Below are positions 1 through 46,467 of a stretch of 46,467 bases of DNA, one piece after another (position 1 is the first letter of the stretch; each line of letters opens with the position of its first letter). The position numbers and the translations under genes are program-made. Under the pieces are notes generated by a model. The model saw nothing but the letters and a program-made list of their open reading frames with translations. It had not been told where the DNA came from and made no database searches. This stretch comes from an uncultured Aureimonas sp. (GTDB taxonomy: Bacteria > Pseudomonadota > Alphaproteobacteria > Rhizobiales > Rhizobiaceae). Where the stretch lies: the NCBI RefSeq assembly GCF_913775355.1, contig NZ_CAJYIU010000047.1, forward strand, positions 1 through 46,467, given 5' to 3'.

Positions 1-842
1 GCGGTGCGATCCGGGCCTTCGATGCCCCGATGTTCGAGCGGGTCCGGGCACGCCAGAGCATGAAGCAGGACCTCGGCGGCGCTCTGGAGCGGGGCGAGCT
101 TCGCCTCGTCTACCAGCCGATCCTCGACCTTTCGTCCGATGGGATCGTCGGATTCGAGGCCCTCCTGCGCTGGCGGCATCCGGAGCGGGGCGAGGTGTCC
201 CCGGCCGAGTTCATTCCGCTGGCGGAGGAAACGGGCCTGATCGTACCGATCGGCGACTGGGTTCTGGAGACCGCCTGCCGCGAGGCTGCGGCCTGGCCGC
301 CCGGCGTGACGGTGGCGGTCAACGTGTCGGCGGTCCAGTTCCGCGACGAGACGCTGCCGCTGCGGGTCATGCAGGCGCTCTGCCGCTCAGGCGCCGCGGC
401 GACGCGGCTGGAGCTCGAGATCACCGAGTCGGTGCTGATGAGCGACAGCGAGCAGAACATGCGCACGCTCCACGCCCTCCGCCAGGCGGGCATCCGCATC
501 GCGCTCGACGACTTCGGCACCGGCTTCTCGTCGCTGTCCTATCTGCGCCGCTTCCCCTTCGACAAGCTGAAGCTCGACCGATCCTTCGTCGGCGACATCG
601 GGCGCTCGGCGGAGGCGGAGGCGATCATCCGCGCGGCCGGCGAGATGGGACGGGCCCTGCGGATGACGACGACCGCGGAAGGGGTCGAGACGCCGGAGCA
701 GCTCGACTGGCTGCGGCGCAACGGCTGGGCACAGGCGCAGGGCTATCTGATCGGACGCCCGCTCGAGCGCGCCGACGTGCCGGCCCGACTGCCGGGCCTC
801 GAGGATCGCCCCGCCGCCTCGCCGCGGCTCGCCGTCCCCTGA
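1..842 (+). CDS. GGDEF-EAL protein, C-terminal EAL domain (5' end outside window)
   Basis: The reading frame is open from the first bases and runs to a TGA at 840-842, so this is the 3' part of a larger gene. The first residues look like the linker that follows a GGDEF domain; the rest is a complete EAL domain, which hydrolyses c-di-GMP to pGpG. The motifs needed for an active enzyme are visible: EALLRW, NVSAVQF, ITES, LDDFGTGFSSLSYL, KLDRSF and TAEGVET. The EAL part closely resembles that of the complete GGDEF-EAL gene at 2.7-4.3 kb, suggesting the two are paralogues. No transmembrane segment lies in the visible part. The ATG at 30 is probably internal, not the true start. Activity is inferred from motifs only. 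Confidence 0.9.
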   Translation, partial: GAIRAFDAPMFERVRARQSMKQDLGGALERGELRLVYQPILDLSSDGIVGFEALLRWRHPERGEVSPAEFIPLAEETGLIVPIGDWVLETACREAAAWPPGVTVAVNVSAVQFRDETLPLRVMQALCRSGAAATRLELEITESVLMSDSEQNMRTLHALRQAGIRIALDDFGTGFSSLSYLRRFPFDKLKLDRSFVGDIGRSAEAEAIIRAAGEMGRALRMTTTAEGVETPEQLDWLRRNGWAQAQGYLIGRPLERADVPARLPGLEDRPAASPRLAVP

Positions 843-849
843 CGCCCGC

Positions 850-2433
850 TCACCCCTTGGCGGCGATGGCGCCGAGCTCTTCCAGGTCGAGGTCGCGCTC
901 GAGATCGTGCAGGGTCTCGTCGTCGATCTGGTGCGTCCGGTGGAGGCGGACGAGTTCGGCCCGGCCGGCGGCGATGGCGGCGAGGATCACGTCGAAATGG
1001 GCCATGATGCTTTCGTCGCGCTCGGCCGCGTCGCCGGTGAAGTCGGCCGAGAGCGACGCGCGGCGGCGGTAGCTGTCGAGAAGGCGCGGATGAAGAAGCG
1101 TGCCGTCGGCGGAGAAGGCCTGCCGCTCGACCGCCGCGAGCTGCGCCTTCACCATCGCCGCCTCCGCCGCGAAGAGATCGAGCGGGGGATGGGCGCGCTC
1201 GTCCTCCGACAGGCCGGCCCAGCGGATCACGAGGCCGAGCGTCGTACCCTGGACGAGCACGGTGACGAGGATCGCGGCGAAGGCGACCACCAGCATGAGG
1301 TCGCGCCCGGGCATCGTCTCGGGCAGCGAGAGCGCGACGGCCAGCGTCACCACGCCGCGCATGCCCGCCCAGCTCATCACCGTGGCGGCGCGCCCGCCGA
1401 GCGGTTCGGCGCTGCCGGCGCCGCGACGGTGCAGGCGGCCGAGCACCGCGTCGGCCCCGAACACCCAGGCAAAGCGCGCCAGCGTCATGGCGGCGATCAC
1501 CGCGGCGACCGCGCCCGCCATGTCCGTCCAGACGACCCCGATGCCGCCGACGCGCTCCAGGACGCCGCGCAGCGACAGCCCGATGAGGACGAACACGGCC
1601 GCCTCGAGGAGAAAGATCAGGACCTGCCAGAACGCCACGCCGCGCAGCCGCACGCTCGCGGTGAAGACGGTGTGCTGGTACCAGCCGCAGACGAGGCCGG
1701 CCGTGACCGTGGCGATGACGCCCGATACGTGAACGAGTTCGCCCACGAGATAGCTCACCCAGCAGACGAGGACCGAGGCCGCGATCATCAGGTAGTCGTC
1801 GCCGAGGCGACGCAGCACGAGGACCCAGAGCGCGCCGATCGCACTGCCCACCGCGAGCCCGCCGCCGACGAGGAGCGTGAAGCTGCCGAGCGCCTCGCCG
1901 AGGCTGAACGTGCCCGTCAGCGTCGCGGCGACCGCAAGGCGGAAGAGGACGAGGCCGGTCGCGTCGTTGAGAAGGCTCTCGCCCTCGAGCAGCGTCGCCA
2001 GCCGGCGCGGTAGCTTCACCCGCTGCAGGACGGCGCGCGCCGAGACCGCGTCCGGCGGCGAGACGATGGCGCCGAGCGCGATGCAGGCGGCCCAGGGCAG
2101 TTCCGGCACGACGGCCTTGGCCGCCAGCGCGACGGCGGCCGTCGTGAACAGCACCGCACCGATCGCCAGCGAGGCGATGCCCGCCAGATGCCGACGGAAG
2201 GGCGCCAGCGCCGTGAACCACGCGCCGTCCATCAGGAGCGGCGGCAGGAAGACGACGAGCACCAGTTCGGGGTCGAGCTCGACCGGCGGCAGTCCGGGCA
2301 CGAAGGCGAGGGTGCCGCCGCCGATCAGAAGGGCCACGGCCGGGGGCAGCGACAGGCGCTGCGCGATGTAGTGCAGCACCAGCACCGCCACGAACATCGC
2401 GACGATGACCTCGAAGAGTTCGACTGGATGCAT
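850..2433 (-). CDS. CPA1-family Na+/H+ antiporter
   Basis: A 527-residue inner-membrane cation/proton antiporter of the CPA1 (NhaP/NHE-like) family. About twelve hydrophobic segments fill residues 5-400, followed by a hydrophilic cytoplasmic tail of about 120 residues rich in charged helices. The transport-site motifs are visible as SPPDAV near residues 125-130 and ESLLNDATGLV near residues 152-162, with Asn156-Asp157; a later SWAGMRGVVTLAVAL segment is also typical. The ATG at 2433 (MHPVEL) was chosen because it begins just before the first hydrophobic helix; an alternative ATG lies at 2469. The gene is convergent with the upstream EAL gene (7-nt gap) and divergent from the GGDEF-EAL gene. 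A much longer open frame continues antisense to that gene and is a high-GC artefact. The exported ion cannot be told from sequence. Confidence 0.9.
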   Translation of the reverse strand: MHPVELFEVIVAMFVAVLVLHYIAQRLSLPPAVALLIGGGTLAFVPGLPPVELDPELVLVVFLPPLLMDGAWFTALAPFRRHLAGIASLAIGAVLFTTAAVALAAKAVVPELPWAACIALGAIVSPPDAVSARAVLQRVKLPRRLATLLEGESLLNDATGLVLFRLAVAATLTGTFSLGEALGSFTLLVGGGLAVGSAIGALWVLVLRRLGDDYLMIAASVLVCWVSYLVGELVHVSGVIATVTAGLVCGWYQHTVFTASVRLRGVAFWQVLIFLLEAAVFVLIGLSLRGVLERVGGIGVVWTDMAGAVAAVIAAMTLARFAWVFGADAVLGRLHRRGAGSAEPLGGRAATVMSWAGMRGVVTLAVALSLPETMPGRDLMLVVAFAAILVTVLVQGTTLGLVIRWAGLSEDERAHPPLDLFAAEAAMVKAQLAAVERQAFSADGTLLHPRLLDSYRRRASLSADFTGDAAERDESIMAHFDVILAAIAAGRAELVRLHRTHQIDDETLHDLERDLDLEELGAIAAKG

Positions 2434-2673
2434 GTCTTGTCTCGCCAGGGCGGGAAGGGGTCCGCGCATCCTTGCGGCAAAGCGCGGGCGACCGCCAGCC
2501 GGCATGGGCGATCGCGAACGGGTTCCGTCGCCGGGACGGCCGCGTGCCACCGCGGCATTCCCCGGGGCGAGAGGTAAGAAGGGCGAAAATGTCGGAAGGC
2601 GCGACGCGATCGGCCGGTGCGACCCCTCTTCGCTAACCTTTGCCTGCGATGTTCGCGGCTCCCTTGCCATCAC

Positions 2674-4323
2674 ATGGACGCCGCCATGAACGTTCCCAAT
2701 TCCCCGGTGCCGGCGGCGGCCGTGTCGGCTCTCGAGGCGCCCGGTTTCGAGCTGATGCTCCAGGCGCTTCCCCATCCGGTGCTGGCGGTGGATGCCGGGG
2801 GGACCGTGACCTATGCCAATGCGGCGGCCGAAGCGGCCTTCGGCGGATGGGTCGTCGGGCTGAACGTGCGCGACCTCGGCTCCGGCCTCGCGCTCCCCGC
2901 GCCCGACCAGAACCGGGGCGCCGCCACGACGCTCGCGACGAAGGAGGACGTGTCCTACGACGCGACCCTCGCGCCGCTCGGGGAGGGCCGGTTCGTGGTC
3001 GATCTGCGCCCCTCGGCCGCGTCGGATCGCCCGGCCATCGCCGCGGACCTCGACGACCTGACGGGACTGGCGAAGCGCAACATGTTCCTGTCGCACCTCG
3101 CGGGCGCGCTCGCCCGCAGCGAGGCGGTGCCGGTCGCGGTCCACTGCCTCGACCTCGACCGCTTCAAGATGATCAACGACATGCTCGGACACGGGATCGG
3201 CGATCTCCTCCTGAAGAAGGTCGCCGACCGGCTGGTCAGCGCCTGCCGCAAGGGCGACGTCGTGGCGCGGCTCGGCGGCGACGAGTTCGTGGTTCTGCAG
3301 GTGGGCGTGCGCGAGGCGGCGGATGCCGAGAAGCTGGCGGCGCGGATCGTCGATCTCGTCGGGCGGACCTACGTCCTCAGCGGCCACACGATCAACATCG
3401 GGGCGAGCGTCGGCGTCGCGCTGCAGGGCGACGTCACGCAGGCGCGCGACATGCTGCGCAACGGCGATCTCGCCCTCTACGAGGCCAAGCGCGCCGGTCG
3501 CGGCCGATACCGCCTGTTCGAGGCCGGCATGGACGATCTCCTGCACAGGCGTCGGGAGATGGAGATCGACCTTCGACGGGCGCTCGCGCTGAAGCAGTTC
3601 GAGCTGAACTTCCAGCCCTTCCTCGATCTCGCGACCGACACCTGCATCGGGTTCGAGGCGCTCCTGCGCTGGAAGCACCCGACGAAAGGGTACGTGCCGC
3701 CGCTCGACTTCATCTTCTTGGCCGAGGAGAACGGCCTGATCGTCAAGATCGGCGAATGGGTGCTGCGGACCGCCTGCGCCGAGGCGGCGTCCTGGCCGGG
3801 CGAGATGATCGTCGCGGTCAACGTCTCGCCGCTCCAGTTCAAGGCGGACACGCTGCTCGCCACCGTCGCCTCGGCGCTCGAGAGGTCGGGCCTGCCCGCC
3901 CACCGGCTGGAGATCGAGATCACCGAGGGGGTTCTCCTCGACGACACCGACAACGTCCTGAGGACGCTCGCGGCCCTCAGCGACATCGGCGTCAAGATAT
4001 CGATGGACGACTTCGGCACCGGCTATTCGTCGCTCAGCTATCTCCAGAAGTTTCCGTTCAACAAGATCAAGATCGACCGCTCCTTCGTCGCCGACGCGAG
4101 TGCCGACAGCGAGGCGATCCTGCGCGCCGTCGCGGGGCTCGGCGCCAGCCTCGGCATGGCGATCACGGCCGAGGGCGTCGAGACCGCCGAACAGCTCGCG
4201 CGCATCCGGGAGGAGCGCTGCACGCACGTCCAAGGCTACCTGACGGGCCGCCCGATGCCGGCCGGCCAGGTCGAAGCCTTCCTGACCCAGCACATCAAGG
4301 ACCGAGAGGGACACGTCCGATGA
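2674..4323 (+). CDS. PAS-like GGDEF-EAL bifunctional c-di-GMP protein
   Basis: About 549 residues, apparently cytoplasmic. A short PAS-like N-terminal region (roughly residues 20-100) precedes a diguanylate cyclase domain with an intact GGDEF active site at residues 201-205 and an RxxD product-inhibition site (RKGD, residues 192-195) exactly five residues before it. The EAL phosphodiesterase domain follows, with E328-A329-L330 and intact NVSPLQF, ITEG, MDDFGTGYSSLSYL, KIDRSF and TAEGVET motifs. Both activities could therefore be functional, with the net sign set by an input. The start at 2674 (MDAAMN) or the ATG at 2686 is preferred over 2617 because upstream residues look non-coding; no strong ribosome-binding site is seen at either. 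The stop overlaps the next start as ATGA, so the BLUF protein is probably translationally coupled and may be the light input. Confidence 0.93.
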   Translation: MDAAMNVPNSPVPAAAVSALEAPGFELMLQALPHPVLAVDAGGTVTYANAAAEAAFGGWVVGLNVRDLGSGLALPAPDQNRGAATTLATKEDVSYDATLAPLGEGRFVVDLRPSAASDRPAIAADLDDLTGLAKRNMFLSHLAGALARSEAVPVAVHCLDLDRFKMINDMLGHGIGDLLLKKVADRLVSACRKGDVVARLGGDEFVVLQVGVREAADAEKLAARIVDLVGRTYVLSGHTINIGASVGVALQGDVTQARDMLRNGDLALYEAKRAGRGRYRLFEAGMDDLLHRRREMEIDLRRALALKQFELNFQPFLDLATDTCIGFEALLRWKHPTKGYVPPLDFIFLAEENGLIVKIGEWVLRTACAEAASWPGEMIVAVNVSPLQFKADTLLATVASALERSGLPAHRLEIEITEGVLLDDTDNVLRTLAALSDIGVKISMDDFGTGYSSLSYLQKFPFNKIKIDRSFVADASADSEAILRAVAGLGASLGMAITAEGVETAEQLARIREERCTHVQGYLTGRPMPAGQVEAFLTQHIKDREGHVR

Positions 4324-4760
4324 CCGCCAGCCTGCATCGCCTCGTCTACTACAGCCGCAACCACATTTCCGGCGACGCCCCGGCATTCGCGGCCCATGTC
4401 GGCGACATCCTCGCCCGCAGCCGGACGAACAACGCGCGCGACGGGATCACCGGCGCGCTTCTCTTCAACGCCGGCTGCTTCGCGCAGGTCCTCGAAGGCC
4501 CGCTCGCCACCATCGAGGCCGCTTTCGAGCGGATCCAGCAGGACGAACGGCACGGCGACGTGGCGCTCCTCGCCCTCGATCCCATCGCCGCGCGCAGCTT
4601 CCCGAACTGGGCGATGGGCTTCGTCGGCGCATCGGACCGGGATGCCGAGCGCTTCCGGACCGTCGGCGCATCGAGCGGCTTCGACCCGTCACGCCTCAGC
4701 GGCGATGAGATCCACACGCTCCTGCGCGACCTGACGATCGAGGAGGAAGCGGCGGCCTGA
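4320..4760 (+). CDS. BLUF-domain blue-light photoreceptor
   Basis: A 146-residue stand-alone BLUF protein, a family that binds FAD and senses blue light. The flavin-pocket residues expected for the family are visible: Tyr10 (LVYYS), Asn37/Asn38, Gln56 in the GCFAQVLEG segment, and Trp97 and Met99 in FPNWAMGF. RHGDVALL and the conserved GITGALLFN segment also fit. Nothing but a short tail of about 40 residues follows the domain, so output must go through a partner. Its ATG overlaps the TGA of the preceding GGDEF-EAL gene (ATGA), which makes that c-di-GMP enzyme the obvious partner by inference. The gene is convergent with the downstream MFS gene (18-nt gap). Family assignment is secure; the partnership is not demonstrated. 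Confidence 0.95.
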   Translation: MTASLHRLVYYSRNHISGDAPAFAAHVGDILARSRTNNARDGITGALLFNAGCFAQVLEGPLATIEAAFERIQQDERHGDVALLALDPIAARSFPNWAMGFVGASDRDAERFRTVGASSGFDPSRLSGDEIHTLLRDLTIEEEAAA

Positions 4761-4772
4761 ACCGCCTTAGGC
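4751..4772. terminator. possible bidirectional hairpin between convergent genes
   Basis: A 6-bp stem (CGGCCT/AGGCCG) with a 10-nt loop spans the end of the BLUF gene and the short gap before the convergent efflux gene. There is no T-tract, so it could only be a weak terminator or transcript-end stabiliser. Confidence 0.25.
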
Positions 4773-4778
4773 CGTCGC

Positions 4779-6377
4779 TCAGTGGGCGCCGGCCGGCGCG
4801 CCTCCGCCCGGCTTCACGTTGCGCAGGATCAGCGCCAGCGGCACCGCGCAGAGCGAGATCAGCATCAGGACGTGGAACACGTCGATGTAGGCGAGATAGC
4901 CGACCTGCTGTTGAAGCGTCTGCCCGATCAACGCGATGGCGCCCTGCTCGGCGTCGGGCGCCGAGAGGCCGCGCGCGCGCAGCATGGCGACCGTCGCCTC
5001 CATCGTCTGGTGATAGGCCGGGCTCGACGGCGTGATGTGCTCGACCAGCCGGCTCTGGTGGAACTGCTCGCGGAAGGCCAGCGTGTTCTGCGCGATCGAC
5101 ACGCCGATCGAGCCGCCGACATTGCGCGCAACGTTGATGAGGGCCGAGGCCTGGTCGGTCTTGTTCTTCGGGATGCCGTCGTAGGACGCGGTGGTGATCG
5201 GGATGAAGATCAGGGGCAGGCCGAGGCCGACGAAGATGCGCGACCAGACGAAGTAGCCGAAGTTGGCGTCGGGCGAGAGGCGCGTGAGATCCCACATGGC
5301 GGCGGCCACGATCGCCGCGCCGAGCGCGATGAGGTATTTCGGCTGCACGACCGCGGTCACCCGCCCGACCACGAACATCATGGTCATGGTGACGATGCCG
5401 CCCGGCGAGAGAGCCATGCCCGCCCAGGTCGCCGTGTAGCTGTAGAAGCTCTGCAGGAGTTCGGGCACAAACTGGGTCGTCGCGATGAGGATCGCGCCGG
5501 TCGCCATCATCACGAGGAAGCACGAGCCGAACTGCCGGCTGGCCACCATCCGCAGATCCACCACCGGGTTCTCGTGACGAAGCTCCCACGGGATCATGAA
5601 CAGGAAGGCGAGGACGCAGACCGTCGCCGAGACGATGATGAAGTTCGAGCCGAACCAGTCCTCCGTCTGGCCGCGGTCGAGCACGAGCTCCAGGGCGCCG
5701 AGGAAGGTCGCGACGGCGAGGAAGCCGACGATGTCGAAGCGGATGCCCTTCTTGCGGATCGCCTCGCGCTCCTGCCGCGCCTCGTCGGATTCGGTGACGA
5801 GGAACCAGACCAGCGCGAAGGCGAGGACGCCGACCGGACCGTTGATCAGGAAGCACCAGTGCCAGGAGACATTGTCCGACAGCCAGCCGCCGAGCGTCGG
5901 GCCGACAACGGGCGCGACGACGACCGCGACGCCGAAGAGCGCGAAGGCCTGGCCGCGCTTTTCCGGCGGGAACGAGTCCGCGAGGATCGACTGCGAGATC
6001 GGCACCATGCCGCCGCCCGCGAACCCCTGCAGGATGCGGAAGAACAGGAGCGACTCGATGTTCCAGGCGAGACCGCACAGGACCGAGGAGATCGTGAAGA
6101 CCGCAAGGCAGGCGAGATAGAAGCGCTTGCGCCCGTAGCGCTTGGCGATGAAGGAGGAGGCCGTCAGCGTGATGGCGTTGGAGACGAGATAGGTCGTCAC
6201 CACCCACGAGGCCTCGTCCGACGAAACGCCGAGGCCCCCCGAGATATAGCGCAGCGCGACGTTGGCGATCGTCGTGTCGAGCACCTCCATGAAGGTCGCG
6301 ATCGACACGACGACGGCGATCACCCACGGATTGCCGGCGCCCGCCGACTTGGCGGGGGCGGCGGTCACGGCCGACAC
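4779..6377 (-). CDS. emrB: EmrB/QacA-type (DHA2) multidrug efflux MFS transporter
   Basis: A 532-residue drug:H+ antiporter of the 14-helix DHA2 family. Visible hallmarks are the TM1 motif LDTTIANVAL, the loop motif FIAKRYGRKRFY (motif A), RILQGFAGGGMVPISQSIL (motif B/D region) and VAPVVGPTLGGWLSD (motif C of antiporters). It probably works with the EmrA-like adaptor encoded directly upstream to expel hydrophobic compounds across both membranes. The start is GTG at 6377, five bases after the emrA stop, with an AAGGA ribosome-binding sequence inside the end of emrA; the two genes are one operon. No local regulator gene is adjacent. Substrates cannot be predicted from the sequence. Confidence 0.93.
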   Translation of the reverse strand: MSAVTAAPAKSAGAGNPWVIAVVVSIATFMEVLDTTIANVALRYISGGLGVSSDEASWVVTTYLVSNAITLTASSFIAKRYGRKRFYLACLAVFTISSVLCGLAWNIESLLFFRILQGFAGGGMVPISQSILADSFPPEKRGQAFALFGVAVVVAPVVGPTLGGWLSDNVSWHWCFLINGPVGVLAFALVWFLVTESDEARQEREAIRKKGIRFDIVGFLAVATFLGALELVLDRGQTEDWFGSNFIIVSATVCVLAFLFMIPWELRHENPVVDLRMVASRQFGSCFLVMMATGAILIATTQFVPELLQSFYSYTATWAGMALSPGGIVTMTMMFVVGRVTAVVQPKYLIALGAAIVAAAMWDLTRLSPDANFGYFVWSRIFVGLGLPLIFIPITTASYDGIPKNKTDQASALINVARNVGGSIGVSIAQNTLAFREQFHQSRLVEHITPSSPAYHQTMEATVAMLRARGLSAPDAEQGAIALIGQTLQQQVGYLAYIDVFHVLMLISLCAVPLALILRNVKPGGGAPAGAH

Positions 6378-6382
6378 CGGCG

Positions 6383-7687
6383 TCAGTCCTTGGTCGGGCG
6401 AACGGTGACGGTCGGCACGACCGACATGCCCGGGCCGATCGAGACGTCCTGCGGCCAGCCGTCGGCCACGATCTTCACCGGCACGCGCTGCACGACCTTC
6501 ACGTAGTTGCCGGTCGCGTTCTCGGCCGGCAGCAGCGAGAAGGCGGTGCCCGAGCCGGGCTGCACGGAATCGACATGGCCGCGGATCTTGTGGTCCGGAT
6601 AGGCGTCGATGCGGATGTCGACGGGCTGGCCCGGCCGCATGTCGGTGATCTGCGTCTCCTTGAAGTTGGCGGTCACCCAGATGTCGTCGGGGACGAACAT
6701 GGCGACGCTCTGCCCGGTCTGCACATACTGGCCGACCGCGCCGGTGAGCTTGACGACGCGGCCCGGCTGGGCGGCGGTAACGGTGACGTAGGACAGGTTG
6801 AGCCGCGCCTGCACGGCCTGCGCATTGGCCTCGCGCAGGTCCGCGACCGAGGTGGCGCGCTGCGCCTGGAGCGAGCCGACCTGCTTGTCCGCCGCGGTGA
6901 CGGCGGCGCGCGAGCGGTTCAGTTCGGCCTGCGCCTGACGCAGGTTCGAGGTCTGCTGCTGCGCGGTCTGCACCGTGCCGGCGCCCGAGCGGACGAGCTG
7001 CTGCGCGCGGGCGGCTTCCTCCTGCGCGAACTGGACGCTCGCCTCGTTCTGTGCGACGGCGGCCTGCGCCTCGCTGACCTGCGCCTGCTGTGCGGCAATC
7101 TGCGCGTCCGCGCCGCTGATCGCGGCCTGCGCGGCCGCGATGCGCGCGTCCGCCTCGTCGACGGCAGCCTGGTAGTCGCGCGGATCGATGCGCAGGATGA
7201 CGTCGCCCGCCTCGACATGCTCGTTGTCGGATACGGGCACTTCGGAGACATAGCCCGCGACCTGCGGCGAGACGGCGAACTGGCGGGAATCGATGAAGGC
7301 GTCGTCGGTCGATTCGTAAGGGTAGATCGCCGTCTGCCAGTAGACATAGCCGCCGACGGCAGCGGCGACGATCGCGACCAGCACCAGAAGCACGATGAAC
7401 GGATGCCGGCGCAGGATCGAGGGGCGCTTGGCCGTTGTGTCGGCGGTCTCCTCGGCCTTGCCGTCATCGCCCGCGTCCGGCTTCGCCTCGTCGCCGGCGT
7501 CGGCGCGGCCCTTCTCGGCCGCCGGCTTCTTGTCCCGCGTATCCGGCGCGCGGGCCTCGGCGTGATCCCGCTCGCCCGCGCGCGCTTCCGGATTGATCGC
7601 GATCGAGCCCTCGGCATCACCGTTGGCCCATGGGAGGCGGGATTCGTCGAGCATGGCGCGAGGTCCGAGAAGCGAGCGTTCCGGCAT
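6383..7687 (-). CDS. emrA: EmrA-like HlyD-family membrane fusion protein
   Basis: Up to 434 residues. An unusually long acidic, Ala/Glu/Asp/Lys-rich cytoplasmic N-terminus (about 85 residues) precedes one transmembrane helix (IVLLVLVAIVAAAVGGYVYW). A biotinyl-lipoyl-like segment (ESTDDAFIDS, VAGYVSEVPVSDNEHVEAGD) follows, then a long Ala/Gln-rich coiled-coil hairpin (about residues 165-285), the second lipoyl half, and a beta-barrel with VTANFKETQI. This is the periplasmic adaptor that links the inner-membrane EmrB pump to an outer-membrane channel. It is the first gene of the emrA-emrB operon. The ATG at 7687 is used; ATG at 7654 (MLDESR) is possible and neither has a strong ribosome-binding site. 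Confidence 0.92.
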   Translation of the reverse strand: MPERSLLGPRAMLDESRLPWANGDAEGSIAINPEARAGERDHAEARAPDTRDKKPAAEKGRADAGDEAKPDAGDDGKAEETADTTAKRPSILRRHPFIVLLVLVAIVAAAVGGYVYWQTAIYPYESTDDAFIDSRQFAVSPQVAGYVSEVPVSDNEHVEAGDVILRIDPRDYQAAVDEADARIAAAQAAISGADAQIAAQQAQVSEAQAAVAQNEASVQFAQEEAARAQQLVRSGAGTVQTAQQQTSNLRQAQAELNRSRAAVTAADKQVGSLQAQRATSVADLREANAQAVQARLNLSYVTVTAAQPGRVVKLTGAVGQYVQTGQSVAMFVPDDIWVTANFKETQITDMRPGQPVDIRIDAYPDHKIRGHVDSVQPGSGTAFSLLPAENATGNYVKVVQRVPVKIVADGWPQDVSIGPGMSVVPTVTVRPTKD

Positions 7688-7819
7688 GAGGTGTCCGGAT
7701 CAAACGACGCGCACGCAAATGTGTTCCGCCGCGACCCAATCCGCCGGGCGGTCAGGCTTTCCGTCGCGGACCGCCGCGCGGCGGTCCGGGCTCTCCGTCC
7801 TGGCGGATCGGGGGAGCGG

Positions 7820-8512
7820 TCAGTAGCCGCCGACGGCTGTCTCCCTCGCTGCGCCGACGATCGCGACGCTGGCGCTCGCGCCGATGCGGTTCGCCCCCGC
7901 CGCGACCATGGCGCGCGCCGCTTCCGCCGTGCGGATGCCGCCCGACGCCTTGACGCCGATGCGGGGCCCGACCGTCTGCCGCATGAGCGCCACGACCTCC
8001 GGACTCGCGCCGCCGGTCGAGAAGCCGGTCGAGGTCTTGACGAAGTCCGCGCCGATCTCGGCCGCGATCCGGCAGGCCGCGACGATCTGCGCCTCGTCGA
8101 GGAGGCAGGTCTCGAGGATCACCTTGAGGACTCGGCCCGCCGAGGCCTCGCGCACGGCCGCCATGTCGGCCCGCACGCGGTCGAGGTCGCCCTCGCGCAG
8201 TGCGCCGATGTCGAGCACCATGTCGAGTTCGTCGGCGCCCTCAGAGACGAGCCATGCCGCTTCCGCCGCCTTCGCCCCCGCGCCGCCCGCCCCGAGCGGG
8301 AAGCCGAGAACGGCGCAGGTCTTCACCGGCGTGCCTTTCAGGCGCGCCGCGACGAAGGCGACATGGACGCCGTTGACGCAGACCGAGGCGAACCCGTTCG
8401 CCACCGCCTCGTCGCAGTGGCGCGCGACGTCGGCGCGCGAGGCCTCGGGCTTCAGCACCGTGTGGTCGATCAGCCCGGCCAGATCGCCTGTCGTCGCCGC
8501 GTCGTTCTGCAT
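7820..8512 (-). CDS. deoC: deoxyribose-phosphate aldolase
   Basis: A 230-residue class I aldolase that cleaves 2-deoxy-D-ribose 5-phosphate to glyceraldehyde 3-phosphate and acetaldehyde in deoxynucleoside breakdown. The Schiff-base lysine lies in the FVKTSTGFS segment (Lys159). The second active-site lysine is in GVKASGGIR (Lys188) and the acidic residue in ELDMV (Asp97). Length and the LIDHTVLKP N-terminus match the bacterial family. The ATG at 8512 follows a strong GGGAGG ribosome-binding site. The gene is apparently monocistronic; no deoA, deoB or nucleoside kinase gene lies nearby. It is divergent from the GNAT gene. Confidence 0.96.
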   Translation of the reverse strand: MQNDAATTGDLAGLIDHTVLKPEASRADVARHCDEAVANGFASVCVNGVHVAFVAARLKGTPVKTCAVLGFPLGAGGAGAKAAEAAWLVSEGADELDMVLDIGALREGDLDRVRADMAAVREASAGRVLKVILETCLLDEAQIVAACRIAAEIGADFVKTSTGFSTGGASPEVVALMRQTVGPRIGVKASGGIRTAEAARAMVAAGANRIGASASVAIVGAARETAVGGY

Positions 8513-8677
8513 GAGACCTCCCGCCTCTTCTCGTGTCTGCGGCCTCTATACCCCAGAAACCGGACCGGCGCCTCCCGGCCGATGCCGTGGCGAGGCCTGC
8601 CGGGGAACGGCCGGCGAGGAACGATCCGTCCCGCACCGCATCTTTTCTTTTGGAAACGCGCGTCCTATCCGTCCGCC

Positions 8678-9160
8678 ATGCACATTCGACCTGCCCGCCC
8701 GGACGACGCCGCCGCCATCCTCGCCGCCCTTCGCCCCGTCGTCGCGGCGGGCGAGACCTATGCGCTGGACCCGCGCATGAGCGACGACGAGCTCGTCGCC
8801 TACTGGACCGCGCCGGACAAGCACACCTTCGTGGCGGAGGAGGACGGCACGCTTCTCGGGACCTACTACATCCGGACGAACCAGGCCGGCGGCGGGAGCC
8901 ACGTGTGCAATTGCGGCTACGTCACCGCCGAGGCCGCCACCGGACGTGGCGTCGCCCGCCTGATGTGCACCGATTCGCTCGAACGCGCGCGCGCGCTCGG
9001 CTACGAGGCGATGCAGTTCAATTTCGTGGTCAGCAGCAACGTTCGCGCCGTCGGCCTGTGGGGCGCGATGGGCTTCGAGACGGTCGGGCGGCTGCCCGGC
9101 GCCTTCCGGCACCCGGCGCTCGGCGCCGTCGACGCGCTGGTGATGTACCGGACCCTCTGA
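8678..9160 (+). CDS. GNAT-family N-acetyltransferase
   Basis: A 160-residue single-domain GNAT enzyme transferring an acetyl group from acetyl-CoA to an unknown amine. It begins MHIRPARPDDAAAI and carries the acetyl-CoA-binding loop TGRGVARLM, followed by the usual helix and the C-terminal strand with SSNVRAVGLWGAMGFETVG. The length is typical of a RimI/phosphinothricin-type GNAT. It is divergent from deoC (165-nt gap) and has no clear operon partner. The substrate is unknown. It is unrelated in architecture to the two-domain GNAT at 11.1 kb. Confidence 0.88.
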   Translation: MHIRPARPDDAAAILAALRPVVAAGETYALDPRMSDDELVAYWTAPDKHTFVAEEDGTLLGTYYIRTNQAGGGSHVCNCGYVTAEAATGRGVARLMCTDSLERARALGYEAMQFNFVVSSNVRAVGLWGAMGFETVGRLPGAFRHPALGAVDALVMYRTL

Positions 9161-9388
9161 CGGACGGGGCGCTGGCGGGCGACGGCGGTGTCCGCCCACG
9201 ATCCGATCCCGACGGGCGCCTCGGCACGCCGTCGGCGGACATGGGAGAACCCGGCCCGTCGCAGTAAGGGAACTGCCGCCCGTCCCGCGCGTCTAGGACG
9301 GCGCGGCTGACGCGGCGCAGCATTGCGCACGCTCGCTTCGGCCCTTCGGCGCCGCGGCGCGGCGGCCGCCCGAGCCGAGGATGACGCC

Positions 9389-10282
9389 ATGTCCGAGCTG
9401 CCGCATCACGGCCGATACGATTATTCGCCCATCGTCCGGCGGCCGGACTATTCCTGGCCGGAAGGGCGGCGGCTCGCCATCTATTTCGGCGTCAATCACG
9501 AGGTCTTCGGGTTCGGCGACGGGTTGGGCGCCAAGCTCGCGCCGTCCCAGTCCGAGCCCGACGTCATGAACTTCGCCTGGCGCGACTACGGCAACCGCGT
9601 CGGCGCCTGGCGCTTCATGGAGATGTTCGACCGGCTGGAGCTGTCGACGACGGCGCTCGTCAACAGCGCGGCGATCGAGCGGTGTCCGGGACTGGTGGAA
9701 GCCTGCCGCGACCGGGGCGACGAGATCGCCGCGCACGGCCGGACCAACGCCGAGGCGCAAGGTCAGTTGAGCGAGGACGAGGAGCGGTCGATGATCGCGC
9801 GCACGCTCGACGACTTCGGCAGGATCGGCGTCCGGCCGCAGGGCTGGCTCGGGCCCTGGATCTCCGAAAGCCACCACACGCCCGACCTCCTCGAGGAAGC
9901 GGGCTTCACCTATGTCCTCGACTGGGCGCACGACGATCAGCCGATCCGGCTCGAGACGCGCAGCGGGGCGGGGATCCTGTCGATCCCCTACGCGCAGGAG
10001 ATCAACGACATCCCGTCCATCGTCTCGCGCCATCAGGAAGCGGCGACGTTCGCGGCGATGATCGAGGACGCGGTCGACCAGCTTCTCGGCGAATGCGAGC
10101 GCCGCCCCCTCGTTCTCGGGATCGCGCTGCACCCCTACATCATGGGGCAGGCCCACCGCGCCCTTCACCTCGATCGAGTCCTGACGCGCCTGCGGGAGCG
10201 GGACGACCCGCGCATCTGGTGGACCACCGCCGGGGCCGTGGCGGTGCACATGGCGGACGTGCGAAGCGAGCCCGGCCGCTGA
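9389..10282 (+). CDS. PuuE/allantoinase-like polysaccharide deacetylase-family protein
   Basis: 297 residues from ATG 9389 (MSELPHHG), chosen because residues read from the upstream ATG at 9323 look non-coding and a GAGG sequence precedes 9389. It has the NodB-homology (carbohydrate esterase 4) fold in the PuuE subfamily, with YSPIVRRPDYSWPEGRRLAIY near the N-terminus. The subfamily's replacement of the usual HxxxH metal motif is seen as DEIAAHGRTN. GWLGPWISES and the late LGIALHPYIMGQAHR also fit. PuuE relatives include metal-independent allantoinases and amide hydrolases, so hydrolysis of a C-N bond is likely but the substrate is open. No purine-degradation genes are adjacent. It lies next to the RiPP precursor gene but probably belongs to a separate unit. 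Confidence 0.85.
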   Translation: MSELPHHGRYDYSPIVRRPDYSWPEGRRLAIYFGVNHEVFGFGDGLGAKLAPSQSEPDVMNFAWRDYGNRVGAWRFMEMFDRLELSTTALVNSAAIERCPGLVEACRDRGDEIAAHGRTNAEAQGQLSEDEERSMIARTLDDFGRIGVRPQGWLGPWISESHHTPDLLEEAGFTYVLDWAHDDQPIRLETRSGAGILSIPYAQEINDIPSIVSRHQEAATFAAMIEDAVDQLLGECERRPLVLGIALHPYIMGQAHRALHLDRVLTRLRERDDPRIWWTTAGAVAVHMADVRSEPGR

Positions 10283-10467
10283 CGCGACGCTTCGGGAACG
10301 CGTTTCCCGCGATCCGGCCGCAGCGGTCGCGCGTCCGACGAGTTCTTCCTCTGACGATCCGCGGAGAACGATTGATGAGGCGGATCAATCCCGCTTGTCG
10401 CATGCTGTCGAGCGGAGCGCCGGCGATTCTGTGGAACCGGCGTCTAGCCCGGACCCAGCGCTTCCGC

Positions 10468-10743
10468 TCAGGTCGGGCCACCGCCGGTGTCGCTTTGACC
10501 AGAAGGATATTGCGGGCAACTACCGCCGGCCGACACGAGGTCGAGATCCTCGTCCGAGAGTTCGCCCGACTCGTAGTCTTCGAAGGCCGCCATCGCGTCC
10601 TCGGGCGAGAAGATGTAGCCGTGTTCGCGGCCGAGACGGCTGACAGCCTCCGCGCTGTCGAGAGCTGCGGATCGGAACTTCTCGCACAGGGACGGGTCGC
10701 TGTCCGCCTGAACGAAAAACGCCTTGACCGTTTCGATGCTCAT
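10468..10743 (-). CDS. Nif11/NHLP-type RiPP precursor peptide
   Basis: A 91-residue peptide starting MSIETVKAFF. Residues 1-72 match the Nif11-type leader consensus: Ser-x-Glu start, an amphipathic helix ending DPSLCEKF, then HGYIFSPEDA and the acidic ELSDEDLDLV. They end in the double-glycine protease site (SAGG, Gly73-Gly74). The predicted core is 17 residues, SCPQYPSGQSDTGGGPT, with one Cys, three Ser, two Thr, one Tyr, one Asp and no Lys or Arg. The ATG at 10743 follows GGTGAG at good spacing; an upstream in-frame ATG at 10761 (MPGENS) is less likely. It is divergent from a GNAT, a C39-ABC exporter and an HlyD stub, which together form a RiPP locus. The mature product and modification are unknown. 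Confidence 0.87.
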   Translation of the reverse strand: MSIETVKAFFVQADSDPSLCEKFRSAALDSAEAVSRLGREHGYIFSPEDAMAAFEDYESGELSDEDLDLVSAGGSCPQYPSGQSDTGGGPT

Positions 10744-11119
10744 GCTGTTCTCACCCGGCAAGCACGACGTGGATGGGGCCGATGTCGTCGCGAACCACGC
10801 GGCCCGACAGACACGCCGGGCCGAATTCGGTCGTGGCGAACCGATCCCGAAGCTTCAGACGCCACGCGCCCACTCGCGCGTCCAGCCGTTCGATCCGTCC
10901 TGGGACGTTTTGACGGTCATCCGGGACGAAATCGGCGGCTCCCTCGGGCGAGATGGCTTGGCGGGCAACCTTCGCGATGGAAGGATGGACAGGGATGTCT
11001 GCGTCACGCGGCAGGCAGGGCAGAGGTCCGTGGGGGCGGTTGGTCGTGGTGATGCCGCCTCGACCGGAGATCGCCGCGTGGAAGGGTGCCCCCCCGAAGC
11101 GCAGAACGGGAATGCGGTC
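10744..11119. promoter_or_regulatory. divergent intergenic region of the RiPP locus
   Basis: This 376-base stretch separates the precursor (minus) from the GNAT start (plus) and must hold both promoters. I could not pick convincing -35/-10 boxes. It contains a minus-strand open frame, 10751-11122 (123 codons), with codon use similar to real genes here and a stop 7 nt before the precursor ATG. That frame has no ATG, GTG or TTG near its 5' end, so it may be a gene remnant or chance. Confidence 0.4.
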
Positions 11120-12049
11120 GTGTCAATCTCGGTCGAATGTCTCTCGAAGCCGGATCCCGGTTTCGCCGCCTTCACCTATCCGCGCCTCGCAAAGCTCGTC
11201 GCCGAGCCGCGCCCCTCGATGCTGGCAATCGGCGCCTTCGATGGCGACAGTCCGGCGGGACTGGCTCTCGGAGATTGTGGTCCGGGCGATGGTCGTCTTC
11301 TCTCGCTGATGGTCGACCGGCGATGCCGCGGAATGGGGATCGCCACGCAGCTCATGCGAGCCTTCGCGTCGGCGGCGGGCGAGCGCGGCATTCGACGGAT
11401 CGAAACGCACTACCCGGACCATCTGGCCTCGCGCCCCGCGCTCGAGGCGGCGCTGTCGAACGCCGGTTGGAGCGAGCCGAACCTCGGAAATGTGCAGATC
11501 GTGGGTCTTGCCGGCGCGATGTCCGATGTGGGAGGGCGATGGCCGGGCGTGCGACGCCTTCTGGAACGTCCCGAGCCCTATGCCTTCACACCCTGGAGCG
11601 AGAGAACCGCGCGGGACGAAGCCGCGGTCGAGCGATGTCTGGGGGAGGGCTCCGACATCCGGCCGCCCGACCCGCTCACCTGGCGCACGAGCTTCGATCT
11701 CGATCTCAGCTTCGTCCTGCGTCGCGGCGGCGACCTGGTCGGCTGGCTGATCGGCCAGCGCGCCGAGACCGGTTTCGGACCTGAAACCACGAGCGACGAG
11801 GCCGTCTCGGTCCACTATCCCGCCGCCTACTGTGCCGAGGCGCACAGCCGGAGCGGCATCCTGATCGCGGGATACCACCAGGCCTTCTCGCGGCAGGCGG
11901 AACTCTACGGCCCGCGTTCGCGCGCGAGCTACAGAACCCATCCGGGTGCCCGCGCGATGCTCGCGCTCACCATGCGCCGCTTCGCGCCGCTGGCCCTGCG
12001 GGTGGACCGTGTCTTCACCAGCCGCCTCCATCTGGCGGGGGCGGATTGA
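11120..12049 (+). CDS. two-domain GNAT-like acyltransferase, candidate RiPP maturase
   Basis: About 309 residues from a GTG at 11120. The frame is open further upstream to an ATG at 10724, but that stretch overlaps the precursor start and reads like non-coding translation. The N-terminal half has the acyl-CoA-binding GNAT signature: LLSLMVDRRCRGMGIATQLM with Arg-x-x-Gly-x-Gly near residues 68-73. The C-terminal half (about 150-309) looks like a second, more divergent GNAT-like domain with SFVLRRGGDLVGWLIG. Its TGA overlaps the exporter's TTG start, so the two are translationally coupled. GNAT-type maturases that fatty-acylate Lys or Orn of Nif11/NHLP-leader peptides are known from selidamide RiPPs; this gene is the only tailoring candidate here. 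That role is inferred from context. Confidence 0.75.
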   Translation: MSISVECLSKPDPGFAAFTYPRLAKLVAEPRPSMLAIGAFDGDSPAGLALGDCGPGDGRLLSLMVDRRCRGMGIATQLMRAFASAAGERGIRRIETHYPDHLASRPALEAALSNAGWSEPNLGNVQIVGLAGAMSDVGGRWPGVRRLLERPEPYAFTPWSERTARDEAAVERCLGEGSDIRPPDPLTWRTSFDLDLSFVLRRGGDLVGWLIGQRAETGFGPETTSDEAVSVHYPAAYCAEAHSRSGILIAGYHQAFSRQAELYGPRSRASYRTHPGARAMLALTMRRFAPLALRVDRVFTSRLHLAGAD

Positions 12050-15000
12050 GCGCTCGCGCCCCGCATCGGATCGCGAATCTGGCCGCACGGTTCCGGCGCT
12101 TCGTTCCGCCGCGGGTTCCCCGCACGCCGCTGCGTGCGCAGTTCCAGACGACGGAATGCGGGATCGGCGTGATGCGCACGATGCTCGCGCATTTCGGGCG
12201 TTCGGTTTCGGCGCGGGAGCTCCGCGCCGCGATGGGCATCTCGCGCGATTGCCTGTCGGCGACCGACCTGAAGCGCGCGGCGGCAGCCTACGGGCTCGAA
12301 TGCCGCGCGATCCGCGCCGAGCCGGGCGCGCTTTCCAGCCGGCGTCTCCCGCTCGTCGCGCATCTCAACTTCATCCATTTCGTCGTCGTCGAAGCGGTCG
12401 GGCCCGAACGGGTGCGCATCAACTGCCCGGCGGGCGGCCGGATCGAACTGACGCGGGCGCATTTCGACCAGAGCTTCACCGGCATCGCGCTCGAGATGAC
12501 GCCTGGCCCGGACTTTCGTCCCGACGACCGGACACGCGCCGGTGCCGCGGAGATCGCGTGGTGGCGTTGGCGGCTTCGACCCGCGCTCGGGCCGCTCGCC
12601 CTCGGCGTCGCGGCGGCGGGGGCACGAGGGGCGGTGACGGTCGGGCTGGCGGTGCTTCTTGCCGACGGGGCTCGTTCCGTCGTCCCGATCGCAGCCGCGA
12701 CCGGGCTCGTCGCGCTCCTCGGCCTCGTGTCGGCCCGAGCCTTCGCTCGCGCCGGGCGCGGTGTCTCGCATCGCCTGCGTCTCGATCTCGCCGCGCGGCT
12801 TCCGGACCTGCCGGGTGCGTTCCACGCCTATCGCTTGCCGGAGGTCCTCGTTGCACTGTTCGAGGCGGTCCGCGACTGCGGTATCCGGCTGGAGGCCCGC
12901 GTCGCCCCGGCGCTCGCAGCCGTCCTCGAATGTCTGGTGATCCTGGCCGGCGCGGCGGTTCTTGCGCCACCTGCCGGCGCGGCTCTCGTCCTCGTCTTCG
13001 CGCTCTGGTGTCTCCTCGTCGCGGTCGCGAGCCTCCACCGCCGACGCCTAGAACGGGCGACCGGTGGCGGGCGGGCGGACACCGTCGAAGCCGGGCTTGC
13101 CGCGATCGAGCGACCGGCGGCCCATCGCATCGGCTCCGCGGGCGACGCCTTCCGCCACGAATGGATCGGGCGCCTCGCCCTCCGGCGACTGACAGAGCTG
13201 CGGATCGCCCGAGCCCCCGCCTGTCTGGCCGCAGCGCCCATCGCGCTGACCCTTGCCGGGCTCGCGGGCACGGCTCTGACCGCTCCTGCCGAGGCGGGCG
13301 CGCTGGGCGGCCTCCTCCTTCTCACCGGTGCCCTCGGACTGGCGGCGGCTCCCCTCGCTGGACTGCGCGGCGTTCTTGGCGACATGCGACGCTGTGGCCA
13401 GCACGCCGCGGACGTCCTCGACGAGCCGGTCGAGCCAGCGCCCGAACGGCCGATCGCGCCCACCGGCACCGGTCTCGACGTGCGGGGCGTCGGCTTCCGC
13501 TTCAATCCGAAGGGGCCGCCGGTCGTCGACCGCCTGAGCTTTCGCGTGCGGCCCGGCGAACAGGTCGGGCTCTGCGGGCCTTCGGGCGGCGGCAAGTCGA
13601 CCCTCGTCGGGATCGCGCTCGGCCTTCTCTCGCCGGAAGCCGGTGACGTTCTCTTCGGCGGCGTGCCGATCGGGCGGGTGCCGCGGGACGTGCGCGCCCG
13701 CCGCCTCGCTCTTGTCGATCGCGCGCCGCTGGTCTTCGAGGGCACCGTCCGGGAGAACCTCGTCCTCGACGATTCCGCGGTTTCGGACGCCGACCTCTGG
13801 AGCGCGATCCGGGACGCTGGTTTCGACACCGTCCTCGCCGCGCGGGCTGGCGGCCTTGACGCCCCGGTTCAGGCGTTCGGGCGCAAGTTCTCCGGCGGCG
13901 AACTCCGGCGCATGGGGATCGCGCGGTCGCTGGCCCGCAACCCGTCGCTCCTCGTCCTCGACGATGTCGTGGACGATCTCGATCTTGCGACCGAGATGCG
14001 CATCCGCGCGGCGCTTCGGCGTCGCGGCTGCGCCCTCCTTCTCGTCACCCACCGCGCGGCCTCCCTCCGGGCCGGCGACCGGATCGTTCGCATCGAGGGC
14101 CGTCGGGCGCCCCCTGTATCGACCGCCGGCTTCTCCGCCCATGGTCCCTCGCCCGCACCCGAAGGCCGGATCGCATCGGCGGCCGAGCCTTCGGTCGCGG
14201 CGCTGCTCGACGCGGTTGCCCACGAGTTCGGCATGGAGCTGGCTGTAGGCCGGTTCGACCTGGACGACGGAAACGACCGCCACGCGCTTGTCGGCGAAGG
14301 AGCTCGTCGGCGCGGCCTGCGCGCCCGCCCGGTGCGCCTCGGAGCGACGCTTCTCGATGGCGTCGAGTTCGGCCCGCTTCTCGCCTTCCGCCGCGACGGC
14401 ACGCCGCTTCTCCTGCGCCTGCGGGACGGCGCGATGCGATGGAGCGAGGCCGGGCCCGGCGGGGCGGCGGGGCTTTTCGATGCCGCGAGCCTCGCCGACC
14501 TCGACGAGGACGCCTTCGAGCTTTCGCGCGCCGCGTCCCCGCCCGCGACCTCGATCCGCGGCTGGCGAACGGACCTTCTCGTCGGCCGGACGGGCGCGAT
14601 CGGGGCGCTGGCGCTCCTGTCCGCAGCGCGCGCTGCGGCCCTCGCGGGCGTGCCGATCCTTGCGGCAACGGGCGGACTGGTTTCGGCAGGTCTCGCGCTG
14701 GCCGCCGCCGGTTGCTTCTCGGTCCAGGCGCTCGATGCCCGCGACCGGCTGTCTGCCGACCTGGAGCGGGCCGAGGCCGAGGCGACCGTGGCGCTGCTTC
14801 AAGACCTTCCCGGCGACGTCGGGCGCGAGCGCCGCCCCGCCGATCTCGTGCTCGGCCTTCACGGCCTCGGCGACGGGCGGAAGCGAATCCAGGCTGCGGT
14901 GGCGAGCGGCATGCCCGCCGCGATCCTGGCCGCGGCATCCCTTGCCGCGCTCGCCGGGCTGAAGGGCGTTGCGGTCTTCGTGCCGGCGGGGGCCCTCGCG

Positions 15001-16173
15001 CTCCTCATGCTCGGACCGCATCTTGCCGCCGTCGCGGCGGCGCGCGCGTTCGAGCGACCGCGGCTGGAGGCCGGGCGCGCGATGCGCCGCCGCCTGATCG
15101 TCCTTCTGTCGGGCCTGGCGCCCTTGCGTCTTCTCGCCGCCGATCGTGCGATGACGGCGCGCTGGGCCGGGGAGGATGCGGCGTTCGAGGCCGTCGAGCG
15201 CCGCTTCGCGCGGCGTCGCGATGCGGCTCTGGCCGTCGCGCCGGGTCTCGCCCTCGGGCTCGTCGCGATGCTCTGTGCCGGGTCGAGCGGTTCCGCCGAC
15301 ATTCTGGCTGCGGGGTGGCTCGGCTGGCTCCTCGCCTTCTCGGTTTCGAGCCTCGGCGGCTCGCTGGCCGACACCGTCGGCGGGCGTCTTCGGGGCCGCG
15401 CTGCCGACGCGCTCCTTGCCGCGCCGCGCGAGGCCGGGAGCTGGGCGGCTTCGAGCGGTGGGGCGCGGCTGCGCTGCACCGCCGTCGGCTACCGCTATCC
15501 CGGTTCCTCGGCGCTCGTCCTGTCGGGTCTCGACCTTGCGATCGACCCGACCCGCGTCACGGTGCTGACGGGGCCGTCGGGCGGAGGCAAGTCGACGCTG
15601 CTGCAGCTTCTTCTCGGCCTCGCCCGCCCGAGCGAGGGGCGGATCGAGCTCGACGGGCGACGGCTCGACGAGATCGACCTCGCATCGTGGCGTCGGGGCA
15701 TGGCCGCCGTGTTCCAGGGCGACCGCCTCGACGTCACCTCCACCATCCGCGGACACCTGCGCGGCTCCGGCGGCCACGATCTCGCGGCGATGTGGGAGGC
15801 GCTCGAACTCGTCGATCTCGCGGGCGAGGTGGCGGCCATGCCGATGGGGATCCAGACCATCGTCGGCCCCGACACCCTTTCGTCCGGGCAGCAGCAGCGT
15901 CTCCTGATCGCCCGCGCGCTGATCGGCCGGCCGCGCCTCCTCGTCCTCGACGAGGGCACCAACGCCGTTCCCGACCTGCTTCAGGCGCGGCTCTTGCAGC
16001 GGCTGCGGGCGAGGGGGATCGGCTGCCTCACGGTCACCCACCGGGAAACCCTGGTGTCGGCGGCCGACGCGGTCCACTTCATCGACGGAACCTGCCGCTT
16101 CTCCGGGACGCCGGCCGAGTTCCTGCGCCGATCGGACCTCGTCGCCGGTATCGCCGAGGAGGAGACGGCATGA
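12046..16173 (+). CDS. fused C39 peptidase / double ABC exporter of the NHLM RiPP type
   Basis: A 1375-residue inner-membrane protein with five regions. (1) A C39 leader peptidase, residues 1-160, with Gln32, catalytic Cys38 (TTECGIG) and His111; the third catalytic position, normally Asp in an NDPA motif, is Cys127 (INCPAGG). (2) Transmembrane domain 1, about 175-430. (3) ATPase 1 with Walker A GPSGGGKST near 511 and signature FSGGELRRM, but Arg for the Q-loop Gln and Asp for the Walker B Glu (LVLDDVVDD). (4) A linker matching the N-terminus of the second NHLM transporter (GVEFGPLLAFRRDG) and transmembrane domain 2. (5) A canonical ATPase 2 (Walker A near 1175, LSSGQQQRL, LLVLDEGT). NHLM systems normally encode these halves separately. 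It should cleave at the GG site and export the peptide. The TTG start overlaps the GNAT stop. Confidence 0.92.
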   Translation: MSARAPHRIANLAARFRRFVPPRVPRTPLRAQFQTTECGIGVMRTMLAHFGRSVSARELRAAMGISRDCLSATDLKRAAAAYGLECRAIRAEPGALSSRRLPLVAHLNFIHFVVVEAVGPERVRINCPAGGRIELTRAHFDQSFTGIALEMTPGPDFRPDDRTRAGAAEIAWWRWRLRPALGPLALGVAAAGARGAVTVGLAVLLADGARSVVPIAAATGLVALLGLVSARAFARAGRGVSHRLRLDLAARLPDLPGAFHAYRLPEVLVALFEAVRDCGIRLEARVAPALAAVLECLVILAGAAVLAPPAGAALVLVFALWCLLVAVASLHRRRLERATGGGRADTVEAGLAAIERPAAHRIGSAGDAFRHEWIGRLALRRLTELRIARAPACLAAAPIALTLAGLAGTALTAPAEAGALGGLLLLTGALGLAAAPLAGLRGVLGDMRRCGQHAADVLDEPVEPAPERPIAPTGTGLDVRGVGFRFNPKGPPVVDRLSFRVRPGEQVGLCGPSGGGKSTLVGIALGLLSPEAGDVLFGGVPIGRVPRDVRARRLALVDRAPLVFEGTVRENLVLDDSAVSDADLWSAIRDAGFDTVLAARAGGLDAPVQAFGRKFSGGELRRMGIARSLARNPSLLVLDDVVDDLDLATEMRIRAALRRRGCALLLVTHRAASLRAGDRIVRIEGRRAPPVSTAGFSAHGPSPAPEGRIASAAEPSVAALLDAVAHEFGMELAVGRFDLDDGNDRHALVGEGARRRGLRARPVRLGATLLDGVEFGPLLAFRRDGTPLLLRLRDGAMRWSEAGPGGAAGLFDAASLADLDEDAFELSRAASPPATSIRGWRTDLLVGRTGAIGALALLSAARAAALAGVPILAATGGLVSAGLALAAAGCFSVQALDARDRLSADLERAEAEATVALLQDLPGDVGRERRPADLVLGLHGLGDGRKRIQAAVASGMPAAILAAASLAALAGLKGVAVFVPAGALALLMLGPHLAAVAAARAFERPRLEAGRAMRRRLIVLLSGLAPLRLLAADRAMTARWAGEDAAFEAVERRFARRRDAALAVAPGLALGLVAMLCAGSSGSADILAAGWLGWLLAFSVSSLGGSLADTVGGRLRGRAADALLAAPREAGSWAASSGGARLRCTAVGYRYPGSSALVLSGLDLAIDPTRVTVLTGPSGGGKSTLLQLLLGLARPSEGRIELDGRRLDEIDLASWRRGMAAVFQGDRLDVTSTIRGHLRGSGGHDLAAMWEALELVDLAGEVAAMPMGIQTIVGPDTLSSGQQQRLLIARALIGRPRLLVLDEGTNAVPDLLQARLLQRLRARGIGCLTVTHRETLVSAADAVHFIDGTCRFSGTPAEFLRRSDLVAGIAEEETA

Positions 16174-16361
16174 GCGGGAGCCTGCACCCTTTCGGCTGGA
16201 AGCCGCCGCGCACGTCGCCCTTCCGCGCCGAGGCGATCCGGCATCTGGAGCGCCCGCTCGCGGCAAAGCCCCCGCTCCTGCGGCCGATGCGCCGGTGGCG
16301 CTGGGCCGGTATCGGCGTCGTGCTCCTCGGCGCGGCTGTGCTCCTGGCGGGGTATCCTTGA
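16170..16361 (+). CDS. 63-residue HlyD-adaptor stub (single-helix membrane protein)
   Basis: Starts at an ATG overlapping the exporter stop (ATGA), so it is coupled to the exporter. The 63 residues begin with a hydrophilic stretch containing [12 protein letters not shown], the short pattern found at the N-terminus of NHLM-type HlyD membrane fusion proteins. One transmembrane helix ([18 protein letters not shown], about 45-62) follows and the protein then stops. The periplasmic coiled-coil and barrel domains of an adaptor are absent, and the following 120 bases do not continue them in any frame. Either the gene is the truncated remnant of an HlyD gene, or a minimal accessory subunit of the fused exporter has been retained. 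Confidence 0.7.
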
Positions 16362-16482
16362 ACGAGGCGGATGCGTGGGGCCGTCCATCGGGAAGACCGC
16401 GCAACGGAACCTTCATCCGGCTGTCATAAAACGGGATGTCGTGACCGTCGCCGACGATCGTCTCTGCGTGGATCCTGTGCCG

Positions 16483-18378
16483 ATGCTGCCGAAGATCACC
16501 ATTTCCCGAAAGATCGTCTTCGCCTTCGCGGCGATCATGACCGTTCTTCTGGCCGCGAACGGCCTGCTCTGGTCGAGCATGACGGACGCCACGGTCGCGA
16601 ACGGGGCGCAGACCAGCAACTTCCTGGCGTCCCTGCAGGCCGAGCGCATGCGCGCCTCGCTCTACCGGCAGCAGAACGCCATCGGCAACAACCTCCTGAC
16701 GGGCGAGGAGCGCTTCCTGAAGACCTACGCGGACGCGAAGGCCGGGTTCCTCAAGGCCGCGGACGGCTTTCTCGCGCTGTCGCCGTCGAGCGAGCAGAAG
16801 GCGAAGGTCTCGGCGGCGCGCGCCGTGGTCGAGACCTGGTGGGAGAAGGCCGGCAACCGGATGATCGAGCTCGGCCGCGATCCCGCAACGCGGCCCGACG
16901 CGCTGGCGCTGCCCAAGCAGTTTCCGCTGACGCAGGCCTACGACCTCCTCGACGACGCGCTTAAGATCCAGGAGGACCTGATCGCCTCCAACACGGCGGC
17001 GGCCGAGGCCGCGAACGTCATGTCGCTGCGCACGATGGTCGGCTCGCTCGCGATCAGCGGCGCCATCGCGCTCCTCATGGGATGGCTGCTGGTGCGCACG
17101 ATCTCGCGTCCGATCGTCGGGCTGACCGGCACGATGCGCCGTCTGGCGGAAGGCGACACGTCGGTCGAAATTCCGGCGACGGCGCGCCGCGACGAGATCG
17201 GCGACATGGCCGGCGCCGTACAGGTCTTCAAGGATGCGGCTCTCGAAAAGCGCCGTCTCGAAGCGGACGCCGAGGCGAGCCGCGAGGTCCGCGCCGCCGG
17301 CATTGCCCGTCAGGCGGCGGTCGATCAGGCCAAGTCGGAGGACCTGCGCGTCTTCGTCCACCTCGTCGAGGAGAGCTTCGCGCGGCTCTCGCAGGGCGAT
17401 CTCACCGTGCGCATGTCCGCCGCCGTCGCGCCAGAGTTCGAGCCTATCCGGCGGACGTTCAACACGTCGGTGGAAGCGCTCGAGGGCGCCATCGGGACGG
17501 TCGTCGAATCCATCGGGACGATCCGCCTTGGGCTCGGCGAGATCGCCAGCGCCTCGAACGACCTCGCCCACCGCACCGAACAGCAGGCCGCCTCGCTGGA
17601 GGAGACCGTCGCCGCGCTCGCCGACGTGACCGTCGCCATCGACGGAACGGCCACCGGCGCCGGCGACGCGCAGAAGGCCGCGACCGGAACCGAGCGCGAC
17701 GCGGCGGCCGGCGGCGAGATCGTGGCCCGCGCGGTGGCCGCGATGGGCGCGATCAAGACCTCGTCCGACCAGATCGGCAAGATCATCGGCGTGATCGACG
17801 AGATCGCCTTCCAGACCAACCTCCTCGCGCTGAACGCCGGCGTCGAGGCGGCGCGCGCCGGCGAGGCGGGGCGCGGCTTCGCCGTGGTGGCGCAGGAGGT
17901 GCGCGGGCTCGCCCAGCGCTCGGCGGAGGCGGCGAAGGAGATCAAGTCGCTGATCTCGAGCTCCGCCTCGCAGGTCGCGATCGGCGTCGAGCTCGTCTCC
18001 GCCTCGGGCTCGTCGCTCGGAAAGATCGTCTCCAAGGTCGGCGACGTCAGCGCGATCGTCTCGCGTATCGCCGACAGCGCCAGCGATCAGGCCCAGCGCC
18101 TGAAGGAGGTCACCTCGGCCGCCGATCAGATGGATCACGTGACGCAGCAGAACGCGGCGATGGTCGAGGAGACGACGGCGGCAGCGCACGCCCTGACGGA
18201 GGAGACCGAGCGGCTCGCCGCCCTCACGCAGCGCTTCCAGATCCGCTCCACGGCCCCGGCCGCGTCCGCAGCAAAGCCGGGCAGGCCCCGGACCGGCGTC
18301 ACCCAGCTGCGCAGCACGGGCCGCGGCGGCGCGGCCCTGAAGACCGCCCCCGCTTCCTCCGAATGGGAGGATTTCTGA
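16483..18378 (+). CDS. methyl-accepting chemotaxis protein
   Basis: About 631 residues from ATG 16483 ([10 protein letters not shown]), which puts the first transmembrane helix at residues 9-30 as usual; an upstream GTG at 16375 keeps the frame open but adds an unlikely extension. A helical periplasmic sensor region runs to the second helix ([13 protein letters not shown]), then HAMP ([10 protein letters not shown] to DEIGDM). A long cytoplasmic signalling hairpin follows, with the CheA/CheW-contact tip [20 protein letters not shown]. The protein ends EWEDF, matching the xWxxF pentapeptide that tethers CheR/CheB in some receptors. No che genes lie in the window, so it must feed a pathway encoded elsewhere. 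The ligand is unknown. Confidence 0.93.
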
Positions 18379-18387
18379 CCGCTCGCG

Positions 18388-18403
18388 TCCGCCCGCGGGC
18401 GGA
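18388..18403. terminator. possible bidirectional terminator palindrome
   Basis: A perfect 16-bp palindrome (TCCGCCCGCGGGCGGA) sits between the convergent chemoreceptor and small membrane-protein genes. It can fold as a 6-bp stem with a 4-nt loop, but there is no T-tract, so support is limited to position and symmetry. Confidence 0.35.
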
Positions 18404-18441
18404 GCGCCGAGGCATCTTAAGCGGCCGTGCGCCGGCCGGGA

Positions 18442-18909
18442 TCAGATCCGTGCGGGACTGTTTCGGCGCCGCACCGCGGTGAGGCCGGCGAAGAGGGTCC
18501 CGCCGACGAGGCCCGTCGCCGTCATCGCCATCAGCCCCTCGGGCGTGCGGACGGCGGCGACGAGGGTCGGCATCGGGGTGAAGACGCCCATCACCTCGAA
18601 CGCCGTCCAGAGGGACACCGCGCCTGCCAGCGCGAAGATCGGCATCCGAGCCTGCGGCAGGGTCTGGGACACAAGCCCGGCGACCGGGAACGCGGGCAGG
18701 AAGGCCGCGGCCGTGATCGCGGCCATGACAGGTCCGAAGCGCGCCATATCCTGAGCCGTCGTGAGCGCGCGAAGTCCCGTCGGAACGGCCGCGCCGAGCT
18801 CCACCAGCCGGCCAAGGTTGATCTGCGTCTGAACGATGCTGGCCGCGACCGCCGTCGCCAGCACGGCAAGGAGAAACGCGATTGCCAAATGGGTGACCGT
18901 TCGGGTCAT
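18442..18909 (-). CDS. small four-helix membrane protein of unknown function
   Basis: 155 residues with about four hydrophobic segments: near residues 8-25, 60-80, 88-110 and 125-145. The layout resembles DUF1772/anthrone-oxygenase-like small membrane proteins, but I cannot assign it firmly. The ATG at 18909 (MTRTVTHLAIAF) places the first helix at the N-terminus. The gene is convergent with the chemoreceptor and divergent from the sugar dehydrogenase gene, so it is probably transcribed alone. No catalytic motif is evident. Confidence 0.65.
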   Translation of the reverse strand: MTRTVTHLAIAFLLAVLATAVAASIVQTQINLGRLVELGAAVPTGLRALTTAQDMARFGPVMAAITAAAFLPAFPVAGLVSQTLPQARMPIFALAGAVSLWTAFEVMGVFTPMPTLVAAVRTPEGLMAMTATGLVGGTLFAGLTAVRRRNSPARI

Positions 18910-18990
18910 CGTTCACCATTCCTTGTGCAGCGGCGCCGCCGGCCGTTCCTTGCCTATGTTGGCTGTCTAACTGGTGGCGAGGCGGCGCGA

Positions 18991-20154
18991 ATGAACCCAA
19001 ACATTGACGTGAACGCGCATGCTTCGTGCTCGTGGGGCTCGATGCTGCTGACGTGCGCCGTGCTCGTCTTCGGCGCGGCGCCGTGCGCGCGGGCCGAACC
19101 GGCGCCGCGGGTCGATCCCGGCCTCTACCGCGTCGTCACCGAGATCGAGGGGCTGGAGCGGCCTTGGTCGCTGGCGTTCCTGCCCGACGGGCGGCGCCTC
19201 GTCACGGAAGCGGTGGGGCGGCTGCGCGTGGTCAATGCGGACGGTACGCTCGACCCCGAGCCGGTGAGCGGTCTGCCGCCGATCTACACGGCCGGGCAGG
19301 GCGGCCTGATGGACGTGGCGGTCGACCCGGATTTCGCCGAGACCGCGCGAATCTTTCTGACCTTCCTGCACGGCGACGCCGAGGCCAACAACGTGAGGCT
19401 CGTCAGCGCCCGCCTTGAGGACGGCGCGCTCGAAGACCTTTGCGTCCTCTTCACCGCGACGCCGAAGGCCGGCGGCTCCAACCACGGAAGCCGCATCGCC
19501 TTCCTGCCCGACGGAACCCTCGCGCTCTCGCTCGGCGACGGGTTCGACCGGCGCGAGGACGCGCAGGACCCCGCCAACACGCTCGGCAAGATCGTGCGGC
19601 TCGGCCGCGACGGGTCGATCCCGACGGACAACCCGCTGGCCGGCCGGCCCGGCACTGCGTCCGAAATCCTGACGCTCGGGCACCGCAACGTGCAAGGGAT
19701 CGCGCTCGATCCTCTCGACGGCACGCTTCTCGTCGCCGAGCACGGGCCGCGCGGCGGGGACGAGCTGAACCGGCTGGTTCCCGGTCGCAACTACGGCTGG
19801 CCGCTCGTCTCCGGCGGCCTCGACTACAGCTTCGCGCGCGTCACGCCCTTCGCCTCGCTGCCGGGTTTCGAGGCGCCGCTTCTGGAATGGACGCCCTCGA
19901 TCGCGCCCGCCGGGCTCGCCGTCTACGAAGGAGACCTGTTCCCGCAATGGCGGGGGGCGCTCCTGGCGCCCGCGCTCGCGGAGAAAACGGTGCGCCTCCT
20001 CCACCGGCAGGGCAGTCGGGTCACCGGGCAGGAGTTGCTTCTTGCCGAACTGGGCGAGCGGATGCGCGACGTCAGGGTGGCACCGGACGGCTCGATCCAG
20101 GTTCTGACCGATGGGGAGGAGGGGCGGCTCCTGCGTCTCGTGCCGCCGTCCTGA
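18991..20154 (+). CDS. soluble PQQ-dependent aldose sugar dehydrogenase-like protein
   Basis: 387 residues. The N-terminus carries a hydrophobic signal segment (MLLTCAVLVFGAAPCARA), so the protein is probably periplasmic. The rest is a six-bladed beta-propeller of the Asd/YliI sugar dehydrogenase family, which oxidises aldoses with PQQ. Family segments include RPWSLAFLPDGRRLVTE, GQGGLMDVAVDPDF, GSNHGSRIAFLPDG with the likely catalytic His, LGHRNVQGIALDP and EHGPRGGDELNRLVPGRNYG. No PQQ biosynthesis genes are in the window. The ATG at 18991 follows GGCGGCGCGA; a start at the internal Met (MLLTC) would give a more conventional signal peptide. The gene is divergent from the small membrane-protein gene. 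Confidence 0.9.
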   Translation: MNPNIDVNAHASCSWGSMLLTCAVLVFGAAPCARAEPAPRVDPGLYRVVTEIEGLERPWSLAFLPDGRRLVTEAVGRLRVVNADGTLDPEPVSGLPPIYTAGQGGLMDVAVDPDFAETARIFLTFLHGDAEANNVRLVSARLEDGALEDLCVLFTATPKAGGSNHGSRIAFLPDGTLALSLGDGFDRREDAQDPANTLGKIVRLGRDGSIPTDNPLAGRPGTASEILTLGHRNVQGIALDPLDGTLLVAEHGPRGGDELNRLVPGRNYGWPLVSGGLDYSFARVTPFASLPGFEAPLLEWTPSIAPAGLAVYEGDLFPQWRGALLAPALAEKTVRLLHRQGSRVTGQELLLAELGERMRDVRVAPDGSIQVLTDGEEGRLLRLVPPS

Positions 20155-20498
20155 CGGCGCGCGCGAGCCGGGGCGGTCCCGCCGGCCTCGGGCGGGCTCC
20201 GTCGCCGCGCCGATGCGCCGGTATCGAACGGCTCGGAGGCGACCGGTCGTCCGCGCCATCCGGCTCGACGGCAACGGCCATTCGATCGCTGGACCCGGCG
20301 GCCGGGCAGGGATCCCCGTATTCCGCAGGACACGGTCGGATCACGCTCCTTGTGGACTTTTCGGGCGAGCGCCCATTTGCCGGAAGAGCCGTGCGGCGTT
20401 CTCGCGATCATGTCGCGCGACAATCGGATGGGCCGGTGCGGCGAACGGACCGCACGGGCGGCGGACGGTCCAGCCGACGAGGTCATGGGGGGACGGGA
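20155..20498. other. intergenic stretch with no gene seen
   Basis: This 344-base gap lies between the sugar dehydrogenase gene and the small ORF before corA. Open frames here are GC artefacts with Arg/Gly/Ala-rich translations. It presumably carries the corA promoter, but no convincing promoter boxes, repeats or structured RNA were seen. Confidence 0.4.
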
Positions 20499-20633
20499 AT
20501 GACGAGCCGAACCATGCTGGAGGAAGCGCCCTTCGATCCCGCCGGGGGCATGCGGTGCGACGGGCTCATGACCCCGATGTCCGGCCGCCGGGATACGGTG
20601 GTCGCCCTTCCGCGCGTGGCCTCCCAATGCTGA
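20499..20633 (+). CDS. possible 44-residue leader ORF upstream of corA
   Basis: An ATG at 20499, preceded by a purine-rich GGGGGGACGGGA ribosome-binding stretch, opens a 44-codon frame. Its TGA (20631-20633) lies just past the corA ATG (20627), overlapping it by 7 nt. The peptide is not recognisable. Its position and better ribosome-binding site than corA suggest that corA translation could be coupled to it, as with leader ORFs ahead of Mg2+-transporter genes in enterobacteria. That comparison is by analogy only; the ORF could be chance. Confidence 0.4.
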   Translation: MTSRTMLEEAPFDPAGGMRCDGLMTPMSGRRDTVVALPRVASQC

Positions 20634-21604
20634 CGCTTCACACCGTCGACGGCGGCCGGCTGAAGCCGTCGGGCAGCGACTGCTCGAAGATGCCGGACGG
20701 GCTCGTCTGGATCGATCTCCACGACCCGACGCGCGAGGAGGAGCGCGCCGTCGAGCGGATGCTGGGTATCGAGGTGCCGACGAAGGACGAGATGGCCGAG
20801 ATCGAGGAGTCCTCGCGTCTCTACGAGGAGGACGGGGCGCTGGTCATGACGGCCGTCCTCGTCCAGGCGGCGGGGCAGACCCAGCCCTCGCGCGCGCAGG
20901 TGACGTTCGTCCTGACCCGGCGCTGCCTCGTCACGGTCCGCTACGCCGACCTGATGCCGTTCCGCGCCTTCGATGCCAAGGCGGCCAAGTCGACGGATGC
21001 CGACCTGTCGTCCGAAACGGTGTTCGGCTCGCTTCTGGAAAGCGTCCTCGAGCGCGTCGCCGATCTTCTGGAAGCGACCGAGGCCGAGATCGGCGAGGTG
21101 TCCACCGCGATCTTCTACGGCGACGAGGACGTGCGCAAGGCCGAGGAACGCTCGATGGTCCTGCGCCAGCTCCTGATCCGGCTCGGCCGCAAGAACCGCA
21201 TGCTGGCGATCATCCGCGAAAGCCTTCTCAGCCTGAACCGCCTCGTCCTCTTCGCTCGGCCGGGCGCACCCTGGATCAAGGACGCCGCGCTGCAGCGCCT
21301 CGAATCGGTCGAGCGCGACATCCGCTCGCTCTCGGAATACGAAGCGCGCACGGAGGCCGAGATCGCCTACCTCCAGGACGCGACGCTCGGCCTCATCAAC
21401 ATCGAGCAGAACACGATCATCAAGGTCTTCTCGATCGCCGCAGTCCTGTTCCTGCCGCCGACGCTGGTGGGCACGATCTACGGCATGAACTTCGAGCACA
21501 TGCCCGAGCTGTCCTGGCGCGTCGGTTATCCGATGGCGCTCGGCATGATGATCGTCTCCGCCGCCGTCCCCTACTGGTGGTTCCGGCGCAAGGGCTGGCT
21601 CTAG
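20627..21604 (+). CDS. corA: CorA-family magnesium/cobalt channel
   Basis: A 325-residue divalent-cation channel of the inner membrane. A large cytoplasmic alpha/beta domain and long stalk helix (about residues 1-260) precede two C-terminal transmembrane helices. TM1 ends in the selectivity motif YGMNF, followed by the periplasmic loop EHMPEL, and TM2 ends with the basic RRKGWL tail; this is the classic CorA pattern. The ATG at 20627 gives a normal length, but its own ribosome-binding site is weak, in line with possible coupling to the small ORF overlapping its start. It stops with TAG. It is convergent with the downstream tetR gene. Confidence 0.95.
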   Translation: MLTLHTVDGGRLKPSGSDCSKMPDGLVWIDLHDPTREEERAVERMLGIEVPTKDEMAEIEESSRLYEEDGALVMTAVLVQAAGQTQPSRAQVTFVLTRRCLVTVRYADLMPFRAFDAKAAKSTDADLSSETVFGSLLESVLERVADLLEATEAEIGEVSTAIFYGDEDVRKAEERSMVLRQLLIRLGRKNRMLAIIRESLLSLNRLVLFARPGAPWIKDAALQRLESVERDIRSLSEYEARTEAEIAYLQDATLGLINIEQNTIIKVFSIAAVLFLPPTLVGTIYGMNFEHMPELSWRVGYPMALGMMIVSAAVPYWWFRRKGWL

Positions 21605-21707
21605 CCTTCCGTCGGCGACCCTCCGGTCGCCTGCCGCCCTTCGCGCCGGGCGATCGACCCGCGGCACCTGAAGCCGGCGCGGATCCGCCCGGCTCTCCCC
21701 GACGCCG

Positions 21708-22271
21708 TCAGGCGGGCAGCAGCCCGGCGTCCCGATACCCCTCGATCAGGGTGTCGAACACGCCGACGTCGGCCTGGCTGCGGGCCATGAGCTGGGCGCC
21801 GGCGACGGCCGCGAAGATCGCGCGGGCGCGGCGCTCGCAGGCACCAGTCTCCATGTCGGTCGCGGCCGACAGGACCCTCGTCAGCCAGGCCACGTTGATC
21901 TCGGCAAAGCGGGAAATCTCCTGCCTCACCGGGTCCGGCAGGTCGTCGTGCTCGGCCGACATGAAGCTGCACAGGCAGATGCGGTTGCCGTTCTCGAGCG
22001 ACCGGCGAAACGTGTCCGGATACGCCCTCAAGGCCTGCGAAGCGCCGGGCCCGCCGTTCCAGATGCCGTCGAGGACGGCCTGCGAATCCTCCCAGTAGCG
22101 CTTGGCCACCGCCGCGCCGAGATCGACCTTGGTCGGGAAGTGGTAGTGGATGCTCGCGCTCTTGATGCCGACCTCGGCCGCGAGTTCGCGGAAGTTCAGC
22201 CCGGTGTAACCGTGCGCCTGCGCCGCGCGCCGTGCGGCGGTCATGATGTCTTCCCGGACGTTCGAACCCAT
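21708..22271 (-). CDS. TetR/AcrR-family transcriptional regulator
   Basis: 187 residues. The N-terminal HTH (about residues 5-55: REDIMTAARRAAQAHGYTGL, FRELAAEVGIKSASIHYHFP) is a clear TetR DNA-binding domain. The C-terminal ligand domain contains RICLCSFMSAEHDDLP, common in AcrR-like regulators. It is divergent from the amidase gene. The 105-base gap between them has two copies of a palindrome, so it very likely represses both itself and the amidase-SDR unit until a ligand, perhaps the amide substrate, is bound. The ligand is unknown. Confidence 0.93.
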   Translation of the reverse strand: MGSNVREDIMTAARRAAQAHGYTGLNFRELAAEVGIKSASIHYHFPTKVDLGAAVAKRYWEDSQAVLDGIWNGGPGASQALRAYPDTFRRSLENGNRICLCSFMSAEHDDLPDPVRQEISRFAEINVAWLTRVLSAATDMETGACERRARAIFAAVAGAQLMARSQADVGVFDTLIEGYRDAGLLPA

Positions 22272-22294
22272 CGTCGGCCTCTGCAAAATTTTTT

Positions 22295-22308
22295 CTACCA
22301 AGTGATAG
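22295..22308. promoter_or_regulatory. probable TetR operator, copy 1
   Basis: CTACCAAGTGATAG, an inverted repeat with 6-bp arms and a 2-nt spacer carrying one mismatch. It is followed by ATAG, so the longer string CTAYCAAGTGATAGATAG is shared with copy 2. It lies 24 bases upstream of the tetR start in AT-rich sequence that stands out from its surroundings. Confidence 0.75.
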
Positions 22309-22348
22309 ATAGACGTTGATGCGCGGTTTGTGAAGCCATAGGTTTTGC

Positions 22349-22362
22349 CTATCAAGTGATAG
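22349..22362. promoter_or_regulatory. probable TetR operator, copy 2
   Basis: CTATCAAGTGATAG, a perfect inverted repeat (CTATCA-AG-TGATAG) followed by ATAG. It repeats copy 1 in direct orientation 54 bases away, about five helical turns. It ends 14 bases before the amidase ATG, where bound repressor would block initiation. Confidence 0.8.
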
Positions 22363-22376
22363 ATAGGATTCTCTAA

Positions 22377-23783
22377 ATGACCCATTCGCTCACCCGCCTC
22401 GACGCGTCCGGTCTGGCCGAACTGATCCGCTCGAAGGAGGTCTCGCCCGTCGAGGTCGTCCGGGCGCATCTCGATCGCATCGAAGCCGTCGACCCCAAGG
22501 TCAATGCCATCGTCACCGTCGCCGAAAGCGCGCTTGACGCGGCGAGGGCCGCTGAGGCCGCCGTCATGGCAGGCGAGGACCTCGGCCCGCTTCACGGCGT
22601 CCCCTTCACGGTAAAGGACTCGATCGACACGGCCGGTGTCGCGACGCAGCGCGGCTCGCCGATCTTCCGGGGGCGCACGCCCGACCGCGACGCCACCAGC
22701 GTCGCGCGCATGAAGGCGGCCGGCGGCGTGCTTCTGGCGAAGACCAACCTGCCGGAGTTCTCCTACTGGATCGAAAGCCACAATCTCCTGTCCGGCCGCT
22801 CGAACAACCCCTGGAACCTGACCCGCACGCCGGGCGGCTCCAGCGGCGGCGAGTCGGCGGCGATCGCGGCCGGCATGTCCCCGCTCGGCCTCGGCACCGA
22901 TCTCGCCATCTCCGTGCGCGGACCGGCTGCCCAGACCGGCATCACCTCGATGAAGGCGACCCACGGCCGCGTGCCGATGACCGGCATCTGGCCGCGCGCG
23001 CCGCGCCGCTTCTGGCATGTCGGGCCGATGGCCCGCTCGGTGCGGGACGTGGCGCTCGCCTTCTCGCAGCTTGCCGGCCCCGACGGCCAGGACGCCTTCT
23101 CGACCATCGCGGGCGGCTTCGATGCAGGGCTTGGCGCGCGGCCGGACCGACCGCTGCGCGTCGGCTGGATGGTCGGCCCCGGCTTCGGGCCCGTCGACCC
23201 GGAGGTCGCGGCGACCGTGAAGGCGGCTGCCGAAGCGCTCGGGGGGCTCGGCGTCCATGTCGAGCCTGTCGGCATTCCGGCGCTGGAGCGCGACTTCGCA
23301 CTCGACGTCTTCAACCGGCTGCACGTCATGGAGATGAAGCCCGCCTTCGCGCGAGCGACGCGCGGCCACGAGGGCGAGATGTACAAGATGGCGAAGACGA
23401 TGTTGTCCCTGCCCGACACGTCGATGGCCGACTTCATCGACGCCGAAGAGGCGGCCGAGCGGCTGCGCGACGGCTATGCCGACTACTTCACGCGCTTCGA
23501 CGCCCTGATCACGCATGTCCTGCCGATCCCCGCCCACAAGCACGGGGTCGACCGGTTCACGATCGACGGCCAGGAGGTCGACGCGACCTATCTCCAGGGC
23601 GCGACCGTGCCGCTCAACGTCACCGGACTGCCCGGGCTCGCCATGCGGTTCGGGACGAGCCGGGAGGGCCTGCCGATCAACGTGCAGGTCGTCGGCGCCT
23701 GGCAGGCGGAATCGACCATCCTGCACGTCGCCTCGCTGCTCGAAAGCGTGAGCCCGGTCCGGGGTCTCTTTCCCGACCTCTGA
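22377..23783 (+). CDS. amidase (amidase-signature family)
   Basis: A 468-residue amidase-signature hydrolase that cleaves carboxamides to acid and ammonia or amine. The Ser-cisSer-Lys triad is visible: Lys in FTVKDSIDT, cis-Ser in PGGSSGGESAA, and the nucleophile Ser in GTDLAISVRGPA, where the usual GTDTGGSIR is altered but the Ser-x-Arg remains. The length is typical. The ATG at 22377 follows a GATAGGA ribosome-binding sequence that overlaps the operator. It is the first gene of a unit with the downstream SDR gene (about 115-nt gap) under apparent control of the divergent TetR. The substrate is not predictable. Confidence 0.92.
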   Translation: MTHSLTRLDASGLAELIRSKEVSPVEVVRAHLDRIEAVDPKVNAIVTVAESALDAARAAEAAVMAGEDLGPLHGVPFTVKDSIDTAGVATQRGSPIFRGRTPDRDATSVARMKAAGGVLLAKTNLPEFSYWIESHNLLSGRSNNPWNLTRTPGGSSGGESAAIAAGMSPLGLGTDLAISVRGPAAQTGITSMKATHGRVPMTGIWPRAPRRFWHVGPMARSVRDVALAFSQLAGPDGQDAFSTIAGGFDAGLGARPDRPLRVGWMVGPGFGPVDPEVAATVKAAAEALGGLGVHVEPVGIPALERDFALDVFNRLHVMEMKPAFARATRGHEGEMYKMAKTMLSLPDTSMADFIDAEEAAERLRDGYADYFTRFDALITHVLPIPAHKHGVDRFTIDGQEVDATYLQGATVPLNVTGLPGLAMRFGTSREGLPINVQVVGAWQAESTILHVASLLESVSPVRGLFPDL

Positions 23784-23897
23784 GCCGCAGGACGGGGCAG
23801 CGGCCGGATGAGCCTGCCCCTCTCCGCATGGCAGTTGAACCGGATCGACGCCCTGGCGCGTTCCAGGGCCGATCGAAGGCTGAAAAGGAACCAGACG

Positions 23898-24611
23898 ATG
23901 AAGGAACTCAACGGACGCCGCGTGCTGGTGGTCGGCGGAAGCTCGGGCATCGGGCTCGCCATCGCCCGGCAGGCCGATCGGGTCGGGGCGGCGGTGACGA
24001 TCGCGTCCCGCTCTCAGGCCAAGCTCGACGAGGCGCGCGCCGCCTTGGGACCCGATGCCGAGGCCTCGGTTCTCGACACGGGTGACATGGACGCGATCGA
24101 GGCCTTCTTCGCTGCGCGCGACACCTTCGATCATGTCGTCGTGTCGGCCGCACAGACCGCGACTGGCCCGGTGCGCAAGTTGCCGCTCGAGGACGCGCGC
24201 AAGGCGATGGAGAGCAAGTTCTGGGGTGCCTACCGGATCGCCCGCGCTGCCAGGATCAATGATCGGGGCTCGTTGACCTTCATCACCGGCTATCTCGCCG
24301 ATCGCCCGTCGGCGGCATCGGTCACGCAAGGGGCGATCAACGCCGCGCTCGACGGCCTGGCACGCGGTCTGGCGCTGGAACTCTCCCCGATCCGCGTCAA
24401 CACGGTCTCGCCCGGCACGATCGACACGCCGCTGTGGTCGAAGCTGTCGGACGAGGCGAGGCAGGCGATGTTCGAGCGTGCGGCGGCGAACCTGCCTGCC
24501 AGGACCGTCGGCCAACCCGACGACATCGCCAACGCCGTCCTGTTCCTGATGACGACGCCGTTCGCCACGGGCTCGACCGTGCGGGTAGACGGCGGCGGCG
24601 TCATCGCCTGA
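23898..24611 (+). CDS. SDR-family oxidoreductase lacking the YxxxK motif
   Basis: 237 residues from ATG 23898, which has an excellent AAGGAA ribosome-binding site. The Rossmann fold is clear: VLVVGGSSGIGLAIA nucleotide-binding loop, TIASRS, NTVSPGTIDTP and the C-terminal VRVDGGGVIA. The catalytic YxxxK is missing: where YSASK is expected before AALDGLARGLALEL, the sequence reads QGAIN. Enzymes of this SDR subgroup may be catalytically altered or bind rather than reduce. It follows the amidase gene on the same strand and is probably co-regulated. Family membership is secure; the reaction is not. Confidence 0.88.
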   Translation: MKELNGRRVLVVGGSSGIGLAIARQADRVGAAVTIASRSQAKLDEARAALGPDAEASVLDTGDMDAIEAFFAARDTFDHVVVSAAQTATGPVRKLPLEDARKAMESKFWGAYRIARAARINDRGSLTFITGYLADRPSAASVTQGAINAALDGLARGLALELSPIRVNTVSPGTIDTPLWSKLSDEARQAMFERAAANLPARTVGQPDDIANAVLFLMTTPFATGSTVRVDGGGVIA

Positions 24612-24766
24612 GGCATCCCGCCCGGCCGGCCGTTGCGTTGCGCAGATCGGCCGGCGGGGTTCGCCGCCCCGGCGCGAGGATGCAGAGACGGCGCCGGAGC
24701 GTTCCCCGACGGTTTCCTGTAGCTTCCCTGAGCGAAGGCGCTTGGCGCCGTCTGGAGGCAACATCC

Positions 24767-25753
24767 ATGCTGCTTCGCTCGAGCGAACGGCTCGATCTCG
24801 ATCTTCTCGTGCTGCCGGATACGAACCTTCTCCTGTTCGCGGCGGTTGTCGAACCGCTTCGCGGCGCGAACCGGATATCGGGCAGCGAACTCTACCGATG
24901 GCGGGTGCTGACGCTGGAGGGCCTGCCCGTTCCAACGACGAGCGGCCTGCCGATCCCGGCCAACGGGCCCTTCGACCGGGAGCCGGACGAGCGGCCGCTC
25001 TTCGTGCTGGCGAGCTACAACTGGCGTGCGGCGGCGTCGCGCGATCTTCGTATGCGGCTGTCGCGCGCCGCGCGCTACCGGAGCCTCATCGTCGGCGTGG
25101 AATCGGGCGCCTGGCTTCTGGCGGACGCGAGCCTTCTCAACGGTGCGAAGGCGACCATCCATTGGGAGGACCGGGAGGAATTCGCCCTGGTTCATCCGCA
25201 GGTCGACCTGATCAAAGACCGCTTCGTCATAGACGGCAAGCGCATCACCTCGGCGGGGCCGATGCCGACGGTGGACCTGATGCTCGAGATCATCCGCAGG
25301 CGACAGGGCGAGACGCTGGCCTTCGAGGTCGGCCGGCTCTTCAGCTACGAGCGCGCGACGTCCTTGAGCGAACCGCCGCCGGCACCATCGGGCACGCGCA
25401 AGGTCGGCGACAGCCGCGTCTCGCGCGCGCTCGAGATCATGGAGGGCCATATCGAGCAGCCGATCCCCCTGTCCCGCATCGCCCGCCGCCTCGGCGTCAC
25501 CTCCCGGCATCTCCAGAGCCTGTTCCGGCAATCCCTCGGCTCGGCTCCCCATGCCCATTACCTGGCGCTCCGGTTGAACGCCGCCCGGCGCAAGGTCATC
25601 GAGACGCAGTCCCCGCTCGTCGAGATCGCGGCGGACGCCGGGTTCAACTCCGCCTCCGCCTTCGCCCGCAGCTATCGGGCCTGCTTCGCCGAGAGCCCGT
25701 CGGAAACGCGGCGGCGGCTCCTGGATCGCGCTCGCCCACCGACGGATCGCTGA
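24767..25753 (+). CDS. cdhR: CdhR-like AraC-family regulator with GATase-1-like domain
   Basis: 328 residues. The N-terminal DJ-1/PfpI-like (class I glutamine amidotransferase) ligand domain spans about 10-190, with GVESGAWLLADASLLNGAKAT and HWE. The AraC DNA-binding domain spans about 215-320, with two HTH motifs (LSRIARRLGVTSRHLQSLF and EIAADAGFNSASAFARSYR). This two-domain form is shared by GbdR, CdhR and related regulators of quaternary-amine catabolism. The ATG at 24767 follows GGAGG. It sits directly before the carnitine genes on the same strand (about 170-nt gap), so it is probably their activator. The name is based on context plus domain form. Confidence 0.85.
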   Translation: MLLRSSERLDLDLLVLPDTNLLLFAAVVEPLRGANRISGSELYRWRVLTLEGLPVPTTSGLPIPANGPFDREPDERPLFVLASYNWRAAASRDLRMRLSRAARYRSLIVGVESGAWLLADASLLNGAKATIHWEDREEFALVHPQVDLIKDRFVIDGKRITSAGPMPTVDLMLEIIRRRQGETLAFEVGRLFSYERATSLSEPPPAPSGTRKVGDSRVSRALEIMEGHIEQPIPLSRIARRLGVTSRHLQSLFRQSLGSAPHAHYLALRLNAARRKVIETQSPLVEIAADAGFNSASAFARSYRACFAESPSETRRRLLDRARPPTDR

Positions 25754-25923
25754 GCGATCGCCCCGTCGCGGCCGGGAGGAACGGCCTGTTCCGTCCGGGG
25801 GGGCGCCATCGAGACACACGCATCGGTCGCGTAATTTCCGATTTCGTCGAGAACGGTTCCGTTTATGCGAACTGTCGGCGTCCCGCTTCCTTCGTAATGG
25901 CCTCGCAAGCCAGGAGGAAGGCC

Positions 25924-26838
25924 ATGCCCCTTGCCATGAACCGAGACGTGTTCATCACCTGCGCCGTCACCGGAAGTGGGGATACGGTGGCGAAGTCGCG
26001 GAACGTGCCGATCACGCCGAAGGAGATCGCGGCCTCCGCGATCGACGCGGCGAAGGCCGGGGCCGCGGTCGTCCATTGCCACGTCCGCGACCCGGAGACG
26101 GGGGCGGCCAGCCGGCGCAACGATCTCTACCGGGAGCTGACCGACCGCATCCGCAGCGCCGAGGTCGACGTCGTCCTGAACCTCACCGCCGGCATGGGCG
26201 GCGACCTTGTCTTCGGCGACGTCGAAAGCCCGCTTCCGCTGAACGTGCAGGGCACCGACATGGCCGGCGCCACGGAGCGCGTGTCCCACATCGCCGAGTG
26301 CCTGCCCGAGATCTGCACGCTCGACTGCGGCACGATGAACTTCAGCCTCGGCGACTACGTGATGACCAACACGCCCGGCATGCTTCGCGCCATGGCCGCC
26401 CGAATGACCGAGCTCGGCGTCCGGCCGGAGATCGAGGCCTTCGACACCGGGCATCTCTGGTTCGCCAAGCAGCTCGTCGAGGAAGGCCTGATCGAGGATC
26501 CCGTGCTGATCCAGCTCTGCATGGGCATTCCCTGGGGGGCGCCCGACGACCTCAACACCTTCATGGCGATGGTCAACAACGTGCCGCCCGGCTGGACGTT
26601 CTCGGCCTTCTCGATCGGCCGCAACGCACTCGCCTACCCTGCGGCGGCGGTGCTGGCGGGCGGCAACATCCGTGTCGGCCTCGAGGACAATCTCTACGCC
26701 GGCAAGGGGGTTCTGGCGACCAACGCCCAGCTCGTCGAGAAGGCGGCGCAGGTCGCGGAAGGGATGGGGGCGCGGATCGTCGGCCCGGCCGAGGTCCGCG
26801 AGCGGCTGAAGCTCCAGAAGCGCGGAGGCCGGGCATGA
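25924..26838 (+). CDS. cdhC: beta-keto acid cleavage enzyme (dehydrocarnitine:acetyl-CoA type)
   Basis: A 304-residue BKACE (DUF849) enzyme. In carnitine breakdown it converts 3-dehydrocarnitine plus acetyl-CoA to betainyl-CoA plus acetoacetate. The zinc-binding His pair is visible in VVHCHVRDP (His51, His53). NLTAGMG, CTLDCGTMNF, EAFDTGHLWF and GNIRVGLEDN are family segments around the active site. The ATG at 25924 has a strong AGGAGG ribosome-binding site. The TGA overlaps the next gene's ATG (ATGA), coupling it to the carnitine dehydrogenase fusion. The substrate assignment comes from this neighbourhood; BKACE enzymes use various keto acids. Confidence 0.9.
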   Translation: MPLAMNRDVFITCAVTGSGDTVAKSRNVPITPKEIAASAIDAAKAGAAVVHCHVRDPETGAASRRNDLYRELTDRIRSAEVDVVLNLTAGMGGDLVFGDVESPLPLNVQGTDMAGATERVSHIAECLPEICTLDCGTMNFSLGDYVMTNTPGMLRAMAARMTELGVRPEIEAFDTGHLWFAKQLVEEGLIEDPVLIQLCMGIPWGAPDDLNTFMAMVNNVPPGWTFSAFSIGRNALAYPAAAVLAGGNIRVGLEDNLYAGKGVLATNAQLVEKAAQVAEGMGARIVGPAEVRERLKLQKRGGRA

Positions 26839-28355
26839 GCCGGATCGCCCGGGCGGCCTGCGTCGGCGGCGGCGTCATCGGCGGCGGCTGGATCGCCCGC
26901 TTCCTCCTCGCCGGCATCGACGTCGGGGTTTTCGACCCGCACCCGGAGGCCGAGCGGATCGTCGCGGAGGTGGTCGCCAACGCCGAGCGGGCCTACGGCC
27001 TTCTCACCGGGGCGCCGCTTCCGCCGCGCGGCACGCTGACCTTCTGCCGGACGCTCGAGGAGGCGGTCGCGGAGGCCGACTGGATCCAGGAAAGCGTGCC
27101 CGAGCGGCTCGACCTCAAGCGGTCGGTGCTGGCCAAGATCGACGCGGCGGCCCGGCCCGATGCCCTGATCGGCTCGTCCACCTCCGGCCTCCTGCCGAGC
27201 GACCTTCAGGAGGGCCTCCACCATCCCGGCCGCGTCTTCGTCGCCCATCCCTACAACCCGGTCTACCTCCTGCCGCTGGTCGAGATCGTCGGCGGCCGGC
27301 AGACGGCGCCGGAGACGGTCGCGGCCGCGATCGACCGGCTCGAGGCGATCGGCATGAAGGGCGTCCCCATCGCCAGGGAGATCGAAGCCTTCGTCGGCGA
27401 CCGGCTGCTCGAGGCGCTCTGGCGCGAGGCACTCTGGCTGATCCACGACGACATCTGCACCGTCGAGACGCTGGACGACGTGATCCGCTACTCCTTCGGC
27501 CTCCGATGGGCGCAGATGGGTCTCTTCCAGACCTACCGGATCGCCGGCGGCGAAGCGGGCATGCGCCATTTCCTCGCCCAGTTCGGGCCCTGCCTCCAGT
27601 GGCCGTGGACGAAACTCACCGATGTCGTCGATCTCGACGACGCGCTGGTCGAGAAGATCGGCCGGCAGTCCGACGAACAGGCGGGCGGCCGCTCCATCCG
27701 CGAACTGGAGCGCATCCGCGACGAGAACCTCGTCGGGATCCTTCAGGCGCTGAAGGGGGGCGACGGAGGCCGCGGCTGGGGCGCCGGCAAGCTCCTGAAG
27801 GACTTCGAGCATCGGCTCTGGCGCTCGGCCGGGCCGGTCGAGACCCCCCGGGACGCGACGCAACCGCTGCGCCTTCTCGAAACCCGGGTCGCGAGCGCCT
27901 GGGTCGACTACAACGGACACATGACCGAGCACCGCTACCTCCAGGTGTTCGGAGACACCACCGACGCGCTGCTGCGTCTCGTCGGTGTGGACATGGCCTA
28001 TATCGAGGCCGGGCGAAGCTACTACACCGTCGAAAGCCATATCCGGCACCTCGGCGAAGCGACGATCGGCCAGAGCCTCTTGACGACGACGCAGGTGATC
28101 GCCGCCGACGACAAGCGGCTGCACGTCTTCCACCGGATGTTCGACGCGGCGACGGGGAGCCTTCTCGCCACCGGCGAGCACATGCTCCTGCATGTCGACA
28201 CGAAAGCCGGCCGATCCGTTCCGGCACCGCCGGAGGTGCGCTCGAAGGTGGCGGCGCTGGCCGGCCTGCACGCAGGGCTGCCGAGACCCGACGGCGTCGG
28301 CCGGCATGTCGGTCAGCCCGCCGGTTCCAGGGCCGCCGCGGACGAGGGCCTATAG
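26835..28355 (+). CDS. lcdH: L-carnitine dehydrogenase fused to betainyl-CoA thioesterase
   Basis: 506 residues with two catalytic domains. Residues 1-320 form an NAD-dependent 3-hydroxyacyl-CoA dehydrogenase-like carnitine 3-dehydrogenase: GGGVIGGGWIARF nucleotide loop at 11-23, SSTSGLLPSDLQ, HPYNPVYLLPLVEI and the C-terminal helical domain. Residues 345-475 form a hot-dog thioesterase with WVDYNGHMTEHRYLQVFGD. This fused form is known from rhizobial carnitine pathways; in Pseudomonas the two are separate (CdhA, CdhB). Together with the BKACE it covers all three steps from L-carnitine to glycine betaine. The ATG overlaps the cdhC stop. The C-terminal 30 residues are low-complexity. Confidence 0.93.
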   Translation: MSRIARAACVGGGVIGGGWIARFLLAGIDVGVFDPHPEAERIVAEVVANAERAYGLLTGAPLPPRGTLTFCRTLEEAVAEADWIQESVPERLDLKRSVLAKIDAAARPDALIGSSTSGLLPSDLQEGLHHPGRVFVAHPYNPVYLLPLVEIVGGRQTAPETVAAAIDRLEAIGMKGVPIAREIEAFVGDRLLEALWREALWLIHDDICTVETLDDVIRYSFGLRWAQMGLFQTYRIAGGEAGMRHFLAQFGPCLQWPWTKLTDVVDLDDALVEKIGRQSDEQAGGRSIRELERIRDENLVGILQALKGGDGGRGWGAGKLLKDFEHRLWRSAGPVETPRDATQPLRLLETRVASAWVDYNGHMTEHRYLQVFGDTTDALLRLVGVDMAYIEAGRSYYTVESHIRHLGEATIGQSLLTTTQVIAADDKRLHVFHRMFDAATGSLLATGEHMLLHVDTKAGRSVPAPPEVRSKVAALAGLHAGLPRPDGVGRHVGQPAGSRAAADEGL

Positions 28356-28420
28356 CACCCGCGCGCGGTCGGCCCGAATGTTTCATCGAAGACTAGCAAC
28401 AACCCAAGGGGATGAAGATC

Positions 28421-29413
28421 ATGAGAATGGCCGCCATCAAGCTCGCACTCCCTCTCATCCTCCTGTCCGGCAGTGCCCTCGCGGACTGCGGGCCCGTGTC
28501 CATCGCGGGCATGAGCTGGCAGAACGGCGACATCGCGGCCGAGCTCGACAAGTTCATCCTGACGGAAGGGTTCGGCTGCGACGCCGACATCATCTCCGGC
28601 GACACGATCACCGCCTTCACGTCCATGATCGAAAGGGGCGAGCCTTCGATCGTCCCCGAGGCCTGGGAGAACGTCGCGCCCAAGCTGATCCAGGACGGGA
28701 TCGGGGAAGGACGCGTGGTCGAACTCGGCCCGATCCTTCTCGACGGCGGATTGAACGGATGGTTCATGCCCCGCTACATCCAGGAGGCGCATCCCGACAT
28801 CAGGACGGTCGCGGACGTCCTTGCCCATCCCGAACTGTTCCCCTCGCCGGAAGATCCGTCGAAGGGCGGCTTCTACGGCGCCCCGTCCGGCTGGGGCGCG
28901 GCGACCATCACGTCGCAGCTGTTCAAGGCCTTCGGGTTCCAGGAAAAGGGCTTCGAGCTGATCGATCCCGGCTCGTCGGCCGGTCTCGATAGTGCGCTGT
29001 TGCGGGCCTACGAGAACCGCAAGGGGTGGCTCGGCTACTACTATTCGCCGACCGGCCTCCTCGCCAAGGTCGACATGGTGAAGGTCGACTTCGGCGTGCC
29101 GGAGAACAAGGAGGAATGGTCGCGCTGCACCTCCGTGGCCGATTGCCCCGACCCGAAGCCGAATGCCTGGCCGGTGGAAAAGGTGTCGACGATGGTCTCG
29201 AAAAAGTTTGCCGACGCGGCCGACCCGGCCGTCATCGGCTACCTCAAGGCGCGCAGTTGGAGCAACGACACGCTGAACGCGGTGATGGCCTGGACGACGG
29301 ACAACCAGGGGACCGGGAAGGACGGCGCGCTGCATTTCCTCCAGACGCGCCCGGACCTCTGGAAGACGTGGGTCAGCCCCGAGGTCGCGCAGCGCATCGA
29401 TGCGGCGCTCTAG
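28421..29413 (+). CDS. carnitine/glycine betaine ABC transporter substrate-binding protein (CaiX/ProX-like)
   Basis: About 330 residues. The ATG at 28421 was chosen because AAGGGGA lies at proper spacing before it; an ATG at 28412 abuts that sequence. A signal peptide (about residues 1-22, ending SGSALA-D) exports it to the periplasm. The mature protein is an OpuAC/ProX-type quaternary-ammonium binder with aromatic-rich segments: SWQNGDIAAEL, PEAWENV, LNGWFMPRY and KGWLGYYYSPTG. It follows the carnitine enzyme genes on the same strand (65-nt gap), so carnitine is the likely ligand. No permease or ATPase gene is adjacent; the nearest is the damaged ProU-type operon at 42.7-45.3 kb. It ends in TAG. 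Confidence 0.92.
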   Translation: MRMAAIKLALPLILLSGSALADCGPVSIAGMSWQNGDIAAELDKFILTEGFGCDADIISGDTITAFTSMIERGEPSIVPEAWENVAPKLIQDGIGEGRVVELGPILLDGGLNGWFMPRYIQEAHPDIRTVADVLAHPELFPSPEDPSKGGFYGAPSGWGAATITSQLFKAFGFQEKGFELIDPGSSAGLDSALLRAYENRKGWLGYYYSPTGLLAKVDMVKVDFGVPENKEEWSRCTSVADCPDPKPNAWPVEKVSTMVSKKFADAADPAVIGYLKARSWSNDTLNAVMAWTTDNQGTGKDGALHFLQTRPDLWKTWVSPEVAQRIDAAL

Positions 29414-29506
29414 GCGGACGCTCCGGGGGCTCGTCCGCTCCCCGCCCTGTCTCGCCGCCTCGGCCGAAAGGGCATGTCGTCCGAAGGCGGCACGGACCGC
29501 CCCGTT

Positions 29507-30411
29507 TTACCCGGCGGCGTCGCGTTCGGGCGAGGGGCGGAGGCGGCGGGCGTCCGGGGAGGGGCTCGCCGGCGCGCCGGCCTGCGCCTTGCGCCACTCG
29601 CCGGGAAGCATTTCCAGAAAGTGCCCGGCGGTCGGTGACAGGCGGCTCTGGCGTCGGCGAACCACGCCGATCGAGCGGGACACCTCGGGTTCCATGAGCG
29701 GCCGGGTGGTGAGATGGGGGTGGTCGTCCTGCGGCGTCGCGAGTCGCGGAAGGACGGAGACGCCGAGCCCCGCTTCGACGAGGCCGAGCGATGTCGAGAG
29801 GTGGGTCACCTCGTAGAACCATTGCAGGCGCAGGTTCGAGCGCGCCAGCGCCGCATCGAGCAGCGTCCGGTTGCCGCTGGTCCGGCCGACCGTGATGAGC
29901 CGGTGCCCTTCCAGTTCCGACCGCCGGATCGGGCCGCCCGTCGCGGCGAGCGGATGATCCCTGCGGCAGGCCAGGACGAACGGATCGTCCATCAGCGGCG
30001 TGAACTGGAGATCGGGGTCCGATGACGCCGACAGGTCGATGCCGAACTCGACCTCGCCGCGCGCCACGCTCGCCAGCCCGTCCGAGGCGCTGAGATCGAG
30101 GATGCGGAAGCGGATCTATGGGTACTGCTCATTGAAGCGCTTGATGACCCGCGGCAGGAAGCGGAAGGCCGCCGTCGGCAGGCAGGCGATGGTCACCACC
30201 ACGGACTGGCGCCGGCCGAGCTCGCGCACCGAGAACAGCGACGTGTCGAACTCGTCGAGCATCCGCTTGACGAGCGGCACGAGCTCGCGCCCGACGGCCG
30301 TGGGCGCGGCCTTCGCCCGCGCGGTCGCCGGGGTCGCGCGATCAGGCGTGCGAGCGATGCGCCTGTCGGCGGCGGGTCCAGCGCAGGCGGAAGCGAAGGA
30401 GCCCATCGCAC
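29507..30411 (-). pseudogene. LysR-family regulator, disrupted
   Basis: The effector-binding domain of a LysR regulator is well preserved. Residues before the break include TAVGRELVPLVKRML, TIACLPTAAFRFLP and KRFNEQYP; those after include IRFRILDLSASDGL, RGEVEFGIDL and VLACRRDHPLA. The two halves are in the same frame but separated by an amber codon (TAG, complement at 30116-30118), where Gln or a similar residue would be expected. The 5' end is also eroded: only scraps resembling an HTH (GPAADRRIAR, ARAKAAPTAVG) precede TAVGREL and no intact helix-turn-helix can be read in any frame. It probably no longer makes a working regulator. It is convergent with the CaiX-like gene. Confidence 0.85.
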
Positions 30412-30462
30412 GGGGGCCGGCCGATCAGCCGACAGGCGCGGGCCGCGCCGGACCGCGTCGCC

Positions 30463-30855
30463 TCAGTTTCCGCTGAGAGACCGCCACGCGAACCACGATG
30501 CCGCCGCGCCTGCGACGAGCCAGATCGCCACGACGAACAGCAGCCCGCCCCGGCTCACCGGCCGTGAGCCCTTCGCCTCCGCCGCGCTGCGGAACTCGGC
30601 CATCAGGTCGGCGGGCACCAGCCGCACCGCAAGCAGAATGCCGAGCGGCACGATCACGAGGTCGTCGAGATAGCCGAGGACGGGAATGACGTCGGGGATC
30701 AGGTCGATCGGCGACAGGGCGTAGGCGGCCACGGCGCCTGCTGCGATCTTCGCCGAAACGGGTGTGCGAGGGTCTCGGGCGGCGATCCAGAGCGCGTGAA
30801 CGTCGCGCTTGATCGTCCGGGCCCATCGTTTGGTGGTGGAGAGCCAACGTGTCAT
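30463..30855 (-). CDS. YkvA/DUF1232 family membrane protein
   Basis: 130 residues. The DUF1232 core AYALSPIDLIPDVIPVLGYL with the following DDLVIVPLGILLAVRLVP is unmistakable and forms a hydrophobic hairpin. A second hydrophobic segment near the C-terminus (GGLLFVVAIWLVAGAAASWFAW) adds one more helix. The family has no established biochemical function. The ATG at 30855 gives a basic cytoplasmic N-terminus (TKRWARTIKRD). It lies just upstream of the eroded LysR gene on the same strand and is divergent from the histidine kinase gene, with 276 bases between them in which I see no gene. Confidence 0.9.
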   Translation of the reverse strand: MTRWLSTTKRWARTIKRDVHALWIAARDPRTPVSAKIAAGAVAAYALSPIDLIPDVIPVLGYLDDLVIVPLGILLAVRLVPADLMAEFRSAAEAKGSRPVSRGGLLFVVAIWLVAGAAASWFAWRSLSGN

Positions 30856-31131
30856 GCGCGTCGCCTACCACGACGGGATGAAGAGGTGATGAGCGCCGCG
30901 ACGATCCCCCTGTCACCGTACGATGCCGGCCCCTGAGCCGGCCGGTTTTGACGGAGGCACAGCATTCGGAGCGGCCGCGGAACGCATGGGCGGAAGCCCG
31001 CCTGGCGGCCGACGGCAAGGCATCGGCGAAGCAGTTCCCGAACGCGCCGCCTCCGAACTTCCCAAGGCGGGTCGTTCCGCTACATTCCAAGCGCGAGGCG
31101 CCTGCGGCAGGTGGCAGGCTAGGCCGTCGAG

Positions 31132-33195
31132 ATGTCCACGAATTCAGTCACGGACCTTGCGAACGCCCCGATGGGCGCTTCGTTCCCCGCGGATGCGGTG
31201 CGCGACCCTATCCGGCTGAAGGCTCTGGACGGGCTCGGCATCCTCGACACGCCGGCGGAGCACGCGTTCGACGCGATCGTGGCCGTGGCCTGCGAGATCT
31301 GCGAGATGCCCATCGCGCTCGTCAGCCTCCTGGACCGGGAGCGTCAGTGGTTCAAGGCGCGCGTCGGTTTCGAGCCCGCCGAGACGACGCTCGACCGATC
31401 GATCTTCGCCTTCACGCTCGGCGGCTCCGAGATCCTCGTCATTCCCGACCTGACGCTCGACGCCCGCAGTGCGGTCAATCCCCTTGTGACGGGACCGGAG
31501 GCCATCCGCTTCTAAGCCGGCGTCCCGCTCGTGTCGTCGGGCGGACAGGCGCTCGGTGCCTTCCGTGTGATCGACACGCTGCCGCGTCCGGCCGGGCTGA
31601 CGGACCGGCAGTCGGCGGTCCTGCGCCATCTGGCGAGGCAGGTTGTCACTGAGATCGAGATGCGGCAGCTTCTCGGCGAACGCGACGCTCTCGTCGAGCG
31701 CCTTCGGCAGACCAGCGCGCAATCTAAACGCGGGCACGAGACGCTCGCCTCGCTGTTCGACCACACCCCGAGCTTCATGGCCCTCCAGCGCGGACCGGAT
31801 CATGTCTTCGAACTGGTCAACGCGGCCCACCGGCAGGCCGAGGGGGGACGCGACGTGATCGGGCTCGGCGTACGCGACGCGTTGCCGGACGCCGTCGACC
31901 AGGGCTACGCGGACATTCTCGACGAGATCTTCGCGACCGAGGTGCCGCGCACGATGCGGGCCTCGCCCTGGTCGCCCCAGCCCGACCCCGCGGTGCCGGG
32001 CGTCCAGAACTACCTCGACATCCACTACCAGCTGATCGTGGAGGACGGTGCGGTCGTCGGCATCTTCACCGTCGGCCACGATGTGACCGCGCATGTCGAT
32101 CAGCTGCGGCGCCAGACGGCGCTGGCCGAACTCGGCGAGCACCTGCGAACCCTGACGGACACCCACGCCGTCGCCATGGCCGCCTCGGAGGTCATGGCCC
32201 GCACGCTGGGCGCGACCCGCGCGGGCATCGGCACGGTCGATCCAGAGGCCGAGACGGTCATGATGCACGAGAACTGGCGGCGGAACGGGGCCGTGGCGAT
32301 CGAGGGCCTGTTCCGGTTTCGCGACTACGGGACCTATATCGAAGACCTGAAAGCCGGCGAGATCGTCGTCATCGAGGACGTGACGACGGACCCGCGCACG
32401 ATGGCGAACGCCGAGGCCATCGTGTCGCTCGGCATCCGCGTCCTTCTCAACTTCCCGGTCATCAAGAGGGGCCGCTTCGTGATGGTCGCCTTCGTTCACT
32501 TCGAGGATCTTCACCCGCTGTCGCCCGAGGATATCCTCTTCGTGCGTCAGGTCGCCGACCGGACGCAGGCGGCGCTCGCCCGCATCCGGCAGGACGAGCA
32601 GCAGCGCGTTCTCCACCTCGAGCTCGCGCACCGCATGAAGAACACGCTGGCGGTGGTGAAGGCCATCACCTCGCAGACGCTGCGCCAGGCCGAGAGCGTG
32701 GACGCCGGTCGCATGGCCATCGACGCTCGTCTCGGTGCCCTGGCGCGGGCGCAGGACATCCTCACCGCAAGCTCCACGTTCGAGGAAGCGGACGCCGCGG
32801 ACGTCATCCGGGCCGCGATCTCGCCGCACGACGACAGGACGGGGCGCATCCTCCTGGACGGTCCGCATCTGCGCCTGTCGTCCCAGCAGGCCATCGGCTT
32901 GTCGCTCGCTATCCACGAACTGGCGACCAACGCCGTCAAATACGGCGCCCTGTCGAACGCCGCCGGCCGCACCAGCGTGCGATGGGGCGCAGACGGCGGG
33001 CGGTTCTGGTTCCAGTGGGTGGAGGCGGGCGGTCCGCCGGTCGCCGCGCCACGGCGGCGCGGCTTCGGCTCGAAGCTTCTGGAGCGGGTGATCGCGGCGA
33101 ACTTCGAGGCGAGCGCCCACCTCGACTATGCGCCGGACGGCGTCCGTTTCACGCTCGGAACCGTCGCGACGTGCCTTGAGCGCCCGGACGCCTGA
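31132..33195 (+). pseudogene. HWE-family sensor histidine kinase interrupted by an in-frame TAA
   Basis: Read through the stop, this is a roughly 687-residue cytoplasmic kinase with GAF (about 20-175), PAS (about 200-330), second GAF (about 335-480) and HWE kinase (about 485-685) domains. Kinase motifs are intact: LELAHRMKNTLAVV (phospho-His), AIHELATNAVKYG (N box) and WVEAGGPPV then GFGSKLLER. A TAA at 31513-31515 interrupts the first GAF exactly where IRFYAGVPL is the usual sequence, so a Tyr codon has probably become a stop by one base change. Both sides are in the same frame. The downstream part (from about 31531) lacks a normal start but could be re-initiated, giving a PAS-GAF-HWE kinase. 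Its response regulator is not obvious. Confidence 0.87.
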
Positions 33196-33472
33196 CCGCT
33201 GCCGGTCACGCCCGGACGGGCGCGCGTGCCGTTTCCGGCGACGGGACGGGACATGTGCGGCCGTTCGGCGCCGGACATCGCGGCAGATCGCCTACCGAGG
33301 ACCGGTGGGGTCCGGCCCGCCCGACCGAGGGCGGACGAACGCCGGAGCGTGGCCTGCACCAGCGTCCCGAACCATCGACGATCCGCAGCCGGCGGAGAGG
33401 GAAGGCGATCACGGGGGCCTTGGCCGACGGATCGGCCGGAGGATGAGGGGAGTGGTGCCGGCACCGCTCCGT

Positions 33473-34288
33473 TCAGGCGGCGTATGCGTCGATGATGCGC
33501 AGGAGGTCCGACCGGGTGCCCGGCGAGCCCACCACCACGGGGCCGCCTGCCATCATCGCGCTCCAGCCGGACGGGTCGACGATCCAGCCGCCCGCCTCCT
33601 CGATCAGCACGAAGCCCGCATAGCAGTCCCACGCGTTCATGTGGGGCTCCCAATAGGCCGCGAGGCGGCCGGCGGCGACATAGGCCATCATCAGCGCGCC
33701 CGATCCGTTGCGGATGAACATGCCGCCCTCGTCGAGAAGCCGCCCGATGGCGCGCGAGACGACCGTGCTCGGAACGCGGTGATTGGCGCCGAGACCGAGG
33801 ATGCCGGTCTGGAGCGTCGCCTCGCCGGAGACGCGGATGGGCCGGCCGTTGAGCGTCGCGCCGCCGCCGCGCCGGGCGGAGTAGAGCTCGTCGGTGGTCG
33901 GGGCGTAGATCACGCCGGCCACGATCGTCTCGCCCTCCATCACGGCGATCGACACGCACCAGGCGGGGATGCCGAAGACGAAGGGGCTCGTGCCGTCGAT
34001 CGGGTCCATGACCCAGCGAAAGCCCGACGAGCCGTCCTGAAGCCCGTATTCCTCGCCGAGCAGCCCATCGTCGGGAAAGCGCGCGGCGATCCGCTCGCGC
34101 AGAAGCGTCTCGACCTCCTTGTCGGCGATGGAGACGACGTCCTGGCCGTTCATCTTCTGGTCGATCGTCAGTCGGGACCGGTCACGGAAGTAGGCGAGCG
34201 CGACGCGGCCGCCCTCGCGGGCGATCGCTTCCGCAAGGCTCTGGCGGTCCGCGACGGCGGTCCGGGTGGGCTCGATCGGTTCGGACAT
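33473..34288 (-). CDS. inositol monophosphatase-family phosphatase
   Basis: A 271-residue metal-dependent phosphatase of the IMPase/FBPase/HisN superfamily, soluble. The metal and phosphate motifs are present: GEEYG, WVMDPIDGTSPF and the C-terminal NAWDCYAGFVLIEEAGG. It is the last gene of a run with the ABC transporter genes (10-nt gap after the ATPase stop), which suggests that it dephosphorylates what the transporter brings in. Histidinol-phosphate phosphatase activity is possible within the family, but no his genes are nearby. The ATG at 34288 follows GAGAGAA. Confidence 0.92.
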   Translation of the reverse strand: MSEPIEPTRTAVADRQSLAEAIAREGGRVALAYFRDRSRLTIDQKMNGQDVVSIADKEVETLLRERIAARFPDDGLLGEEYGLQDGSSGFRWVMDPIDGTSPFVFGIPAWCVSIAVMEGETIVAGVIYAPTTDELYSARRGGGATLNGRPIRVSGEATLQTGILGLGANHRVPSTVVSRAIGRLLDEGGMFIRNGSGALMMAYVAAGRLAAYWEPHMNAWDCYAGFVLIEEAGGWIVDPSGWSAMMAGGPVVVGSPGTRSDLLRIIDAYAA

Positions 34289-34298
34289 GGGTGTTCTC

Positions 34299-35372
34299 TC
34301 AGGCAGGGATCAGGGCGACGCCGCGCTCGTGCAGCCCGATGCCGACGTCGCTGGAAACGGGGCGGACGGTCTCGATGGCCGTATCGACGACGAAGAGGCG
34401 GCCGTGGGCGGTCTCGACCTCGTATTCGATATGGTCGCCGAGATAGGCGGCGCTGGCGACACGCCCGTCGAGGCGGCCGGGGCCGGGCTCGCCGAGCGTG
34501 ATGGCGTTGGGGCGGATCGCGAGCTTGGCGGCACCCTCGCGCGTGGGCGCAGGCGCGGCACGCACCGGGTGTCGCAGGTCGCCGAGGCGGGCCTCAAGCC
34601 GTCCGTCCTCGCGCCGTCGGACCTCGCAGGGGACAACGTTCGCCTCGCCGATGAAATCGGCGATGAAGGAAGAGGCCGGCGTCTCGTAGAGCTCGCGCGG
34701 CGTGCCGGCCTGGGCGATCTCGCCGGCCTGCATGACGACGATCCGGTCGGAGACGGCCAGCGCCTCCTCCTGGTCGTGCGTCACGTAGACGGCGGTGAAG
34801 CCGAGGCGCTGCTGCAGTTCGCGGATCTCGGTGCGCACATGGCGGCGCAGACGTGCGTCGAGGTTGGACAGCGGCTCGTCGAGGAGGAGCACCTGGGGCT
34901 CCAGCACGAGGGCGCGCGCCACGGCCACGCGCTGCTGCTGGCCGCCCGAAAGCTCGCTCGGCAGGCGTTCGGCATAGCCGTCCAGCCCGACGAGCGCGAG
35001 GCCCTGCTTCGCGCGCTCCTGGGCCTCGCGCTTCGGCCGGCCGCCCGAGCGCAGGCCGTAGGCGACGTTCTCGCCGACGCTCATGTGCGGAAAGAGTGCG
35101 TAGGACTGGAACACCATCGACACGTCGCGCTCGTTGGCGGGCAGGTTGGTGACGTCCCGGCCGCCGATGAGGATGCGCCCGGCCGTCGGCTGCTCCAGGC
35201 CCGCCAGCATGCGCAGCGTCGTGGTCTTGCCGCAGCCGGAGGGGCCGAGCAGCGTGACGAGCGTTCCCGGCTCGATGTCGAACGACAGGGAGCGGATGGC
35301 GACCACCGATCCGAAGCGCTTCTCGACGGCGTCGAAGCGGACGGACCCTTTCACCGCGGGGGTTTGGGTCAT
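34299..35372 (-). CDS. ABC transporter ATPase, AfuC/FbpC/PotA type
   Basis: A 357-residue ATPase subunit. Walker A GPSGCGKTT, Q-loop MVFQSYALFPHM, signature LSGGQQQRVAVARAL, Walker B VLLLDEPLSNLDARL and H-loop YVTHDQ are all intact. A TOBE-type domain occupies about residues 240-357. It energises the permease encoded directly upstream; the ATG (35372) overlaps that gene's stop as ATGA. By subunit type it belongs to the ferric/spermidine/sugar-phosphate importer group; the linked phosphatase favours a phosphorylated organic substrate. Confidence 0.93.
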   Translation of the reverse strand: MTQTPAVKGSVRFDAVEKRFGSVVAIRSLSFDIEPGTLVTLLGPSGCGKTTTLRMLAGLEQPTAGRILIGGRDVTNLPANERDVSMVFQSYALFPHMSVGENVAYGLRSGGRPKREAQERAKQGLALVGLDGYAERLPSELSGGQQQRVAVARALVLEPQVLLLDEPLSNLDARLRRHVRTEIRELQQRLGFTAVYVTHDQEEALAVSDRIVVMQAGEIAQAGTPRELYETPASSFIADFIGEANVVPCEVRRREDGRLEARLGDLRHPVRAAPAPTREGAAKLAIRPNAITLGEPGPGRLDGRVASAAYLGDHIEYEVETAHGRLFVVDTAIETVRPVSSDVGIGLHERGVALIPA

Positions 35373-37594
35373 GCGGGCGTCTCCTGCGAAAGCGTGGCGG
35401 CGGCCGCCGGGGCGGCGTTGCGGGTCTCGCGCCGCAGCGTGCGCTTGCCCACCGCGAGCTGGAACAGCGCGATCACGCAGATCATGACGACGATGAGCAT
35501 GGTGGAATAGGCGATGGCGACGCCGTACTCGCCGTTCTCGGTAAGGCCGACGATGTAGGAGGTCGCCATGTTGTACTGGGCGCTGACGAGGAAGATGACG
35601 GCGCTGATCGAGGTGATCGAGCGCACGAACGAGTAGACGAGCGCCGCGACGATGGCGGGCTTGAGCAGCGGCAGCACGACCCGCCGCAGCGTCGTGAACG
35701 AATTGGCGCCGAGCGTCAGCGAGGCCTCGTCGAGGCTGCGGTCGAGCTGGCTCATGGCCGCGATGCCGCCGCGAACGCCCACCGGCATGTTGCGGAACAC
35801 GAAGCAGATCACGAGGATCAGCGCCGTCCCGGTCATCTCGATCGGCGGCAGGTTGAAGGCGAGGACGTAGGAGACGCCGATCACCGTGCCGGGGATGGCG
35901 AAGGAGAGCATCAGCACGAATTCGAGCATCTCGCGCCCGGCGAAGCGCTGGCGCACCAGGAGATAGGCCGAGAGGAGGCCGAGGAGCGCGGTGAGGGGCG
36001 CGGCGATGAGCGCGATCTCCATCGTCGTCCAGAACGAGTCCCACGCGACGCCCGTCCAGCGAAGGCCCGCGTCTCCGGCCGAGACCGAGAAGGCCTTGGC
36101 GTAGTGTTCGAGCGTCAGGGTGTTGTCGAGGCCGAGCGTGCGCACGAAGCTGCCGGCGACGATCATCGCGTAGACGGTCAGCGTGAAGACGACCCAGATC
36201 GAGACGACGCTGACCGCGGCAGCGCGCAGCTTCGGGTCGAGCGGCACATGGCGGCCGGCATCGCCCTTGCCGGTAACGGTGGTGTAGCTGCGCCCGCGCA
36301 GCCAGAGCCGCTGGAGGAAGAAGGCCGAGAGCGTGAAGCCGAGAAGCACGAGCGCGAGGACGGCGGCGCGGGCCGGATCGTTCTGCGCGCCGACGACCGC
36401 GAAAAAGATCTCGGTGGACAGGACGCCGTGGCTGCCGCCGAGCACCAGCGGATTGCCGAAGTCGGCCATGCTCTCGATGAAGCCGACGAGGAAGGCGTTG
36501 GCGAGGCCGGGGCGCATGAGCGGGAAGGTGACGGTCCAGAACGTGCGCCAGCGGTTGGCGCGCATGGTCTGCGCCGCTTCCTCCATCGCCGGGCTGATGC
36601 CCTCCATCACGCCGATCAACACCATGAAGGCGATCGGCGTGAAGCTCAGCATCTGAGCGATCCAGATGCCGGGCAGGCCGTAGAGCCAGCGGCCGCCGTC
36701 GAGGCCCGTCAGGGTCAGGATGCCTTGCGTGACGACGCCCGAGCGCCCGAACAGGAGGATGAGGGCAAGGCCGATGACGAAGGGCGGCGTGATGATGGGC
36801 AGGATCGTCAGGAGGCGCAGCAGGCGCTTGAAGGGAAAGGCCGTGCGCGTGGCGACGAGCGCGAAGGCGAGTCCGAGGATCGTCGTGCCGAGGCCGGTGC
36901 AGATCGCGAGCGTCACCGTGCGCCAGGCGAGGCCGCAACTGCCGGCGCCCGTCAGGCAGGCGAGCGACCAGATCGACGGGTCCTGGATGTTGGCGAGGAA
37001 GCTCGTCGCGTCGAACGAGCCGTCGATGGCCTGGAAGGCGCCCGCGAAGAGGCTCGCCAGCGGATAAAGCACGAAGGCGGTGACAAGCGCGACGACGAGC
37101 GCGATGGCCGACAGGACGAAGGCGTCGCCGCGCAGGCGCCCGCGCTCGGCAAGGCCGAACGAGAGAAAGAGAAGGAAGGCGAGCGCCAGCGCGAAAGCGC
37201 CGAGGCCGAACGGTGGCTGGCCGTCGTCCAGTGCGCCGAAGAGGCTCTCCCATCCGCTCCAGTTCCAGCCGCCGTAGCCGATCGCCAGACCTTCCGAGAC
37301 GAGAAAGGCGAGGCCAATGCCGCCGACGGCCGTGAGCCACCGCCCGCGCCGCTCGCCGGGGGACACGAAGCGCAGGGCGACGGCCGCGGCGACGAGCGCG
37401 GCGAGTGGCACGAGCCAGAGCGCCGAGCGCAGGCCGATCTGGAGGAGGCCCGGCGCGGCGTCCGGGGAGAGGGGCCACGCACCGAGCCAGCGAAGCGACC
37501 AGAGGCCGCCTCCGATGCCGTACCAGGGCAGAAGGACGAAGGCGACGAGGGCGAGGGTGAGAGCACCGTCGAGCCGGCGCGCGCGCGAATCCAT
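35369..37594 (-). CDS. ABC transporter permease with two fused transmembrane domains (AfuB/FbpB type)
   Basis: 741 residues with about fourteen or more hydrophobic segments. Two EAA-type permease loops are present: GISPAMEEAAQTMRANRWRT in the first half and LDRSLDEASLTLGANSFTTL in the second. The protein thus carries both permease halves, as in FbpB/AfuB importers. The first 200 residues add extra hydrophobic helices. The ATG at 37594 (MDSRARRLDG) follows GGGAGA and is preferred to the upstream ATG at 37690, which would extend into the neighbouring binding-protein gene. It overlaps the ATPase gene and is part of the binding protein-permease-ATPase-phosphatase operon. Confidence 0.92.
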   Translation of the reverse strand: MDSRARRLDGALTLALVAFVLLPWYGIGGGLWSLRWLGAWPLSPDAAPGLLQIGLRSALWLVPLAALVAAAVALRFVSPGERRGRWLTAVGGIGLAFLVSEGLAIGYGGWNWSGWESLFGALDDGQPPFGLGAFALALAFLLFLSFGLAERGRLRGDAFVLSAIALVVALVTAFVLYPLASLFAGAFQAIDGSFDATSFLANIQDPSIWSLACLTGAGSCGLAWRTVTLAICTGLGTTILGLAFALVATRTAFPFKRLLRLLTILPIITPPFVIGLALILLFGRSGVVTQGILTLTGLDGGRWLYGLPGIWIAQMLSFTPIAFMVLIGVMEGISPAMEEAAQTMRANRWRTFWTVTFPLMRPGLANAFLVGFIESMADFGNPLVLGGSHGVLSTEIFFAVVGAQNDPARAAVLALVLLGFTLSAFFLQRLWLRGRSYTTVTGKGDAGRHVPLDPKLRAAAVSVVSIWVVFTLTVYAMIVAGSFVRTLGLDNTLTLEHYAKAFSVSAGDAGLRWTGVAWDSFWTTMEIALIAAPLTALLGLLSAYLLVRQRFAGREMLEFVLMLSFAIPGTVIGVSYVLAFNLPPIEMTGTALILVICFVFRNMPVGVRGGIAAMSQLDRSLDEASLTLGANSFTTLRRVVLPLLKPAIVAALVYSFVRSITSISAVIFLVSAQYNMATSYIVGLTENGEYGVAIAYSTMLIVVMICVIALFQLAVGKRTLRRETRNAAPAAAATLSQETPA

Positions 37595-37656
37595 CGGCTG
37601 GATCTCCCGAGGACTGGAGGACGACGGGCGCCGAGGCGGCGCCCGCCGAGGCCGGA

Positions 37657-38682
37657 TCAGTTGGCGGCGGCGCCGATCTCGCGGTCCCAACGCTCGAGCA
37701 GCGCCTTGCGCGTCGCGGCGTTGCCGTACTTGGCGAAGTCGTAGTCGATGAGCTTGATGTCATCGAGCTTGGGCGCCTCGGGCGGCACGGTCGCGCCCTT
37801 GTTCGACGGCAGCTGGAAGCTGTCGGCCTCGCCGGCCTTCGACTGGACCTCGGGCGACAGCGCCCAGTCGTAGAAGACCTTGGCGTTCTCCAGGTTCTTG
37901 GCGCCCTTGACGATCGACATCGAGCCGACCTCGAACCCGGTGCCCTCGCACGGCGCCACGGTCTTTACGGGGAAGCCCTGCTTGGTCATGGCGACGGCGT
38001 CGTGCATGAAGACGATGCCGATGCCGGTCTCGCCGCGCGCCGCCGCCTTCACCGGGGCCGAGCCCGACTTCGTGTACTGGGTGACGTTGGCGTTCAGCGC
38101 CTTCTGATAGGCGAAGGCCTCGTCCTCGCCCATCAGCTGCACGAGCGTGGCGAGGGCGGTGTAGGCCGTGCCCGAGGAGTTGGGATTGGCGATCTGGATC
38201 TCGCCCTTGTACTTGGCGTCCGTGAGGTCCTTCCAGCAGGCGGGCGCGGCCAGCCCCTTCTTCTCCAGGATCTGCGTGTTGTAGCCCCAGCCGAGCGCGC
38301 CGGAATAGACGCCGACCGTCTTGAAGCCCGACACCTCGGCCTGGCGCTGCGCCCAGGGCTGCAACTGGTCGAAGGCGGGCGACTTGTATTCCAGCGTCAG
38401 GTTGTCGTCGGCGGCTTGGAGGTGCGGGTCTCCCGTGCCCGCCCACCAGACATCGGTCTTCGGATTGCGGGCTTCGGCGCGCAGGCGCGCATAGGCCTCA
38501 CCCGAGCTCATCCGCACCATGTTGACGTCGATGTCGTGGCTCGCCTCGAATTCCCGCTCCATCAGCTCGCACCACTTCACGTCGGCGGCGCAGACGAGGT
38601 TGAGCGTGCCGGCGGCGTGGGCAGGCAGGGCCGCCGCCAGGGCGCCGAAAAGCATGGTCGTGACGAGAAGTTTGGTGCGCAT
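37657..38682 (-). CDS. ABC transporter substrate-binding protein (AfuA-like)
   Basis: 341 residues starting at ATG 38682 with a GGGAGG ribosome-binding site. A signal peptide runs to about residue 23 (LPAHA). The mature protein begins with LNLVCAADVKWCELMEREF, a two-Cys pattern, then DVWWAGTGDPH and NPNSSGTAYT. This pattern resembles AfuA-type sugar-phosphate binders and lacks the paired Tyr iron ligands of FbpA. With the operon's phosphatase this suggests uptake of a phosphorylated sugar or polyol, but iron or phosphonate transport cannot be excluded. It is divergent from a LacI-family gene, with a palindrome between them. Confidence 0.9.
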   Translation of the reverse strand: MRTKLLVTTMLFGALAAALPAHAAGTLNLVCAADVKWCELMEREFEASHDIDVNMVRMSSGEAYARLRAEARNPKTDVWWAGTGDPHLQAADDNLTLEYKSPAFDQLQPWAQRQAEVSGFKTVGVYSGALGWGYNTQILEKKGLAAPACWKDLTDAKYKGEIQIANPNSSGTAYTALATLVQLMGEDEAFAYQKALNANVTQYTKSGSAPVKAAARGETGIGIVFMHDAVAMTKQGFPVKTVAPCEGTGFEVGSMSIVKGAKNLENAKVFYDWALSPEVQSKAGEADSFQLPSNKGATVPPEAPKLDDIKLIDYDFAKYGNAATRKALLERWDREIGAAAN

Positions 38683-38710
38683 GGTCGAGCCTCCCAGCAT
38701 CGTTATCGTT

Positions 38711-38726
38711 TTGCACTCCTGTGCAA
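38711..38726. promoter_or_regulatory. probable LacI-family operator
   Basis: TTGCACTCCTGTGCAA is a perfect inverted repeat with 6-bp arms and a 4-nt spacer in the 117-base gap between the divergent binding-protein and LacI-type genes. It lies 29 bases upstream of the binding-protein start, a position suited to repression of the transport operon. A weaker related sequence (GTGCACGGCATTGCAA) overlaps the lacI start. Confidence 0.6.
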
Positions 38727-38799
38727 GCTCGACGTTGCGTCATCGATTGTCAACTGCCGATCAGGCCGTCAATATGGTCCCGGCAAGAGGTGCACGGCA

Positions 38800-39846
38800 T
38801 TGCAAGAGGGTAGGGTCCTGAACAAGACGACGCGCGATGTGACCGCCGGGCCCGCCTTCGCCAGCGCGCAGGAGGTGGCACGGCTGGCCGGGGTCTCGCG
38901 CTCGGCCGTGTCGCGTGCCTTCACGCCCGGCGCGAGCATCTCGGCGGACACCCGCGCCAAGGTCGAGGCGGCGGCGACCGAACTCGGCTATCACGTGAAC
39001 CACCTCGCACGCGGGCTGATGCGCCAGCAGACGGGCATCGTCTGCCTCGTCGTCGCCGACATCCACACGCCCTATCTCTCGCGGCTGCTCGAGAGCCTGT
39101 CGCGATCGCTTCAGGAGGCGGGCAAGGTCGTCATGGTGCTGAATGCCGGGCGGGCCTCCGGCAACGTGGAGGGGGCTCTGCGCCAGACGCTCAACTACCG
39201 CGCCGACGCGACGGTGGTGTTGTCCGGCACGCCCTACCGCTCGATCGCGCAAAGCTGCCTCGACAGCGGGCAGCGTCTTGTCCTTCTCAACCGGAACGAT
39301 CATCTGCCGGGCACGGTCAATCTCTCCGTCGACAATGCGATGGCAGCGAAAACGGCCGCGACCCTGTTTCTTCGCGCCGGATATCGCCGCCTGGCCATCG
39401 TCACCTCGGGGATCGGCACGCCGAGCCTGACGATCCGGCGGGACAGCTTTCTGGCGACTGCTGGCGCCGCCGGCGTCGAGGTCGCGGTCTGGGAGGGCGG
39501 CGCGACCGCCTACGAGAGCGGTCTTCAGGGCGGGACGGCGCTGTTTTCCTCCGACGATCCACCCGATGCCGTCTTCGCCGTGACCGACCTCCTGGCCTGC
39601 GGGGTCATGGACGCCGCCCGTCACCGCTTCCGGCGCCGCGTGCCGGACGAGGTCGGCGTGATCGGCTTCGACGACATCGAGCAGGCCGGCTGGGCGTCCT
39701 ACGATCTGACGACCTTCGCGCAGCCCGTCGATGATATCGCCGACTGGACGGTGCGGATCGTCGCGGACGGGATCGTCGAGGGCGCTGCCGATCGCGTGTT
39801 CGAGGCATCCCTCGTCTGGCGGTCCTCGGTCGCGCGAGCCGTGTGA
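38800..39846 (+). CDS. LacI-family transcriptional regulator
   Basis: About 348 residues. The N-terminal LacI HTH (SAQEVARLAGVSRSAVSRAF) and hinge helix region (KVEAAATELGYHVNHLARGL) are clear. They are followed by a periplasmic-binding-protein-like ligand domain with GIVCLVVADIHTPYLSRLL and DEVGVIGFDDIEQA. It probably controls the divergent AfuABC-like operon in response to a sugar or sugar phosphate. The start is uncertain: there is no suitable ATG, and the TTG at 38800 was chosen because AAGAGG lies about ten bases upstream; a GTG at 38839 is an alternative. Confidence 0.88.
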   Translation: MQEGRVLNKTTRDVTAGPAFASAQEVARLAGVSRSAVSRAFTPGASISADTRAKVEAAATELGYHVNHLARGLMRQQTGIVCLVVADIHTPYLSRLLESLSRSLQEAGKVVMVLNAGRASGNVEGALRQTLNYRADATVVLSGTPYRSIAQSCLDSGQRLVLLNRNDHLPGTVNLSVDNAMAAKTAATLFLRAGYRRLAIVTSGIGTPSLTIRRDSFLATAGAAGVEVAVWEGGATAYESGLQGGTALFSSDDPPDAVFAVTDLLACGVMDAARHRFRRRVPDEVGVIGFDDIEQAGWASYDLTTFAQPVDDIADWTVRIVADGIVEGAADRVFEASLVWRSSVARAV

Positions 39847-40003
39847 CCCGTCCCCGCCCCATCGGCGGCACTCGTCTCCATGCCGGACGGGGGCGCACGG
39901 GAAAGGCACCCTCGGACATGTCCGGACCGACCGCTCCATGCCATTCGATTCCACGGGAGAGATCGTCCTGACCGGGTGGAAAGCGGATGTTATCTCGGCG
40001 AGA

Positions 40004-40477
40004 TCAGTGGTCTTGCGCGCTAGCTGGCGGCTGCATGAACTCGATCGTCCCACCGTCAGGGCCGACGACGTATATCACCCGTGTCCCCGCCCGCGCGCCG
40101 CCCGTGATCAGCTGTGGCGTGCCTTGTGCCTTCCATCCGTAGGGGGCGATCCGCGCGAGGAGTGCGTCGATGTCATCGACCACGAGGGCCAGATGCGCAA
40201 AGCCAGGGTCGAACGGCTTGGCCGGCACGCTTGGTCGATCCAACCCCCGATACTCCAGGAGTTCGATCATCTGATCCGCCAGCGAGACGATCGCCAGGCG
40301 AACCTCGGCCCCGTGCGCTCCCGTCACTTGACCAAGGAACGCACCTCCCATTTCGCCCGTCCGCACGAGCCGCGCGCCGAGCCCATCGATCCAGAACCGG
40401 AGGGCCGCGTCGAGGGATGCGACAGCGAAGCCGACATGATCGGCGCGTTGCACGCGAATGTTTGCTTGGTCCGTCAT
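40004..40477 (-). CDS. VOC-family (glyoxalase-like) protein
   Basis: 157 residues with the paired beta-alpha-beta-beta-beta modules of the vicinal oxygen chelate superfamily. The first module begins RADHVGFAVASLDAALRFW, with the metal-ligand His in DHVGF, and contains VRLAIVSLADQMIELLEY. The second begins GFAHLALVVDDIDALLARI and ends YVVGPDGGTIEFMQ. The retained His/Glu positions are compatible with a metal-dependent lyase, isomerase or dioxygenase. It is on the same strand as the histidine phosphatase gene (94-nt gap). The reaction is unknown. Confidence 0.87.
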   Translation of the reverse strand: MTDQANIRVQRADHVGFAVASLDAALRFWIDGLGARLVRTGEMGGAFLGQVTGAHGAEVRLAIVSLADQMIELLEYRGLDRPSVPAKPFDPGFAHLALVVDDIDALLARIAPYGWKAQGTPQLITGGARAGTRVIYVVGPDGGTIEFMQPPASAQDH

Positions 40478-40571
40478 GCGGTCCGTCCTACCAACAATCG
40501 GACCGTTCGTCTGCAAGGGGCCGAAATCCGATCCGGCAGCGTCCCCGCGGGATCGGCGGATCGGCGACAGC

Positions 40572-41147
40572 TCAGATGCGAGGTGCGATTGGTGTCCAGC
40601 CCGTGATGGGCTGTAGCGAGGGAAGGGCTGCGGTCCAGACGTGTCCCTGGAACGGCTGGTCGAAGGATCGGTTGATCGGCTTCCCGGATAGGGCACAGAA
40701 CAGAAGCGTGCCGACCGCCCCGTGCGCGACGATGGCGAGATCGCCTTCCCGGTGATTGTCTGCGATCCGAGCGACGGCCTTGCGCATGCGCGCTTGTGCA
40801 TCGACGGCCCGCTCCCATCCGCGAACGCTCTGCGTGGGAGATGCGAAGAACCTGTCGGCGACGCTCTCGAACTCGTCCGGGGGAAGGAAGCCGGTCGCGC
40901 TGCGATCGTTTTCGCCGAGGTCGTGCGACACGCGGATTCCGACGCCGAGAGCTCCGGCCAGAATGCCGGCGGCTTCGATCGCCTTCGTTTCGGTGCTGGA
41001 CCAGATCGATCCGACGTTGGCGGCCATCGGGGACTGCGCGAAGGTCCGCATGCGATCGACGCCCGTCGGGCTGAGGCACCATCGCTCGACCGGTCTGCCG
41101 GGATCGACGATCACCTCGGGGTGGCTAATGACGAGAAGCGTGGGCAT
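40572..41147 (-). CDS. histidine phosphatase-superfamily protein with altered RHG motif
   Basis: 191 residues from ATG 41147, preceded by AGGGA. It has the phosphoglycerate-mutase-like fold. The catalytic His lies in LLVISHPEV, where the family's RHG tripeptide reads Ser-His-Pro, so the Arg that contacts phosphate is lost. The second half retains SSTETKAIEAAGI and IVAHGAVG, with the second active-site His. It could be a weak phosphatase or have another function. It lies 58 nt downstream of the cupin gene on the same strand and may be the next gene of that run. Confidence 0.82.
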   Translation of the reverse strand: MPTLLVISHPEVIVDPGRPVERWCLSPTGVDRMRTFAQSPMAANVGSIWSSTETKAIEAAGILAGALGVGIRVSHDLGENDRSATGFLPPDEFESVADRFFASPTQSVRGWERAVDAQARMRKAVARIADNHREGDLAIVAHGAVGTLLFCALSGKPINRSFDQPFQGHVWTAALPSLQPITGWTPIAPRI

Positions 41148-41205
41148 GGACCCATTCCCTGTGTGGGTTTGGCGCATCGAACGGCCGGCGATCCGCGACG
41201 TCCTT

Positions 41206-41829
41206 TCAGGTCGCCCCACCCATCCAGAGGCACCAGAACGCCAGGAGCGACGCATCGTCGGACGCCATGGCGTGGCGGATGTTCGGCTCGTTGTAGAGCG
41301 TGCCGCCGATGCCGGGCTCGAACCAGCCGGATGACCCATGCTGGAAGCGGCCGGGCGAGAGGACGAGATAGACCTCTTCCGGGCCATGATCGTGGTCGGG
41401 ATAGCGCACGTTCGGGGCCAGAAGCGACACGCCGACGGATACGTCCCGCCGATCCTCCAGCCCGCCCGAGCCGAGAATGGTCGCGTTGGCGTGGCCGTCC
41501 GGCCAGTTGTCGCTGGAATGAGGGCCGCCGGACGCGCGCCGCGCCCAGCGAAGGTCCGGCTCGATCGCCCGGAAGCCTTCGGCAAGGTCCGCGAAGGGGG
41601 GCCGGGCCGTCCGCACCGCGGCGATCGCCGTCGGCAGGTGCTCGCACACCGGCAGGCGTTCGGGTGCCGTCGTTCCGCGGGGTGCGACCCTGTCGAGCGC
41701 CTGGAAGATGCGCCCGAGCGCGGCGTCGCTGTCCGGGCTCGTTCGTGCCGCCTCGAAGGCCTCGCGCAGGCGGTTCACGAAGGTCTGCAGCGCTGTGTCG
41801 CGCCGGGTCGTGGAGCGTTCCGTTTCCAT
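41206..41829 (-). CDS. cupin of the DMSP lyase family (DddQ/DddL-like)
   Basis: 207 residues. The C-terminal cupin barrel carries the metal ligand set expected of DMSP lyase cupins: His146 and His148 in YPDHDHG, Glu152, Tyr154, and His186 in EPNIRHAM. The GRFQHGSSGWFEPG and LLAFWCLW segments also match that family. Characterised members split dimethylsulfoniopropionate into acrylate and dimethyl sulfide; many homologues in soil bacteria have unproven substrates. It follows the ProC-like gene by 15 nt and the ProW genes, so it seems to belong to an operon importing a DMSP- or betaine-like compound. Family membership is likely; lyase activity is inference. Confidence 0.82.
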   Translation of the reverse strand: METERSTTRRDTALQTFVNRLREAFEAARTSPDSDAALGRIFQALDRVAPRGTTAPERLPVCEHLPTAIAAVRTARPPFADLAEGFRAIEPDLRWARRASGGPHSSDNWPDGHANATILGSGGLEDRRDVSVGVSLLAPNVRYPDHDHGPEEVYLVLSPGRFQHGSSGWFEPGIGGTLYNEPNIRHAMASDDASLLAFWCLWMGGAT

Positions 41830-41844
41830 CCGTCCCGTCCCCCG

Positions 41845-42642
41845 TCAGGCCTTGCTCATCGCGGCGGCTTTTTCCGACGCGGCCGCAAGCCCGGCGGCCA
41901 CGGCCTCGTCGAACCCGCGTTCGCGCATCGCGAGAAGGGCCGCCGCCGTGGTGCCGCGATAGTCGATCATCTCCCGGACGACGCGTGCCGCGTCCGCGCC
42001 GGGCTGGGCGAGGAGCTGGCTGGCCCCGGCGACGACGCCCTTGGCCGCCCGCTCGGCGAAGTCGCGCGGCAGACCGTCAGCCACGGCATGGGCGATCATC
42101 GCCTCGGCCAGGAGAGCGGGGAACGCGGCGCCCGATCCCGTCATGCCGACGCAATAGTCGATATGACCCTCGTCCGGCACCTCGGCCGCCTCGCCGCAGG
42201 CCTTGAACAGCGCCTGGACGAGAGTCTTGCCGGATGCGCTCACCGGGGCCGTGGCGAACCAGGGCGTGAACGAGCGACGAATGGCGGCGGCCGCGTTCGG
42301 GATCGCGCGCACGACCTGCGCGGCGCCGGTCCGCTCTGCGATCCGGGCGGCGGGGATACCGGCCATGACGGAGACGACGAGCTTGCCCGCAGCCCCGATG
42401 CGCACGTCGGCGAACTGCGCCGGACCGACCGACAGGATCACGACGTCGGAGCGCTCGACGAGCTCGTCGTTCGAGTTGGTGCGGTGGACGCCGGGGAGGT
42501 CGGGGAAGGTCGACAGGTCGCTCCGTCCCGAAACCGTGAGACGGGCGGGATCGACTGCGCCCGCCGCGACGGCGGCCGAGGCGATCGCGCTTCCGAGCCA
42601 GCCGTTGCCGACGATGATGCCGATCCGCTGTTCGATGGTCAT
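41845..42642 (-). CDS. pyrroline-5-carboxylate reductase-family protein (ProC-like)
   Basis: 265 residues. The N-terminal dinucleotide-binding loop is GIIVGNGWLGSAIA, and family segments SVMAGIP, VVRAIPNAAAAI and the C-terminal GMTGSGAAFPALLAEAM, then MIDYRGTTAAAL, follow ProC in order. The usual SVKP is SVGP here. Because it sits between a ProW permease gene (27-nt gap) and the DMSP-lyase-type cupin (15-nt gap), it may reduce an imine from the imported compound instead of making proline. This specialised role is inference; proline synthesis remains possible. Confidence 0.87.
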   Translation of the reverse strand: MTIEQRIGIIVGNGWLGSAIASAAVAAGAVDPARLTVSGRSDLSTFPDLPGVHRTNSNDELVERSDVVILSVGPAQFADVRIGAAGKLVVSVMAGIPAARIAERTGAAQVVRAIPNAAAAIRRSFTPWFATAPVSASGKTLVQALFKACGEAAEVPDEGHIDYCVGMTGSGAAFPALLAEAMIAHAVADGLPRDFAERAAKGVVAGASQLLAQPGADAARVVREMIDYRGTTAAALLAMRERGFDEAVAAGLAAASEKAAAMSKA

Positions 42643-42669
42643 GCCGGTATTCCCGATGCTGCGATAGGT

Positions 42670-43521
42670 TCAGGCGAGGCCGCGGCGCGGCGCGCGGTCG
42701 AGGGCGGCGCGCGACAGGCGGTCGAGGAGGAGCGCGACGGCGACGATCGACAGGCCGGCTCGAAGGCCGATGCCGATCTCCATGCGCATCAACCCGCGCG
42801 TCACCTCGGCGCCGAGACCGCCGGCGCCGACGAGACCGGCGAGGACCACGATGGCGAGCGACAGGAGGATGCACTGGTTGAGACCGACGAGGAGCGTGGG
42901 CTTCGCCAGCGGCAGCTCGATCATCCAGAGGACCGTCGAGCGGGGGGCGCCGAGCGCGTCGCCGAGCTCCTGGAAGTTCTTCGGCACCTGCTTGAGCGCG
43001 AGCGTCGTCAGGCGCAGCATCGGCGGCACGCCGTAGACGACGGTGGCGATGAGGGCCGGCACGCGGCCGAGGCTGAAGATCATCATGGCGGGGATGAGGT
43101 AGATCCAGGGCGGCACGGTCTGCATCACGTCGAGGACCGGCCGGAAGGCAGCCTCGACCTTCGGGCGCCGTGCGGCGAGGACGCCGAGCGGGAAGGCGAT
43201 GGCGACGGACGCGGTGACGGACACCAGCACCAGCGCGATCGTCTGGAGCGAGGCCGCCCAGAGGTTCATCGCCCAGCAGAAGCCGAGCGTTCCGACCGCG
43301 AGCAGCGCGACGCGCCAGTCGGCGAGGACGAAGGCCAGAGCCGCCACCACCGCGATGAGCCCCCAGGCCGGCAGCAGGGTCAGCACCCAGAGAACGGCGG
43401 CGAGGACGCTCTCGACCCCAGTCGAGACGGCGGCGAAGAACCCGTGGAAGTTGGTGTTCAGCCAGGAAAACAGGGGCGCGATGTACGAGCCCGGCGAGAG
43501 GGTGAAGCCCAGCTCGGTCAT
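42670..43521 (-). CDS. glycine betaine/proline-type ABC transporter permease (ProW/OpuAB family)
   Basis: A 283-residue intact permease with about six to seven hydrophobic segments. The BPD-transport signature is seen in FQELGDALGAPRSTVLWMIELP, and the ProW-typical VLDVMQTVPPWIYLIPAMMIF and GVPPMLRLTTLALKQVP precede it. The ATG overlaps the stop of the upstream, damaged ProW gene (ATGA). Two different ProW-type permease genes in tandem suggest a heterodimeric channel; with the partner broken, transport may be lost. The likely substrates are betaine-like osmolytes, judged by family. Confidence 0.92.
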   Translation of the reverse strand: MTELGFTLSPGSYIAPLFSWLNTNFHGFFAAVSTGVESVLAAVLWVLTLLPAWGLIAVVAALAFVLADWRVALLAVGTLGFCWAMNLWAASLQTIALVLVSVTASVAIAFPLGVLAARRPKVEAAFRPVLDVMQTVPPWIYLIPAMMIFSLGRVPALIATVVYGVPPMLRLTTLALKQVPKNFQELGDALGAPRSTVLWMIELPLAKPTLLVGLNQCILLSLAIVVLAGLVGAGGLGAEVTRGLMRMEIGIGLRAGLSIVAVALLLDRLSRAALDRAPRRGLA

Positions 43522-44365
43522 GCGACGGCTCGCTTCTGCTTCTGCACCGCGCCTTCGGTGACCCGGTCGAGCACCATGGTGAGAATGACGATGGCGATGC
43601 CGCCGTCGATCGACTTGCCGATGTCGAGGGTGCGCACGGCGTCGTAGATCGTGGCCCCGAGGCCCCGGAACCGACGATGCCGGCGATCACCACCATGCCG
43701 AACGCCATCATCAGCGTCTGGTTCACGCCCGCCATGATGCTCGGCATGGCGAAGGGCAGGCGGATGCGGGCGAAGAGGTCGAAGGATGTGGTGCCGCTCG
43801 CCCGCCCGAGCTCGAGGAAATTGAGCGGCGTATGCCGGATGCCGAGGGCCGTGAGGCGCAGGGCGGGAGGGATCGCGACGACGACGGTGGCCGCCAGGGC
43901 GGTCGCAGGGCCGAAGCCAAGGAGTGCGATCGCCGGCAGGAGATAGATGTAGGGCGGCAGCGTCTGGATCATGTCGAGGACCGGCGTCAGCGCCTCGTTC
44001 AGCCGTGGATTGTAGCCGGCGAGGATGCCGAGCGGGATGGCGAGCGCGAGCGCCAGGAGGCTGGCCGACAGGACGAGCGCGAGCGTCTGCATCGTTTCCG
44101 GCCACAGGCCCATGACGGCGCAGAAGGCGAGGCCGAGCGCGGCGGCGACGCCGAAGCGGGCGCCGACGGTGCGCCAGCCGAGAAGGCCCACCAAGACCGC
44201 GACGACCCAGAAGGGCAGTGCGGACAGGCACCATTCGACGCTCTCGTAGACGCCGTCCAGCAGCGCCCGCAGGCCGTCGAAGAAGCCGGTCGCGTTGTCC
44301 TGGAGCCAGATGAGCCCGTCGTCGACCGCGGTGTCGAACGACTGTGTGAGTTGCTAGAGGTCCAT
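43518..44365 (-). pseudogene. second ProW-type permease, amber codon and frameshift
   Basis: The intended start is ATG 44365 (MDL), but codon 4 is TAG (complement at 44354-44356). After it the same frame continues with a normal ProW N-terminus (QLTQSFDTAVDDGLIWLQ) and membrane domain (VLDMIQTLPPYIYLLPAIAL, LELGRASGTTSFDLFARIRL). Near 43663-43666 the frame shifts: VIAGIVGSG should continue GLGATIYDAVRTLDIGKSID, which is found in the +1-related frame and ends RVTEGAVQKQ. A single G missing from a G run (four C on the plus strand where five are expected) explains it. A TTG at 44194 could start a shortened product, but the frameshift would still break it. Confidence 0.88.
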
Positions 44366-44398
44366 GCCTGCGCGCCTCCGGTTCGAACTTGCCGGCGC

Positions 44399-45346
44399 CT
44401 AGAGCGCCGTCGCCTCGTTGGAGCCCTTGCCCTTGACGCCCTGGAGAAGGCTGCGGAGCGTCACGACGCCGACGAGCGTTCCCGCGTCGTGAACGGCGAT
44501 CGCCTCGCGCCGCTTGTCGAGGACGATGCGGATCAGCGCCTCGACGTCCGCGTCGGCGCTCGCGCTGGGCAGGGCGTCGATGTCGACGTCCGGACGTGCG
44601 GCCCGGAAGGCGTCGACGGGATGCATCATGGAATGCGCCTTCACGAGGTGGAGGCGCGAGATGCCGGCGACGAAGTCGGCGACGTAATCGTCGGTCGGGT
44701 TGAGGACGATCTCCTCGGCGGTGCCGACCTGGACGATCGCGCCGTCCTTCATGATGGCGATGCGGTCGCCGACGCGGATCGCCTCGTCGAGGTCGTGGGT
44801 GATGAAGATCGCCGACTTGCCGAGGGTCTTCGAAAGCTGGCGGAACTCGTCCTGCAACTGGCGGCGGATGAGCGGGTCGAGCGCCGAGAAGGGCTCGTCC
44901 ATCAGGATGATCTCGGGATCGGCGGCGAGCGCGCGGGCAAGGCCGACGCGCTGCTGCATGCCGCCCGAAAGCTCGCGCGGGAAACGGTCGGCCCAGTCGG
45001 AGAGGCCGACCTTGGCGAGCGCAGAGCGGGCCGCGTCGAGGCGTTTCCCCTTCTCGACCTTCTGCACCTCGAGGCCGAACGCGGCGTTCTCGAGGACGGT
45101 GCGTTCCGGTAGGAGCGCGACGTTCTGGAGCACCATGCCCACGTGCTTGGCGCGCACCTCGCGCAGCTGCGCCTCGCTCATCTTGGCGATGTCCGTCCCG
45201 CGCACGAGGATCTGGCCGAGGCTCGGCTCGATCAGGCGGTTGGAGAGGCGGATCAGCGTCGACTTGCCCGAGCCCGACAGGCCCATGATGCAGAAGATCT
45301 CGCCCTTCTCGAGGGTGAGGCTGACGTCGGCGACGCCGGCGCGGCG
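44399..45346 (-). pseudogene. proV: ProV-type glycine betaine transporter ATPase, 5'-truncated
   Basis: About 315 codons read from the junction near 45346 to TAG at 44399. Preserved are GVADVSLTLEKGEIFCIM, Walker A GLSGSGKSTL, Q-loop MVLQNVALLPERTV, signature LSGGMQQRVGLARAL, Walker B IILMDEPFSALDPLIRRQLQ and the H-loop FITHDLDEA. A C-terminal CBS-like region follows (REAIAVHDAGTLVGVVTLRSLL). The usual N-terminal 35-40 residues of ProV are absent: upstream of GVADVS the frame runs antisense into a GGDEF domain. No ATG, GTG or TTG precedes the ATPase core except the Met just before GLSGSGKS. The gene is therefore broken at a rearrangement or assembly join. It heads the ProV-ProW-ProW-ProC-cupin run. 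Confidence 0.85.
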
Positions 45347-45362
45347 GTCCGCATCTTCGGGG
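45340..45362. other. junction between two truncated head-to-head genes
   Basis: On the minus side proV coding begins abruptly at GVADVS; on the plus side a GGDEF gene begins abruptly at VRIFGVKRDVTAERD, which is normally the last strand of a PAS domain. Both genes lack their 5' ends at the same place and there is no intergenic or promoter sequence between them. No repeat or transposase is visible at the join. Confidence 0.7.
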
Positions 45363-45889
45363 TGAAGCGGGACGTCACGGCCGAGCGGGATCTCCTCGAG
45401 CGCACGCTCTATCTGGCCAACCACGACGAACTGACGGGCCTCAAGAATCGGGCGGAGTTCAACGGTGCCATCGCGGACGCGGTCACCGCGGACGGCGCAA
45501 CGCTGATGCTGCTCGACCTCGACGGCTTCAAGGGCGTGAACGACGGGTTCGGCCATTCGGCCGGCGACGATGTCCTGAAGGCCGTGGCGACACGCCTGCG
45601 GTCGGTCTGCGAGGATGGAACGCTCGTCGCCCGGATCGGCGGGGACGAGTTCGCCCTCATATTCGATCGACCGATCGACGTGGCCGAGCGCCTCGCGTCC
45701 CTTATCGCAGGACGCGTCGGCGAGCCGATCCTGGCGGGGAGCCAGGCGTTTCAAGTCGGGGTGTCCATCGGCATCGCGCGGGCTCGCAAGGGCGAGCTTC
45801 CGGCAGACCTGTACCGCCGCGCCGATGCCGCCCTCTACCGAGCGAAGAACGCCGGCCGGAACACTCACCGGGTCTGCGAGACGGACTGA
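45347..45889 (+). pseudogene. diguanylate cyclase (GGDEF), 5'-truncated
   Basis: About 180 residues in frame. The visible part starts with the end of a PAS domain (VRIFGVKRDVTAERDLL), then LANHDELTGLKNRAEF, the metal-binding LLDLDGFKGVNDGFGH and an intact ARIGGDEFALIF active site, ending TGA at 45889. No RxxD inhibitory site lies five residues before GGDEF. The PAS domain and real start are missing because the gene abuts truncated proV. A GTG at 45362 could start a minimal 175-residue GGDEF protein, but it has only a weak ribosome-binding site. It is convergent with the FixJ-type regulator gene (45-nt gap). Confidence 0.82.
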
Positions 45890-45934
45890 GGCGGCGGGAG
45901 CCGGAATCGAAGGGCAGCGCTCCGCGAGACGGTC

Positions 45935-46467
45935 CTAGGTCCTGGAAGCCACGAGCTTGGCGATGGCCGAAGTCGTGTTGTCGACCTTCAGCTTGGCGAG
46001 GATATTCGCCCGGTGGACCTCGACGGTCCTGACGCTGATCCCGAGCTCGTGCGCGACGACCTTGCTCGCCTTCCCGCGCGCCACCTCTTCGAGGACACTC
46101 AATTCCCGCTTCGACAGGACGGCGATCCCGGCGCTGGCGTCGGCCTGCCGCGCCTTCCCGGCGGACATCTCGCGCCACCTGTCCAGCCCGCGGCCGACGA
46201 GTTCGAGCAAGGCCTCCCCGGCGCAGGGCTTCTGGATGAAGTCCATCGCTCCCGCCTTCATCGCCTCGACCGCAAGCGGGACGTCGGCGTGGCCCGTCAT
46301 CACGATGAACGGCAGGTCCGACCCGGCGGCCCGCAGGCGGCGCAGGAGTTCGATCCCGTCCATCTCGGGCATCCGCACGTCGCTGAGGACGCAGCCCGCG
46401 ACGCCGATGGCCTCGGCGTGCAGGAAGGCGCTCGCGGACGCATGCATGCAGGCCGGAATCCGGTGAG
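45935..46467 (-). CDS. FixJ/LuxR-type two-component response regulator (5' end outside window)
   Basis: At least 176 residues; the frame is open to the window edge, so the first part of the receiver domain is missing. Visible are the phospho-acceptor Asp in VLSDVRMPEMDG, Thr in IVMTGHADVPLAVEAMKAGA, the conserved Lys in DFIQKP, and a LuxR/NarL HTH (LSKRELSVLEEVARGKASKV, HELGISVRTVEVHRANIL). The form and spacing are those of FixJ-type regulators of alphaproteobacteria. Its cognate kinase would be expected just upstream, beyond the window. The ATG at 46447 is inside the receiver domain and not the true start. Confidence 0.9.
   Translation of the reverse strand, partial: HRIPACMHASASAFLHAEAIGVAGCVLSDVRMPEMDGIELLRRLRAAGSDLPFIVMTGHADVPLAVEAMKAGAMDFIQKPCAGEALLELVGRGLDRWREMSAGKARQADASAGIAVLSKRELSVLEEVARGKASKVVAHELGISVRTVEVHRANILAKLKVDNTTSAIAKLVASRT

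Follow-up and report, generated by a model that had tools for sequence, protein, structure and literature searches.

A candidate GNAT-dependent lipopeptide-type RiPP locus in Aureimonas with a lysine-free, single-cysteine core and a fused exporter

Introduction

The closest described systems are the selidamides and nostolysamides, in which a GNAT acyltransferase modifies the core of a ribosomally synthesized precursor. The available excerpts of PMC9505594 define selidamides, phaeornamide among them, by an acyl group on Lys or (hydroxy)ornithine. In the available excerpts of PMC13060382, NpuN (WP_012412981.1) is described as a tandem GNAT with a P-loop in its N-domain that uses acyl-CoA to acylate Lys1 of a precursor with a Nif11 leader. 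According to the same excerpts, GNATs related to NpuN are accompanied by Nif11 or NHLP precursors and mostly by an ABC transporter, and a lanthionine synthetase is not always present.

The DNA analyzed here, referred to as the window, is a stretch of 46,467 nucleotides from an uncultured Aureimonas sp. (contig NZ_CAJYIU010000047.1). It contains a short precursor gene that a sequence-only reading had assigned to a minimal, possibly new class of RiPP. A new class was too strong a claim, because loci that combine a GNAT, a Nif11 or NHLP precursor, and an exporter and lack a lanthionine synthetase are already in print (excerpts of PMC13060382) and many such loci were found in this analysis. The explanation that we consider moderately likely is a compact, selidamide-like, GNAT-dependent locus of the RiPP lipopeptide type in which the acyl acceptor is not Lys or Orn.

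Results and Discussion

A discrete 6.1-kb unit in Aureimonas

The precursor gene lies in a 6.1-kb unit that also contains genes for a GNAT and an exporter and an open reading frame (ORF) of 63 codons (Table 1). At the empty site in Aureimonas genome G009, the flanking deacetylase and chemoreceptor are 93% (residues 19-319) and 97% (residues 37-449) identical to those of the window, and the gap between the two genes is 144 bp as judged from the blastn ends. The deacetylase is also present in genomes G015 (87%) and G016 (84%), where the chemoreceptor is not within the available 1.5 kb, so the empty site is documented by G009 only. The set of genes was probably acquired. No repeat paired the two borders of the insertion among the families listed, which cover 20 of 23 direct-repeat families, and a scan for promoters and terminators found none.

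Table 1. Features of the locus, in window coordinates
Feature	Position	Strand	Remarks
RiPP precursor gene, 91 aa	10468..10743	-	Nif11 leader, residues 1-74, ending LVSAGG, then a 17-residue core
Core SCPQYPSGQSDTGGGPT	10471..10521	-	0 Lys, 0 Arg, one Cys (core residue 2)
Tandem-GNAT acyltransferase, 309 aa	11120..12049	+	GTG start placed where homology begins; PF00583, 40.2 bits
Single-chain exporter, 1375 aa, C39 peptidase-ABC1 fused to ABC2	12046..16173	+	TTG start overlaps GNAT stop
63-aa ORF with hydrophobic C-terminal stretch	16170..16361	+	ATGA overlap with exporter stop; membership in unit uncertain
Segment missing from Aureimonas genome G009	10283..16373		Flanking deacetylase and chemoreceptor genes adjacent there

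The GNAT is carried by 2 of 21 Aureimonas genomes, that of the window and G007. The G007 gene (G007:C67:5402-6259; loci L008 and L050) is an orphan: its surroundings are transposase-like ORFs, and neither a precursor nor an exporter was seen in the 14 kb covered.

The earlier observation that no LanM, radical SAM, YcaO, or nitrile hydratase gene is visible was borne out among the 26 window ORFs scanned with Pfam, which include the three of the locus itself and 21 of the 22 non-overlapping window ORFs picked. Genes for arginase, hydroxylase, and LanM are likewise absent from the 6.1-kb unit, which therefore lacks the LanM synthetase of a class II lanthipeptide locus. Elsewhere in the window, positions 41209 to 41829 (minus strand) encode a protein of the DMSP-lyase family (PF16867, 159.9 bits) near transport and P5C-reductase-like genes.

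Precursor and core peptide

The precursor exceeded the curated cut-offs of both profiles, with 41.8 bits against 32.3 for TIGR03798 (E 9.8e-11) and 47 bits against 23.8 for PF07862. These matches rule out a chance ORF. The translated ORF, which is on the minus strand, also agrees with the sequence-only reading in its 91 residues, its Nif11-type leader, the GG at residues 73-74, and the 17-residue core without Lys or Arg. The double-Gly junction, LVSAGG / SCPQYPSGQSDTGGGPT, is thus followed by a short core, and a Shine-Dalgarno-like GGGTGAG is found 5' of the ATG. That reading had left the type of leader between Nif11 and NHLP; the Nif11 profiles matched, but the NHLP leader profile did not match anywhere in the genome at E <= 1. 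Across the 4.2-Mb genome TIGR03798 gave three reported matches, of which the precursor alone was above the cut-off. The genome was therefore judged to have no second precursor, none being above the cut-off with either the TIGR03798 or the NHLP leader profile.

The absence of Lys and Arg from the window core says little alone, because by composition it is not improbable. With the residue frequencies of 11 window proteins (5,259 residues; Lys 2.3%, Arg 7.6%), a random 17-mer has no Lys with P 0.67 and neither Lys nor Arg with P 0.17; it has at least one Cys with P 0.13. The absence is notable only against the cores of other GNAT-linked loci.

The GNAT and its probable substrate

The precursor gene had been described as divergent from a C39-ABC exporter. 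The exporter is indeed linked, but the nearest divergent neighbor is the GNAT gene and the exporter gene comes second. With the Nif11 profile matches and a linked exporter, the conditions that had been set for refuting the sequence-only reading do not refute it. An AlphaFold2 model of the GNAT, built from 14 sequences, had a mean pLDDT of 87.4 and matched two-domain GNATs in the PDB over its full length, including the tandem GNATs 2wpx, VipF, and MAB_4324. Thus, a predicted tandem GNAT is encoded beside the precursor, as in selidamide loci, and the P-loop of its N-domain reads RGMGIA. A sequence search of the PDB with the GNAT gave three matches, the best with an E value of just 0.19, and a scan of genome contigs with the window GNAT alone as the query found no relatives.

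Residue 254 of the window GNAT is Gln, and the corresponding residue is His in 14 of the 15 members of the clade associated with Lys cores. This His was rejected as a diagnostic of a Lys acceptor because the E-type GNATs of L055b, L057, and L100, which likewise lack it, adjoin Lys-containing cores.

Homologues 26 to 38% identical to the window GNAT, most of them 31 to 38%, adjoin Nif11- or NHLP-type precursors in Pleomorphomonas, Rhizobium, Mesorhizobium, Shinella, Azospirillum, Telmatospirillum, Ensifer, and a Propionivibrio metagenome-assembled genome (MAG), and NHLM-type exporters are usual at these loci. Further GNAT-precursor loci were found in genomes G829, G842, G980, and G1033. This comparison leaves out weaker or partial matches in G049, G074, G468, G600, G747, and G785. 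By analogy with NpuN, the window GNAT probably acylates the core of the adjacent precursor. It is quite improbable, in our estimation, that the GNAT has a substrate other than the core, as a housekeeping or self-resistance acetyltransferase would, and that the peptide is exported unmodified. GNATs have many substrates, self-resistance roles are mentioned in the excerpts of PMC13060382, and no acyl adduct is known at the window locus. However, the same GNAT family recurs beside Nif11- or NHLP-type precursors, and the excerpts of PMC13060382 report that NpuN, also a tandem GNAT, acylates a core experimentally.

The family is sparse. It was detected in at least 7 of 385 genomes of the class at E 1e-8, four of the seven being short partial matches, and in at least 3 of 398 genomes of the phylum at E 1e-12. 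The window genome is counted in both tallies, which are lower bounds since the best 5 candidates per genome were scored. In the order to which G829 belongs, 4 of 43 genomes matched, two of them (G835 and G836) with distant GNATs beside which no precursor was detected.

A gene set as minimal as that of the window (GNAT, precursor, and C39-ABC/ABC exporter) is present at Azospirillum locus L056, by annotation, and at Telmatospirillum locus L049, where flanking ORFs were scanned. The Azospirillum precursor (26.5 bits) and one scanned Telmatospirillum precursor (23.4 bits) are below the NHLP cut-off of 50.9.

Several related loci have features of their own. Plasmid p1 of Shinella sp. H4-D48 (L055) has two GNATs, Nif11 and NHLP precursors, a radical SAM protein, an NHLM exporter, and a secretion protein. 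In genome G658, a GNAT-like stretch that contains a single in-frame TGA has a Nif11-type precursor nearby (L066:10647-10997, minus strand), the core of which starts KGHHHHHHHHGSTVTQ and includes a run of His and one Lys. In G1033, two Nif11-type precursors (L101:10000-10897) with cores of 36 to 39 residues ending DKFKxFFSGW are near a distant GNAT.

A fused exporter with an altered peptidase site

The exporter matched the NHLM_micro_ABC1 model, TIGR03796, over residues 26 to 684 (427.9 bits; equivalog cut-off 853.3) and the ABC2 model, TIGR03797, over residues 721 to 1369 (309 bits; equivalog cut-off 709.4). Pfam recognized PF03412 and two stretches of PF00005. The protein resembles the NHLM_micro_ABC1 and ABC2 exporters in its domain order and in matching nearly the whole of both models; it differs from them in being one chain and in scoring below both equivalog cut-offs.

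The fused C39-ABC1-ABC2 architecture is rare. A search with the C39 domain gave at least 49 matches in at least 39 of 385 genomes of the class; at most 9 candidates were scored per genome and both tallies are lower bounds. Among the matches listed, frames longer than 1,400 aa were present only in the window genome and G829, and three other C39 frames in the class search were 1,028 to 1,135 aa. Viral contigs scanned with the window C39 domain gave no match. The window genome has a second C39 exporter (G000:C205:8856-9284) in an open frame of 733 aa.

C39 leader peptidases have a Cys-His-Asp catalytic triad. The C39 domain of the window exporter retains the Cys and the His, and the position of the catalytic Asp is occupied by Cys (INCPAGG, positions 12418 to 12438). 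In all 18 of the other exporters aligned this position reads NDP or ADP, NDP in most. The Walker A and signature motifs of the ABC1 half are retained.

The 63-aa ORF that follows the exporter gene had no NCBIfam match. It was rejected as a truncated membrane fusion protein, since it did not match a profile of three N-termini.

Lysine and cysteine in the cores of GNAT-linked loci

Lysine was compared across 42 precursors: the window precursor, 8 from genomes G829 and G842, and 33 from 17 other GNAT loci. Three of the four L057 cores, all with Lys, were read by eye rather than split by script, and related entries, such as L044 and L046 or L053 and L054, are not independent. The set leaves out GNAT loci at which no precursor was detected (L050/L008, L095, and L096), L066 of G658, duplicates (L030-L034, of L045, L047, L051, L053, and L054), and the Nif11 peptides of L037-L043, where no GNAT of the window family was found. 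The C39 exporter gene is unfused at 12 of the 17 other loci, and no such gene was seen in the DNA retrieved for the remaining five.

At these non-fused loci, 32 of 33 cores contain Lys and 7 of 33 contain Cys. The sole Lys-free core there (L101:11042-11428) belongs to a locus whose two other cores have Lys. In contrast, all nine cores at the loci with fused exporters (window, G829, and G842) are Lys-free and have exactly one Cys. Arg is present in two of the nine, one in G829 and one in G842.

The G829 and G842 loci (L065 and L094) resemble the window locus in having a GNAT, a fused C39-ABC-ABC exporter (1482 and 1392 aa, respectively), and Lys-free single-Cys cores (8 of 8). They differ in having four precursors each, with cores of 8 to 12 residues after a junction of the AAA/AAG type, and in an extra, separate NHLM exporter with a membrane fusion protein. 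With TIGR03798, three of the eight leaders score above the cut-off (2 of 4 and 1 of 4). The flanking ORFs scanned, which included part of the small ORFs, encode AraC regulators and transport, response-regulator, and housekeeping proteins, and thus the GNAT is the sole maturase candidate seen at these two loci.

The exporter tree unites the three fused exporters with support of 90/93 (not starred), with the long branch and letter make-up of the window sequence flagged. The window C39 domain shares 45% and 49% identity with those of G829 and G842 (the L094 sequence starts inside the domain), versus 40% and 36% with those of L056 and L049. However, the window GNAT is not grouped with the G829 and G842 GNATs in the GNAT tree, and the window leader is closer to a leader of the Lys type (40 bits to L030) than to the G829 leaders (22 bits). 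Because neither the leader nor the GNAT tree joins the window to these loci, it is the exporter and the core that support a shared type. Independent lineages are few, since L065 and L094 are from one genus and both have the separate NHLM exporter.

One explanation for the Lys-free window core is decay of this copy, in which loss of the Lys acceptor or a frameshift in the core would have left an inserted locus that has stopped making an acylated peptide. We regard this as unlikely. It would fit the near universality of Lys in the cores of non-fused loci, the Cys in place of the catalytic Asp, and the scarcity of the GNAT in the genus, where the other copy, that of G007, has transposase-like ORFs as neighbors and neither a precursor nor an exporter close to it. 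The third-position GC content (GC3) of the window core is 0.53 versus 0.83 for the leader, and Lys is encoded when the core DNA is read in a shifted frame. However, GC3 is also low, 0.27 to 0.41, in some cores of the Lys type, and the shifted frame (ORF 10140-10481) extends well beyond a normal core length. Furthermore, all three genes are open throughout, including that of the 1375-aa exporter with its ABC1 Walker A and signature motifs, and the eight Lys-free cores of G829 and G842 indicate that such cores persist in a lineage. Decay stays a live rival because of the mismatch of the GNAT tree and leader, the chance-level absence of Lys, and the Asp-to-Cys replacement in the C39 domain.

Proposed pathway and acyl acceptor

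In the favored pathway, that of a GNAT-dependent lipopeptide-type product, the Nif11 leader would present the core to the cytosolic tandem GNAT, which would acylate the core with acyl-CoA (or acyl-ACP) as the donor. The fused exporter would then cut behind the double Gly to remove the leader and would export the product. It had been argued earlier that any acyl group must be at a site other than Lys or Orn, and the core, having neither Lys nor Arg, supports this.

The simplest acceptor would be the Cys thiol, because all nine cores at fused-exporter loci, that of the window and eight others, lack Lys and have exactly one Cys. If the GNAT does acylate the core, Cys is a tentative choice of acceptor to which we give somewhat less than an even chance. 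The new N-terminus, Ser, Thr, and Tyr are alternatives. It is rather doubtful that the acyl group is placed on the new alpha-amine (or a Ser, Thr, or Tyr side chain) and that the Cys is used otherwise, for example in a disulfide or for target binding. N-terminal acylation has precedent in microvionin, the goadvionins, and the lipoavitides (excerpts of PMC13060382), and every core position except Lys would be available. However, N-terminal acylation requires prior removal of the leader, and the assigned ORFs of the unit include a single protease, the exporter's C39 domain. As the exporter is expected to cut after the cytosolic step, the N-terminus is a less likely acceptor. An alpha-amine acceptor would also leave the one Cys in each of the nine fused-exporter cores unexplained.

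A broader possibility, which we consider speculative, is that a small RiPP lineage with a GNAT as its sole maturase and a fused peptidase-transporter switched from Lys or Orn to a conserved Cys thiol and makes S-acyl (thioester) lipopeptides. If Cys is the acceptor, the product would represent S-acyl RiPP chemistry, of which there is no report among the literature matches listed (open-licence papers). Nor was there a report among those matches of Lys-free cores at loci with a GNAT and a Nif11 or NHLP precursor. The nine Lys-free single-Cys cores at GNAT loci make the choice of acceptor in RiPP lipidation testable with two genes.

Comparison with known systems

The homologous Alphaproteobacterial loci with Lys-containing cores resemble the window locus in having a related GNAT by the precursor and, usually, an NHLM-type exporter, and those of Azospirillum and Telmatospirillum are as minimal as the window locus. 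They differ in the Lys of their cores and in their unfused C39 exporter genes.

Selidamides and nostolysamides, the products of loci with PhaN and NpuN, share with the window locus, as far as the excerpts describe them, a Nif11 or NHLP leader, a double-Gly site, a GNAT, and a peptidase-containing ABC exporter. By its published description in those excerpts, NpuN is also like the window GNAT in being a tandem GNAT with an N-domain P-loop. The acyl group of selidamides is on Lys or (hydroxy)ornithine (excerpts of PMC9505594), whereas the window core has neither Lys nor Arg, the precursor of Orn. The window unit further differs in the absence of LanM, arginase, and hydroxylase and in having ABC1 and ABC2 in one chain. 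What is new is narrower than a new class: a rare sub-type that combines a fused exporter with Lys-free, single-Cys cores.
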